From Candidatus Peribacteria bacterium (GTDB lineage: Bacteria > Patescibacteriota > Gracilibacteria > Peribacterales > Peribacteraceae): a stretch of DNA of 41,680 nucleotides. Position numbers and translations under genes: made by a program. Below, one piece after another: positions 1 to 41,680 of the stretch. The DNA lies in assembly GCA_018652265.1 (NCBI GenBank), contig JABICL010000044.1, forward strand, positions 1-41,680, read 5' to 3'. The notes below the pieces were generated by a model. That model saw only the letters and a list, made by a program, of their open reading frames with translations, was not told the origin of the DNA and did not search any database. Within the stretch, counting starts at the first letter, position 1; each line of letters starts with the position of its first letter.

Positions 1-1009
1 CATCTGAATCATTACATATTCTCCTAGTGCATTCCCCATTGTTGCAAAACTCAACACCGAACTCACATGTAGAAATACATTCACCATTTCTACATTCCTC
101 ACATTCATTTGCATTACACGAAGGATTACAAGTTGATCCACGATTACATGCTCCATCGCTACATCCACCAACACACGAATGAATTGATCTCTGAGGAGAA
201 CCATCCGAATTACAGTAATATTCAACAATATTGCAATCTGGCCCATTACAACTCCCATTCTTCACACAATTGCCTTCATTCTTTTCCTCGCAACACGAAT
301 CCATTGCATCGTTCCAGCCCGCCGCATTGGTAGTTATAACTCCTTGAGTAGATATATCTTCTCCCCCATCTGAATCATTACATGTTCTCCTAGTGCATTC
401 CCCGTTGTTGCAAAACTCAACACCGAACTCACATTTAGAAACACACTCACCATTTCTACATTCCTCACATTCATTGGCATTACACGAAGGATTACAAGTG
501 GATCCACTATTACATGCTCCATCACTACATCCTCCAGCGCATGGAATCTTAGATCTCTGAGGAGAGCCATCCGAACTGCAATAGTATTCGATCACATTAC
601 AACTTGTTCCATTGCAACTTCCAGTATGCGCACAATTGCTTTCGCTTTTATCTTTACAACATGAATCTATTGCATCACTCCATCCAGAAGCATTTGTGGT
701 TATAACCCCTTGAACAGATATATCTTCTCCTCCATCTGTATCATTGCAATAAGGAGCTCTAAAATTTGCGGAAGAAACAGATCTATATATAACTGCTGGC
801 TCACTGCTGTTGTAGTATGAATCTGAACTAGAAAAAGAACTAAAAATAACTGCTGGTTGCCCACTCTCGTGATACGCATCAAAGCTAGAGTAAGAATTCC
901 CAATTACGCTTGCATTAAGTGAATTATTCTTCGCAACAGTTGCTGCTGTCGCGAAAGCAATTACAAAAACTACTATTCCAATTCCTAAAAGTTTATTTAA
1001 GTCATTCAT
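1..1009 (-). CDS. Secreted Cys-rich tandem-repeat protein (C-terminus outside window)
   Basis: An open frame runs from ATG at 1009 to the window edge (336 codons, no stop), so the C-terminus is missing. Residues 7-25 are hydrophobic, a signal peptide or N-terminal anchor. A Ser/Tyr-rich stretch follows (about 35-80) with two similar short motifs, QPAVIFSS and EPAVIYRS. From residue 88 the protein consists of 122-aa units with about 18 Cys each; two units are complete and a third begins at the edge. Each unit starts CNDxDGGEDIS and contains a GWxDAxDSCC motif. No catalytic motif is visible. I infer an exported, disulfide-rich surface protein, similar in style to the Cys-rich SLH protein at 23234-25534. 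A GGAG at 1020-1023 sits 10 bases before the ATG, one of the few Shine-Dalgarno-like sites here. Confidence 0.8.
   Translation of the reverse strand, partial: MNDLNKLLGIGIVVFVIAFATAATVAKNNSLNASVIGNSYSSFDAYHESGQPAVIFSSFSSSDSYYNSSEPAVIYRSVSSANFRAPYCNDTDGGEDISVQGVITTNASGWSDAIDSCCKDKSESNCAHTGSCNGTSCNVIEYYCSSDGSPQRSKIPCAGGCSDGACNSGSTCNPSCNANECEECRNGECVSKCEFGVEFCNNGECTRRTCNDSDGGEDISTQGVITTNAAGWNDAMDSCCEEKNEGNCVKNGSCNGPDCNIVEYYCNSDGSPQRSIHSCVGGCSDGACNRGSTCNPSCNANECEECRNGECISTCEFGVEFCNNGECTRRICNDSD
15..746 (-). repeat. Two tandem 366-bp coding repeats
   Basis: The codon for the first Cys of the unit recurs at 746-748, 380-382 and 14-16, an exact 366-bp period (122 codons). The two complete copies, about 381-746 and 15-380, are very similar in DNA as well as protein, which suggests recent duplication or gene conversion. 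The array continues beyond the window start. Confidence 0.9.
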
Positions 1010-1043
1010 AAGTGGTATTCTCCAACAAAAGTGTAGTTATACC

Positions 1044-1072
1044 CCTATAAAACCAGTTGAGTAATAGTGCAA
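1044..1072 (-). promoter_or_regulatory. Predicted promoter of the Cys-rich protein gene
   Basis: On the minus strand a -35 TTGCAC (1067-1072) and a -10 TATAGG (1044-1049) are separated by 17 bases, upstream of the ATG at 1009. This is prediction by consensus only. Confidence 0.45.
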
Positions 1073-1083
1073 GATGTTGTGCT

Positions 1084-2145
1084 TTAGCTTTTCCTAAGAG
1101 CTTCCCACATGCCTCTTTCTTTTCTGTTTATCTTTTTAGGAACTTCTATAGAAATAATTACAAACAAATCTCCGAATCTCGATGTATTTAAAATTGGCAT
1201 TCCTTTGCCTTTCATACGAAGTATTTGTCCAGGCTGAGTGCCAGGAGGAATTTTTACAGTTACTTTTCCGCTAAATGTTTCTATGTCCTCTTCTTTTCCA
1301 AGTACAGCATCTGCAACTGAAACTATCTTCTCTACTCTTAGATCATCCCCTTCTCTTATAAACCTCTTGTCAGGAGAAACAGATATACGAACATACAAAT
1401 CTCCAGAGGAAGCACCTTGCCTCCCTACTTCACCTTTTCCTGGTACACGCAAAGTTTGTCCATCGTTTATGCCAGTAGGTATGTCTACAATTATTTCTTC
1501 TACATCTACTACTCTTCCCTCTCCAGAACATTTACCGCACGGAGACTCTGGAACTTTGCCAGCCCCTCTACAAACTTCGCACATCATGCTTTGGCTTATA
1601 GCGCCAAAGAAAGATTGCACTGTTCTAGTCACTTGCCCCGTACCATTACATTCGTGGCAATTCTTTTTGCTTGATCCCTTTTTGGCTCCAGAACCAGAAC
1701 AAGATTCGCATTGAACATGCTTTTTCATTCTTATGCCCTTCTTGTCTCCACTATAAGCATCTTCCAATGAAATATTAATTCTTGCCTCTACATCTCTGCC
1801 TTGCATATCAGATTGTCTTGTTCCTCCTCCACCTCTTCCTCCTCCAAAAAATGTTTCAAATATGTCACCAAAACCACCACCTTGAAATCCACCACCAAAA
1901 GGGTTTCCACCACCCCCTCCTCCAAATTGTGGGCCATCCTCTGAGCCAAACTGGTCATATGCCTGTTTTTTTCCTGAATTACTTAAACATTCATAAGCAC
2001 GATTAATCTGCTTGTACTTATCCTCTGCCTTTTTATCTCCCTTATGCTTATCGGGATGCCATTCTTTACTAAGCTTCCTATAAGCCTTTTTTATGTCAGC
2101 TTGAGAAGAATCTTTAGAAACGCCGAGAATCTGATAATAATCCAT
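1084..2145 (-). CDS. dnaJ: Chaperone protein DnaJ
   Basis: This is the Hsp40 co-chaperone that stimulates DnaK ATPase and delivers unfolded substrates. The 353-aa protein has the full type I layout: an N-terminal J domain with HPD at residues 30-32, a Gly/Phe-rich linker (about 75-110), four zinc-binding CxxCxGxG-type motifs (CESCSGSG, CHECNGTG, CEVCRGAG, CGKCSGEG) and the C-terminal substrate-binding beta domains. Length is slightly below the usual 370-380. The ATG at 2145 begins the canonical MDYYQILGV. The upstream neighbour is the S23 gene at 2156-2542, whose 3' heptamer array lies only a few bases from this ATG, so the dnaJ promoter must lie in or beyond that array. No dnaK or grpE is in the window. 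Confidence 0.97.
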   Translation of the reverse strand: MDYYQILGVSKDSSQADIKKAYRKLSKEWHPDKHKGDKKAEDKYKQINRAYECLSNSGKKQAYDQFGSEDGPQFGGGGGGNPFGGGFQGGGFGDIFETFFGGGRGGGGTRQSDMQGRDVEARINISLEDAYSGDKKGIRMKKHVQCESCSGSGAKKGSSKKNCHECNGTGQVTRTVQSFFGAISQSMMCEVCRGAGKVPESPCGKCSGEGRVVDVEEIIVDIPTGINDGQTLRVPGKGEVGRQGASSGDLYVRISVSPDKRFIREGDDLRVEKIVSVADAVLGKEEDIETFSGKVTVKIPPGTQPGQILRMKGKGMPILNTSRFGDLFVIISIEVPKKINRKERGMWEALRKS

Positions 2146-2151
2146 ATTCGA

Positions 2152-2177
2152 GTGATTAGTGATTAGTGGTTAGTGGG
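2152..2177. repeat. Heptamer array GTGRTTA, left of S23 gene 1
   Basis: Units GTGATTA, GTGATTA, GTGGTTA plus GTGGG lie in perfect 7-base phase. They encode the last residues and stop of the S23 protein on the minus strand. The array is inverted relative to the one at 2577-2603. Confidence 0.85.
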
Positions 2178-2542
2178 ACTACATTATTACGCAAAGATTT
2201 TTGGAAAGCATTCAACATCTTTGCTAATTCATCTATTTTTGAAATTACTAATTTCTCTTTCTCTAAATCAATATAATTCTCTTCTATTGAAATAATAACT
2301 TGTGTTTCTAATTCAGCAAGTGAACCTCTAGCAATATGAATGAATTGTAAAAATTCTTTATTAGATCCTCTCTGGCTACCCTCTGCAATATTTGAGGGTA
2401 TCGATACGGCAGACCTTCTCATTTGAGAAGCAAGTCCATATCTTTCCTCTTTTGGGAAGCCTTTTGTTAGAGAAAAAATAAGCTTTGTCAGCCCCATACC
2501 TTTTTCCCATATTTTCAGTTTTTTGAACGGCAATTTAAGCAC
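2156..2542 (-). CDS. Four-helix bundle protein, S23/rRNA intervening-sequence family
   Basis: This 128-aa protein belongs to the S23 (TIGR02436-like) four-helix-bundle family known from 23S rRNA intervening sequences and related to Avd proteins of diversity-generating retroelements. Family marks include the early LKIWEKG segment, FPKEERYGLASQMRRSAVSIPSNIAEGSQR and a mostly helical remainder with FLQFIHIARGSLAELETQ. The start is GTG at 2542. The molecular function is not known. It is not in an rRNA gene here but stands alone between inverted heptamer arrays; the last residues (PLTTNH) are encoded by the array itself. A second, divergent family member lies at 27142-27498. Confidence 0.9.
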   Translation of the reverse strand: MLKLPFKKLKIWEKGMGLTKLIFSLTKGFPKEERYGLASQMRRSAVSIPSNIAEGSQRGSNKEFLQFIHIARGSLAELETQVIISIEENYIDLEKEKLVISKIDELAKMLNAFQKSLRNNVVPLTTNH

Positions 2543-2576
2543 CTGTGTATGATATCACCAGAAATAGCATTCTAGC

Positions 2577-2603
2577 CACTAATCACTAACCACTAATCAC
2601 TGC
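2577..2603. repeat. Heptamer array CACTAAY, right of S23 gene 1
   Basis: Units CACTAAT, CACTAAC, CACTAAT, CACTGCT are in perfect 7-base phase. Together with 2152-2177 they form an inverted pair of about 25 bases that could fold into a stem enclosing the S23 gene. Confidence 0.85.
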
Positions 2604-2700
2604 TAAACATTCACAAAAAATGGCTTTCTACCCTTGTAATTCGGAATACTAATAATTACAATCCGCGCGCGTTTTTGCAAAGTACACTAAACTTATAGAT

Positions 2701-3027
2701 ATGACCACATTAACCTCACAGCCACCTATAAAAGAAATCAAAAAAGCAGAAGAAGAAGCAAAACTAGAAATAGAGAATGCAAAAAAAGCTGCTATGAAAG
2801 ATTTAGAAAATCATAAAGAAAAAGAAGAGAAAAGGCTCGAGACAAAAAAAGGAGAACTGAAAGCCTCTGCCATGGAAGAACTAAAGCAAACAAAGGCAGG
2901 GCTTACATCAGAAGTAAAAAGTGGAGCAGAGAAAACTGAAAAAGAAAGAGGCGCAATAAAAAGCAAAGCTAGCAGCAATAAGCCTGCAATAGCTTCTGAA
3001 CTAGTTGAGAAATTTTTATCAATCTAA
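2701..3027 (+). CDS. V-type ATPase subunit G/H (peripheral stalk)
   Basis: A 108-aa, highly charged Lys/Glu-rich protein predicted to be almost entirely coiled coil, as expected for the G/H subunit that pairs with subunit E in the peripheral stalk. Sequence alone is weak because of low complexity; its place as first gene directly before subunit I (21-base gap) supports the call. It starts the ATPase operon, which runs to 11171 in the order G/H-I-K-E-C-F-A-B-D. No ribosome-binding site is evident before the ATG. Confidence 0.75.
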   Translation: MTTLTSQPPIKEIKKAEEEAKLEIENAKKAAMKDLENHKEKEEKRLETKKGELKASAMEELKQTKAGLTSEVKSGAEKTEKERGAIKSKASSNKPAIASELVEKFLSI

Positions 3028-3048
3028 TAAACCTTATATAAGAAAAAA

Positions 3049-4995
3049 ATGCCTGTAATCAAAATGCAAAAAGTGGCCCTCATATCACACAAATCCATTA
3101 GTGAGGACCTGCTTGAATTTTTGCAAGATGAGGGAGTTATGGAGATTTCTCCAAATGAAGAAACTGTAGATATAGAGAGTCCTAAGTTTGCTTACGAAGA
3201 AGCAGAAGTTAAATTTGCCGTAGACAATTTGCTTCCATTTGCTTCAAAAGAAGAAATCAAAGCAGTAAAAAATCCAGGTACTACCGAAGAAATCACAAAA
3301 GGTGCTTTGCATACAGATTTTCGCGAAATTATAGATGAATGCAAGAAGCTAGAAGATGAGATGGGATCAGCGTCTAATGAGAAGCAACAACTAATTGCAC
3401 ACAGAAAGAAAATATCTCCATGGAAGGATTTGGATATGAATTTATCGGAAAGAGAAACTGACACATCTGTAGTTACATTTGGACAAGTAAGCCCAAATGT
3501 ATTTGAAGAATTTGAAAACAAGCTATCTACAGATCTTCCTAGAACAAATCTGTTAGAAGTAGGTGCAAGTGAAGGTCAATTACTAGTAGTCGCAATTATT
3601 TGGAAAGAAGACAAAAACACTTTCGATCAAGCAGCTGCACAAGTAGGTTGGACAGATATAGATTTGCCACAAGTAGATGAATCTCCTGCTAAAGAGATTG
3701 CTAGAGTAGATAATGAAATTAAAAGCCTAGATGCAAAAGAAGAAAAATTTCTAAGTAGAAAATCTGAGCTTGCAAAATCCATTCCAAATCTCGCCAGACT
3801 CGCTCAATACATGCACTGGATAGATATGAAGCAGTCTGTGAGATCAGAATTTTCAAAGACTGATCAAACTGTAATGCTTACTGGATGGATAGAAAGCAAA
3901 AAGATTGATGAGATAAATGAAAAACTAATCACTAACCACTGGCCACTAACCACTGGCCAGAATTCTCCAGCTATTGCTCTAATGCCCATAGAACCAAAAG
4001 CTGATGAAGAGCCTCCAATGCAAATAAAAAATAGAAATTGGATTGCACCTTTCGAAGCAGTTACTCGCCTATATGGATTACCACAAGGAAGTGAGATGGA
4101 TCCAACAAGACCTCTCATGCCTTTCTTTATCCTCTACTTCGGACTGTGTCTAACTGATGCAGGATATGGAGCAGTGCTTGCACTTATCATGGCTGGATTG
4201 ATACTTAAATTTAAATTAAAAAGACAGGAACAAAAACTTATATGGCTTCTATTTTACGCTGGAATAGCCACATTCTTGGTTTCTATTCCATTTGGAGGAT
4301 GGTTTGGTATGACACCAGATCAAGCTCCAGGTTGGATGACCAAGATTATAGAAGGTGACATTGTAAGATTTAAGGGGCAAGTATGGGACTTAAATAAAGA
4401 CGTAGACTTCTTCCGTAACCTTGCAATTTCACTTGGAGTGATTCAGATCCTCTTTGGAATATTTCTTTCTGGTTACTGGAAATTTATTCACGGAAAGAGA
4501 TTCGAAGCATTTGCCGCACATTTCACAGTACATATGTTTGTTGCATTGCTTGCACTGCAGATGCTGACCGAAATTCCATACCTAAACTATCCTACATATG
4601 CAGTTGGATTACTCTTTATATGGGGACAAGGATCAGGAAAATGGTTTATACGACCATTAATAGGGATTCTGGGAACAGTTAATTTCCTTATAGGAGTAAT
4701 GAGCAATACTCTTAGTTATCTAAGAATACTTGCACTCGGACTTGCTACAGGCGCACTTGCATTTGCAATTAATCAGATAGGCGCAGTTATTGCGGGGCTT
4801 CTACCAAGTATAATAGGAGTACCTGTATTTATAATGATTCTTTTCTTCGGTCACTTAACTTCGATTGCACTGAACTGCCTTGGCAGCTTCGTTCATTCAG
4901 GACGTCTACAGTTTATCGAATTCTTTGGACAATTCTTCCAAGGAGGAGGAAAAGAATTTGCACCATTTAAAAGATCAACCCGTTCTATTCTTTAA
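3049..4995 (+). CDS. ntpI: V-type ATPase subunit I (a subunit, ion channel)
   Basis: The membrane stator subunit that forms the ion half-channels facing the c ring. In this 648-aa protein residues 1 to about 345 are the soluble arm and about 350-640 hold the multi-pass membrane domain. The segment LSYLRILALGLATGALAFAI carries the conserved Arg (R559) that meets the c-ring carboxylate in this family. FFGHLTSIALNCLGSFVHS near the C-terminus is also family-typical. Oddity: residues about 293-304 are encoded by heptamers CACTAAC/CACTGGC (3923-3960), an apparent in-frame invasion of the soluble arm by a repeat otherwise seen between genes. Confidence 0.95.
   Translation: MPVIKMQKVALISHKSISEDLLEFLQDEGVMEISPNEETVDIESPKFAYEEAEVKFAVDNLLPFASKEEIKAVKNPGTTEEITKGALHTDFREIIDECKKLEDEMGSASNEKQQLIAHRKKISPWKDLDMNLSERETDTSVVTFGQVSPNVFEEFENKLSTDLPRTNLLEVGASEGQLLVVAIIWKEDKNTFDQAAAQVGWTDIDLPQVDESPAKEIARVDNEIKSLDAKEEKFLSRKSELAKSIPNLARLAQYMHWIDMKQSVRSEFSKTDQTVMLTGWIESKKIDEINEKLITNHWPLTTGQNSPAIALMPIEPKADEEPPMQIKNRNWIAPFEAVTRLYGLPQGSEMDPTRPLMPFFILYFGLCLTDAGYGAVLALIMAGLILKFKLKRQEQKLIWLLFYAGIATFLVSIPFGGWFGMTPDQAPGWMTKIIEGDIVRFKGQVWDLNKDVDFFRNLAISLGVIQILFGIFLSGYWKFIHGKRFEAFAAHFTVHMFVALLALQMLTEIPYLNYPTYAVGLLFIWGQGSGKWFIRPLIGILGTVNFLIGVMSNTLSYLRILALGLATGALAFAINQIGAVIAGLLPSIIGVPVFIMILFFGHLTSIALNCLGSFVHSGRLQFIEFFGQFFQGGGKEFAPFKRSTRSIL
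3923..3960. repeat. Heptamer array inside ntpI
   Basis: Units AACTAAT, CACTAAC, CACTGGC, CACTAAC, CACTGGC are in perfect 7-base phase within coding sequence and encode roughly LITNHWPLTTGQ. They are the same CACTAAY family as the intergenic arrays at 2152, 2577, 21945, 25576, 25642 and 34172. Confidence 0.85.
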
Positions 4996-5031
4996 TTTTA
5001 CTAATTACTTATTTATTTACCCCCTATAACT

Positions 5032-5556
5032 ATGGAACTCGAAGTACTACAAGCGGCAGCAGAAAGAACCGATTTACTCGGAATCTCGTTTGCTGTTCTA
5101 GGAGCAGCACTCGCATGTTTACTAGCTGGAATTGGCTCCTGTATCGGAGTATCGATGTCTGGACAAGCTGGAGCAGGTCTTCTTACAGAGAAGCCAAATG
5201 CTTTCGGTATCGTTACTGTTATCGAAGCTCTTCCAGGATCACAAGGAATTTACGGAATGGTTATCGCCTTCCTATTCCTTACATTCTTCAAGATTGGAAC
5301 TCCAGAACAACTTCCAATCGATTTCGCAACTGGACTCGCAATTTTGTTTGCATGTCTTCCTGTTGCTTTCACTTGCCTCTTCTCTGCTCCTTATCAGGGC
5401 AAAGTATGTGCAGCAGGTATGAAAATGATTGCAAAAGATGACAAGGCTGGTGGAAAAATCATTCCTATGGCCGCACTTGTAGAAACATATGCAATCCTTG
5501 GATTTCTAATCTCACTATTCTTGCTACTGAACATTGCAAGTGGACTTTCTGCATAA
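5032..5556 (+). CDS. ntpK: V-type ATPase subunit K (c-ring proteolipid)
   Basis: The rotor-ring proteolipid is 174 aa with four predicted membrane helices, a fused pair of hairpins as in Enterococcus hirae NtpK. The second hairpin has the ion-binding glutamate E151 in VETYAILGF. The first has PGSQGIYG (S70, Q71) and the loop-helix YQGKV has Q122; these match the Thr/Gln/Gln/Glu ligands of the E. hirae Na+ site, so Na+ coupling is a reasonable inference. A second acidic residue, E65, lies one helical turn before the P68-G69 motif. The gene follows ntpI with a 36-base gap and no clear ribosome-binding site. Confidence 0.95.
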   Translation: MELEVLQAAAERTDLLGISFAVLGAALACLLAGIGSCIGVSMSGQAGAGLLTEKPNAFGIVTVIEALPGSQGIYGMVIAFLFLTFFKIGTPEQLPIDFATGLAILFACLPVAFTCLFSAPYQGKVCAAGMKMIAKDDKAGGKIIPMAALVETYAILGFLISLFLLLNIASGLSA

Positions 5557-5577
5557 TAATTCATACACCTAAAAATT

Positions 5578-6066
5578 ATGGCTTTAGCTGACATTATTGC
5601 CTCCATAAAGGCACAGGCAAAAAACGATATCTCGAATATCAATGAACAAACAGAGGTAGAAAAAGCATCTATTACTCATAAAACAAATGATGAGATATCT
5701 GCACTTGAATCTGATATAAAGAAACAAACCGAGGCAAAGAAAACTCAAATGCAGAAGAAGGCACAAACTATGGTGGAAATGAACCATAGAAAAAAACTTC
5801 TAGAAGAAAAACGAAAATCTCTCGACTCTGTATACGATGAAGTTCTAGAAGAAGTAAACAAACTTCCAAAAGACAAACTCAAGAAGTTTGAAGATAGCCT
5901 GAAAAGTAAATTAAAAGGCATGGATGGTGACACCAAAGAATCAAAAGAAGGTGGGTTTGTATTTGTATCAAAAAATAGCGAAGAAGACTTCACCTTCCCC
6001 CATTTAGTTAATTCAGTTCTTCGACCTATGACAGAACTGGAAGTTTCTTCCAAGCTATTTGCATAA
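5578..6066 (+). CDS. ntpE: V-type ATPase subunit E (peripheral stalk)
   Basis: Peripheral-stalk subunit that dimerises with G/H and contacts subunit B. The 162-aa protein has a long charged coiled coil (about 1-100) and a short globular C-terminus, shorter than the usual ~190-200. The call rests on this architecture plus its place between K and C. The ATG follows a 21-base gap after ntpK; only two bases separate its stop from ntpC. Confidence 0.85.
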   Translation: MALADIIASIKAQAKNDISNINEQTEVEKASITHKTNDEISALESDIKKQTEAKKTQMQKKAQTMVEMNHRKKLLEEKRKSLDSVYDEVLEEVNKLPKDKLKKFEDSLKSKLKGMDGDTKESKEGGFVFVSKNSEEDFTFPHLVNSVLRPMTELEVSSKLFA

Positions 6067-6068
6067 TT

Positions 6069-6851
6069 ATGTTTGCTCCTCCACACACTCTTGGCCAACA
6101 CTTCGCTTACGCGTTAGGACGCCTAGGAACGCTAGAATCAGAACTTCTGGAACAGTCTGATGTAGACAGAATTCTTGGTGCCAAATCTGGAGAAGAAGCT
6201 GTAAAAATGCTTAGAGATATCAATTTCATAGTGGTACCAGATGAGACAAAAGACTTTCAGGAAATGATTGATGCCACCGCAAAAAGCATAAAAGAGAACG
6301 TAGAAAAAATGATTCCAGAAGATAAGAAATTTATATTCGATACTTTATGGATTGAATGGAATAGACCTTCTATCTCTTTCAATATTAAAAAGCAAAATGG
6401 ATTCGTAAGTGATATCGCATCGGAACCTGAGTCATCTATTGATTCAAGTTTTGATCCTGAATTTGATGAATCATTTAAATCTCCACGTGACGTCGATAAT
6501 GCAGTTGCACAAGCTTGTGACGCAGAAAGGCTAAGGCTTGCAAAAATGAGTAGTAGTAATGCCATACGCACATATGTATTACGCATGATAGATATAGAAG
6601 AAGAAAGACGAAGTTTCCGTGATGAAAATTCAGAATCAGAAAAAGATGCAATATCTTTCGAGCAAGAAGCAATTGAATCAGTAAGAAGTTCACTGGATGA
6701 AATGAGAACTATGTTCTTGGGTCCAGAACCAATATTTGCATACGCAGCAAGAGCAATGAGTCATCTTGCACTGCTTCGAGTACTTCTAACCGGAAAAGTA
6801 AATAGCTTAGAAATTCAAGAAATTAAATCTTTACTACCACCAATTCTTTAA
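6069..6851 (+). CDS. ntpC: V-type ATPase subunit C (central stalk socket)
   Basis: Subunit C couples the central stalk to the c ring. This copy has 260 aa, well short of the usual ~330. Recognisable parts are the N-terminal YALGRLGTLESELLEQSDVD and the C-terminal EPIFAYAARAMSHLALLRVL ending in NSLEIQEIKSLLPPIL. The reduced middle includes an acidic stretch around residues 120-140, so one internal repeat is probably eroded. It is tightly packed with ntpE (2 bases) and ntpF (5 bases). Confidence 0.85.
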   Translation: MFAPPHTLGQHFAYALGRLGTLESELLEQSDVDRILGAKSGEEAVKMLRDINFIVVPDETKDFQEMIDATAKSIKENVEKMIPEDKKFIFDTLWIEWNRPSISFNIKKQNGFVSDIASEPESSIDSSFDPEFDESFKSPRDVDNAVAQACDAERLRLAKMSSSNAIRTYVLRMIDIEEERRSFRDENSESEKDAISFEQEAIESVRSSLDEMRTMFLGPEPIFAYAARAMSHLALLRVLLTGKVNSLEIQEIKSLLPPIL

Positions 6852-6856
6852 TTTAA

Positions 6857-7183
6857 ATGAACTATCAAATCGCCATTATAGGCTCCAAAGAAGCAATAGA
6901 AGGATTCTCCCTTCTAGGGGTAAAAACTGTTCCAGCTCAAAATACAGAAGAAGCAGTAGAAAAAATAAGAGAAATGAAAAGATCTAGCGATGAGGTGTTT
7001 GCAATTATCTTCATCACAGAAGACCTCGCGAAAGATTTCACACAAGACGATGAGAAGTTTTTCGCGAAGGACCCACTTCCAGCAATTATTCCCCTTCCAT
7101 CACATCATGGTTCAACTGGCTACTCTATGGAGAGACTCTCTCGAATAGTAGAAAGAGCAGTTGGATCAGATATCTTAAAATAA
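6857..7183 (+). CDS. ntpG: V-type ATPase subunit F (central stalk)
   Basis: The 108-aa central-stalk subunit shows the NtpG/AtpF pattern: an N-terminal IAIIGSKEAIEGFSLLGVKT Rossmann-like segment, the FAIIFITEDLA strand, and the C-terminal HGSTGYSMERLSRIVERAVG helix that inserts along the D subunit. Length matches the family (~100-110). It lies between C and A as in standard V/A-ATPase operons. Confidence 0.93.
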   Translation: MNYQIAIIGSKEAIEGFSLLGVKTVPAQNTEEAVEKIREMKRSSDEVFAIIFITEDLAKDFTQDDEKFFAKDPLPAIIPLPSHHGSTGYSMERLSRIVERAVGSDILK

Positions 7184-7207
7184 TTAATTATTTACCCGAC
7201 AAAAAAT

Positions 7208-8968
7208 ATGTCACAATCAAAAATTACCAAAGTTGCAGGACCTCTAGTAGTTGCAAATGGAATGAAAGACGCAAAAATGTTCGAGGTTGTACGTGTCTCA
7301 AAAGAAAACCTTATAGGTGAGGTTATTGAACTACACGGCGATGATGCATCTATTCAGGTTTATGAAGATACTTCTGGAATAGGCCCTGGAGAACCCGTAG
7401 AAAAAACAGGACAAACTATGTCTGTTGAACTCGGACCAGGACTCTTACAGCAGATATATGATGGAATACAGAGACCTCTAGAGCTAATCGAGAAAAAGGC
7501 ACAGTCTTCTTATATCTCTCGTGGAATTGATGTTCCAGGACTTGATCACGACAAGAAATGGGAATTTAAGCCAGTAGCAAAAGCAGGTGACAAAGTAGTT
7601 GGAGGTGACATTCTAGGAGAAGTAGATGAAACCACTCTGATCACTCACAAAGTAATGGTTCCACCAGAAATGAAAGGAACTGTTAAAAGTATAGAAAGTG
7701 GCAACTTGACCATAGATGAAGTAGTAGCAGTAATAGAAACAGATAAAGGAGAGGAAAAAGTAACCATGCTTCAGAAATGGCCTATCCGTGTTGCTAGACC
7801 TTTTAACTCACAAAAAGATCCATCTGTACCCCTGGTAACAGGAACAAGAATTCTAGATACATTATTTCCAATAATGAAAGGTGGAGCCGGAGCTATTCCT
7901 GGTCCTTTTGGAGCTGGAAAAACTGTAACTCAGCAAACATTAGCTAAGTATTGTGATGCTCAAGTAATCATCTATATCGGATGTGGAGAACGTGGAAATG
8001 AAATGACAGATGTGCTTATGGAATTTCCTGAGCTTATCGATCCACACACAAATGAGCCTCTTATGAAAAGAACTTGCATGATCGCAAACACATCAAATAT
8101 GCCTGTTGCTGCTCGTGAAGCATCTGTATATACAGGAATTACAATTGCAGAGTACTACAGAGATATGGGATACAACGTTGCTCTCATGGCCGACTCTACT
8201 AGTCGTTGGGCAGAAGCTATGCGTGAGATGTCCGGACGTTTGGAAGAAATGCCTGGTGAAGAAGGATATCCAGCATACCTAGGATCACGTACAGCAGGAT
8301 TCTACGAAAGAGCAGGTTACGTTCAATGCTTAGGATCAGACAAAGAAAGAGAAGGATCACTTACAGTAGTAGGTGCAGTATCCCCTCCTGGTGGAGATTT
8401 TTCTGAACCAGTTACACAAAACACTCTACGTGTTACAAAAGTTTTCTGGGCACTAGACGCAAAACTTGCAAACAAACGTCACTTCCCATCTATTAACTGG
8501 TTACAGAGTTACTCTCTGTATCTAGAAAATATGAAAAAATATGCAAACAAAGAAATTGCAGAAGACTATATGGAAGTACGTGAAATGGCTTCTAGCCTAT
8601 TACAAGAAGAATCCAAGCTAGAAGAAATTGTAAGACTTGTAGGTGCTGATTCACTTTCTCCAAAAGAGCAGCTTGTGTTAGAAACTGCAAAAGCTATTAG
8701 AGAAGACTTCTTGTTCCAGAATGCTTTTGACAAAGTTGATGCATACACATCATTACAGAAACAATACAGAATTCTACGAATGATTACTCGCTTCTACAAA
8801 AAGTCTCAGGAAGTTGTAGATCAAGATGAATTTGATTTCGACAAACTAAGAAAAATCCCTGTAAGAGAAAAAATGGTAAAAGCTCATTTCATAGAAGAAA
8901 ATAAATGGGAAGAATTCGATGAGATAGAACGCGAAATAGAAGAACAAATTTCTGCACTAAAATCATAA
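7208..8968 (+). CDS. ntpA: V-type ATPase catalytic subunit A
   Basis: The ATP-hydrolysing or ATP-synthesising subunit, 586 aa, usual length. It has the P-loop GPFGAGKT at residues 232-239 (catalytic Lys 238), the general-base region GERGNEM, and the ADSTSRWAEAMRE motif. The extra A-subunit insertion (non-homologous region) is present around residues 115-195. The ATG at 7208 gives the canonical start (KITKVAGPLVVANGM). No Shine-Dalgarno is seen in the A-rich leader ACAAAAAAT. Confidence 0.98.
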   Translation: MSQSKITKVAGPLVVANGMKDAKMFEVVRVSKENLIGEVIELHGDDASIQVYEDTSGIGPGEPVEKTGQTMSVELGPGLLQQIYDGIQRPLELIEKKAQSSYISRGIDVPGLDHDKKWEFKPVAKAGDKVVGGDILGEVDETTLITHKVMVPPEMKGTVKSIESGNLTIDEVVAVIETDKGEEKVTMLQKWPIRVARPFNSQKDPSVPLVTGTRILDTLFPIMKGGAGAIPGPFGAGKTVTQQTLAKYCDAQVIIYIGCGERGNEMTDVLMEFPELIDPHTNEPLMKRTCMIANTSNMPVAAREASVYTGITIAEYYRDMGYNVALMADSTSRWAEAMREMSGRLEEMPGEEGYPAYLGSRTAGFYERAGYVQCLGSDKEREGSLTVVGAVSPPGGDFSEPVTQNTLRVTKVFWALDAKLANKRHFPSINWLQSYSLYLENMKKYANKEIAEDYMEVREMASSLLQEESKLEEIVRLVGADSLSPKEQLVLETAKAIREDFLFQNAFDKVDAYTSLQKQYRILRMITRFYKKSQEVVDQDEFDFDKLRKIPVREKMVKAHFIEENKWEEFDEIEREIEEQISALKS

Positions 8969-8971
8969 TCC

Positions 8972-9006
8972 TTAATTATTCATTGTTAATTATTAATTTT
9001 TCATTC
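8972..9006. repeat. Heptamer array TTAATTA/TTCATTS between ntpA and ntpB
   Basis: Units TTAATTA, TTCATTG, TTAATTA, TTAATTT, TTCATTC run in strict 7-base phase through nearly the whole 45-base gap between the two ATPase genes. Confidence 0.75.
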
Positions 9007-9013
9007 AAACATT

Positions 9014-10399
9014 ATGTCAACAACAGCTTATAAAACAGTTAGAGAGATCACCGGACCACTAGTAATGGTCGAAGAAGTCGAAGGTGTTACTTACGAAGAA
9101 CTCGTAGAAATAGAAACTCCAGATGGAAAAACCAGGCTTGGTAAAGTATTGGAGGCACGTGAAGGAGTTGCTGTTGTTCAGCTTTTCGAAACCACACAAG
9201 GAGTAGGAACCGAAGGTACAAAAGCTAGATTCCTTGGAAAGACTTTTGAGCTTGGAGTAACAGAAGATCTCCTTGGAAGAGTATTCTCTGGATCAGGAAA
9301 GCCAATTGATGGCGGACCAGAACCAATTGCAGAAGCCAAAAAAGATATTAACGGTGCTCCTATTAATCCGTTCTCACGATCTTTTCCATCTGACTTTATT
9401 CAAACAGGTGTTTCTACAATCGATGTAATGAACACGCTTGTACGTGGACAGAAACTTCCTATCTTCTCTGGTGCAGGACTTCCACATAATAAGCTTGCTG
9501 CACAGATCGCTAGACAAGCAAAAGTAAGAGATGATTCTGGAGAAGGAAAATTTGCTGTTATCTTTGCTGCAATGGGAGTTACCTTCGAAGAAGCACAATA
9601 CTTCCGAAACGAATTCGAAAAAACAGGCGCACTAGAGAGAGCTGTACTATTCCTAAATACAGCAGCAGATCCTGTAGTTGAACGTATTGCTACTCCTCGT
9701 CTAGCTCTTACCGCTGCAGAATACCTCGCATACGAAAAAGATTATCACGTAACAGTTATTCTTACTGACCTTACAAACTATTGCGAAGCACTACGTGAAG
9801 TATCGGCTGCACGAAAAGAAGTTCCTGGTCGTCGTGGTTTCCCTGGATATATGTACACGGACCTTTCTACAATTTACGAAAGAGCCGGACAGATCAAAGG
9901 CAAGAATGGATCAATCACACAGATTCCTATTCTTACTATGCCAGAAGATGACAAAACTCACCCAATTCCAGATCTTACTGGATACATTACAGAGGGCCAG
10001 TTTGTTCTCTCTAGAGAACTACATGCAAAAGGAATTTACCCACCTGTAGATGTACTCCCTTCATTGTCACGATTGCAGCAGACTCTATCTGGAGAAATGA
10101 CACGAGATGATCGTAAAAATGTTATGGCACAGCTATTTGCCGCTTACTCTAGAGGAAAAGATGTACGTGAGCTTGCTGTTATTCTTGGTGAATCTGCTCT
10201 TAGTGAGACTGATCTCAAATTCATGAAATTTGCAGAAGGCTTTGAAGATAAGTTTGTAAGACAATCAGAAAGTGAAGATCGTTCAATCGAAGAATCTCTT
10301 ACAATTGGATGGGAATTACTTTCTATGCTTCCTAGAGAAGAACTTAAGCGTGTTAAAGATGAAGAGATAGAGAAATATATGCCAACGCCTAAGGCGTAA
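9014..10399 (+). CDS. ntpB: V-type ATPase regulatory subunit B
   Basis: The non-catalytic nucleotide-binding subunit, 461 aa, alternates with A in the hexamer. The degenerate loop [18 protein letters not shown] replaces a true P-loop, as expected for [18 protein letters not shown] and the [21 protein letters not shown] region are strongly family-like. It follows ntpA with the same orientation; the gene ends at the start of an AT-rich inverted heptamer region that separates it from ntpD. Confidence 0.98.
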
Positions 10400-10520
10400 T
10401 TTTAAATTACCAATTTTAAATTTTAAAATAATTTTAAATGACTCAATGTTCAATTAAAAAAACGGCAGCAAGAATTGTTCATTGTTTTAAAATTTATAAT
10501 TTAAAATTTAAAATTTTCTC
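10398..10520. repeat. AT-rich inverted heptamer arrays between ntpB and ntpD
   Basis: The left arm reads AATTTTA, AATTACC, AATTTTA, AATTTTA; the right arm reads AATTGTT, CATTGTT, TTAAAAT, TTATAAT, TTAAAAT, TTAAAAT. Both are in 7-base phase and are roughly inverted around a GC-richer centre near 10460-10475. A folded transcript could lower expression of ntpD or act as a processing site. Confidence 0.7.
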
Positions 10521-10544
10521 CGACCAATTAAACAACCTAAAAAT

Positions 10545-11171
10545 ATGGCAATATTAAACGTTAATCCAACCAGAATGGCATTACTAGATCTCAAGAAGAG
10601 AGTGAAGTCTGCAGAGCGCGGACACAAACTCTTGAAAGATAAACAGGACGGTCTAATGAAGCACTTCATGGAAATAGTTAGAGATGCCAAGAAACTCAGA
10701 GAAGAAGTAGAAGAAATGCTTGGTGATGCTTTTAAAAAGTTTCTTATAGCTTCTGCTTGGATGAAAGAAGCTGATCTCCGAAATGCTCTCTCTAGTCCAC
10801 AGGCAAAATTAGCACTCTCTGTGAAGACAAAGAATGTCATGAGTGTACGCATCCCTTTCTTTGAATTAGAAAAAGAGGGAGAGATAAAAACTTACGGTTA
10901 TGCAGGTACAAATGCACTCCTAGACGAAGCTATAGATGCACTAAATGAGGCCTTTGAGATCCTCATACAGCTTGCTCAGATAGAAAAGCAGGCAGAAGCA
11001 CTCGCTATAGAGCTAGAAACTACCAGGCGCCGTGTAAACGCCTTGGAGCACAAGATGATTCCAGATCTAAAAGACACAGTTAAATACATTCGCCTAAAAC
11101 TAGATGAAGGAGAGAGGTCCGCAATTATTGGTACTATGAAAGTAAAAGCTCAGATTGAGGCTGCTGCTTAA
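10545..11171 (+). CDS. ntpD: V-type ATPase subunit D (central shaft)
   Basis: The central rotor shaft, 208 aa, with the family start NVNPTRMALLDLKKRVKSAERGHKLLKDKQDGLM and C-terminal long helix RRRVNALEHKMIPDLKDTVKYI. Usual length. It is the last gene of the ATPase operon, separated from ntpB by 145 bases of inverted heptamer repeats rather than by a short spacer. Its 3' end overlaps by 4 bases the convergent hypothetical gene at 11168-11503. Confidence 0.97.
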   Translation: MAILNVNPTRMALLDLKKRVKSAERGHKLLKDKQDGLMKHFMEIVRDAKKLREEVEEMLGDAFKKFLIASAWMKEADLRNALSSPQAKLALSVKTKNVMSVRIPFFELEKEGEIKTYGYAGTNALLDEAIDALNEAFEILIQLAQIEKQAEALAIELETTRRRVNALEHKMIPDLKDTVKYIRLKLDEGERSAIIGTMKVKAQIEAAA

Positions 11172-11503
11172 CACAATGCTTCAACTTGCTGACTAGCAAT
11201 ATTAGTTAGAGCTCTAATTACTTCTCTTTGTTTTGCATTCAGTGCATCTGCCTCTTGTTGGCTTAATCTTGCTTCACCACCTGCTTCACAAACATTGCTT
11301 TGTACATCTTTTAAAACATCTGACATTATTGTTCCAAGATTAATATTTGCCGAAGAATCTGGAGCATGCTTATTGCAAGACTCATGAACACGAAGAGCCC
11401 ACCAATTACTTGCGTTTATCGCCTGTTTTTCTCCATTAACAGAAACATCTTCATTATTTGGAACTAGCTTAAATACTGCACTTACTAACTCATTTCTATT
11501 CAT
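11168..11503 (-). CDS. Hypothetical protein downstream of rplT
   Basis: A 111-aa soluble, mostly helical protein with no family I recognise. It begins two bases after the rplT stop on the same strand, so it is probably the last gene of the infC-rpmI-rplT transcript. It contains four Cys (CNKH, NVCEAG and a C-terminal Cys among them) and an INASNWWALRVHESC segment. Its 3' end overlaps the convergent ntpD by 4 bases, and no terminator is visible between the two operons. The coding frame is uninterrupted and the codon use resembles its neighbours. Confidence 0.6.
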   Translation of the reverse strand: MNRNELVSAVFKLVPNNEDVSVNGEKQAINASNWWALRVHESCNKHAPDSSANINLGTIMSDVLKDVQSNVCEAGGEARLSQQEADALNAKQREVIRALTNIASQQVEALC

Positions 11504-11505
11504 AA

Positions 11506-11859
11506 TTACTTTGTTGAACTCATAACAGTATCTACAACTTTACCGAATGCTCCTGGCTCATTAATAGCCAATTCAGAAAGTATTTTTCTGTCTATTGCTA
11601 CTTTTTTGTCTTCTGCAGCTCTTATGAATCTACTGTACATAAAACCCCTTTCTCTGAGTGCTGCATTTAATCTGATTATCCACAGTCTTCTAAACTCTCT
11701 TTTCTTCCTTCTTCTATCTCTGTACGAATTCTGACCTGCTTTCATAATAGCCTGCTTTGCCATCTTTACAGTGCTATTTCTTCTTCCACGATAACCCTTA
11801 GCTGCTTTTAGCAACTTGTTGTGTCTACGCCTGCTGGTGACTCCACGGGTTATTCTCAT
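11506..11859 (-). CDS. rplT: 50S ribosomal protein L20
   Basis: The 117-aa protein binds 23S rRNA early in large-subunit assembly and often represses its own operon. It matches L20 throughout: MRITRGVTSRRRHNKLLKAAKGYRGRRNSTVKMAKQA at the start (usual N-terminus MARVKRGV), YRDRRRKKREFRRLWIIRLNAA in the middle, and a C-terminal globular domain (LSELAINEP). It belongs to the infC-rpmI-rplT operon but is separated from rpmI by an extra 48-aa gene. Confidence 0.97.
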   Translation of the reverse strand: MRITRGVTSRRRHNKLLKAAKGYRGRRNSTVKMAKQAIMKAGQNSYRDRRRKKREFRRLWIIRLNAALRERGFMYSRFIRAAEDKKVAIDRKILSELAINEPGAFGKVVDTVMSSTK

Positions 11860-11871
11860 AATTTATTGTGA

Positions 11872-12018
11872 TTATTTCAACGAGCTTATTTCAGAGCGTT
11901 GTTTTGCAATTCTTTTTAATAAATCTTCTTGTGTTATTTTCCCACTATTGATTGTTTCTACTAGTACGGCTGTATCACCTACCTCTCCGTATCCCTCTGA
12001 TTTATCTGCTTCTCCCAT
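11872..12018 (-). CDS. Small 48-aa protein between rpmI and rplT
   Basis: An open frame from ATG (12018) to TAA (11872) encodes MGEADKSEGYGEVGDTAVLV followed by a helical tail (ETINSGKITQEDLLKRIAKQ, then RSEISSLK). It starts 5 bases after the rpmI stop and ends 12 bases before the rplT start, filling the gap exactly, which supports it as a real gene. I do not recognise it. The amphipathic C-terminal half could be a coiled coil or a protein-binding helix. Confidence 0.5.
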   Translation of the reverse strand: MGEADKSEGYGEVGDTAVLVETINSGKITQEDLLKRIAKQRSEISSLK

Positions 12019-12023
12019 TAAAT

Positions 12024-12221
12024 TTAAGAGTAAGGAATTAATTTCTTTATGTTCTTCGCCTGCTTGGAAGAAGATAGTTCAAGTGTGCTATTTAGGCTTT
12101 TCTGGCGCTTGCTCTTCTGTTGTAATAGATGGTTTCTAGAGCCTCTACTCATAACAACCTTTCCCGAACCTGTACGTCGAGCACGCTTTTTGGTACCGCT
12201 GTGAGACCTGATTTTTGGCAC
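12024..12221 (-). CDS. rpmI: 50S ribosomal protein L35
   Basis: A 65-aa protein matching L35: MPKIRSHSGTKKRARRTGSG at the start, then KVVMSRGSRNHLLQQKSKRQ. It is the middle gene of infC-rpmI-rplT. The stretch after residue 45 (LELSSSKQAKNIKKLIPYS) corresponds to the family C-terminus, where a DxxRIKxxLPY-like pattern is usual. Confidence 0.95.
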   Translation of the reverse strand: MPKIRSHSGTKKRARRTGSGKVVMSRGSRNHLLQQKSKRQKSLNSTLELSSSKQAKNIKKLIPYS

Positions 12222-12282
12222 CAGTAAAGAGTACTAGAAAAAATGAGTCAGCGGAAGATAAAACTTGGAAAAAGTGGGGCAT

Positions 12283-12807
12283 TTAGGCCTCCTTAGCACT
12301 CTTTTTAGGCTTCACAATCATCATAAACTGATTCCCCTGCTTTCTAATATCCTGCTCTATCTCTGCAAATTCATCCATACTTGCTACAAATTTGCGCAGT
12401 TTGTCTTTTGCATAATCCATATTTGTAAATTCTCTCCCTCTCATACGAACACCAATTTTTACCAGATTTCTGTCTGCTAGGAATCCTTTTGCCTGTTTTG
12501 CTAGACGCTCGAGATCATGAGTATCTGTACGAAATCCAAAACGGATCATCTTTACTTCTGTCTGCTTACTATGAGCCTTTTGCTTTTTTTCTTTTTTCTT
12601 CTGTTGATACAGATAACTTCCCCTATCCATAATCTTACAAACAGGAGGATCTGCATTTGGTGATATCTCTATAAGATCTAGCTCCTGCTCACGAGCCATA
12701 GATAAAGCCTCTTCTATAGGAACAACTTTCTGGTCGTCCTCTACAAGGAGTCTAACTTCTTTAGCTCTTATGTTTTCGTTTATTCTAAGTCTCTTAGGTT
12801 TTGGCAA
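12283..12807 (-). CDS. infC: Translation initiation factor IF-3, non-AUG start
   Basis: IF-3 binds the 30S subunit and monitors start-codon selection. The 174-aa protein contains the N-terminal RINENIRAKEVRLLVEDDQK and the C-domain GFRTDTHDLERLAKQAKGFL and RMRGRE segments. There is no ATG before residue 38. In-frame candidates are TTG at 12807 (giving MPKPKRLRINENI) and ATT at 12825 (adding IPPRLP); an in-frame TAG lies 6 bases before that ATT. Escherichia coli infC also uses AUU, which lets IF-3 repress itself, so the same control is plausible here. It heads the infC-rpmI-rplT operon. Confidence 0.95.
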   Translation of the reverse strand: MPKPKRLRINENIRAKEVRLLVEDDQKVVPIEEALSMAREQELDLIEISPNADPPVCKIMDRGSYLYQQKKKEKKQKAHSKQTEVKMIRFGFRTDTHDLERLAKQAKGFLADRNLVKIGVRMRGREFTNMDYAKDKLRKFVASMDEFAEIEQDIRKQGNQFMMIVKPKKSAKEA

Positions 12808-12978
12808 AGGTAATCTTGGGGGAATTGTCTATACGCCTAAAGATTATCGATTTAATCCGCCTAAATCAAACTAGAAATGATGATATTTCAACACATAAGG
12901 TAAAACAGGAGAAAAAGTAGCGAGCGTGCAGGTGGTATTTTGCGTAAGAAATCATAAAAAGCTGGAAAGGCGGTGTGG
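12808..12978. other. infC upstream region
   Basis: No gene is supported here. On the minus strand a possible promoter for infC is TTGATT, 17 bases, TAATCT. Two direct copies of TTTAGGCG lie 24 bases apart just before the infC start and could be a regulatory site. These are consensus-level guesses. Confidence 0.35.
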
Positions 12979-13073
12979 CATCGGCGTCCCCGCCGATGAG
13001 GTCATGCGGGCATAGTGCCCGCAGTAAATGTGGGCGAGGACGCCCACTCGACCTCATGGCCGAGGACGGCCAT
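12979..13073. repeat. Cluster of four GC-rich perfect hairpins
   Basis: Four perfect stem-loops stand in a row: CATCGGCG/CGCCGATG with loop TCCC (12979-12998), TGCGGGCA/TGCCCGCA with loop TAG (13005-13023), GTGGGCG/CGCCCAC with loop AGGA (13030-13047), and ATGGCCG/CGGCCAT with loop AGGA (13056-13073). GAGGTC at 12998-13003 can pair with GACCTC at 13050-13055, enclosing the middle two. The block is far more GC-rich than its surroundings. It lies between infC and the pgl 3' end. It resembles REP-like palindrome clusters; no transposase of the REP-associated type is in the window. Confidence 0.85.
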
Positions 13074-13106
13074 GCTACTTCTTGTTCAAAGCATGCGAGC
13101 GGGGTG

Positions 13107-13781
13107 TTACAAAGCAATCCAAATAGTCCTTCCAGTAGACAAAGCTCCATGAGCAGGATATTCGATTATGTCTACATTTGCAGATGTCATCTTGTTGAAT
13201 ACTTTGACCTTATCTTCACCTTTTATAAGGAAAATAATCGTCCCTGCAGATTTTAGAAATGGCATCGTAACTGTAATTCTATCTTTCACTGCAAAGCTAT
13301 CTGTAGTCGTATGAAGTACTTTTTTATTTTCTTCTGTAAGAGCATCGATGTCTCCAGGAAATAGAGATGCGATGTGCCCATCTCCTCCCATTCCCAAAAC
13401 GACTATATCTGCTTCACTTGGTAAGCGCTTTTCATAATCTTCTATGCACTTCTCTATTTCTAAACTTGTATCTGGAAAAATTATTTTTGGTTCAGCATTT
13501 TTAAGCAAAGTTTCATCCACAAGTTTCTGATTACTATCTTCATGATCTCTCGGTACATATCTATCATCCACCAGGAAAACTATAACCTTGCTCCAATCAA
13601 TGTCCTGCTTCCCAAGCTCTTCGTAAACTTTCCTAGGAGTTGACCCACCAGAAAGTCCTAGAGAACATTCTCCTTTTTCGGAGATACATTTATTTATTTT
13701 GTTAGTTAGTAATGCAATTGATTCATTTACAAATATATCTTCTGAATCCGCTTCGATTTTTTGAAATTGGAAATTGGTCAT
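13107..13781 (-). CDS. pgl: 6-phosphogluconolactonase
   Basis: Hydrolyses 6-phosphogluconolactone to 6-phosphogluconate, the second step of the oxidative pentose phosphate pathway. The 224-aa protein has the NagB/DevB-type motifs SLGLSGGSTPRKVYEEL, VIVFLVDDRYVPRDHEDSN and VVLGMGGDGHIASLFPG. It follows zwf on the same strand with a 32-base gap, forming a zwf-pgl pair. The ATG at 13781 and the first codons (MTNFQFQ) lie inside an array of heptamers (GAAATTG units, 13763-13790), so the N-terminal tail is partly repeat-encoded. Confidence 0.93.
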   Translation of the reverse strand: MTNFQFQKIEADSEDIFVNESIALLTNKINKCISEKGECSLGLSGGSTPRKVYEELGKQDIDWSKVIVFLVDDRYVPRDHEDSNQKLVDETLLKNAEPKIIFPDTSLEIEKCIEDYEKRLPSEADIVVLGMGGDGHIASLFPGDIDALTEENKKVLHTTTDSFAVKDRITVTMPFLKSAGTIIFLIKGEDKVKVFNKMTSANVDIIEYPAHGALSTGRTIWIAL

Positions 13782-13790
13782 TGAAAATTG
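13763..13790. repeat. Heptamer array GAAATTG at the pgl start
   Basis: Units GAAATTG, GAAATTG, GTCATTG, AAAATTG in 7-base phase span the pgl start codon and its leader. Confidence 0.65.
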
Positions 13791-13813
13791 TTTTAAAGTT
13801 TAAAATTTGTAAG

Positions 13814-15247
13814 CTATATCCATTCATACCCCTCCCTTCCAATCCATTCACTTACCTCCTTAGGCCCGTTTTCTCCACAAGGATATTCATATAACGGTGT
13901 TCCATCTGCATCCAAATAAGCCTGAATCGGATCTATAAGTTTCCAAGAAAGAGTTGATTCTTCGAAATCCAAGAACCAGTCCTGCTTTCCATTTATACAC
14001 TCAAGAAGTAGTAATCCATGCTCATCCATACAATCTCCTACACATACCAAAGGATCGCCAAGAGTAAGCGGGCGAAAGTCCGGTTCCGTTCCTCCTTTTT
14101 TTGTATGCAGATAAATTCGCACTCCTGCTTCACCCTGTAAAATAATTTCCATTCTGTTTGGCTCAGCTTCTTGTGAGGCATATGGATTTCTAAACTCCAA
14201 AGCTATCTTTGTCTCTTTTGCATGCAATCTTTTTCCGGACCTTAGATAAAATGGCGTTCCCTGCCATCTAGACATCCTCGTCATCAATTTAAAAGTAGCG
14301 TACGTAGAAGTTCTGGAATCCGACGCAACACCTTCTTCATCTTTGTATCCACAATGTCCTTCCGAAGATGCATATTGTCCCTGCAATACAACTTCAGACA
14401 AATCTGCAGCAGGTGGAACATAAATACTTTTTAGTGCTTCTTCTCTAGCCTGTGGCAACTTATCTCTTTCTACAAGTTGCATAGTAAGAAGTGCCATGAG
14501 CTGTAAAAGATGAGACTGGAACATATCTCTAAAGGTTCCTACTGCCTCGAAATACCCTGCTCTACCTTCTAATCCAGCCGCTTCTGATGCTGTTATCTGA
14601 ACATTAGTTACCATAGTGTGCTTGAGCACTCTTTCTATAATTGGATTTACAAGTCTGAGGTAATAAATATTTCTAGCAGCTTCTTTCCCTAGATAATGGT
14701 CTAGCAAATAAATCTCATGTGGCTCAAAACATTTTGTAAGATTCTCTCTTATTTCCTGTGCACTTGAATAATTATGTCCAAGTGGCTTCTCTACTATGCA
14801 CCTGAAATCTTTTCCATCATTGTGATCATGTATGTTTGATGCACATAAATTTTTTGCAACTGCACCGAAAGAAGTTGGTGGTACAGATAAATATGCAATG
14901 CGAACTGATTTAGATTCAAAATCTTTTTCTATCTCACTAAGTCTAGTATTTAATTTTTTGAAATCTTCTTCACTGTCATATTGACCTCTTTCGTAATGAA
15001 CATGCTCGAGTAATTCAGATAGAACTTCCTCGTTTACTGCTGGCACATGCTCGAGAACTGCATCTGAAAATTTTGATTTGAATCCTTCGTTATCCATCTC
15101 GCTTCGCGCATAACCTATAATTGCAAATTTCTTCGGGAATCTCTTCTTGAGGGCCATATAATAGAGCGCAGGGAATATCTTTATTCTCGCCAGATGTCCC
15201 GAAGCCCCAAATATTATCAGTGAAAAATCATTTTTAGCCTTTAGCAT
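13814..15247 (-). CDS. zwf: Glucose-6-phosphate 1-dehydrogenase
   Basis: Oxidises glucose 6-phosphate to 6-phosphogluconolactone and makes NAD(P)H. The 477-aa protein has the Rossmann segment IIFGASGHLARIKIFPAL, the VEKPLGHN motif and the active-site DHYLGKEAARN (His-Asp and Lys). The usual GASGDLAxRKLFPAL reads GASGHLARIKIFPAL here: the Asp after the second Gly is His. It is the first gene of the zwf-pgl pair. A -10-like TATACT (minus strand, 15255-15260) ends 7 bases before the ATG, which suggests a leaderless mRNA. Confidence 0.95.
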   Translation of the reverse strand: MLKAKNDFSLIIFGASGHLARIKIFPALYYMALKKRFPKKFAIIGYARSEMDNEGFKSKFSDAVLEHVPAVNEEVLSELLEHVHYERGQYDSEEDFKKLNTRLSEIEKDFESKSVRIAYLSVPPTSFGAVAKNLCASNIHDHNDGKDFRCIVEKPLGHNYSSAQEIRENLTKCFEPHEIYLLDHYLGKEAARNIYYLRLVNPIIERVLKHTMVTNVQITASEAAGLEGRAGYFEAVGTFRDMFQSHLLQLMALLTMQLVERDKLPQAREEALKSIYVPPAADLSEVVLQGQYASSEGHCGYKDEEGVASDSRTSTYATFKLMTRMSRWQGTPFYLRSGKRLHAKETKIALEFRNPYASQEAEPNRMEIILQGEAGVRIYLHTKKGGTEPDFRPLTLGDPLVCVGDCMDEHGLLLLECINGKQDWFLDFEESTLSWKLIDPIQAYLDADGTPLYEYPCGENGPKEVSEWIGREGYEWI

Positions 15248-15270
15248 GGATATTAGTATACCATTTAGAT
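15248..15270. promoter_or_regulatory. 23-base divergent promoter gap, zwf / deacylase
   Basis: Only 23 bases separate two divergent ATGs. The near-palindrome TAGTATACCA supplies a -10-like TATACT toward zwf and TAGTAT or TATACC toward the plus-strand gene. Both mRNAs would then be leaderless or nearly so, and both -35 sites must lie inside the opposite gene. Confidence 0.5.
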
Positions 15271-15762
15271 ATGGAAGATATTTATGCAGTACTTGCCAAA
15301 TGTAATATCGATTACGAGAAATTTGAACACCAGGCCGTGTTTACCTGTGAAGAATCTGAAGGAATGGAAATAAAAATTCCAGGTGCACACACTAAGCAGT
15401 TGCTTACAAGAGACAAGAAGGGAAGAAGAAATATCCTCGCAATCGTAATGCATGATAAGACTGTAGACATGAAAGAGTTGGGAGAAATTTTGGGGACGAA
15501 AAAATTAAGCTTTGCTTCTCCGGATAGATTAAAGAGATTGCTCGGAGTAGACCCAGGATCTGTAACTCCTTTTGGACTTATGTTTGATGCTGAAAAAGAA
15601 GTAGAAGTAATTTTTGACAAAGATGCATGGGAGATAGATCAATTTCGCTTTCATCCACTTATAAATACTGCGACTTTGGTGATAAATCGTGATGGATTCC
15701 AGAAATTTTTAGCAGAAACTGGGCATGAGTTTAAGATCATGAAAATTCCTAGTAAGTCTTAA
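15271..15762 (+). CDS. YbaK/ProX-type aminoacyl-tRNA deacylase
   Basis: A 163-aa single-domain trans-editing protein of the YbaK/ProRS INS-domain superfamily, which hydrolyses mischarged tRNA. It shows the conserved pattern HTKQLLTRDKKGRRNILAIV, the LSFASPDRLKRLLGVDPGSV segment and TPFGLMFD, which are closest to the PrdX/ProXp-ala branch (clears Ala-tRNA-Pro). Substrate identity is inference. The ATG at 15271 lies 23 bases from the divergent zwf. Its 3' end overlaps the convergent ccdA-like gene by 14 bases. Confidence 0.88.
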   Translation: MEDIYAVLAKCNIDYEKFEHQAVFTCEESEGMEIKIPGAHTKQLLTRDKKGRRNILAIVMHDKTVDMKELGEILGTKKLSFASPDRLKRLLGVDPGSVTPFGLMFDAEKEVEVIFDKDAWEIDQFRFHPLINTATLVINRDGFQKFLAETGHEFKIMKIPSKS

Positions 15763-16609
15763 TTTCTTTTATATTATCCTTAAGCCACTTCTCTTCAATC
15801 GTCGTTCCAACCGTTCCTAGGCTTGTATTCTGAACTAGCCACGTTTCTAGATTTCTAAAAACATTAAACTGTAGACCTAGAGCTGCGACTATAAGTAGTA
15901 CTCCGGATATTTGTTTTACCTTTCCAGAAAATTTACTAAGGAAGCGAACAGAGTGAACTGCATATTGTCCGCCATAACCTATAAGTAAAAGTGGCATTGC
16001 AGTCCCTGCTCCATAAGCAGTCAAAAGAATAATCGATTCTATACCAGGCCTCTCTCGTAATAATGCAAATACAAAACTAAGCGCAGGGCCCGCACATGGA
16101 ACCCATACAAGACCAAGGGTCAGACCCATAATAAGTGCGCCGATTGGATTGTCTGCGCCTATAGAAGATTGTGCAGATCTCTGAACACCAGAACCAAAGT
16201 TTTGTAATTTAGAAGCGATAATTGCTCCATACTTCATTCCAATGAATCCTATAATTGCAAACACTATTACTAATGTGATTTTTGGAAGAAAGAATAACGA
16301 TCCAATTGCAGCAACTGAATATTGAATTGCTTTTGAATGAGATATAAAACCAACTCCAAATAGTAGAAGAATATAGTAGGTTGCTGTTCGTATAGCATCT
16401 TGCGCTGCTGGGAATTTAGAAAGCACAACTACAAGTAAGAACGTAAATATCACAAAAGATATAAGCATTCCAATAACTGTGAATAGAGGTCGGAGCTTGC
16501 TGCGACCTGCAATACTTGTCCCCAAAACTATTGGAATAAGCGGCAGGATACACGGAAGCAATATCGTGATGAGTCCTGCCGCAAATAAAACCAACATTAA
16601 GTTAAACAT
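15749..16609 (-). CDS. ccdA: CcdA/DsbD-type thiol-disulfide transmembrane protein
   Basis: Carries electrons from cytoplasmic thioredoxin across the membrane to extracytoplasmic thiol proteins. The 286-aa protein has about six to eight hydrophobic helices. The two family Cys motifs are present: LLPCILPLIPI near residue 20 and WVPCAGPALSF around residue 170. The start lies 3 bases after the stop of the thioredoxin-like lipoprotein gene, so the two form an operon and probably a redox relay. Confidence 0.92.
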   Translation of the reverse strand: MFNLMLVLFAAGLITILLPCILPLIPIVLGTSIAGRSKLRPLFTVIGMLISFVIFTFLLVVVLSKFPAAQDAIRTATYYILLLFGVGFISHSKAIQYSVAAIGSLFFLPKITLVIVFAIIGFIGMKYGAIIASKLQNFGSGVQRSAQSSIGADNPIGALIMGLTLGLVWVPCAGPALSFVFALLRERPGIESIILLTAYGAGTAMPLLLIGYGGQYAVHSVRFLSKFSGKVKQISGVLLIVAALGLQFNVFRNLETWLVQNTSLGTVGTTIEEKWLKDNIKEIKTY

Positions 16610-16612
16610 AAA

Positions 16613-17251
16613 TTATTCAGTAAAAATCATTCCTCTTATATCTTCTTCCGAAGCTCCAGGAATAGATTCTATTGCATTACCCTCATCATCTATGAGAATA
16701 AAAGTATCTTGCATAGCTACTCCGAATTGAGCTTTTAGAGCTTCTTCTGTATCGAAGTCTACTTTGTAAGTATTGATGTTAGGCATGTCTTCACTGGAAT
16801 ACATTTCAGTAAGCAGTGCATCTTTTGCCTGACAGTAACCACACCATGATGCATAGAAAAAGAGCATAGACATTTCACCATTGCCTACAACACCTTCTGT
16901 GTAATCTTCATACATTCCAGCTGCAGCATCTGCTGGATCTTCTAATTCTTCTGATTCGTCAGATTCATCTGACTCCTCTGAATCTTCGTCACCCATTTCA
17001 TCTTCTGATTCAGATTCTTCTGATTCTTCTTCAGGTTCTTCGTTATCTTCTTCTGATTCATCTGCATCTTCTGATTCTTCCATTTCTTCTTCATCTGAAT
17101 CTTCAGGCTCGTCTGATGCATCTACACTTCCAATGTCTTCTACAACTTCTTCTGGTTCTGCAGACTCGTCATCTGCTCCTCCAGACATTTCAAAAGAGAT
17201 ATTACAAGCGGTTAAGAAAAACACTGCAAACAAAGCTAATAAATATTTCAT
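16613..17251 (-). CDS. Thioredoxin-like lipoprotein with acidic linker
   Basis: A 212-aa exported thiol protein. Residues 1-16 form a lipoprotein signal ending in LTAC (lipidated Cys16). Residues about 25-110 are an extremely acidic, Ser/Glu/Asp-rich low-complexity linker. The C-terminal part (about 115-212) is a thioredoxin fold with the redox motif WCGYC (C137, C140) and a late cis-Pro region. It precedes a CcdA-type protein by 3 bases; I infer that CcdA reduces this anchored thioredoxin, which then acts on surface proteins such as the Cys-rich ones in this window. A plausible -10 TACAAT lies upstream. Confidence 0.88.
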   Translation of the reverse strand: MKYLLALFAVFFLTACNISFEMSGGADDESAEPEEVVEDIGSVDASDEPEDSDEEEMEESEDADESEEDNEEPEEESEESESEDEMGDEDSEESDESDESEELEDPADAAAGMYEDYTEGVVGNGEMSMLFFYASWCGYCQAKDALLTEMYSSEDMPNINTYKVDFDTEEALKAQFGVAMQDTFILIDDEGNAIESIPGASEEDIRGMIFTE

Positions 17252-17347
17252 ATAATTAATTGGTAAGAAACAATACCTACATTGTATCTTCGAAGCACCT
17301 CCACAAACAAATTCGCAAGATCCTTCGCGTGAATTGGCTCACATTTA

Positions 17348-18646
17348 TCAATCCCTTATTCCAGGAATACTGGAATTATTGTCTTTTACGACAATTTCTC
17401 CGTCTTTTAGGGTTATAAACTTTTTTTCTCCAACATCCTTAGTTACAGAAATTGCAGAGTTCACAAAGGTACCACTTCCAATCTTCGTGCCAGGAGCAAA
17501 AGATGTATTAACTCCTATTCGAACATTGTCACCAACTATTACTCCTAATTTATTTCTCTGAGTACTAATTTTTTCATCTTTTACTACTGAACTTATTATC
17601 CCTTCATCTAGTCGAAAGTTTGCAGCTATAGACCCCGCTCCGAAAGCAACATTTTTACCAATTACAGAATCTCCCAAGTAAGTTGAGTGAGTCCACACAT
17701 GAGAATGCAAGTTGCATCTTGCAACCTCTGATCCATAACCAATCACACATTTGTCTCCAACGATTGAATCTCTTATCAAGCAATTATTTCCAATTATTGT
17801 TCCCTTACCTATAAAACAAGGTCCCTGAACAGTTGCATGCGGCATTATCTTTACACCTTCTTCTATTACAACTTTTCCTCTTACTACTGCTGTATTATCC
17901 ACTTCTGCAGATTTGTGAATACTTTGTTCATCTGGCAAATCAGATAGACATCTCTCGGTAATATCCAAAACATGCCACGGATATTTAACGGCATTCCACT
18001 TGCCCTCATATGGAAGCGCAACGTAATTGAAGTCTTTACATAATTTTGTAAGTGCAACTTCGTAAGCATCATCACGATCAGATGAAACATCTTCCAATAT
18101 ATCTAATAGCTTCTCTGGATTGTTGTGAACATGAGCAACTATATTTACTAAATCACTTGGCTCACTTCCCTCTTTTGGCTTTTCTACAATACCTGCGACT
18201 CTCTTCATATCGCCATTACTATCAGGTGCAGTAACTAAATAACCTCCTGGGAAATATTTTTTTACTTTTTGTGCAAGCATTACTCCATCTACTCCATCTT
18301 TTTTACTTGCTTCTATAAGCGAGGCATAAGCAGAAGATTCAATCACATCATTACTACTTACTATGCATACAGAATCATCTTTTATTTCTGGAAGTGCGCT
18401 AAGAAGTGCACCTCTCATTCCAAGATCCAAATCTTCTTGTTCTATAGAAGGAACATTTGGAAATATATCATGAACCATTTCTATGTTGTGATGACCACCT
18501 ACAAATATTACTTTTTCCATACCCCCCTTTTTCAATCTATCCATCTGATGAGAAAGTAAAGATTTGTTCATAAATGGCCAAAGAGTTTTCTCGGCTAGTG
18601 GCCAAAATCTGCGTGATCTGCCGGCAAGTAATAGTAATGTTGTCAT
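17348..18646 (-). CDS. Sugar nucleotidyltransferase with left-handed beta-helix (GlmU-like)
   Basis: A 432-aa two-domain protein. Residues 1 to about 235 resemble the nucleotidyltransferase domain that makes NDP-sugars; about 250-420 have repeating hexapeptide residues (IGKGTIIGNNCLIRDSIVGD and similar) of a left-handed beta-helix. The usual LAAGxGxRxxP signature is altered to LLLAGRSRRFWPL, so activity or nucleotide preference may differ. GlmU, GlcNAc-1-P or glucose-1-P transferases are the nearest families; I cannot choose among them. Its start is 6 bases after the stop of the ComEC-like hydrolase gene. Confidence 0.8.
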   Translation of the reverse strand: MTTLLLLAGRSRRFWPLAEKTLWPFMNKSLLSHQMDRLKKGGMEKVIFVGGHHNIEMVHDIFPNVPSIEQEDLDLGMRGALLSALPEIKDDSVCIVSSNDVIESSAYASLIEASKKDGVDGVMLAQKVKKYFPGGYLVTAPDSNGDMKRVAGIVEKPKEGSEPSDLVNIVAHVHNNPEKLLDILEDVSSDRDDAYEVALTKLCKDFNYVALPYEGKWNAVKYPWHVLDITERCLSDLPDEQSIHKSAEVDNTAVVRGKVVIEEGVKIMPHATVQGPCFIGKGTIIGNNCLIRDSIVGDKCVIGYGSEVARCNLHSHVWTHSTYLGDSVIGKNVAFGAGSIAANFRLDEGIISSVVKDEKISTQRNKLGVIVGDNVRIGVNTSFAPGTKIGSGTFVNSAISVTKDVGEKKFITLKDGEIVVKDNNSSIPGIRD

Positions 18647-18652
18647 CTAAAT

Positions 18653-19483
18653 CTAGTATAACACTAACTCTATTCTTCCTTCCTCGCTTGTTGAACGAAC
18701 TTTAGCACCCAAATTCTCGTATCTAGAGACTATGTCTCGAGCCGGATGACCAAATCTGTTGTCTTTGCCAGCAGATACAACAGCAAGACTTGGATTTACT
18801 GCGACTATAAAACCTGTAGAAGAAGATGTTTTACTTCCATGATGAGGAACCTTGAGTATGTCTGCAGATATATCTATTGGCTGCATGAGAATCTCTTTTT
18901 CTGCTTCTTTCTCTATATCACCAGTAAGAAGTAATTCGTGATCTTTCCACAAAATTTTTGCAACTATAGATACATTGTTTGGTTTCTTATGACTCTTTCC
19001 AAACATATTTTCTAGAGGCCAAATAATATCAAGCATCGCACCATCATCTAAATCTAAATCATTATTGCTTTGTGCAAAAATAACCTTCGCACCACTTTCG
19101 TACACTTCATTTAAAAATGAATCATATCGCGGATTATCTTTTATCACTCCAGTCATCAAAATATTTTTTACTGTGTATCTATCGAGCACTCTAGAAAGTC
19201 CTGTCGAATGATCACTGTCTGGATGAGTGAGAATTACAAGATCGATATCTCTTTTAAAAAAAGATAACTCTTCACCAAGTCTTTCTAAGATCGAATAATC
19301 TGGTCCGCCATCTACAAGTATTGTTTGATCACTTGGCGTCCTAATGAGGATAGATTCGCCCTGTCCAACATCCATCATGACCACATGCATATTCCCATCA
19401 GGAAGTTTCTCCCATTCACTTAATATCAAGAAATATGCAAAGCCCATGAAAAGATATAAGACAATCCAAAATCTTACTCCCAT
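18653..19483 (-). CDS. ComEC/Rec2-like metallo-beta-lactamase-fold hydrolase, membrane-anchored
   Basis: Residues about 5-24 are one membrane segment, followed by a metallo-beta-lactamase domain like the C-terminal domain of ComEC: MMDVGQGESILI, the metal-binding LTHPDSDHSTG, LLTGDIEKE and VPHHGSKTSSS. The ComEC membrane channel (Competence domain) is absent, so this is a stand-alone or split form. I start it at ATG 19483; a TTG two codons upstream (19489) is possible. In natural transformation such a domain may degrade the non-transferred DNA strand, but that role is not shown here. It is followed at 6 bases by the nucleotidyltransferase gene. Confidence 0.85.
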   Translation of the reverse strand: MGVRFWIVLYLFMGFAYFLILSEWEKLPDGNMHVVMMDVGQGESILIRTPSDQTILVDGGPDYSILERLGEELSFFKRDIDLVILTHPDSDHSTGLSRVLDRYTVKNILMTGVIKDNPRYDSFLNEVYESGAKVIFAQSNNDLDLDDGAMLDIIWPLENMFGKSHKKPNNVSIVAKILWKDHELLLTGDIEKEAEKEILMQPIDISADILKVPHHGSKTSSSTGFIVAVNPSLAVVSAGKDNRFGHPARDIVSRYENLGAKVRSTSEEGRIELVLY

Positions 19484-19534
19484 ATTCAAAGTCTAGCATA
19501 CTTTACATAAAATCTGACCTATTAAATATGCTGC

Positions 19535-19562
19535 TTGATGACTAGCGAGGCACATATATAAT
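19535..19562 (+). promoter_or_regulatory. Predicted leaderless promoter of the DMT gene at 19569
   Basis: -35 TTGATG (19535-19540), 16 bases, -10 TATAAT (19557-19562). The ATG is only 6 bases after the -10, so the transcript would start at or next to the start codon. Confidence 0.6.
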
Positions 19563-19568
19563 CCAAGC

Positions 19569-20009
19569 ATGTCTGCACATATGACTGGTCTAATTATCGG
19601 CGGAGTAGCACCTGCATTTTTGTTTGCTTTTGCAAATTTATTTATAAAATCTAGTAGCGACCTTGGCATAGGAACTGGACCGTATTTGCTCTGTGCTGGA
19701 GCTGCGATCCTTGGAATAGGCCTAGCTATATCAATTACTTCCTCCGGATTCGCGATACCACTAAAAGCAGGAAGTTACGCATTTTGTGCAGGGCTCACAT
19801 GGGGCACTGGAGTTGCACTTGTATCCATAGCCATAGCTAAATATCAAACTCCTATGAGTATTTTGGTGCCACTATTTAATATGAATACTTTAGTTGCAGT
19901 ACTGCTCGCTCTTTGGATATTTGCAGAATGGAAACAGGTACACATTCCAAGGCTTGCTATAGGAACTGTACTCATAACTGCGGGTGGTATTTTGGTTGCA
20001 AAAGCTTAA
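19569..20009 (+). CDS. Small DMT-superfamily membrane protein
   Basis: A 146-aa hydrophobic protein with four to five predicted helices, resembling half of an EamA/DMT-type transporter: FLFAFANLFIKSS near the start and FAEWKQVHIPRLAIGTVLIT plus AGGILVAKA at the end, as in the second half of EamA repeats. Such half-size proteins usually act as dimers. The substrate is unknown. The start ATG is 6 bases after a perfect TATAAT. Confidence 0.7.
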   Translation: MSAHMTGLIIGGVAPAFLFAFANLFIKSSSDLGIGTGPYLLCAGAAILGIGLAISITSSGFAIPLKAGSYAFCAGLTWGTGVALVSIAIAKYQTPMSILVPLFNMNTLVAVLLALWIFAEWKQVHIPRLAIGTVLITAGGILVAKA

Positions 20010-20031
20010 AAGACTATCGTGATTCATTATG

Positions 20032-20037
20032 TATAAT
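20032..20037 (+). promoter_or_regulatory. Possible -10 box of pyrF
   Basis: TATAAT at 20032-20037 is preceded by TG. No convincing -35 is seen. It would give a leader of about 50 bases containing the hairpin at 20064-20081. Confidence 0.4.
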
Positions 20038-20063
20038 AAGAACACATTTTCAGTTTCATAAAT

Positions 20064-20081
20064 GGGGTCTGACCCCTTTTT
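20064..20081 (+). terminator. GGGGTC...GACCCC hairpin with T-run before pyrF
   Basis: GGGGTCTGACCCC followed by TTTTT lies 12 bases before the pyrF ATG. It may terminate the upstream DMT gene or act as an attenuator in the pyrF leader. The stem is short (4 bp plus a tight centre), so strength is uncertain. Confidence 0.45.
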
Positions 20082-20093
20082 CTCCTCAACATC

Positions 20094-20927
20094 ATGCACT
20101 TTGCAGACCTACTAACCAAGAAAACAAAAGAAAAATCTCCTGTTTGTGTGGGACTAGATCCAAGGCTCGAAAAAATGCCAGAAGGAATTTCCAAGGATGC
20201 ATCTGGAGTACTTGAATTTAATAAAGGAATAATAGATGCAGTAAAAAATGTTGCCATCTGCATAAAACCTCAAATGGCATTCTATGAAATTATGAGAGAA
20301 GAAGGAATGAAAGTCTTTTGGGAAACGTGTGAGTATGCGAAAGAGAATGACTTGATAGTAATTGCAGATGGAAAAAGAAATGACATCGGATCTACTTGCG
20401 AAGCATATGCAGATGCTTACCTCGGACCTGACTCCCCTATAGATGCTCTCACTGTAACTCCGTATCTCGGATCAGATGGTATCAATCCATTTATAGAAAG
20501 ATGCACTTCTAACAACAAAGGAATATTTGTTCTGGTAAAAACCAGCAACAAGAGTTCTGGGGAATTACAAGATATGCCAGTCGGCGACGAAGTGGTACAC
20601 GAACATATGGCTCAACTTGTAGAAAGCTGGGGAGCACAAACCATAGGACCAGAAACAAATCTCTCATGTGTCGGAGCAGTAGTAGGTGCTACTTATCCAG
20701 AAGAACTTAGATACTTGCGGACACTCATGCCACATATTCCATTCTTGATTCCTGGATTCGGAGCACAGGGTGGCACAGCAGAAGATGTGAAAGGTGGATT
20801 TATGGAAGATGGAACTGGAGCAATCGTAAATAGCAGTCGCGGAATAATATTTGCTTCTAGTGGTACCGATTGGAAAGAAGCTGCAGAGAAGGCAGTGCTG
20901 GAGATGGCAGAGGAATTAGGGGTTTAG
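20094..20927 (+). CDS. pyrF: Orotidine 5'-phosphate decarboxylase (type 2)
   Basis: Converts OMP to UMP, the last step of pyrimidine synthesis. The 277-aa protein has the long type 2 form with VCVGLDPRLEKMPEGI at the N-terminus, the catalytic DGKRNDIGST (K94, D97) and VTPYLGSDGINPF. The C-terminal IPGFGAQGGTAEDV and VNSSRGIIFAS complete the phosphate site. No other pyr gene is near. It ends at a region of imperfect inverted TTAGG/CCTAA repeats that could terminate transcription. Confidence 0.95.
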   Translation: MHFADLLTKKTKEKSPVCVGLDPRLEKMPEGISKDASGVLEFNKGIIDAVKNVAICIKPQMAFYEIMREEGMKVFWETCEYAKENDLIVIADGKRNDIGSTCEAYADAYLGPDSPIDALTVTPYLGSDGINPFIERCTSNNKGIFVLVKTSNKSSGELQDMPVGDEVVHEHMAQLVESWGAQTIGPETNLSCVGAVVGATYPEELRYLRTLMPHIPFLIPGFGAQGGTAEDVKGGFMEDGTGAIVNSSRGIIFASSGTDWKEAAEKAVLEMAEELGV

Positions 20928-21003
20928 GGATTTAGGAATTAGGGATTAGGGACTCGTTTTATAGCGGCCTAATGCCTAAAGTCCTAACTGCCCTAAAGCC
21001 CAA
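20924..21003 (+). terminator. Imperfect long hairpin of TTAGG / CCTAA repeats
   Basis: TTAGG recurs at 7-8 base spacing on the left (GGGATTA-like units) and CCTAA at similar spacing on the right, around 20955-20965. The arms are inverted and can form a long imperfect stem just after the pyrF stop. There is no clean T-run, so termination is inferred from structure and position. Confidence 0.45.
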
Positions 21004-21043
21004 TAACCACATCCGGAAACTACCAAAACTGCAATATTTATGA

Positions 21044-21049
21044 TATAAT
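21044..21049 (+). promoter_or_regulatory. Extended -10 box of the LPXTG protein gene
   Basis: TGATATAATC contains an extended -10 (TGn plus TATAAT at 21044-21049). The GTG start at 21060 is 10 bases downstream, leaving a leader of only a few bases. The same TGATATAATC occurs before the genes at 28458 and, on the minus strand, 37331. Confidence 0.55.
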
Positions 21050-21059
21050 CACCTGATTC

Positions 21060-21959
21060 GTGAAAAAAATACAAAAACTAACTATCTGGCTTACAGGACT
21101 AGTAATTCTAATCCTACCTAGCACTGTAACAGCATCCGGAGTTACTGGAATAAATCTGGTTACAGCCAACGATGCTATCTATATAAATTGGCAAGATTCA
21201 AATGATCCAAATACAGATCATTACGAAATTTATTACGCCAAACAATCAATAATTCAAAATAATGGAAGATTCGATGACTCAGATATAACAATTTCTAATG
21301 AAACTAGTCTTATAGTTACAGACTTAGAAAATAGAGGCTTCATGCCTGGAGATGAAATGTATGTTTCCATTGCAGCCGTAAATTCAAATGGAGAAAAAAC
21401 TGCGCTTGCAGAAGAAAAAAGTATCATAGTAAAAATTCCTGGAACAAATTCTGTCGATACCGTTCCACACAACGCTGGAAACGAAGAGGTTATTCAAAAT
21501 CAAAACACTATAGAACAAAATATTCCGGTTCAAATCAATCAGCCAGTTGCAAACCAAAATTTTACACCAGATATAACTCCACCAGAAGATCCAAGAAATT
21601 TAACGCTCAGAAAAAAGCTACAAGAGAATGGTAACTACACAGTTTATGCAACATGGGCGCCAAGCATGAGTTCAGTGGACGACCTCGCAAGTTATAATCT
21701 TTATGAAAGCGATGATGTCGGAGCAACATTTGTAGGGCCTACGGTACTTCTTGGAACAGTTTTAAGTGCAACAATTGCGAATGTTCCTCCTGGAACATTT
21801 ACTCTAAAAATATCTGCAATGGACATGTCTAAAAATGAATCACAAGGAATTATAAAATCCATCGTATTACCAGAAACTGGAGGAGCAGCTCTCATAATCA
21901 GCTTTATCGGAGCTGGGTTGTATTCGATTAGAAGAAGGTGTCCAGTGGTGAGTGGTTAG
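21060..21959 (+). CDS. LPXTG-anchored surface protein with fibronectin III-like domains
   Basis: A 299-aa exported protein with GTG start. Residues 3-25 form a signal peptide (TIWLTGLVILILPSTVTASG). Two fibronectin type III-like regions follow (about 27-125, and about 175-265 with WAPSMSSVDDLASYNLYESD) joined by an Asn/Gln-rich linker. LPETG at 270-274, a hydrophobic helix (AALIISFIGAGLYSI) and RRR form a sortase sorting signal. The last residues (CPVVSG) are encoded by a heptamer array, so the tail was probably added by repeat invasion. No sortase is in the window. Confidence 0.85.
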   Translation: MKKIQKLTIWLTGLVILILPSTVTASGVTGINLVTANDAIYINWQDSNDPNTDHYEIYYAKQSIIQNNGRFDDSDITISNETSLIVTDLENRGFMPGDEMYVSIAAVNSNGEKTALAEEKSIIVKIPGTNSVDTVPHNAGNEEVIQNQNTIEQNIPVQINQPVANQNFTPDITPPEDPRNLTLRKKLQENGNYTVYATWAPSMSSVDDLASYNLYESDDVGATFVGPTVLLGTVLSATIANVPPGTFTLKISAMDMSKNESQGIIKSIVLPETGGAALIISFIGAGLYSIRRRCPVVSG

Positions 21960-21974
21960 TGATTAGTGGCTAGC
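21945..21974. repeat. Heptamer array GTGRTTA at the gene 3' end
   Basis: Units GTGGTGA, GTGGTTA, GTGATTA, GTGGCTA in 7-base phase cover the stop codons of two convergent genes: the LPXTG protein (plus, ends 21959) and the DUF192 lipoprotein (minus, ends 21963). Confidence 0.8.
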
Positions 21975-22379
21975 TAAATCTAGATCCCACTCTTGTTTCT
22001 CAAATCCTGCATTCACCTCAAGTGCATATTTCGCATACTTTCCTGATCCAAACTGTGGACACGGGTCTTCTGTACATGGATGCATAGTATTCATAGAAAT
22101 ATATTTACCATCTTGATCAAAGAAAATTATATCCAATGGGATAAGAGTATTTTTCATCCAAAATGACACTCTTTGAGACTTCTCAAAAACAAATAACATT
22201 CCATGATCTTCTTTTAATTTCTCTCGACCCATAAGTCCTTCGTTATGCTCATGTGGTTCATCTGCTATTTCTACTTTTAGCTCTATTTCTTTTTCATTTG
22301 ATACTAGTTTTATAGTTTCTAGCTCTTCTGAAGAAGAACAAGACATAAGAATAAGAGCTATTAGTAATAGAAGTTTCAC
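21963..22379 (-). CDS. DUF192 lipoprotein
   Basis: A 138-aa protein with a lipoprotein signal (LILMSC, lipidated Cys14) and a DUF192 domain: GLMGREKLKEDHGMLFVFEK, VSFWMKNTLIPLDIIFFD, and the ALEVNAGF ending. DUF192 proteins are widespread envelope proteins of unknown function. The last residues (LDLASH) and stop are encoded by the heptamer array at 21945-21974. An MHPCTEDPCPQ loop adds two Cys. Confidence 0.9.
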   Translation of the reverse strand: MKLLLLIALILMSCSSSEELETIKLVSNEKEIELKVEIADEPHEHNEGLMGREKLKEDHGMLFVFEKSQRVSFWMKNTLIPLDIIFFDQDGKYISMNTMHPCTEDPCPQFGSGKYAKYALEVNAGFEKQEWDLDLASH

Positions 22380-22439
22380 AGAGATGATTATAAGGGAAAA
22401 GAATATGCTTCGACATGTACTTCGCTATTAGGCTCGTTA

Positions 22440-22524
22440 TACTTTCCTCGAGCGTACGCCAAAGGCGTACGTCGAGAGGCTACCTCTCCACTCGTCCGCA
22501 TCGGCGGACTCGGTCGAGGAGAGC
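22440..22524. repeat. Cloverleaf element, copy A
   Basis: This element has an outer stem (CTTTCCTCGA ... TCGAGGAGAG), hairpin 1 CGTACGCC-AAA-GGCGTACG, a constant hairpin GAGAGG-CTA-CCTCTC, and hairpin 3 GTCCGC-ATCG-GCGGAC. It lies between the DUF192 gene and recR. It shares layout and constant parts with copies at 26137-26220 and 29218-29306. Confidence 0.9.
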
Positions 22525-22528
22525 CAAG

Positions 22529-23128
22529 CTATAACTCTCTCCTTCCCGCAACTGCTGCCTTCAAAGTCACTTGATCTGCAAATTCAACTTCGGCTCCCAT
22601 AGGAAGCCCATGAGCTAATCTAGTGATTTTATCTACACATCCAGATAAAGATTGTTTCAGGAAAGTAGCAGTTGCCTCCCCTTCTACATCTGGATCAGTT
22701 GCGATTATAAGCTCACAAATATCGTCACTCTTACAACGAGTGATCAACTCACTAATTTTTAACTGCTCTGGACCCATGCCATCTATAGGAGAAAGAACTC
22801 CATGAAGCACATGGTACAAACCTTTGTAATCTGATTTTTCAAAAGCCACAAGGTCAAGAGGCTCCTCTACTACCAAAACAGTAGTAGTGTCTCGAGATCT
22901 ATCTAAACACACAGGACATACTTCTTCTGTAGAAACCATTTGGCATACAGAGCAGAACTTTATGTCTTGTTTCAAGCTACTAAGAGCCTCACTCATACTC
23001 ATTGGATTTGCCTTGCTGGATCTAAGAAGAAAAAATGTAAGCCTCTCTGCGCTTTTGGACCCAATTCCTGGAAGCTTGGAAAATTCCTCTATGACCTTCT
23101 GAATTTGTTGTGGAAGTAATGACTGCAC
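22529..23128 (-). CDS. recR: Recombination mediator RecR
   Basis: Acts with RecO/RecF to load RecA at single-strand gaps. The 199-aa protein has the N-terminal helix-hairpin-helix LPGIGSKSAERLTFFLL, a zinc finger (C59, C62, C71, C74), and a Toprim domain starting VVEEPLDLVAFEKS with TDPDVEGEATA. Usual length. The start is GTG at 23128; TATTAT ends 6 bases upstream, consistent with a leaderless mRNA. Downstream, 4 bases after the stop, lies cloverleaf copy A. Confidence 0.96.
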   Translation of the reverse strand: MQSLLPQQIQKVIEEFSKLPGIGSKSAERLTFFLLRSSKANPMSMSEALSSLKQDIKFCSVCQMVSTEEVCPVCLDRSRDTTTVLVVEEPLDLVAFEKSDYKGLYHVLHGVLSPIDGMGPEQLKISELITRCKSDDICELIIATDPDVEGEATATFLKQSLSGCVDKITRLAHGLPMGAEVEFADQVTLKAAVAGRREL

Positions 23129-23233
23129 ACACAGATAATAACCTTAACGAGAATTAAACGCTAAAACATTTTTGTGTATCTTGCAAACCTTGGAAACATT
23201 GCTTCACTTGAGGCTAAGTAGTAGCATTTACTT

Positions 23234-25534
23234 ATGCCTCCTAGAAAATCTAAAAACAAGAAACCACAGAAAAATCCGAAGTTTGATTTATTCATGAGTG
23301 TGACCTCAATCGCACTTGTTATTTTTATATCTATTGCACTTGCAATAAATATTGCAGATCCAGATATGAGTGGATTAAGTGCACAAGTTGCTGGTAGTCC
23401 TGAATTTAATGATGATATTGACTACACAATTGAGGAAGAAGATATAGATGATAGTCCTGAAGAAGGCATGGATGATAGTCCTGGCAATATTTGCGGAGAT
23501 GGAGAATGCAATGATGGAGAATGCTCTGATGGATGCTCTGATTGTTCATCAGAAGATTGTTGTGACAATGGAACAATAGATCCAAATGAAGAATGTGATA
23601 CTCCAGTAGATAGAAATTCAGCTGAGTGTGATGCTACTCAAAATATGCAAAGTCCTTCTATGCCGCCTGGAGGCTGGAGATGTACAAATGAATGTATGTG
23701 TCAGATATGTTCAGACTACGATAACGATGGATGTTGTATTGCATTTGATAACGCAATGTATAACACATGTATAGGATCAGACGAATGTGACCCCAATCCA
23801 AATGCATTAAATAGTGAGACACAATGTGGATCTGATGCATGCACAAATGGTGAAGATGATGATGGGAATGGTGATGTAGATTGTGATGATGCTGCGTGCT
23901 CTACACACAACACATGCATATCAGAAGATCAACATTTAGGAAATCCATGTGAGGATGGAATAGACAATGATGGAGATTTATACATAGATTGTTTCGATGA
24001 TGATTGTTCCGGAGAAAATATATGTATGGGATATTGCTGCGTAGTAACTGAAGGCGGCGAGGACTGTCCAAATCATAATATAGGAGGTTGTTCTATAGGA
24101 GATAATAATTTTTTTGGAGATCTCAATGATTGCCTAAACACTTGTTCAAATGCACAAAACTTAAATTGTGATTGGGCAAGCGATGTTTCATCTCCAAGCC
24201 CAGGAGATTCCTGCTCATCCATAGATTCAGCAATGAATAACATACAAATTGCATGTGATGAAGGATGCGGAAGTATAGCATGTGATGTTGAATACAGCGG
24301 AAATGAATGGAGTTGTACAGATGGAGATTCTACTGGGACACGCGCAGAAGGAGTTTATGTTTGTTCTTTATGTGATAATGGAGAAACTAATTTTACATGT
24401 GGATCACAATTTCCTCCTGAAGGCTGTATAACAGCAGCAAATACAGAAGATTGTAGCAACGGAGAAGATGAAGATGGAGATGGAGACACAGATTGTTCGG
24501 ATACAATAGACTGTCCTAATGGAACTTCTTGTGGTGATTATGGAATGGAATGCTCAGAAGGAGCCTGTGTATGTCCTACTGGTAACAATGAAGTTCTATC
24601 TCAGTGTAGAGATGGCATAGATAACGATTGTGATGGAAGTAAAGATTGTGCAGATTTATCCTGTGGGGGACACTCATGTGACGCCGAAGGTAGAATTTGC
24701 TTTAACGGGCAATGTTGGTGTCCTGGCGGAGGTGCTGCTTGTGGCGATGCTGAACCAGTACCGAATGTAAATAATAATGAAGAAGATGATGAAGAAGAAA
24801 TTATGAACCCTTGCGGCATTGGAATGCCATGTTCAACAGGATATACATGTAACGAAACATTGTTTATTTGCGAACCTACAGAAGATACAGAAGACGAAAG
24901 TGATGAAGAAGGAGGCGAAAATGAACCCCTTGCAAATGTTAGTGTATTACCTCCGCACTCTTCTTTTTCCTTTGTTTCAAGCCCAGATTCAAATTCAGAA
25001 AGTGAATATGAATCTTTTGAATCATCTACTGGGACGCCCTGGGAAGATCTCTCCTTAGAGGATCCACATGCACAAGCAGCTCTCACACTTCACGAACAAG
25101 GAATAGTTCAAGGAAACGACGATGGAACCATCAATCTAGAAAGACCACTAAATAGAATAGAATCTATAGTTCTAGTACAAAGAGCATTAGGATCAGAGCC
25201 AGCAGAAGAAATCGATCTCCCATTTTCTGATACATCAGATGAAAGCTGGTACGCAGGGAATCTACAATCAGCTCTAGATGATGGAATAGTTAGTGGAAAT
25301 CCAGATGGAACATTCTCTCCTGGAGATCCTCTATCAGTTGCTGCTGGACTTAAAGTTATGCTCACTTCTATGCAAGGCGTCGATCAGGATATAGAAGATG
25401 ATCATGATGTTTGGTACGAAGGTTATGCAGAAATAGGAGAAGATTTAGCACTTCTAAATCCAGAGTTCGATGATTATGGAAGACCTATAACCAGAGGTGA
25501 ATTCTTGGATTGGATGCTGTATATGCTTGAGTAG
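23234..25534 (+). CDS. Cys-rich surface protein with MopE-type motifs and SLH domains
   Basis: A 766-aa exported protein. Residues about 17-38 are a signal peptide or anchor. A very Cys-rich, acidic region follows (about 85-550). It includes four putative metal-binding (MopE-like) motifs of the form C-x-x-G-x-D-x-D-x-D-x-x-x-D-C: CTNGEDDDGNGDVDCDDAAC (~202), CEDGIDNDGDLYIDCFDDDC (~239), CSNGEDEDGDGDTDCSDTID (~407) and CRDGIDNDCDGSKDCADLSC (~458). An acidic linker leads to SLH repeats: about 611-655 (IVQGNDDGTINLERPLNR), 661-710 (IVSGNPDGTFSPGDPLS) and a weak third to the end. SLH domains bind secondary cell-wall polymers, so this is likely a Ca2+-stabilised S-layer-associated protein. Confidence 0.88.
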   Translation: MPPRKSKNKKPQKNPKFDLFMSVTSIALVIFISIALAINIADPDMSGLSAQVAGSPEFNDDIDYTIEEEDIDDSPEEGMDDSPGNICGDGECNDGECSDGCSDCSSEDCCDNGTIDPNEECDTPVDRNSAECDATQNMQSPSMPPGGWRCTNECMCQICSDYDNDGCCIAFDNAMYNTCIGSDECDPNPNALNSETQCGSDACTNGEDDDGNGDVDCDDAACSTHNTCISEDQHLGNPCEDGIDNDGDLYIDCFDDDCSGENICMGYCCVVTEGGEDCPNHNIGGCSIGDNNFFGDLNDCLNTCSNAQNLNCDWASDVSSPSPGDSCSSIDSAMNNIQIACDEGCGSIACDVEYSGNEWSCTDGDSTGTRAEGVYVCSLCDNGETNFTCGSQFPPEGCITAANTEDCSNGEDEDGDGDTDCSDTIDCPNGTSCGDYGMECSEGACVCPTGNNEVLSQCRDGIDNDCDGSKDCADLSCGGHSCDAEGRICFNGQCWCPGGGAACGDAEPVPNVNNNEEDDEEEIMNPCGIGMPCSTGYTCNETLFICEPTEDTEDESDEEGGENEPLANVSVLPPHSSFSFVSSPDSNSESEYESFESSTGTPWEDLSLEDPHAQAALTLHEQGIVQGNDDGTINLERPLNRIESIVLVQRALGSEPAEEIDLPFSDTSDESWYAGNLQSALDDGIVSGNPDGTFSPGDPLSVAAGLKVMLTSMQGVDQDIEDDHDVWYEGYAEIGEDLALLNPEFDDYGRPITRGEFLDWMLYMLE

Positions 25535-25575
25535 GAATATAGCAAGCTCTTCGTCGCATCAGAAAATACCAAGAA

Positions 25576-25676
25576 GTGGTTAGCGGCCAGTGGTTAGTGG
25601 TTAGTAAGTTTTAATCCGTTAATACTTGCTTTGCTACTACTCACTACCCACTAACAACTACTCACTAATCAATAAT
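25576..25676. repeat. Inverted pair of heptamer arrays between convergent genes
   Basis: The left arm has GTGGTTA, GCGGCCA, GTGGTTA, GTGGTTA (25576-25603). The right arm has CACTACC, CACTAAC, AACTACT, CACTAAT (25642-25669), running into the smpB stop. The arms are inverted and could act as a bidirectional terminator between the SLH gene and smpB. Confidence 0.8.
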
Positions 25677-26109
25677 CCCCTGTCTTTTTAATCCTCTTCT
25701 CTATATCTCTTTCTTTTATTCTCTGTCTTTTATCGTATTTTTTTCTACCACGACCAGCAGCAATTAATATTTTAATAGTTCTGCCACCAAGAACCTCAAG
25801 TGGAATTATGCTTATTCCATTTTCTTCTGAAAGTCCTATAAATCTTGCTACTTCTTTTTTCTTCATAAGAAGTTCTCTATCTCGCTCTGGATCATAACCT
25901 CCCAAATTAGATGCATACTTATATGGCTGTATCTTTGACTTCTTCATAATTGGCCTACCATCAACAAAAGAAATATATGAACCTCTTAAATCCACATTTC
26001 CACCTCGTGCAGATTTTACCTCTTGGCCGGTTAAGACTATGCCAGTTTCTATCTTTTCCAAGATTTCGTAATCAAACGTTGCCTTTTTGTTTTTTGCTAG
26101 AAGCTTCAT
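25669..26109 (-). CDS. smpB: SsrA-binding protein SmpB
   Basis: Partner of tmRNA in trans-translation ribosome rescue. From ATG 26109 the protein has 146 aa: MKLLAKNKKATFDYEILEKI, then ETGIVLTGQEVKSARGGNVD, LRGSYISF, and a basic tail ending KRIKKTGDY. A longer frame to TTG 26157 would put 16 residues inside the cloverleaf element, which is unlikely. The stop TGA lies in a heptamer array. The tmRNA gene itself is not visible in the window. Confidence 0.95.
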   Translation of the reverse strand: MKLLAKNKKATFDYEILEKIETGIVLTGQEVKSARGGNVDLRGSYISFVDGRPIMKKSKIQPYKYASNLGGYDPERDRELLMKKKEVARFIGLSEENGISIIPLEVLGGRTIKILIAAGRGRKKYDKRQRIKERDIEKRIKKTGDY

Positions 26110-26136
26110 TTCGAATGAGATAGTAGCATAATCGTG

Positions 26137-26220
26137 CTTTCCTCGAGCGTCCGCCAAAGGCGGACGTCGAGAGGCCGCCTCTCCACTCGTTCACCACGAC
26201 GAACTCGGTCGAGGAGAGCT
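26137..26220. repeat. Cloverleaf element, copy B
   Basis: Outer stem GCTTTCCTCGA ... TCGAGGAGAGC; hairpin 1 CGTCCGCC-AAA-GGCGGACG (perfect, differing from copy A by a compensated pair); constant hairpin GAGAGG-CCG-CCTCTC; hairpin 3 GTTC...GAAC (weaker). It lies upstream of smpB, between it and the 3' end of the DMT gene. Confidence 0.9.
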
Positions 26221-26241
26221 CTGGTTTTGCAGGAAGCAATT

Positions 26242-27075
26242 TTAAACAGTAAGCATCACTATTCCGATAAGTACCAATACAGATGATATAAGCAATCTAG
26301 ATAACGACTGATCCCTCTCATGAAGAAACACATAACCAACAACAGCTGTAATAAGCATGCTTGCACGCTTTACAGATATTACGTAAGAAAAAGGACCAAG
26401 TGTAAGTGCATATAGAGTAGCGATATCTTGTCCTAACATCGCAATACTAAGTCCAATGAAAATCCAAATAGTACGCTTCGACCATACAACTTGTTTAAGT
26501 CTTGGTGCAGCTGGAATACTACAAAAAAGAAGATGTCCCGTTATAGCCATTCCACTCAAAGCAAATACATGTGGAAATTTTTGTAGCACACCTCCAATAA
26601 TTGCAGCATTAGCTCCAAAAATAAATGCTCCAAGCAGAGTGATCCATGGACCACTACTTTTCCATACTTCCCATCTACCATGATACAAAGACAGAAGCCC
26701 AAAAGTGATTATCAAAATTCCTACAATGCCGTAAGTAGGAATATTTTCACCGAAAAACGTCGAAGCAACCAAAAGAGTTGCAATACTAGATAATCCAAAA
26801 AGTGGCTGAAGAAAAGTAACCTGTGTTCTATGTAGTGCATATGTCATTGCCCATGCATATGCTGGAACAATACAAAATGGCAAAGTGAGATATGCCCACC
26901 ACCATGTTTCACCCCATGGAAAATCAACATATCTAGAAGCTATCCAAAGCAAAATAGGACCATAGATAAATTGCACTCCTGTAACTACAGAGCTAGGTAG
27001 CCCCTTGCTCATGCGAGCAAGTATCCAAAGCATGGAATAGAAAACTGCCGAAAGTACTGCAAAAGGAAACCACAT
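26242..27075 (-). CDS. EamA/DMT-family transporter
   Basis: A 277-aa membrane protein with about ten predicted helices in two homologous halves, typical of drug/metabolite transporters. The first half ends with GIVGILIITFGLLSLYHG and the second with FLHERDQSLSRLLISSVLVLIGIVML, the EamA hallmark. The substrate is unknown. A heptamer array begins 3 bases before its ATG on the coding side, i.e. in the gap to the S23 gene. Confidence 0.85.
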   Translation of the reverse strand: MWFPFAVLSAVFYSMLWILARMSKGLPSSVVTGVQFIYGPILLWIASRYVDFPWGETWWWAYLTLPFCIVPAYAWAMTYALHRTQVTFLQPLFGLSSIATLLVASTFFGENIPTYGIVGILIITFGLLSLYHGRWEVWKSSGPWITLLGAFIFGANAAIIGGVLQKFPHVFALSGMAITGHLLFCSIPAAPRLKQVVWSKRTIWIFIGLSIAMLGQDIATLYALTLGPFSYVISVKRASMLITAVVGYVFLHERDQSLSRLLISSVLVLIGIVMLTV

Positions 27076-27077
27076 AC

Positions 27078-27119
27078 GAAAGGAGTGAAAAGATGGAAAA
27101 GAAGTAAAGGATTGAAAGG
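27078..27119. repeat. Heptamer-phase purine array, left of S23 gene 2
   Basis: GAAAGGA, GTGAAAA, GATGGAA, AAGAAGT, AAAGGAT, TGAAAGG run in 7-base steps. The sequence AAAGGAGTGAAAAGAT is inverted as part of 27505-27545 (ATCCTTTTACTCCTTT). Confidence 0.65.
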
Positions 27120-27141
27120 ATAATGAGGTAAAATTGTAATT

Positions 27142-27498
27142 ATGAGAGAGCGGATATATCAGAAATTAATTGTATGGAAAGAGGCAGATGCACTTTGCCT
27201 GAGAACATACAAAGAAACAAAGAAATTTCCAGCAGAAGAAAAATACTGCCTAGTACAACAAATGCGCAGAGCGTCATATGGTATACCTATGTGCATAGTA
27301 GAAGGCAATATGAGAAGAACAACAAAAGACAAAAGATATTTCCTTACTCAATCCATAGGATCTCTAGAAGAGCTACATTATCAATATTCTCTTGCATATA
27401 GACTTGGTTATATTAAGAAAGCTGATTTTGAAGATATTGATGAACATATTGGGCGTGTAAGTTATCTCCTCAACAAACTATACAAATCACTTAAATAA
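27142..27498 (+). CDS. Four-helix bundle protein, S23 family (second copy)
   Basis: A 118-aa S23/IVP-family protein: YQKLIVWKEADALCLRTYKE at the N-terminus, FPAEEKYCLVQQMRRASYGI, then PMCIVEGNMRRT and a C-terminal helix pair. It diverges strongly from the copy at 2156-2542, so the two are not a recent duplication. Like that copy it sits in a gap between unrelated genes and is enclosed by inverted purine/pyrimidine heptamer arrays (27078-27119 and 27505-27545). Its function is unknown. Confidence 0.9.
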   Translation: MRERIYQKLIVWKEADALCLRTYKETKKFPAEEKYCLVQQMRRASYGIPMCIVEGNMRRTTKDKRYFLTQSIGSLEELHYQYSLAYRLGYIKKADFEDIDEHIGRVSYLLNKLYKSLK

Positions 27499-27504
27499 GA
27501 ATTT

Positions 27505-27545
27505 CCTTTAAATCCTTTTACTCCTTTAAATCCTTTCCATCCTCC
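27505..27545. repeat. Heptamer-phase pyrimidine array, right of S23 gene 2
   Basis: TCCTTTAAATCCTTTTACTC and following units (CCTTTAA, ATCCTTT, TACTCCT) repeat in near 7-base phase up to the sufC start. The array is inverted relative to 27078-27119. Confidence 0.65.
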
Positions 27546-27547
27546 TC

Positions 27548-28291
27548 ATGTCCATTCTCTCTATCCGCAATCTACGTGTATCCGTAAATGATATGGAGAT
27601 AATAAAAGGCTTAGATCTAGAAATACAAAAAGGTGAAATGCATGCAATTATGGGACCAAATGGATCAGGCAAGTCCACACTTGCAAATACTCTTATGGGT
27701 CATCCTGCATATAAGATTACAAAAGGAGAAATAGAATTCGAAGGCAAGAGCATGCTAGATATGCAAACGCATGAGAGGGCAAGGGCAGGAATATTTCTCG
27801 CATTTCAACATCCAAAAGAAATAGACGGAGTAACACTTAGATCATTTTTACTTTCTGCATATAACTCATGTGTCTCAGAGGAAGGACAAGCTATTTCTCC
27901 TATAAAATTCAAGAAGTTGCTTGATGATACGATGAAAGAATTAAAAATTGATCCTGAGTTTGCAAATAGATCTATAAACAAAGGCTTTAGTGGTGGAGAA
28001 AAAAAGAAAGTTGAAGTGTTGCAATTAAAAATTCTAAAACCAAAAATTGCAGTTCTTGATGAAACAGATTCAGGGCTAGATATAGATGCACTAAAAACTG
28101 TATCGGAAGGAATAAATTCGCTTAGAAGTGGAGATGATAAATTGACATGTCTACTTGTTACTCATTATGCGAGAATTTTAGATTACGTAGCACCAGACCA
28201 TATTCACATAATGGTCAACGGAAAAATTGTGGAGAGTGGAGGACCGGAAGTGGCTTCTAAGCTAGAGGAAACGGGATATAAGGATTATTAG
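27548..28291 (+). CDS. sufC: Fe-S assembly ATPase SufC
   Basis: The ABC-type ATPase of the SufBCD scaffold. The 247-aa protein has Walker A GPNGSGKST (near residue 36), the Q-loop FQHPKEIDGV, signature FSGGEKKK and Walker B IAVLDETDSGLD, all SufC-like. It opens the SUF region: sufC, SIMPL, sufB, orf, sufD, sufS, sufU. The ATG at 27548 lies right behind the pyrimidine heptamer array, so no standard ribosome-binding site is present. Confidence 0.97.
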   Translation: MSILSIRNLRVSVNDMEIIKGLDLEIQKGEMHAIMGPNGSGKSTLANTLMGHPAYKITKGEIEFEGKSMLDMQTHERARAGIFLAFQHPKEIDGVTLRSFLLSAYNSCVSEEGQAISPIKFKKLLDDTMKELKIDPEFANRSINKGFSGGEKKKVEVLQLKILKPKIAVLDETDSGLDIDALKTVSEGINSLRSGDDKLTCLLVTHYARILDYVAPDHIHIMVNGKIVESGGPEVASKLEETGYKDY

Positions 28292-28301
28292 ATTCTAACA
28301 A

Positions 28302-28378
28302 GCGATCTGCGGTCAGCGATCAGCGTTCCGTAGCAAAGCATGCACAAATATCTTATCGGATCACGGAACGCGGAACGC
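28302..28378. repeat. Inverted heptamer arrays GCGRTCA / GGAACGC after sufC
   Basis: The left arm has GCGATCT, GCGGTCA, GCGATCA, GCGTTCC (28302-28329); the right arm has GGATCAC, GGAACGC, GGAACGC (28358-28378). Both are in exact 7-base phase and partly inverted. The unit resembles the GCGGTCC repeats inside sufS. Confidence 0.85.
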
Positions 28379-28424
28379 CTTTTGCCATCTAGCTATTCTT
28401 ACAACCCAAATTCCACACTTCTGA

Positions 28425-28430
28425 TATAAT
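28425..28430 (+). promoter_or_regulatory. Extended -10 box before the SIMPL gene
   Basis: TGATATAATC with TATAAT at 28425-28430 gives an expected start about 20 bases before the ATG at 28458, so this gene is probably not simply co-transcribed with sufC. Confidence 0.5.
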
Positions 28431-28457
28431 CTCCCCTGCATTTTTCCCCAATAAATT

Positions 28458-29201
28458 ATGAGTATAAAAAATAATAACCCCGTAATAATTGCAGTAATTG
28501 CATCTGTAATAATTGGTGCCTCCTTTGTATCTGGCAAATTTGTAGAAACCAGAATGCATGTTGGTCCTACAATTTCTGTATCTGGAGATGGTAGAATTTT
28601 TGCAAATCCAGACATAGCTTCTATAAGTTTTGGAGTTCAAACAGGAAGACAAAAAACTTCACAAGCTGCAGCAGAAAAACTAAGCAATGAAATGAATGCA
28701 ATAATAAAAGCTGTAAAAGAAAATGGTGTAAAAGAAAAAGATATAATTACAGAATCTCTATGGATGAATCCAGCGTACGATTGGAAAGAAGGAGAACAAA
28801 TTCCAAGAGGATATGAAGCAAATCAAAATCTAAGAGTTAAGATTAGAGATCTAGATAAAATAGGAGATGTTCTAGCTGCAGCAACTAAAGCAGGCGCAAA
28901 TCACGTAGGAGGTGTGAACTTCACAATAGATGATCCAGAAGAACTAAGAGCAGAGGCCCGTGCAGAAGCTATAAAAGAAGCTAAGGCTAAAGCTAAAGTA
29001 CTTGCAAAAGATCTAGGACTCAGACTTGGAAAGCTTAGAGGATTCAATGAGGGAGGTAGTGGCATGCCTTACTACGAAAGATCAATGTCCATGTATGCGG
29101 ATGGAAAAGGTGGAATGGGCGGCGGCATGGAATCCATGCCTCTTCCTGCTGGAGAACAGGAGATTCGCATAAATGTGAATTTGACCTATGAGGTTAAGTA
29201 G
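28458..29201 (+). CDS. SIMPL (DUF541) domain protein
   Basis: A 247-aa exported protein: residues 8-27 are a signal anchor, and about 38-245 form a SIMPL domain (ISVSGDGRIFANPDIASISF, then the AEARAEAIKEAKAKAKVLAK helix and LGKLRGFNEGG). SIMPL proteins are envelope proteins of poorly known role, linked to stress in some bacteria. It is odd in a SUF cluster, lying between sufC and sufB with its own predicted -10. A Met/Gly-rich loop (residues about 205-230) precedes the last strand. Confidence 0.85.
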   Translation: MSIKNNNPVIIAVIASVIIGASFVSGKFVETRMHVGPTISVSGDGRIFANPDIASISFGVQTGRQKTSQAAAEKLSNEMNAIIKAVKENGVKEKDIITESLWMNPAYDWKEGEQIPRGYEANQNLRVKIRDLDKIGDVLAAATKAGANHVGGVNFTIDDPEELRAEARAEAIKEAKAKAKVLAKDLGLRLGKLRGFNEGGSGMPYYERSMSMYADGKGGMGGGMESMPLPAGEQEIRINVNLTYEVK

Positions 29202-29217
29202 TCGTGCTTCTCCAATT

Positions 29218-29306
29218 GCTTTCCTCGAGTGAGACTCCTCGCAAGGAGTCGAATCGAGAGGCAACCTCTCCACTCGTCCGCCTCGGCGGACTCGGTCGAG
29301 GAAAGC
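29218..29306. repeat. Cloverleaf element, copy C
   Basis: The outer stem is perfect: GCTTTCCTCGA with TCGAGGAAAGC. Hairpin 1 is GACTCCT-CGCA-AGGAGTC, unlike copies A and B in sequence but again perfectly paired; the constant hairpin is GAGAGG-CAA-CCTCTC; hairpin 3 is GTCCGC-CTCG-GCGGAC. It ends 9 bases before the -10 box of sufB. Confidence 0.92.
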
Positions 29307-29315
29307 TTAAACTGC

Positions 29316-29321
29316 TATAAT
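29316..29321 (+). promoter_or_regulatory. Extended -10 of sufB, leaderless start
   Basis: TGCTATAAT has TATAAT at 29316-29321. The sufB ATG is at 29330, so transcription should begin within about two bases of it. Confidence 0.6.
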
Positions 29322-29329
29322 TAGCATGC

Positions 29330-30697
29330 ATGACATATATCGATGCAAATCCTGCAGAATATGCAGATGGGCTAAAAAAAGGACTATCCGAAGATCTAAT
29401 TCGTGAAATATCGGGGGATAAAAATGAGCCCAAGTGGATGCTGGATCATAGGCTAGAATCATTTGAAATTTTCAAAAAGAAACCACTTCCAAACTGGGGA
29501 CCAGATATATCCAAGCTAGATCTAGATGACATCATCTATTACGCGCATCCAGGCACAGAACCTACAAGTGACTGGAAAGAAGTGCCGGAAGAAATTCGCA
29601 AAGTATATGACCGATTAGGAATTCCAGAAGCAGAACAAAAGTACTTAGCAGGAGCAGGTGCACAGTACGAAAGTGAAATTGTTTACCATAGCCTTAAGCA
29701 AAAATGGCAAGAGCTTGGTGTGATATTTTTAGATATGGATGAAGCACTCAGAGATCACGAAGAGCTAGTAAAAGAATATTTTATGAAATGTGTACCAAAT
29801 ACAGATCACAAATTTGCAGCATTGCATGGTGCTATCTGGTCTGGTGGAACTTTTTTGTATATTCCAAAGGGCGTTGAAGTAGTGGAGCCACTCCAAGCCT
29901 ACTTCCGTATGAATGCTATGAACATGGGACAGTTCGAACATACCCTTATAATCGTAGAAGAATCCGCAAATGTTCATTACATAGAAGGATGTTCTGCTCC
30001 TAAATACGGAACACAAGCACTTCATGCAGGAACAGTAGAAGTATTTGCAAAACCAGGATCGAAAGTGCGATATAGCTCGGTAGAAAACTGGAGTAGAGAT
30101 ACATATAACTTAAATACTAAGCGTGCGATTGTAGAGCGTGATGCAACTATGGAATGGGTAGGAGGAAATATGGGAAGCTGTAACACTATGCTTTATCCAT
30201 GTTCGATGCTTACCGGAGAAGGAGCTAGATGTGATCATCTTGGAATTGCATTCGCTACCGAAGGTCAATGGCAAGATACAGGAGCAAAAGTTTTTCATCT
30301 CGCACCAAATACTTCTAGTAAGATTACTAGTAAATCTGTAAGCAAAGATGGTGGAGCATGTGTGTATCGTGGAGTTCTTCATATCGCACCAAATGCAAAA
30401 AATTCTACTGCGAGCATAGAGTGTGATGCATTGTTACTGGATGACAAATCCAGAACCGACACAGTGCCGGATATAAAAGTAAGAAATAACGATGTCACAA
30501 TCGCACATGAAGCATCTGTAGGAAAACTCTCAGAAGAAGACCTCTTCTACTTCACTTCTCGTGGAATAGAAGAAGACGAAGCAAAAGCTATGATCGTAAA
30601 TGGCTTCATGGATCCGATAGTTCGGGAACTACCTCTGGAATATGCCATAGAAATGAACAGATTGATTGAACTGGAGATGGAGGGGTCAGTTGGGTAG
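29330..30697 (+). CDS. sufB: Fe-S cluster assembly protein SufB
   Basis: The scaffold core on which Fe-S clusters form with SufC and SufD. The 455-aa protein has the usual N-terminal half (EPKWMLDHRLESFEIFKKKP) and the beta-helix core with HYIEGCSAPKYGTQALHAGT, CDHLGIAFATEGQWQDTGAK and the C-terminal DLFYFTSRGIEEDEAKAMIV. Usual length. It follows cloverleaf copy C and a strong extended -10, so it likely has its own promoter. Confidence 0.98.
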   Translation: MTYIDANPAEYADGLKKGLSEDLIREISGDKNEPKWMLDHRLESFEIFKKKPLPNWGPDISKLDLDDIIYYAHPGTEPTSDWKEVPEEIRKVYDRLGIPEAEQKYLAGAGAQYESEIVYHSLKQKWQELGVIFLDMDEALRDHEELVKEYFMKCVPNTDHKFAALHGAIWSGGTFLYIPKGVEVVEPLQAYFRMNAMNMGQFEHTLIIVEESANVHYIEGCSAPKYGTQALHAGTVEVFAKPGSKVRYSSVENWSRDTYNLNTKRAIVERDATMEWVGGNMGSCNTMLYPCSMLTGEGARCDHLGIAFATEGQWQDTGAKVFHLAPNTSSKITSKSVSKDGGACVYRGVLHIAPNAKNSTASIECDALLLDDKSRTDTVPDIKVRNNDVTIAHEASVGKLSEEDLFYFTSRGIEEDEAKAMIVNGFMDPIVRELPLEYAIEMNRLIELEMEGSVG

Positions 30698-30745
30698 AAA
30701 TGTGGCAAATTACCTCATATAGCCCAAAATAGAGATCTGCATGGG

Positions 30746-30774
30746 TTGACTAATATTCAATATTATTGTTAAAT
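30746..30774 (+). promoter_or_regulatory. Predicted leaderless promoter of the 30782 gene
   Basis: -35 TTGACT (30746-30751), 17 bases, -10 TTAAAT (30769-30774). The ATG is 7 bases after the -10. Confidence 0.6.
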
Positions 30775-30781
30775 AACTTAT

Positions 30782-31339
30782 ATGAGCACTCCAGAAAATA
30801 GCAGTCCAAATAGCAGATTAGAGAGGTTGGCAGCTGCCATGTATCCCGATCGCACACCAAATACTATTTCTGCTAGTGAATTTTTGGCAGATTTGCGTGA
30901 ATTAATTCAGTTACAACTTACAATAAGAAAACATTGTCAAAGGATAATAAGAAAGTCTCCAACTGCAAAAGCATCCTATTTAAAAAGAGCTATTGCAGGG
31001 AAAACAAAAGGTCCGGAAGATTCTGCAGAACAAATAGAGGCCACACAACAGGCAACACGTGTAAAGCAAGAGATAGAAAACATTGCAACCAAATACTATG
31101 CTCTTGATATAGATCTTAGAGAAATATCTATCGAACATTTAGATGACATGCTTATCGGCATGACGGTTTGGATGAGAACAGTAGAACAACAAATAATTCG
31201 ATTAGGCACAAGAAATACAATAAACACAATTCTACAAGCGCCAAATGGAGCAGATGCCGCAATAAATGAAGAAGTAGAAAGAAGTCTGATCAATGCACCA
31301 AGCGAAGACTTTAGAGGTGATCGAACCATTATTGAATAA
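30782..31339 (+). CDS. Hypothetical helical protein within the SUF region
   Basis: A 185-aa, apparently soluble and mostly helical protein lying between sufB and sufD. I recognise no family. Features are a Ser/Asn-rich N-terminus, a basic segment near residues 60-80 (IIRKSPTAKASYLKRAIAGK) and a Gln/Glu-rich predicted coiled coil up to about residue 105. It has its own predicted promoter with a leaderless start, so it may be an independent insertion into the sufB-sufD interval. Single-gene insertions of this kind also lie at 32078-32842 and 39308-39787. Confidence 0.6.
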   Translation: MSTPENSSPNSRLERLAAAMYPDRTPNTISASEFLADLRELIQLQLTIRKHCQRIIRKSPTAKASYLKRAIAGKTKGPEDSAEQIEATQQATRVKQEIENIATKYYALDIDLREISIEHLDDMLIGMTVWMRTVEQQIIRLGTRNTINTILQAPNGADAAINEEVERSLINAPSEDFRGDRTIIE

Positions 31340-31406
31340 CTACAATAATTTGGTATAAAACTGCGTGAATTCTATTTGATAGTGCTTCACACTATGAATA
31401 TTCCTT

Positions 31407-32081
31407 ATGTGCACAAATATCTCCCCTACTCTAGAAATAAAAAATGGCATCCTGGTAATTCCCAAAGGTAAATCTTTTGATGAACCTATAAATCTGGAAT
31501 TAAAGGAAGATAAACTAAAAGTAAAAGTAGAATCAGGAGCTATAGCAGAAGTAATCTGTAATATAAAAAGTAAAGAATGCGAGATAGAAGTAGAAGTAGA
31601 AGGTGAAGCCAAAATACATTGGAAAAATATAAGTTCTGGAGATACGGCAAATCATTCAGTTGTATCTCATATATCAGGAGATAACAGCGAAAGTAATATC
31701 GATTGGATTTTTCATGCTAAGGACTCTTCCAAGTACAATTTCTATGCCAAAAACATATTCGACTCAAAAAACTGCAGTGGAAATATAAAAGTACGTGGAG
31801 TTTCGGAGGATTCCTCTTATGCCAAATTCGACGGAATGATAGAAGTTACAGAAAAAGGCTCAGGAACGCAGGCCTATCTATCGCTAGATTCCTTTATGCT
31901 CGATCCCACAGCAAAGATAGATGCAGTTCCTGCGCTAGAAATAAGGAACGACAACGTCCGCGCCTCGCATAGTGCTAGTGTGACGAATATAAACAAAGAA
32001 GATCTCTTCTACTTTGCATCTCGTGGAGTAGACGAAGAAGAAGCTAAGAAGAATATTGTGGAAGGATTTTTAGTTTACTAG
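31407..32081 (+). CDS. sufD: Fe-S cluster assembly protein SufD, short form
   Basis: Forms the SufBC2D scaffold with SufB and SufC. At 224 aa it is much shorter than typical SufD (about 400), lacking most of the N-terminal region, but it keeps the beta-helix core and the diagnostic C-terminus DPTAKIDAVPALEIRNDNVR, ASHSASVTNINKEDLFYFAS and RGVDEEEAKKNIVEGFL. Its 3' end overlaps the opposite-strand hypothetical gene by 4 bases. Short SufD forms are probably a lineage trait rather than a truncation, since the frame is intact. Confidence 0.9.
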   Translation: MCTNISPTLEIKNGILVIPKGKSFDEPINLELKEDKLKVKVESGAIAEVICNIKSKECEIEVEVEGEAKIHWKNISSGDTANHSVVSHISGDNSESNIDWIFHAKDSSKYNFYAKNIFDSKNCSGNIKVRGVSEDSSYAKFDGMIEVTEKGSGTQAYLSLDSFMLDPTAKIDAVPALEIRNDNVRASHSASVTNINKEDLFYFASRGVDEEEAKKNIVEGFLVY

Positions 32082-32842
32082 GTTGCATCTGGCTCTATTC
32101 TTCCCAAACAATAACCAACTATGGCACAAATGGCAGGCATATTATTGGCATTATTAATGGCATTTAACTCAGAGCATCTCTTCAACAATTCATCAGCAAT
32201 TTCCCCTATTTCTAATCTTTGATAATCAAAATCGTGCAATATTCGTCCAATTTCAGCAGACGCTGTTCTGGACGCCTTCGAATCTAATTTAAATTCAAAT
32301 GAATTCCATTTAACACGATCAGCGCCCTGGCCAGATCCGCTCAGAGCTGCTTCAAAAATTTTTAATGTATTAACTTGCCCCAAAATTACCTCTGCATCCG
32401 CCATTGTTTCATTTGGACACAAACAAGGCGTAACAGTGTATGTTGGATTTTCATCATCTGAATCTACCAATATAGTTTCTTCAGTTACATATTCACCACA
32501 ATCTTCATCCAAACACCCCGCTTCATACAATACTGCTAACTCCTCTGAAGTCATGGAATTACCAAGATCTATTTTTCTAAGCTTATTTCCATTAGTCAGC
32601 GCAAGAATTGCCTGATGCATTCTAACCCTATCCGTAGAACTTGTATCTGGAACTTCAATTCCACTTTCATCCCCAACAATATAAGGGCCCATTAATTCTC
32701 TGTCTTCGCTATTTAATACAGTTGCAAGCGCAGATATAAGCTCTAAAACAGCATTATGACACATCCTCTTTTTTGCATCTAATTCTGCAATAGCAGAAAG
32801 AAATTCTTCGGGGCTTTCAAATTTGTGAGTTGTTTTGGGCAT
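32078..32842 (-). CDS. Hypothetical protein antisense within the SUF region
   Basis: From ATG 32842 this gives 254 aa (a longer frame to 32929 would overlap the sufS start, so I reject it). I recognise no family. The N-terminus is helical (FESPEEFLSAIAELDAKKRM); the middle is acidic with several Cys (CLDEDCGEYV, PCLCPNE); the C-terminal part is helical with an AICAIVGYCLGRIEPDAT end. It faces the SUF genes from the opposite strand, sitting between sufD (4-base overlap) and sufS, which it diverges from by about 48 bases. Confidence 0.6.
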   Translation of the reverse strand: MPKTTHKFESPEEFLSAIAELDAKKRMCHNAVLELISALATVLNSEDRELMGPYIVGDESGIEVPDTSSTDRVRMHQAILALTNGNKLRKIDLGNSMTSEELAVLYEAGCLDEDCGEYVTEETILVDSDDENPTYTVTPCLCPNETMADAEVILGQVNTLKIFEAALSGSGQGADRVKWNSFEFKLDSKASRTASAEIGRILHDFDYQRLEIGEIADELLKRCSELNAINNANNMPAICAIVGYCLGRIEPDAT

Positions 32843-32890
32843 ATTCAGGAGGCATAAGCTACTATTATGTATGCATAGACGCAAGTTCCA

Positions 32891-34159
32891 ATGGAGAAAA
32901 AGATGAATACTTCCGGCATCAGAGCACAATTCCCCATTTTCAAGGATAACAGTCTCGTATACCTAGATAGTGCTGCAACAGCACAAAAGCCACAGTGCGT
33001 GATAGATGCAGAGAAAAGTTTTTATGAGAACGAGAATGCGAGTGTAAAAAGAGGTATGTATAAGCTTGCAGAGAGAGCTACTGAAGAATTTGAGAGCGCG
33101 AGAGAAAAAGTAAGATCATTTATAGGTGCAAAATCGGCAAATGAAATTGTTTTTACCAAAAGTGCTACAGAAAGCATCAACTTAGTTGCCAAAAGTTATG
33201 GTGAGAAATTTTTAAAGAAAGAAGACACAGTACTTCTAAGTATTCTGGAACATCACTCAAACATAGTTCCCTGGATGCAACTAAAAGAAAGAATTGGAAT
33301 AAATATAGAATGGGTGCACTTAAAAAATGGAGAATTAGACATGGAAGAATTAAAAAGCAAACTAGAAAAATTTAGTCCAAAGCTTCTAGCAATTACATGT
33401 GCAAGCAATGTAACCGGAGTGGTAACCTCCTACAAAGAAATTACAGATCTAGCACATGACGTAGGCGCCAAAGTAGTACTAGATGCAGCTCAACTCGTTC
33501 CACATCGCGAGATAAACATTCAAGACATAGACTGTGACTTTCTAGTCTTCTCTGGCCACAAAGTTTATGGCCCTACTGGAATAGGAGTTTTGTATGGAAA
33601 AGAAGAATTATTAGAAGATATGCCTGCATTCCTTGGTGGCGGATCTATGATTCAGGAAGTAACAGAAGATGGATTTACAGAAACTCATCTGCCAGATAAA
33701 TTCGAAGCAGGTACACCACCGATTGCTCAGGCTATAGGACTGGGAGTAGCAATTGATTGGATTTCTGATATTGGATGGGAAGCCATAGAAAAGCATGAAG
33801 AAGAACTGAGAAAATATGCGTATCAAAAACTTTCAGAGTTACCATTCATTACTTTCATGGATCCTGCGGTCCGCGGTCCGCGGTCCGCGGTTCGCTCAAT
33901 CGGATGCTTGAGCTTTGTAACCAATGGCATTCATCCACATGACCTTACAGAGTACCTGGGGAGCAAAGGAATATGCCTAAGAGCTGGGCATCATTGTGCT
34001 CAACCATTACACAAATACTTAGGACACACTGCTTCTACCAGAATGTCCCTTGGGATTTATAATTCGAAGGAAGATATAGATAAAATGTGTGAAGCAATTT
34101 CAGAAGCATATAAGTTCTTTCTGGGGGAAAATGCTATTAAATCAACAACTTCAAAATAA
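32891..34159 (+). CDS. sufS: Cysteine desulfurase SufS
   Basis: PLP enzyme that takes sulfur from cysteine for cluster assembly. The 422-aa protein starts with FPIFKDNSLVYLDSAATAQK and has the PLP lysine in FSGHKVYGPTGIGVLYG and the catalytic Cys in LRAGHHCAQPLHKYLG. It pairs with sufU downstream (68-base gap). Oddity: a tandem heptamer GCGGTCC x3 plus GCGGTTC (33866-33893) encodes the PAVRGPRSAVRS loop before the conserved IGCLSFV strand, an insertion with no counterpart expected in SufS. Confidence 0.97.
   Translation: MEKKMNTSGIRAQFPIFKDNSLVYLDSAATAQKPQCVIDAEKSFYENENASVKRGMYKLAERATEEFESAREKVRSFIGAKSANEIVFTKSATESINLVAKSYGEKFLKKEDTVLLSILEHHSNIVPWMQLKERIGINIEWVHLKNGELDMEELKSKLEKFSPKLLAITCASNVTGVVTSYKEITDLAHDVGAKVVLDAAQLVPHREINIQDIDCDFLVFSGHKVYGPTGIGVLYGKEELLEDMPAFLGGGSMIQEVTEDGFTETHLPDKFEAGTPPIAQAIGLGVAIDWISDIGWEAIEKHEEELRKYAYQKLSELPFITFMDPAVRGPRSAVRSIGCLSFVTNGIHPHDLTEYLGSKGICLRAGHHCAQPLHKYLGHTASTRMSLGIYNSKEDIDKMCEAISEAYKFFLGENAIKSTTSK
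33866..33893. repeat. Heptamer array GCGGTCC inside sufS
   Basis: Four perfect 7-base units (GCGGTCC, GCGGTCC, GCGGTCC, GCGGTTC) lie in coding sequence, read in all three frames as AVRGPRSAVR. The unit is like that of the intergenic array at 28302-28329. Confidence 0.9.
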
Positions 34160-34171
34160 TCTGATACAACA

Positions 34172-34206
34172 TACTGCCCACTAACCACTGCCCACTAACC
34201 ACTTCT
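34172..34206. repeat. Heptamer array CACTAAC between sufS and sufU
   Basis: Units CACTAAC, CACTGCC, CACTAAC, CACTTCT in 7-base phase lie just before the sufU start. They belong to the same family as the arrays around S23 gene 1. Confidence 0.8.
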
Positions 34207-34227
34207 AAAAACTTAAATTAAAAACTA

Positions 34228-34632
34228 ATGAATATATATGCGGAAAATATCTTAGAGCACTTCCGAAATCCGCGTAACTGCGGAGAAATGCAAGGTGCAA
34301 CTGTGGATCACAGAGAAGAAAATATAGAATGTGGTGATGATCTTCAATTATTTCTAAAAATAGAAGATGGGAAAATAGAAGATGTGAAATGGGGTGGAAA
34401 AGGATGTGCTATTAGCCAAGCAAGTATGTCCATACTTAGCGAAGAATTAATTGGAATGTCGGAGATACATGCAGAAAAAATGACAAAAGAAGATATATAT
34501 GAATTACTAGGTGTTCCTATAGGCCCTAGAAGATTCAAATGTGCACTAATAGGTTTTCACACGCTACAAAACGCATTGCTGAAGGCGCATGGGAAATATC
34601 TACAAAGCTGGGTGAAAACAATGGATAATTAA
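34228..34632 (+). CDS. sufU: Sulfur-transfer protein SufU
   Basis: Zn-dependent sulfur acceptor partner of SufS. The 134-aa protein has NIECGDD (C35, D37), GGKGCAISQAS (C60) and RRFKCALIGF (C105), the three Cys plus Asp that bind zinc in Bacillus-type SufU. It follows sufS after a heptamer array. The stop lies at the start of an inverted AT-rich heptamer pair, which probably ends the transcript. Confidence 0.95.
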   Translation: MNIYAENILEHFRNPRNCGEMQGATVDHREENIECGDDLQLFLKIEDGKIEDVKWGGKGCAISQASMSILSEELIGMSEIHAEKMTKEDIYELLGVPIGPRRFKCALIGFHTLQNALLKAHGKYLQSWVKTMDN

Positions 34633-34706
34633 TAATTAACAATGAACAATTATGGAAGATTTTTTCCTTAATTTTTCATTATTCATTGTACATTGTTCAT
34701 TTTCAT
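34625..34706. terminator. Inverted AT-rich heptamer pair between sufU and the TPR gene
   Basis: The left arm has ATAATTA, ATAATTA, ACAATGA, ACAATTA (34625-34652); the right arm has TTAATTT, TTCATTA, TTCATTG, TACATTG, TTCATTT (34668-34702). The arms are inverted and lie between convergent genes, with TTTTTT between them, so a bidirectional terminator is likely. Confidence 0.65.
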
Positions 34707-36355
34707 AATTCTTCAGTTGCCTCCAATAAACTTTTCCTGTTATCAATAGCCCCTCTGTATCCATTTTCCTCTTCTGCACTTCTCAAAGAAATCTTCTCAT
34801 ATAGCTCTATAGCCCTATCAAATGCCACAAGAGAATCTTCATATTTACCAAGATATGCATATACGATTCCTAAATTGTTCCAAATAGATGGATCGTATTT
34901 GTTTTCTTCTTTTGCTTTTTCGAAAGATTCAAGTGCTTCATAAATTCTATCTAGCTTCAGGTAAGCAACGCCTATCTGTGATTCTGTCATCGAATATTTA
35001 TCTTCTAGAGACAATTCAATGGATTTGTCATACATCTTACCTGCCTTCTCGTTATCTCCTTTTCCTTCGTAAACTTGTGCACCTATAAAATAAAGAACAG
35101 GCTCATCTGACCAATTTTCTATAGCCCGTAGTACCAGGTCCTGAGCTTCATCCAATTCGCCCTGAGCAAGCCTTATACTTGCAAGATTCTGCAGTGCATG
35201 TGGTGCATTTGGAGATAATTCCAAGGTTTTTTCCCATAATATTTCTGGCGATTTCCAATGAGCATTTCTGACTATAGAAATTCCAGAAAATAAAATAGCA
35301 ATCAACAAAAGTGTCGAAACTTTATTTTTATTTTTAAATAAATCATTAATCAAAAGTCCTGCCAAAAAGCAAAGTCCAACTGATGGTAAATATATAAATC
35401 TCTCAGCAACAAATTCCCCTATCGGAATTATATTCATTACTGGAAGTAAAAATATGAAAAACCATGCACCACACAGGAAATATAAATGATTTTTATTCTT
35501 ACGTAGTCTTATCAAGACAGAAATTATCAGAGCAATGATTACTGCAGAAAAAATTGTGACCAATCCAGAAAAAGACGTCCAATCATATTCAACTCTTAAC
35601 CCTGTAGGTAAAAACATCAATCTTATGTAATGAACCATCACAGGAATCATCATTAAAATCCTTTCTACAAAAGAAAGTCCTGCAGTTCTTATGTGCTCCA
35701 TTGGAACAGAAAGACTACCTAATGCCATTATTCTTAATGTTAAATAGGCAATCAAAGAAACGGCATAAGGAAGATAATTTTTTGATTTTCTTCTACACAG
35801 AAGTGGCAATACAAATACAAGAGGTGCTGCAACCTCTTTCGAGAGTAGACCAAAGAAGTAAAACATAGATGACCACCTTATATTTCCACGCAGATAATAA
35901 ATAAGAGCAAGCAATACAAATATGCACGCCAAAATTTCACTTCTACCACTAACCCAAGAAACTGCCTCTGTATGCACAGGATGAACAGCAAATAATATTC
36001 CAGCGGCAAATGCTGCGAAGAAATTACCAGTAATTAGTAATAAAACTAAAAATGTAAGCCCACTTGCAATAGCATGAAGCAATACATTTGATGCATGATA
36101 TCCAAAAGGATTTAGATCAAAAATAGAATAATCAATTGCATAACTTAAATTTGTCATTGGCCTATAAAGGCCTGGGGCATATGAGCTAAATGGAGAAAAG
36201 AATGATACTGAGGTAATTGATCTTATTTGTGGATTTCTTTGCACATAAGCTAAATCATCATATACAAAAGGTCCGCCCAAAGAATTTGCATAAACAAAAA
36301 TAGATGCCAAGGCACAAATAATAAACCCTTTGTAAATAAGAATTTTATTCTCCAT
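34703..36355 (-). CDS. TMTC-like multi-pass membrane protein with TPR repeats
   Basis: A 550-aa protein. Residues 1 to about 370 contain some nine to ten membrane helices of the GT-C/TMTC (putative protein O-mannosyltransferase) type: YANSLGGPFVYDDLAYVQRN with the acidic DD, then YRPMTNLSYAIDY and FAVHPVHTEAVSWVSGRSEI. Residues about 385-550 are tetratricopeptide repeats (NAPHALQNLASIRLAQGELD and WNNLGIVYAYLGKYEDSLVA). Sugar transfer onto exported proteins is inferred. Its ATG overlaps the end of the SLH gene upstream by 11 bases, so the two are co-transcribed and may act on the same surface layer. Confidence 0.85.
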   Translation of the reverse strand: MENKILIYKGFIICALASIFVYANSLGGPFVYDDLAYVQRNPQIRSITSVSFFSPFSSYAPGLYRPMTNLSYAIDYSIFDLNPFGYHASNVLLHAIASGLTFLVLLLITGNFFAAFAAGILFAVHPVHTEAVSWVSGRSEILACIFVLLALIYYLRGNIRWSSMFYFFGLLSKEVAAPLVFVLPLLCRRKSKNYLPYAVSLIAYLTLRIMALGSLSVPMEHIRTAGLSFVERILMMIPVMVHYIRLMFLPTGLRVEYDWTSFSGLVTIFSAVIIALIISVLIRLRKNKNHLYFLCGAWFFIFLLPVMNIIPIGEFVAERFIYLPSVGLCFLAGLLINDLFKNKNKVSTLLLIAILFSGISIVRNAHWKSPEILWEKTLELSPNAPHALQNLASIRLAQGELDEAQDLVLRAIENWSDEPVLYFIGAQVYEGKGDNEKAGKMYDKSIELSLEDKYSMTESQIGVAYLKLDRIYEALESFEKAKEENKYDPSIWNNLGIVYAYLGKYEDSLVAFDRAIELYEKISLRSAEEENGYRGAIDNRKSLLEATEEL

Positions 36356-37331
36356 AAGATCTTATTTGATTCGCTAGCTCATGCGCATAATCTCTAACTC
36401 TATCCGTGTATATTTTTACATTATCAGTCATATTATCTGCCTCAGCTGACTTTCCATAAGCATGTTGAGATAAAGCAACTCCTCTATCTAAGTCTCCAGA
36501 TTTAACTGCTGCATATGCATCTACTAGATCAGCTACAGAATCTATTAATTTTATGGTTGCATCTACCACACTCTCCCCTGTCGATCTCATAACCACTCCT
36601 TCGGCGGCAAGCCTCGCACGGGAAATTGCATACTTTGAAGCATGAACATCTAAACTATCTAAATGATCAAATGAAGATCTAATATCTTTTTCTGCAAAAG
36701 TAAGAAGTGACTGATCTCTACCTCCCTCGCGATAAAGCAAAAATCTATCCGTAAGCAGTGCAACCTGACCACGAGTCAGAGCAATTCCAGGATTTAAGTT
36801 TTCAAAAGAATCTGCACTAGTCATAGAGCTTGCTAGAGCATATTTCATATATGGGAAATACCATGCATTTGCATCCGAAGCATCATGAGCTATAGGATCC
36901 ATAAATTTATCTAGCTCTTCTACTTCTACTCCATATGCATTTAATAAAATTTTCAAAAATTCGACCTTGGATACTGTTCTAATTGGCTGGAATGTTCCAT
37001 CTGGATACCCAGATACCCATCCGAGATCATGAGCGTAACAAACATATTTCACATACCAGTCATCACCATGCACATCTGGAAAACAATTCTTCTTCGCAAT
37101 TATATTTTTCTCATTTGCTACAGCTCTCACAACTATAGTTATAGCCTCTGCGCGATTCACAAAATCATCCGGGCCAAATGTGCCATCTGGTCTCCCCTGA
37201 AAAATACCACGACTGGTTAAATCTTCCACTGCAATATAATCCTCACGAGATTGAGGTACATCTGAGTAAGAAGCTGCATATGCAGGCACAGAAACCAAAA
37301 AAGTTAGGCCAAAAATGATTAATCGCATCAT
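36345..37331 (-). CDS. SLH-domain surface protein
   Basis: A 328-aa exported protein with signal peptide (LIIFGLTFLVSVPAYA). SLH repeats are at about residues 20-75 (GIFQGRPDGTFGPDDFVNRA), 80-135 (WVSGYPDGTFQPIRTVSKVE) and a third to about 205 ending in LTRGQVALLTDRFLL. The C-terminal part (about 215-328) is helical. I start it at ATG 37331; TTG 37334 is the frame limit. An extended -10 TGATATAATC (-10 at 37341-37346) puts the transcript start within a few bases of the ATG. SLH binding to the cell wall is family knowledge. Confidence 0.9.
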   Translation of the reverse strand: MMRLIIFGLTFLVSVPAYAASYSDVPQSREDYIAVEDLTSRGIFQGRPDGTFGPDDFVNRAEAITIVVRAVANEKNIIAKKNCFPDVHGDDWYVKYVCYAHDLGWVSGYPDGTFQPIRTVSKVEFLKILLNAYGVEVEELDKFMDPIAHDASDANAWYFPYMKYALASSMTSADSFENLNPGIALTRGQVALLTDRFLLYREGGRDQSLLTFAEKDIRSSFDHLDSLDVHASKYAISRARLAAEGVVMRSTGESVVDATIKLIDSVADLVDAYAAVKSGDLDRGVALSQHAYGKSAEADNMTDNVKIYTDRVRDYAHELANQIRSYGE

Positions 37332-37340
37332 CAAAACAAG

Positions 37341-37346
37341 ATTATA
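37341..37346 (-). promoter_or_regulatory. Extended -10 of the SLH gene
   Basis: On the minus strand TGATATAATC precedes the ATG at 37331 by 9 bases, giving a leaderless or near-leaderless mRNA. Confidence 0.55.
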
Positions 37347-37376
37347 TCAATTAGTGTATAAATCTACGAGAAGATT

Positions 37377-37468
37377 ATGCTTCGACACGCCCTTCGACAT
37401 TCAAGAACTGAAGCGTCGCTACGCTTTGCTTCCAGTTCTTGCCTGCTCAGGACGGCTCAGCATGACAT
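37377..37468. repeat. REP-like palindromic element with inner hairpin
   Basis: The outer ends ATGCT and AGCAT are inverted (ATGCTTCGACACGCCCTTCG at left, CTCAGGACGGCTCAGCATGA at right). Between them CAAGAACTG and CAGTTCTTG bracket a second hairpin (AAGCG/CGCTT). No gene is supported in the 37335-37537 gap. Confidence 0.7.
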
Positions 37469-37537
37469 ATATTGTTATTGCAATCCTTTTAATAATCTAC
37501 TCATATGTCATAATGTCGATCCAATTACTAAAACATT

Positions 37538-38353
37538 ATGAAAAAACTTAAAAAATGGATTCTTATTTTAGTTGGCATGTACTTACTTGCCCTTATCTCT
37601 ATATATTTTGGACAAGACAAGCTCACATTCTTCCCAAAGAAAACTACAGATGAAGACTGGACAGAAGTAATCGAATCTGTGAAAGGAGATTATGTTTCTA
37701 TAAGAACATCAGACAAATCTGTGATAGAAGGAATATTTTTAAGTGATTTTTCAGAAGAAGCAAAGCCTACAGTTATTTTCTTCGAAGGCAATGCAATGCG
37801 CGTAGAAGAATTTGCACATGACTTTAAAAGACTTAGCGACAATGGAATAAATGTTCTACTTATGGACTATAGAGGCTATGGACTAAGCACAGGAAAGCCT
37901 AGTGCGGATGCATTCAAAAAAGATGCAGAAGAGATATTCGATGCAGCACTTAAGCATCCATATGTAGATAACGACAATATCTCTGTTTGGGGATATAGCA
38001 TTGGATCTGGAGTGGCAACTCACCTCGCATCTGTAAGGCCAGTATCAAAAGTAATACTTTCTGTTCCATTTACAAGTACAACTGACGTTGCCAAGAGAAT
38101 GTTTCCTATATTTCCAATTTCTAAACTCATAAAACATAAGTTGGATAATTTGGCACTCGCTCCAACCCTAACTCAGAACGCTCTGATAATGGCTGGAGAA
38201 AAAGATATGAAGATTCCAGCTTCTCAGGCTAAGCGCGTTGCAGATAGCTGGGGAGGAGAAGTAGAGTTTTATCTGGAACCTGGAAAAGGGCATAATGATA
38301 TGCTTGATGGAGATATTGTTTGGGAAAAAGTTATTGAATTCTTGAATAAATAG
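37538..38353 (+). CDS. Membrane-anchored alpha/beta hydrolase
   Basis: A 271-aa protein with an N-terminal signal anchor (residues 6-24) and an alpha/beta-hydrolase domain like ABHD13/BAAT-type serine hydrolases: LLMDYRGYGLSTGKP, the nucleophile elbow GYSIGSG (S154), the acid loop MAGEKDMKIP and the catalytic His in GKGHNDML. It probably acts outside the membrane on an ester or thioester; the substrate is unknown. It is divergent from the SLH gene. Confidence 0.85.
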   Translation: MKKLKKWILILVGMYLLALISIYFGQDKLTFFPKKTTDEDWTEVIESVKGDYVSIRTSDKSVIEGIFLSDFSEEAKPTVIFFEGNAMRVEEFAHDFKRLSDNGINVLLMDYRGYGLSTGKPSADAFKKDAEEIFDAALKHPYVDNDNISVWGYSIGSGVATHLASVRPVSKVILSVPFTSTTDVAKRMFPIFPISKLIKHKLDNLALAPTLTQNALIMAGEKDMKIPASQAKRVADSWGGEVEFYLEPGKGHNDMLDGDIVWEKVIEFLNK

Positions 38354-38410
38354 CAGAGTGTACTATCGTACACCATTTCTAAAATACATCAATGCCAATA
38401 TTCATCTCAT

Positions 38411-39034
38411 ATGTTGATATGGATACAACAAAATGCGATTCTGAAGGATATGATTTCTTCAAAAATCCTAAAAAATCTATATCAAGGAAATGGTAAATCT
38501 ATGAAAGAAATATCAGATCATTTAGACTGTTCAGTTCATAAAGTTCAGTACTGGATGAATGAACATAAAATAAAAAGAAGATCAATAAGTGATGCAATAT
38601 ATCTGCAAAATCATCCAAATGGGGATCCATTTAAATTTGTTCCACCAAAGACAAAAGAAGACCATTACTTATTCGGTCTAGGATTAGGATTGTATTGGGG
38701 AGAGGGAACAAAATCCTGCAAATATGCGATAAGACTAGGCAATACTGATCCTGATCTAATAATTAAGTTTATGGAATTTTTAATTAGATTTTTTGATGTA
38801 AAAAAGTCAGATTTCAAATTCGGACTACAAATATTCACTGATCTAGATGTAAACAAAGTTCTGAATTTTTGGACCAAAAAACTAGATGTCCACCATAATC
38901 AATTTGGTAAACCAATAATCACAATCTCCGGATCAATAGGAACTTATCGTAAGAAAAGTGAGCACGGAGTGGTCACTGTGCACTATAATAATGTCAAGCT
39001 CAGAAAGCTCTTTGATAAATTTTTGCCGCCGTAG
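38411..39034 (+). CDS. LAGLIDADG-like / HTH protein ending inside tRNA-Thr
   Basis: A 207-aa basic protein. Residues about 15-60 resemble a helix-turn-helix (MKEISDHLDCSVHKVQYWMN) and the rest a LAGLIDADG-type fold: the LFGLGLGLYWGEGT segment near residue 90 resembles the dodecapeptide motif with an acidic residue (E). I infer a homing-endonuclease relative or a regulator derived from one. The start could be ATG 38411 or a later ATG at 38450. The last codons (CCG CCG TAG) are the first bases of tRNA-Thr, an overlap of 10 bases. Confidence 0.6.
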   Translation: MLIWIQQNAILKDMISSKILKNLYQGNGKSMKEISDHLDCSVHKVQYWMNEHKIKRRSISDAIYLQNHPNGDPFKFVPPKTKEDHYLFGLGLGLYWGEGTKSCKYAIRLGNTDPDLIIKFMEFLIRFFDVKKSDFKFGLQIFTDLDVNKVLNFWTKKLDVHHNQFGKPIITISGSIGTYRKKSEHGVVTVHYNNVKLRKLFDKFLPP

Positions 39035-39099
39035 CTCAGGGGTAGAGCATCGCTATGGTAAAGCGGGGGTCACGAGTTCAATTCTCGTCGGCGGCTCCA
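39025..39099 (+). tRNA. tRNA-Thr (GGT)
   Basis: A 75-nt cloverleaf with acceptor GCCGCCG/CGGCGGC, D stem GCTC/GAGC, anticodon stem TCGCT with loop ATGGTAA (anticodon GGT), and T arm ACGAG-TTCAATT-CTCGT; CCA is encoded. The 3' 18 bases recur at 39172-39189. Confidence 0.95.
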
Positions 39100-39189
39100 T
39101 CCGTCTTCATTCTAAAGAACTTCGCCGTGATTTATGTAGTCACGGCGTAGCTGCAAGCGAAGCCGGACAAATCTCGTCGGCGGCTCCAT
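39083..39189 (+). repeat. 18-bp direct repeat of the tRNA-Thr 3' end around a 71-bp hairpin element
   Basis: TCTCGTCGGCGGCTCCAT occurs at 39083-39100 (the tRNA 3' end) and again at 39172-39189. The 71 bases between hold a long hairpin, CTTCGCCGTGA with TCACGGCG and AGCGAAG. This is the layout of an insertion at a tRNA 3' end with an attachment-like duplication, but no integrase is present. Confidence 0.85.
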
Positions 39190-39248
39190 TAAGAAGTACT
39201 AAATAATTAAGACCAACAAATTAACTACAAAAACAAATAATTTGACTG

Positions 39249-39277
39249 TTGACAGCGACAAATATGATTGTTATGTT
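39249..39277 (+). promoter_or_regulatory. Predicted promoter of the 39308 gene
   Basis: -35 TTGACA (39249-39254), 17 bases, -10 TATGTT (39272-39277), about 30 bases before the ATG. Confidence 0.55.
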
Positions 39278-39307
39278 TTCTTGCCATAAATCTTACCCTT
39301 AATACTC

Positions 39308-39787
39308 ATGCCAGAATCAATAAGCACAACAGAAATATCACTAGACAATATGTCAACTATATTTAGAAATACAGAAGATTGTAAACCTGGCATAGCATCA
39401 ATAAATGAACTTTCTACACTTATCACTACAAATAGAACAGTTGATCTAAATAAAGCAGAAATACATCTACTTAGTACTTACACTCTCATAAGAGATAATT
39501 TAGTGGCAGACGAACAAGTAGATCCACAAGAATATGCCACCTTACGTAGAGAATTGGGGACTATAGTAAATAGTATTATTTCATTTCCAGAAACTAATGG
39601 GATTGCATATGATGTAATGAAACGATATGCGCTTCTTATTATTCTAGAACTGTTTAATAACGATACAAAATTGCAAGATATGAAAGCCAGAGAAAGCATT
39701 GATGCTAATGAGGCTGATAATTCTGGCATACAAGCCATAAGTAAAGTTGCACAAGTAGGCATCACAGAGAGAAGTTCAATAGATTGA
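39308..39787 (+). CDS. Hypothetical helical protein
   Basis: A 159-aa soluble, mainly helical protein with no recognised family. Notable parts are an acidic N-terminus, DLNKAEIHLLSTYTLIRDNL and DPQEYATLRRELGTIVNSII, and a hydrophobic helix (YALLIILELF). It has its own promoter and stands between tRNA-Thr and prfB. In length, Ser/Asn/Glu content and stand-alone promoter it resembles the 30782 protein, but I see no alignable similarity. It ends in TGA, which is a real stop in this genome (see prfB). Confidence 0.6.
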   Translation: MPESISTTEISLDNMSTIFRNTEDCKPGIASINELSTLITTNRTVDLNKAEIHLLSTYTLIRDNLVADEQVDPQEYATLRRELGTIVNSIISFPETNGIAYDVMKRYALLIILELFNNDTKLQDMKARESIDANEADNSGIQAISKVAQVGITERSSID

Positions 39788-39869
39788 ACAATTTAGACTT
39801 AATTAGAAGCACTACGAATGCATTATATTACTTGTAATTAGCAGAGATTTTTAGTGAAAAAATTTCTGC

Positions 39870-39875
39870 TATAAT
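39870..39875 (+). promoter_or_regulatory. Extended -10 of prfB
   Basis: TGCTATAAT with TATAAT at 39870-39875, as before sufB. Leader of about 28 bases. Confidence 0.5.
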
Positions 39876-39909
39876 ATAACCAGAATCATTAACCCCTCTC
39901 TCGTAAATC

Positions 39910-40987
39910 GTGGAAGAAATTCTAAATCAAATCCGGGAACTGCAGTCCGCCATAAACACGGGGAAGGACTCTCTTTGATGCCAGGGGGATACCAAATCAA
40001 ATAAAAGAACTAGAAGAAGAATCTCAGAAGGATGGTTTTTGGAATGATCAGAAGAAAGCAAATCAAACATTTGCAAAGTTAAAAGCACTTAAATCTCAGT
40101 GGGAGCCTATTTGTGAAGTTGCAAGTGATGCTCAAGCTCTACTTGATTTATCTGATGCAGCTTCAGAGAGTGATGAAGCAGAATTTAAATCTGATCTAGA
40201 AAAACTAGAAGAAAAATGGAAAGCAGTAGAACACGTGCTTCTTTTTTCTGGATCACATGACGCAGCAAATTGCTATCTAACAGTAAGCTCAGGAGCAGGA
40301 GGAACAGACGCACAAGATTGGGCAGAAATGCTTGTGCGCATGTATATGCGCTACTGCGAAAGAAAGAAATGGAAATTTAGCATTCTAGAAAAAACACACG
40401 GACAAGAGGCAGGAATAAAATCTGCAACAGTGTACATAGAAGGAGAACTCTCATATGGATTCTTAAAAGCAGAGCGTGGAACACATAGGCTAGTAAGACT
40501 CTCGCCATTTAATTCAAAAAATTTAAGGCAAACATCTTTTGCATTAGTAGAAGTTCTTCCAGAAATAGATAGCGACGATGAAATAGAAATAAATTCTGCA
40601 GATATAAGAATAGATACATTCAGATCAAGTGGTGCAGGAGGACAACATGTGAATGTAACTGACTCTGCGGTTCGCATTACTCACTCTCCCACAGGAATAG
40701 TAGTTGCATGCCAGAATGAAAGATCTCAATTACAAAACAAAGAGCAATGTATGAAAATGCTCAAATCAAAACTTTTACAAAAAAGAGAGGAAGAAGAAAT
40801 GAAAAAAATAGAAGGATTAAAAGGGGCAACAAAAAGTGCCGACTTCGGTCAGCAAATAAGAAGTTATGTATTGCATCCCTACAAGATGGTTAAAGACCTT
40901 CGTACGGAACTAGAAAATAATAATCCAGACGAAGTACTAGATGGAGATCTAGATGAATTTGTATTTGCAGAACTTAGAAGAAAATAA
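39910..40987 (+). CDS. prfB: Peptide chain release factor 2, with programmed +1 frameshift
   Basis: RF2 terminates at UGA and UAA. The frame opens at GTG 39910 and reaches CTT-TGA at 39973-39978 (UGA is codon 23). A +1 shift at CTT continues as GAT GCC from 39977 to TAA at 40987, giving 358 aa. AAGGA lies four bases before the CTT, as in known RF2 slip sites. After the shift come DGFWND, the SPF specificity motif (LSPFNSKNLRQTSFA) and the catalytic GGQ (SSGAGGQHVN). The shift lets RF2 control its own level by how fast UGA is read. This also shows that UGA is a stop codon here. Confidence 0.97.
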
Positions 40988-40990
40988 AAT

Positions 40991-41025
40991 AAAAAAGCTC
41001 TCCTCGTAACAAGTAGAGCTTTTTT
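40991..41025. terminator. Bidirectional rho-independent terminator
   Basis: AAAAAAGCTCT (40991-41001) pairs with AGAGCTTTTTT (41015-41025) across a 13-base loop. An A-run and a T-run on opposite sides let it serve both prfB and the convergent histone gene. Confidence 0.85.
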
Positions 41026-41041
41026 AATCCAAGAGAAAATC

Positions 41042-41212
41042 TTAAAGATCGTCTCCACGTACAGTCTTACGACCGTTTGCTTTTGCACGCTTTGCAGCTT
41101 TCTTTGCGAGCTCTTCTACTTCTCCACTTAGGGCATCTGCAAAATCGCCGGAAGTCATAAGGTTCATTCCTTTAAGAAGTTCTTTTACCTTGGAGGCAAC
41201 TACTAGACTCAT
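41042..41212 (-). CDS. Bacterial histone-fold protein
   Basis: ATG at 41212 to TAA at 41042 encodes 56 aa: MSLVVASKVKELLKGMNLMT, then SGDFADALSGEVEELAKKAA and KRAKANGRKTVRGDDL. The pattern is a minimal histone fold: short helix 1, loop, long amphipathic helix 2 with regular Ala/Leu/Val, and ANGRKTVRGDDL, which matches the loop 2 motif (A-x-GRKTI/V-x-x-x-DL) of archaeal histones and of the Bdellovibrio Bd0055-type bacterial histones. Basic residues (about 10 Lys/Arg) suit DNA binding as a dimer. A promoter with -10 TACAAT (41247-41252) and -35 TTGCTT (41269-41274) fits the minus strand. It is convergent with prfB across a terminator. Confidence 0.85.
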   Translation of the reverse strand: MSLVVASKVKELLKGMNLMTSGDFADALSGEVEELAKKAAKRAKANGRKTVRGDDL

Positions 41213-41246
41213 GAGTATTTGGGGAAGAAAATTAGAAACTGCGCTT

Positions 41247-41274
41247 ATTGTAAATATAAGGCGTAAGAAAGCAA
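41247..41274 (-). promoter_or_regulatory. Predicted promoter of the histone gene
   Basis: Minus strand -35 TTGCTT (41269-41274), 16 bases, -10 TACAAT (41247-41252), giving a leader of about 28 bases. No Shine-Dalgarno is seen before the ATG. Confidence 0.45.
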
Positions 41275-41452
41275 ATATTTAATAGAGTTGACTTATATAC
41301 GTAAGTGTTATCTAACATATAAATATGTACATCTGGCTAGCCAAAAACATATATTTAGCCCACTTAATGCCAAAATCTACAATCTAATAAGAAATATGGG
41401 TTGGAAATTCTCTGAGTTCGACTCCCATCACTATGACACGTAAAATGATCTC

Positions 41453-41543
41453 GGAGAGGTGGCCGAGTGGTTGAAGGCGTCGCTCTCGAAAAGCGATAGG
41501 CCGTTATACGGTCTCGGGGGTTCGAATCCCCCCCTCTCCGCCA
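41453..41543 (+). tRNA. tRNA-Ser (CGA)
   Basis: A 91-nt class II tRNA with acceptor GGAGAGG/CCTCTCC, anticodon loop CTCGAAA (anticodon CGA) on stem TCGCT/AGCGA, and a long variable arm (AGGCCGTTATACGGTCT region). Discriminator G; CCA is encoded. Confidence 0.95.
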
Positions 41544-41548
41544 TGATC

Positions 41549-41568
41549 TGTACCCCATAAAGTGGACA
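41549..41568 (+). mobile_element. Possible left end of an IS3-family element
   Basis: TGTACCCCATAAAGTGGACA resembles IS3-family terminal repeats. It lies 5 bases after tRNA-Ser and 61 bases before the start of a small open frame, which would fit an IS left end followed by orfA. The right end is beyond the window. Confidence 0.4.
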
Positions 41569-41629
41569 CGGAAATCCACCTTCATCCACTGTTCCTTTTG
41601 TTACTTTTATCACTTAACAAAAGAGGAAT

Positions 41630-41680
41630 ATGAAAATCATATATTCATGCGAACAAATCGCACAGTTACAGAAGCATCCA
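41630..41680 (+). CDS. Start of a gene running off the window, possibly an IS3 orfA
   Basis: ATG at 41630 opens 17 codons, MKIIYSCEQIAQLQKHP, to the window edge, with AGAGG 3 bases upstream. Short IS3-type OrfA proteins often begin with a similar (M-x-x-YS-x-EQI-x-x-L-x-x-P) pattern. This is a tentative call. Confidence 0.35.
   Translation, partial: MKIIYSCEQIAQLQKHP

Follow-up and report, generated by a model that had tools for sequence, protein, structure and literature searches.

The 41,680-nucleotide contig JABICL010000044.1 of a Candidatus Peribacteria genome (GCA_018652265.1), hereafter the window, carries on its reverse strand a 56-amino-acid open reading frame lying tail-to-tail with prfB (Table 1). 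A first-pass annotation of the sequence had proposed a histone-fold gene here from a signature, ANGRKTVRGDDL, which is present in the translated frame with its coordinates exact. The protein is the sole histone match in its own genome, has no N-terminal tail and bears a net charge of +3 (pI 9.5; family range 8.1–9.7). It had also been described as minimal in size; it is indeed short, but 56 residues is an ordinary length for alpha-3 histones.

Table 1. Coordinates of the histone locus in the window, and of doublet loci in relatives
Feature	Position	Strand	Details
FtF (face-to-face) alpha-3 histone gene (most likely subtype)	41042..41212	-	56-aa ORF, ATG to TAA; translation MSLVVASKVKELLKGMNLMTSGDFADALSGEVEELAKKAAKRAKANGRKTVRGDDL
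Bidirectional intrinsic terminator, histone/prfB	40991..41025	.	AAAAAAGCTCT...AGAGCTTTTTT; T runs on both strands
Likely promoter	41247..41274	-	TTGCTT 41274-41269, 16 nt, TACAAT 41252-41247
Pyrimidine-rich leader without Shine-Dalgarno sequence	41213..41242	-	70% pyrimidine
prfB	39910..40987	+	tail-to-tail with histone; CTT TGA +1 frameshift 39973-39978
Doublets, two FtF-like folds, 119-121 aa	L009:1312, L020:1306, L022:1501, L040:132, L037:4001		replace singlet in some Peribacteria

The stop codons of the two genes flank a hairpin (minimum free energy -16.6 kcal/mol; fold z -4.12), which agrees with the convergent terminator claimed at first pass; a pattern scan of terminators did not list it, probably because its loop exceeds the 8 nt allowed. 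Since histone and prfB converge on this shared terminator, their neighbourhood is a conserved location and not an operon. The prfB product has the PCRF and RF-1 domains (PF03462, PF00472), and its CTTTGA (codons 22–23) is the usual +1 frameshift site near the start. Across the family, 20 distinct loci have prfB convergent with the adjoining histone gene, 61–715 bases away, and three more have it nearby in the same orientation.

Comparison among relatives supports the promoter that had been assigned to the frame: of 35 upstream regions from the family, 33 have a TTG(C) box and a TA(G/C/A)AAT box 35–41 nt 5' of the ATG; a consensus scan, which alone gave no support (7 found, 7.3 expected by chance), was dropped as evidence. 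The last 30 nt of the leader average 82% C+T across the family, whereas 28 genes of the window average 56% (sd 12); this richness in pyrimidines may mark an alternative mode of ribosome recruitment. CCCC often stands about 10 nt 5' of the ATG in the 35 family leaders, whereas the HLp-like histones of other Patescibacteria have a normal AAAGGAGGTG.

Several features of the window and genome were noted alongside. None of the 28 window genes has a Shine-Dalgarno (SD) motif within 20 nt 5' of its start, where G makes up only 7% of bases. The family 16S rRNA (G000:C34:76331-77849; loci L092, L093) has GGATGGAACA at its end where GGTTGGATCA is usual, and the anti-SD core that comes after it differs by genome (CCTCC here; CTTCC, TCTCC or TTTCC elsewhere). 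Together these observations look like translation that does not depend on SD, with the anti-SD in decay. A tRNA-Thr gene (39025-39099) has its last 17 bases, tctcgtcggcggctcca at 39083-39099, repeated 90 bases downstream at 39173-39189, resembling the attachment-site duplication of an integrated element; an ORF just upstream (38411-39034) appears by eye to be homing-endonuclease-like. The V/A-type ATP synthase cluster at positions 3049-11171 of this Candidate Phyla Radiation (CPR) genome looks complete by eye.

Histone fold and subtype

Profile searches recover the protein just under curated thresholds: Pfam CBFD_NFYB_HMF (PF00808) matches with an E value of 4e-4 at 21.0 bits (cut-off 21.4) and the NCBIfam archaea_histone model scores 22.9 bits (cut-off 50). 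Six other family singlets that we tested likewise fall under the Pfam cut-off. Annotation by cut-off would therefore leave the gene unnamed, in keeping with the earlier expectation that so short a gene, which is also divergent, may be skipped. Among PDB sequences the best matches are HTkC (9F2C; 1.8e-8), HLp (9QT0; 4.6e-8) and Bd0055/HBb (about 6e-8; phmmer 5.6e-8). An AlphaFold2 monomer predicted from an alignment of 40 sequences (mean pLDDT 94.2) places helices at residues 6–14 and 22–45 and ends in an HHH stub at 53–55. Foldseek ranks HLp first (TM 0.97, rmsd 0.6 A), followed by HBb and HTkC at 0.88–0.93, whereas the nucleosomal archaeal histones HMfA and HMfB reach only 0.63–0.67. Sequence and model together confirm a histone-fold gene in a CPR bacterium, of a family of Ca. 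Peribacteria/Peregrinibacteria.

FtF histones have been defined by a torus-shaped tetramer and by profile residues R48, N52, R54, T56 and D61, equivalent to R41, N45, R47, T49 and D54 of D4GZE0; bacterial dimers of the Bd0055 type are without profile residues R48 and N52 (Schwab et al. 2024, PMC11390915). The window protein carries R42, N46, R48, T50 and D55 at spacing identical to the published profile, and all five are invariant in 32 of 32 family singlet rows and 40 of 40 rows of a wider alignment. It has the RxTxxxxD loop; its predicted alpha-2 is short and its one-turn alpha-3 spans the 3–4 residues expected of FtF histones, as opposed to the long alpha-2, 10-residue alpha-3 and four-helix-bundle tetramer of nucleosomal histones. 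The fold in the predicted model and the FtF residues in the sequence thus find direct support here. A DUF1931 pseudodimer was considered and rejected, as that class has two fused folds and ours one (PF09123, 15.7 bits against 21.8).

The first-pass annotation had placed the protein with the Bd0055 type. A histone of that type would act as a dimer, bending or coating the DNA. Length, fold and the GRKTV loop are indeed common to both, and the phmmer value and a TM of 0.92 reflect that likeness, but Bd0055 has S and D in place of the family-invariant R42 and N46, and M in place of R52, and the two profile residues reported missing from bacterial dimers are exactly the equivalents of R42 and N46 (PMC11390915). 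HTkC and HLp score slightly better than Bd0055 by sequence and HLp clearly better by structure. A Bd0055-type dimer is accordingly unlikely, and on residues and predicted structure the protein is most likely an FtF alpha-3 histone. In the tree, which is under-resolved at 56 columns, HBb has a long branch.

Predicted tetramer and role in the nucleoid

HLp of Leptospira, a genus that has no HU, forms a tetramer around which about 60 bp of DNA wrap, with R49, N53 and R55 at its interface; in simulation, 52% of the energy of binding comes from R59, K21, K15, S14 and K17 (Hu et al. 2025, PMC12701072). The interface residues map to R42, N46 and R48 and the DNA contacts to R52, K14, K8, S7 and K10, and the window protein retains all of them. 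Within the family K10 never varies, and the other four contacts are kept in 20–30 of 32 rows. Retention of R42 and N46 together with the HLp DNA residues supports the histone call and leaves the Bd0055 type unsupported.

By homology, two chains would dimerize through crossed alpha-2 helices, and two dimers would join at both ends into a closed, ring-shaped tetramer, R42 and N46 of one dimer presumably contacting the other dimer's R48 and C-terminus. A positive belt of S7, K8, K10, K14 and R52 would then bind DNA without sequence preference and wrap about 60 bp of it, and the histone, transcribed from a promoter of its own, would serve as a chromosomal nucleoid protein alongside HU. We give this reading as a whole, an FtF histone whose ring-like tetramer wraps about 60 bp beside HU, a probability of roughly 80%. 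Oligomeric state, wrapping and abundance are inferred from HLp, and the wrapping model derives from that one protein, about 45% identical to ours.

Within this comparison, the loop-2 DNA contact K54 of HLp corresponds to G47, and K8, K14, K49 and R52 vary within the family, so DNA affinity may also vary. N46 is not strictly needed for the tetramer interface, because the solved tetramer of HTkC has E there. The genome encodes HU as well (G000:C34), so a histone kept to make up for lost HU was rejected as an explanation; as in Bdellovibrio, the histone probably shares the nucleoid with HU and does not run it alone. It may also be dispensable, since one near-complete genome (G028, 98%) is without the gene while four further genomes of that genus carry it.

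Such a histone-fold protein could instead have a main job other than genome-wide packing, as a local regulator or complex subunit in the manner of eukaryotic TAFs. With HU present, packing does not depend on the histone alone; yet the main HLp DNA-contact positions and a net positive charge are kept, and the gene has its own promoter and terminator with no partner gene in an operon. We regard such a role as improbable and retain the FtF nucleoid protein as our reading.

Distribution, doublets and origin

An initial sample of the same family held the histone, stop-free, in 31 of 35 relatives. In a class-wide sample, 70 of 353 genomes matched, comprising 68 of 74 from the family itself (own genome included) and two of 279 outside it (family f5). 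Loci L031 and L033 encode proteins identical to those of family loci L005 and L017. The zero internal stops across the 68 genomes provide the check by conservation in relatives that the annotation had called for, and a frame kept open so widely goes far beyond what chance would give. A spurious frame or an archaeal contaminant from binning, in favour of which one could cite the short frame and the close relatives (65% identity) held by Diapherotrites archaea, is ruled out by this stop-free presence across the family and by synteny with prfB in 20 of its genomes. In an even sample of the phylum, 27 of 380 genomes matched; the matches from other classes (families f43, f73 and f36) are of a different FtF type, NKRSTVKPQD, and group with Leptospira HLp (support 91/93).

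Tandem fusions of two folds, 119 aa long, occur in three family genomes and in one record labelled Uhrbacteria (L009, L020, L022 and L040). Because the four form one clade (99/93), a single fusion event within the family is likely, and the Uhrbacteria-titled L040 would reflect either transfer or mis-binning. The first half of these doublets has lost the R42 equivalent and kept N46. In the best AlphaFold2 model of L040 (pLDDT 91.6; the four other models were poor) the two halves pair as a histone dimer within one chain, with the Methanopyrus doublet 1F1E as its top PDB match. Family f5 has another doublet (L037/L023).

Phylogenetic analysis used 97 rows and 56 columns. The tree separates Peribacteria plus archaea from other bacteria plus HLp (61% bootstrap, 98% SH-aLRT), which places the family's protein on the archaeal side with Diapherotrites and others. 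An AU test rejects neither a single Peribacteria clade (p 0.46) nor a clade of Peribacteria and other CPR (p 0.125), so independent origins of the two Patescibacteria FtF groups are suggested rather than shown, and acquisition from DPANN archaea is no more than a reasonable conjecture. A fuller account, which we hold tentatively and at somewhat under even odds, would make the FtF histone a core component of chromatin in one Peribacteria family, acquired from DPANN archaea independently of the Leptospira-like FtF histones elsewhere in Patescibacteria, replaced on one branch by the 119-aa doublet, and acting as a ring with HU in a 1-Mb genome.

The statement that very few such genes have been described proved too strong: 5823 prokaryotic histones are catalogued, 25% of them bacterial, with CPR not named among the lineages in that text (PMC11390915). 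FtF histones are said to be those that occur in archaea and bacteria alike, the bacterial ones having been described mainly from Spirochaetota, Planctomycetota, Bdellovibrionota and Myxococcota. Our literature search on histones in Peribacteria, CPR or Patescibacteria found nothing relevant, and the catalogue supplements may hold unnamed Patescibacteria entries; this is a known kind of protein in an apparently undescribed lineage. That most members of a CPR family have it suggests histone DNA wrapping in ultra-small bacteria, and would mean that probable DNA-wrapping histones reach into the CPR. Structural work could draw on the family's dozens of naturally tailless variants, which also bear on whether bacterial histones came from archaea. 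Surveys by the usual profile cut-offs undercount such genes, because the proteins fall just below them.

Comparison with known histones

HLp of Leptospira perolatii (PDB 9QT0-9QT2; PMC12701072), the best fold match, shares its MTSGD loop 1, the R/N/R tetramer residues and the five main DNA residues; it differs in having an N-terminal tail and a host without HU, where the window protein is tailless and its genome has HU. HTkC of Thermococcus kodakarensis (PMC11390915), the best PDB sequence match, is also short and tailless and keeps the R42 equivalent and the GRKT loop, but it is archaeal, has E at the N46 position and is expressed less than the nucleosomal HTkA beside it. HBb/Bd0055 of Bdellovibrio bacteriovorus (PDB 8FVX, 8CMP) has a similar short fold, RKTV loop and helix-1 S-K-x-K, yet is a strict dimer with the three substitutions noted above. 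The closest sequences outside the family, at up to 66% identity, are the FtF histones of Diapherotrites (DPANN), which differ in their archaeal hosts and in a loop 1 that is mostly CNTAGD where ours reads MMSAGD.
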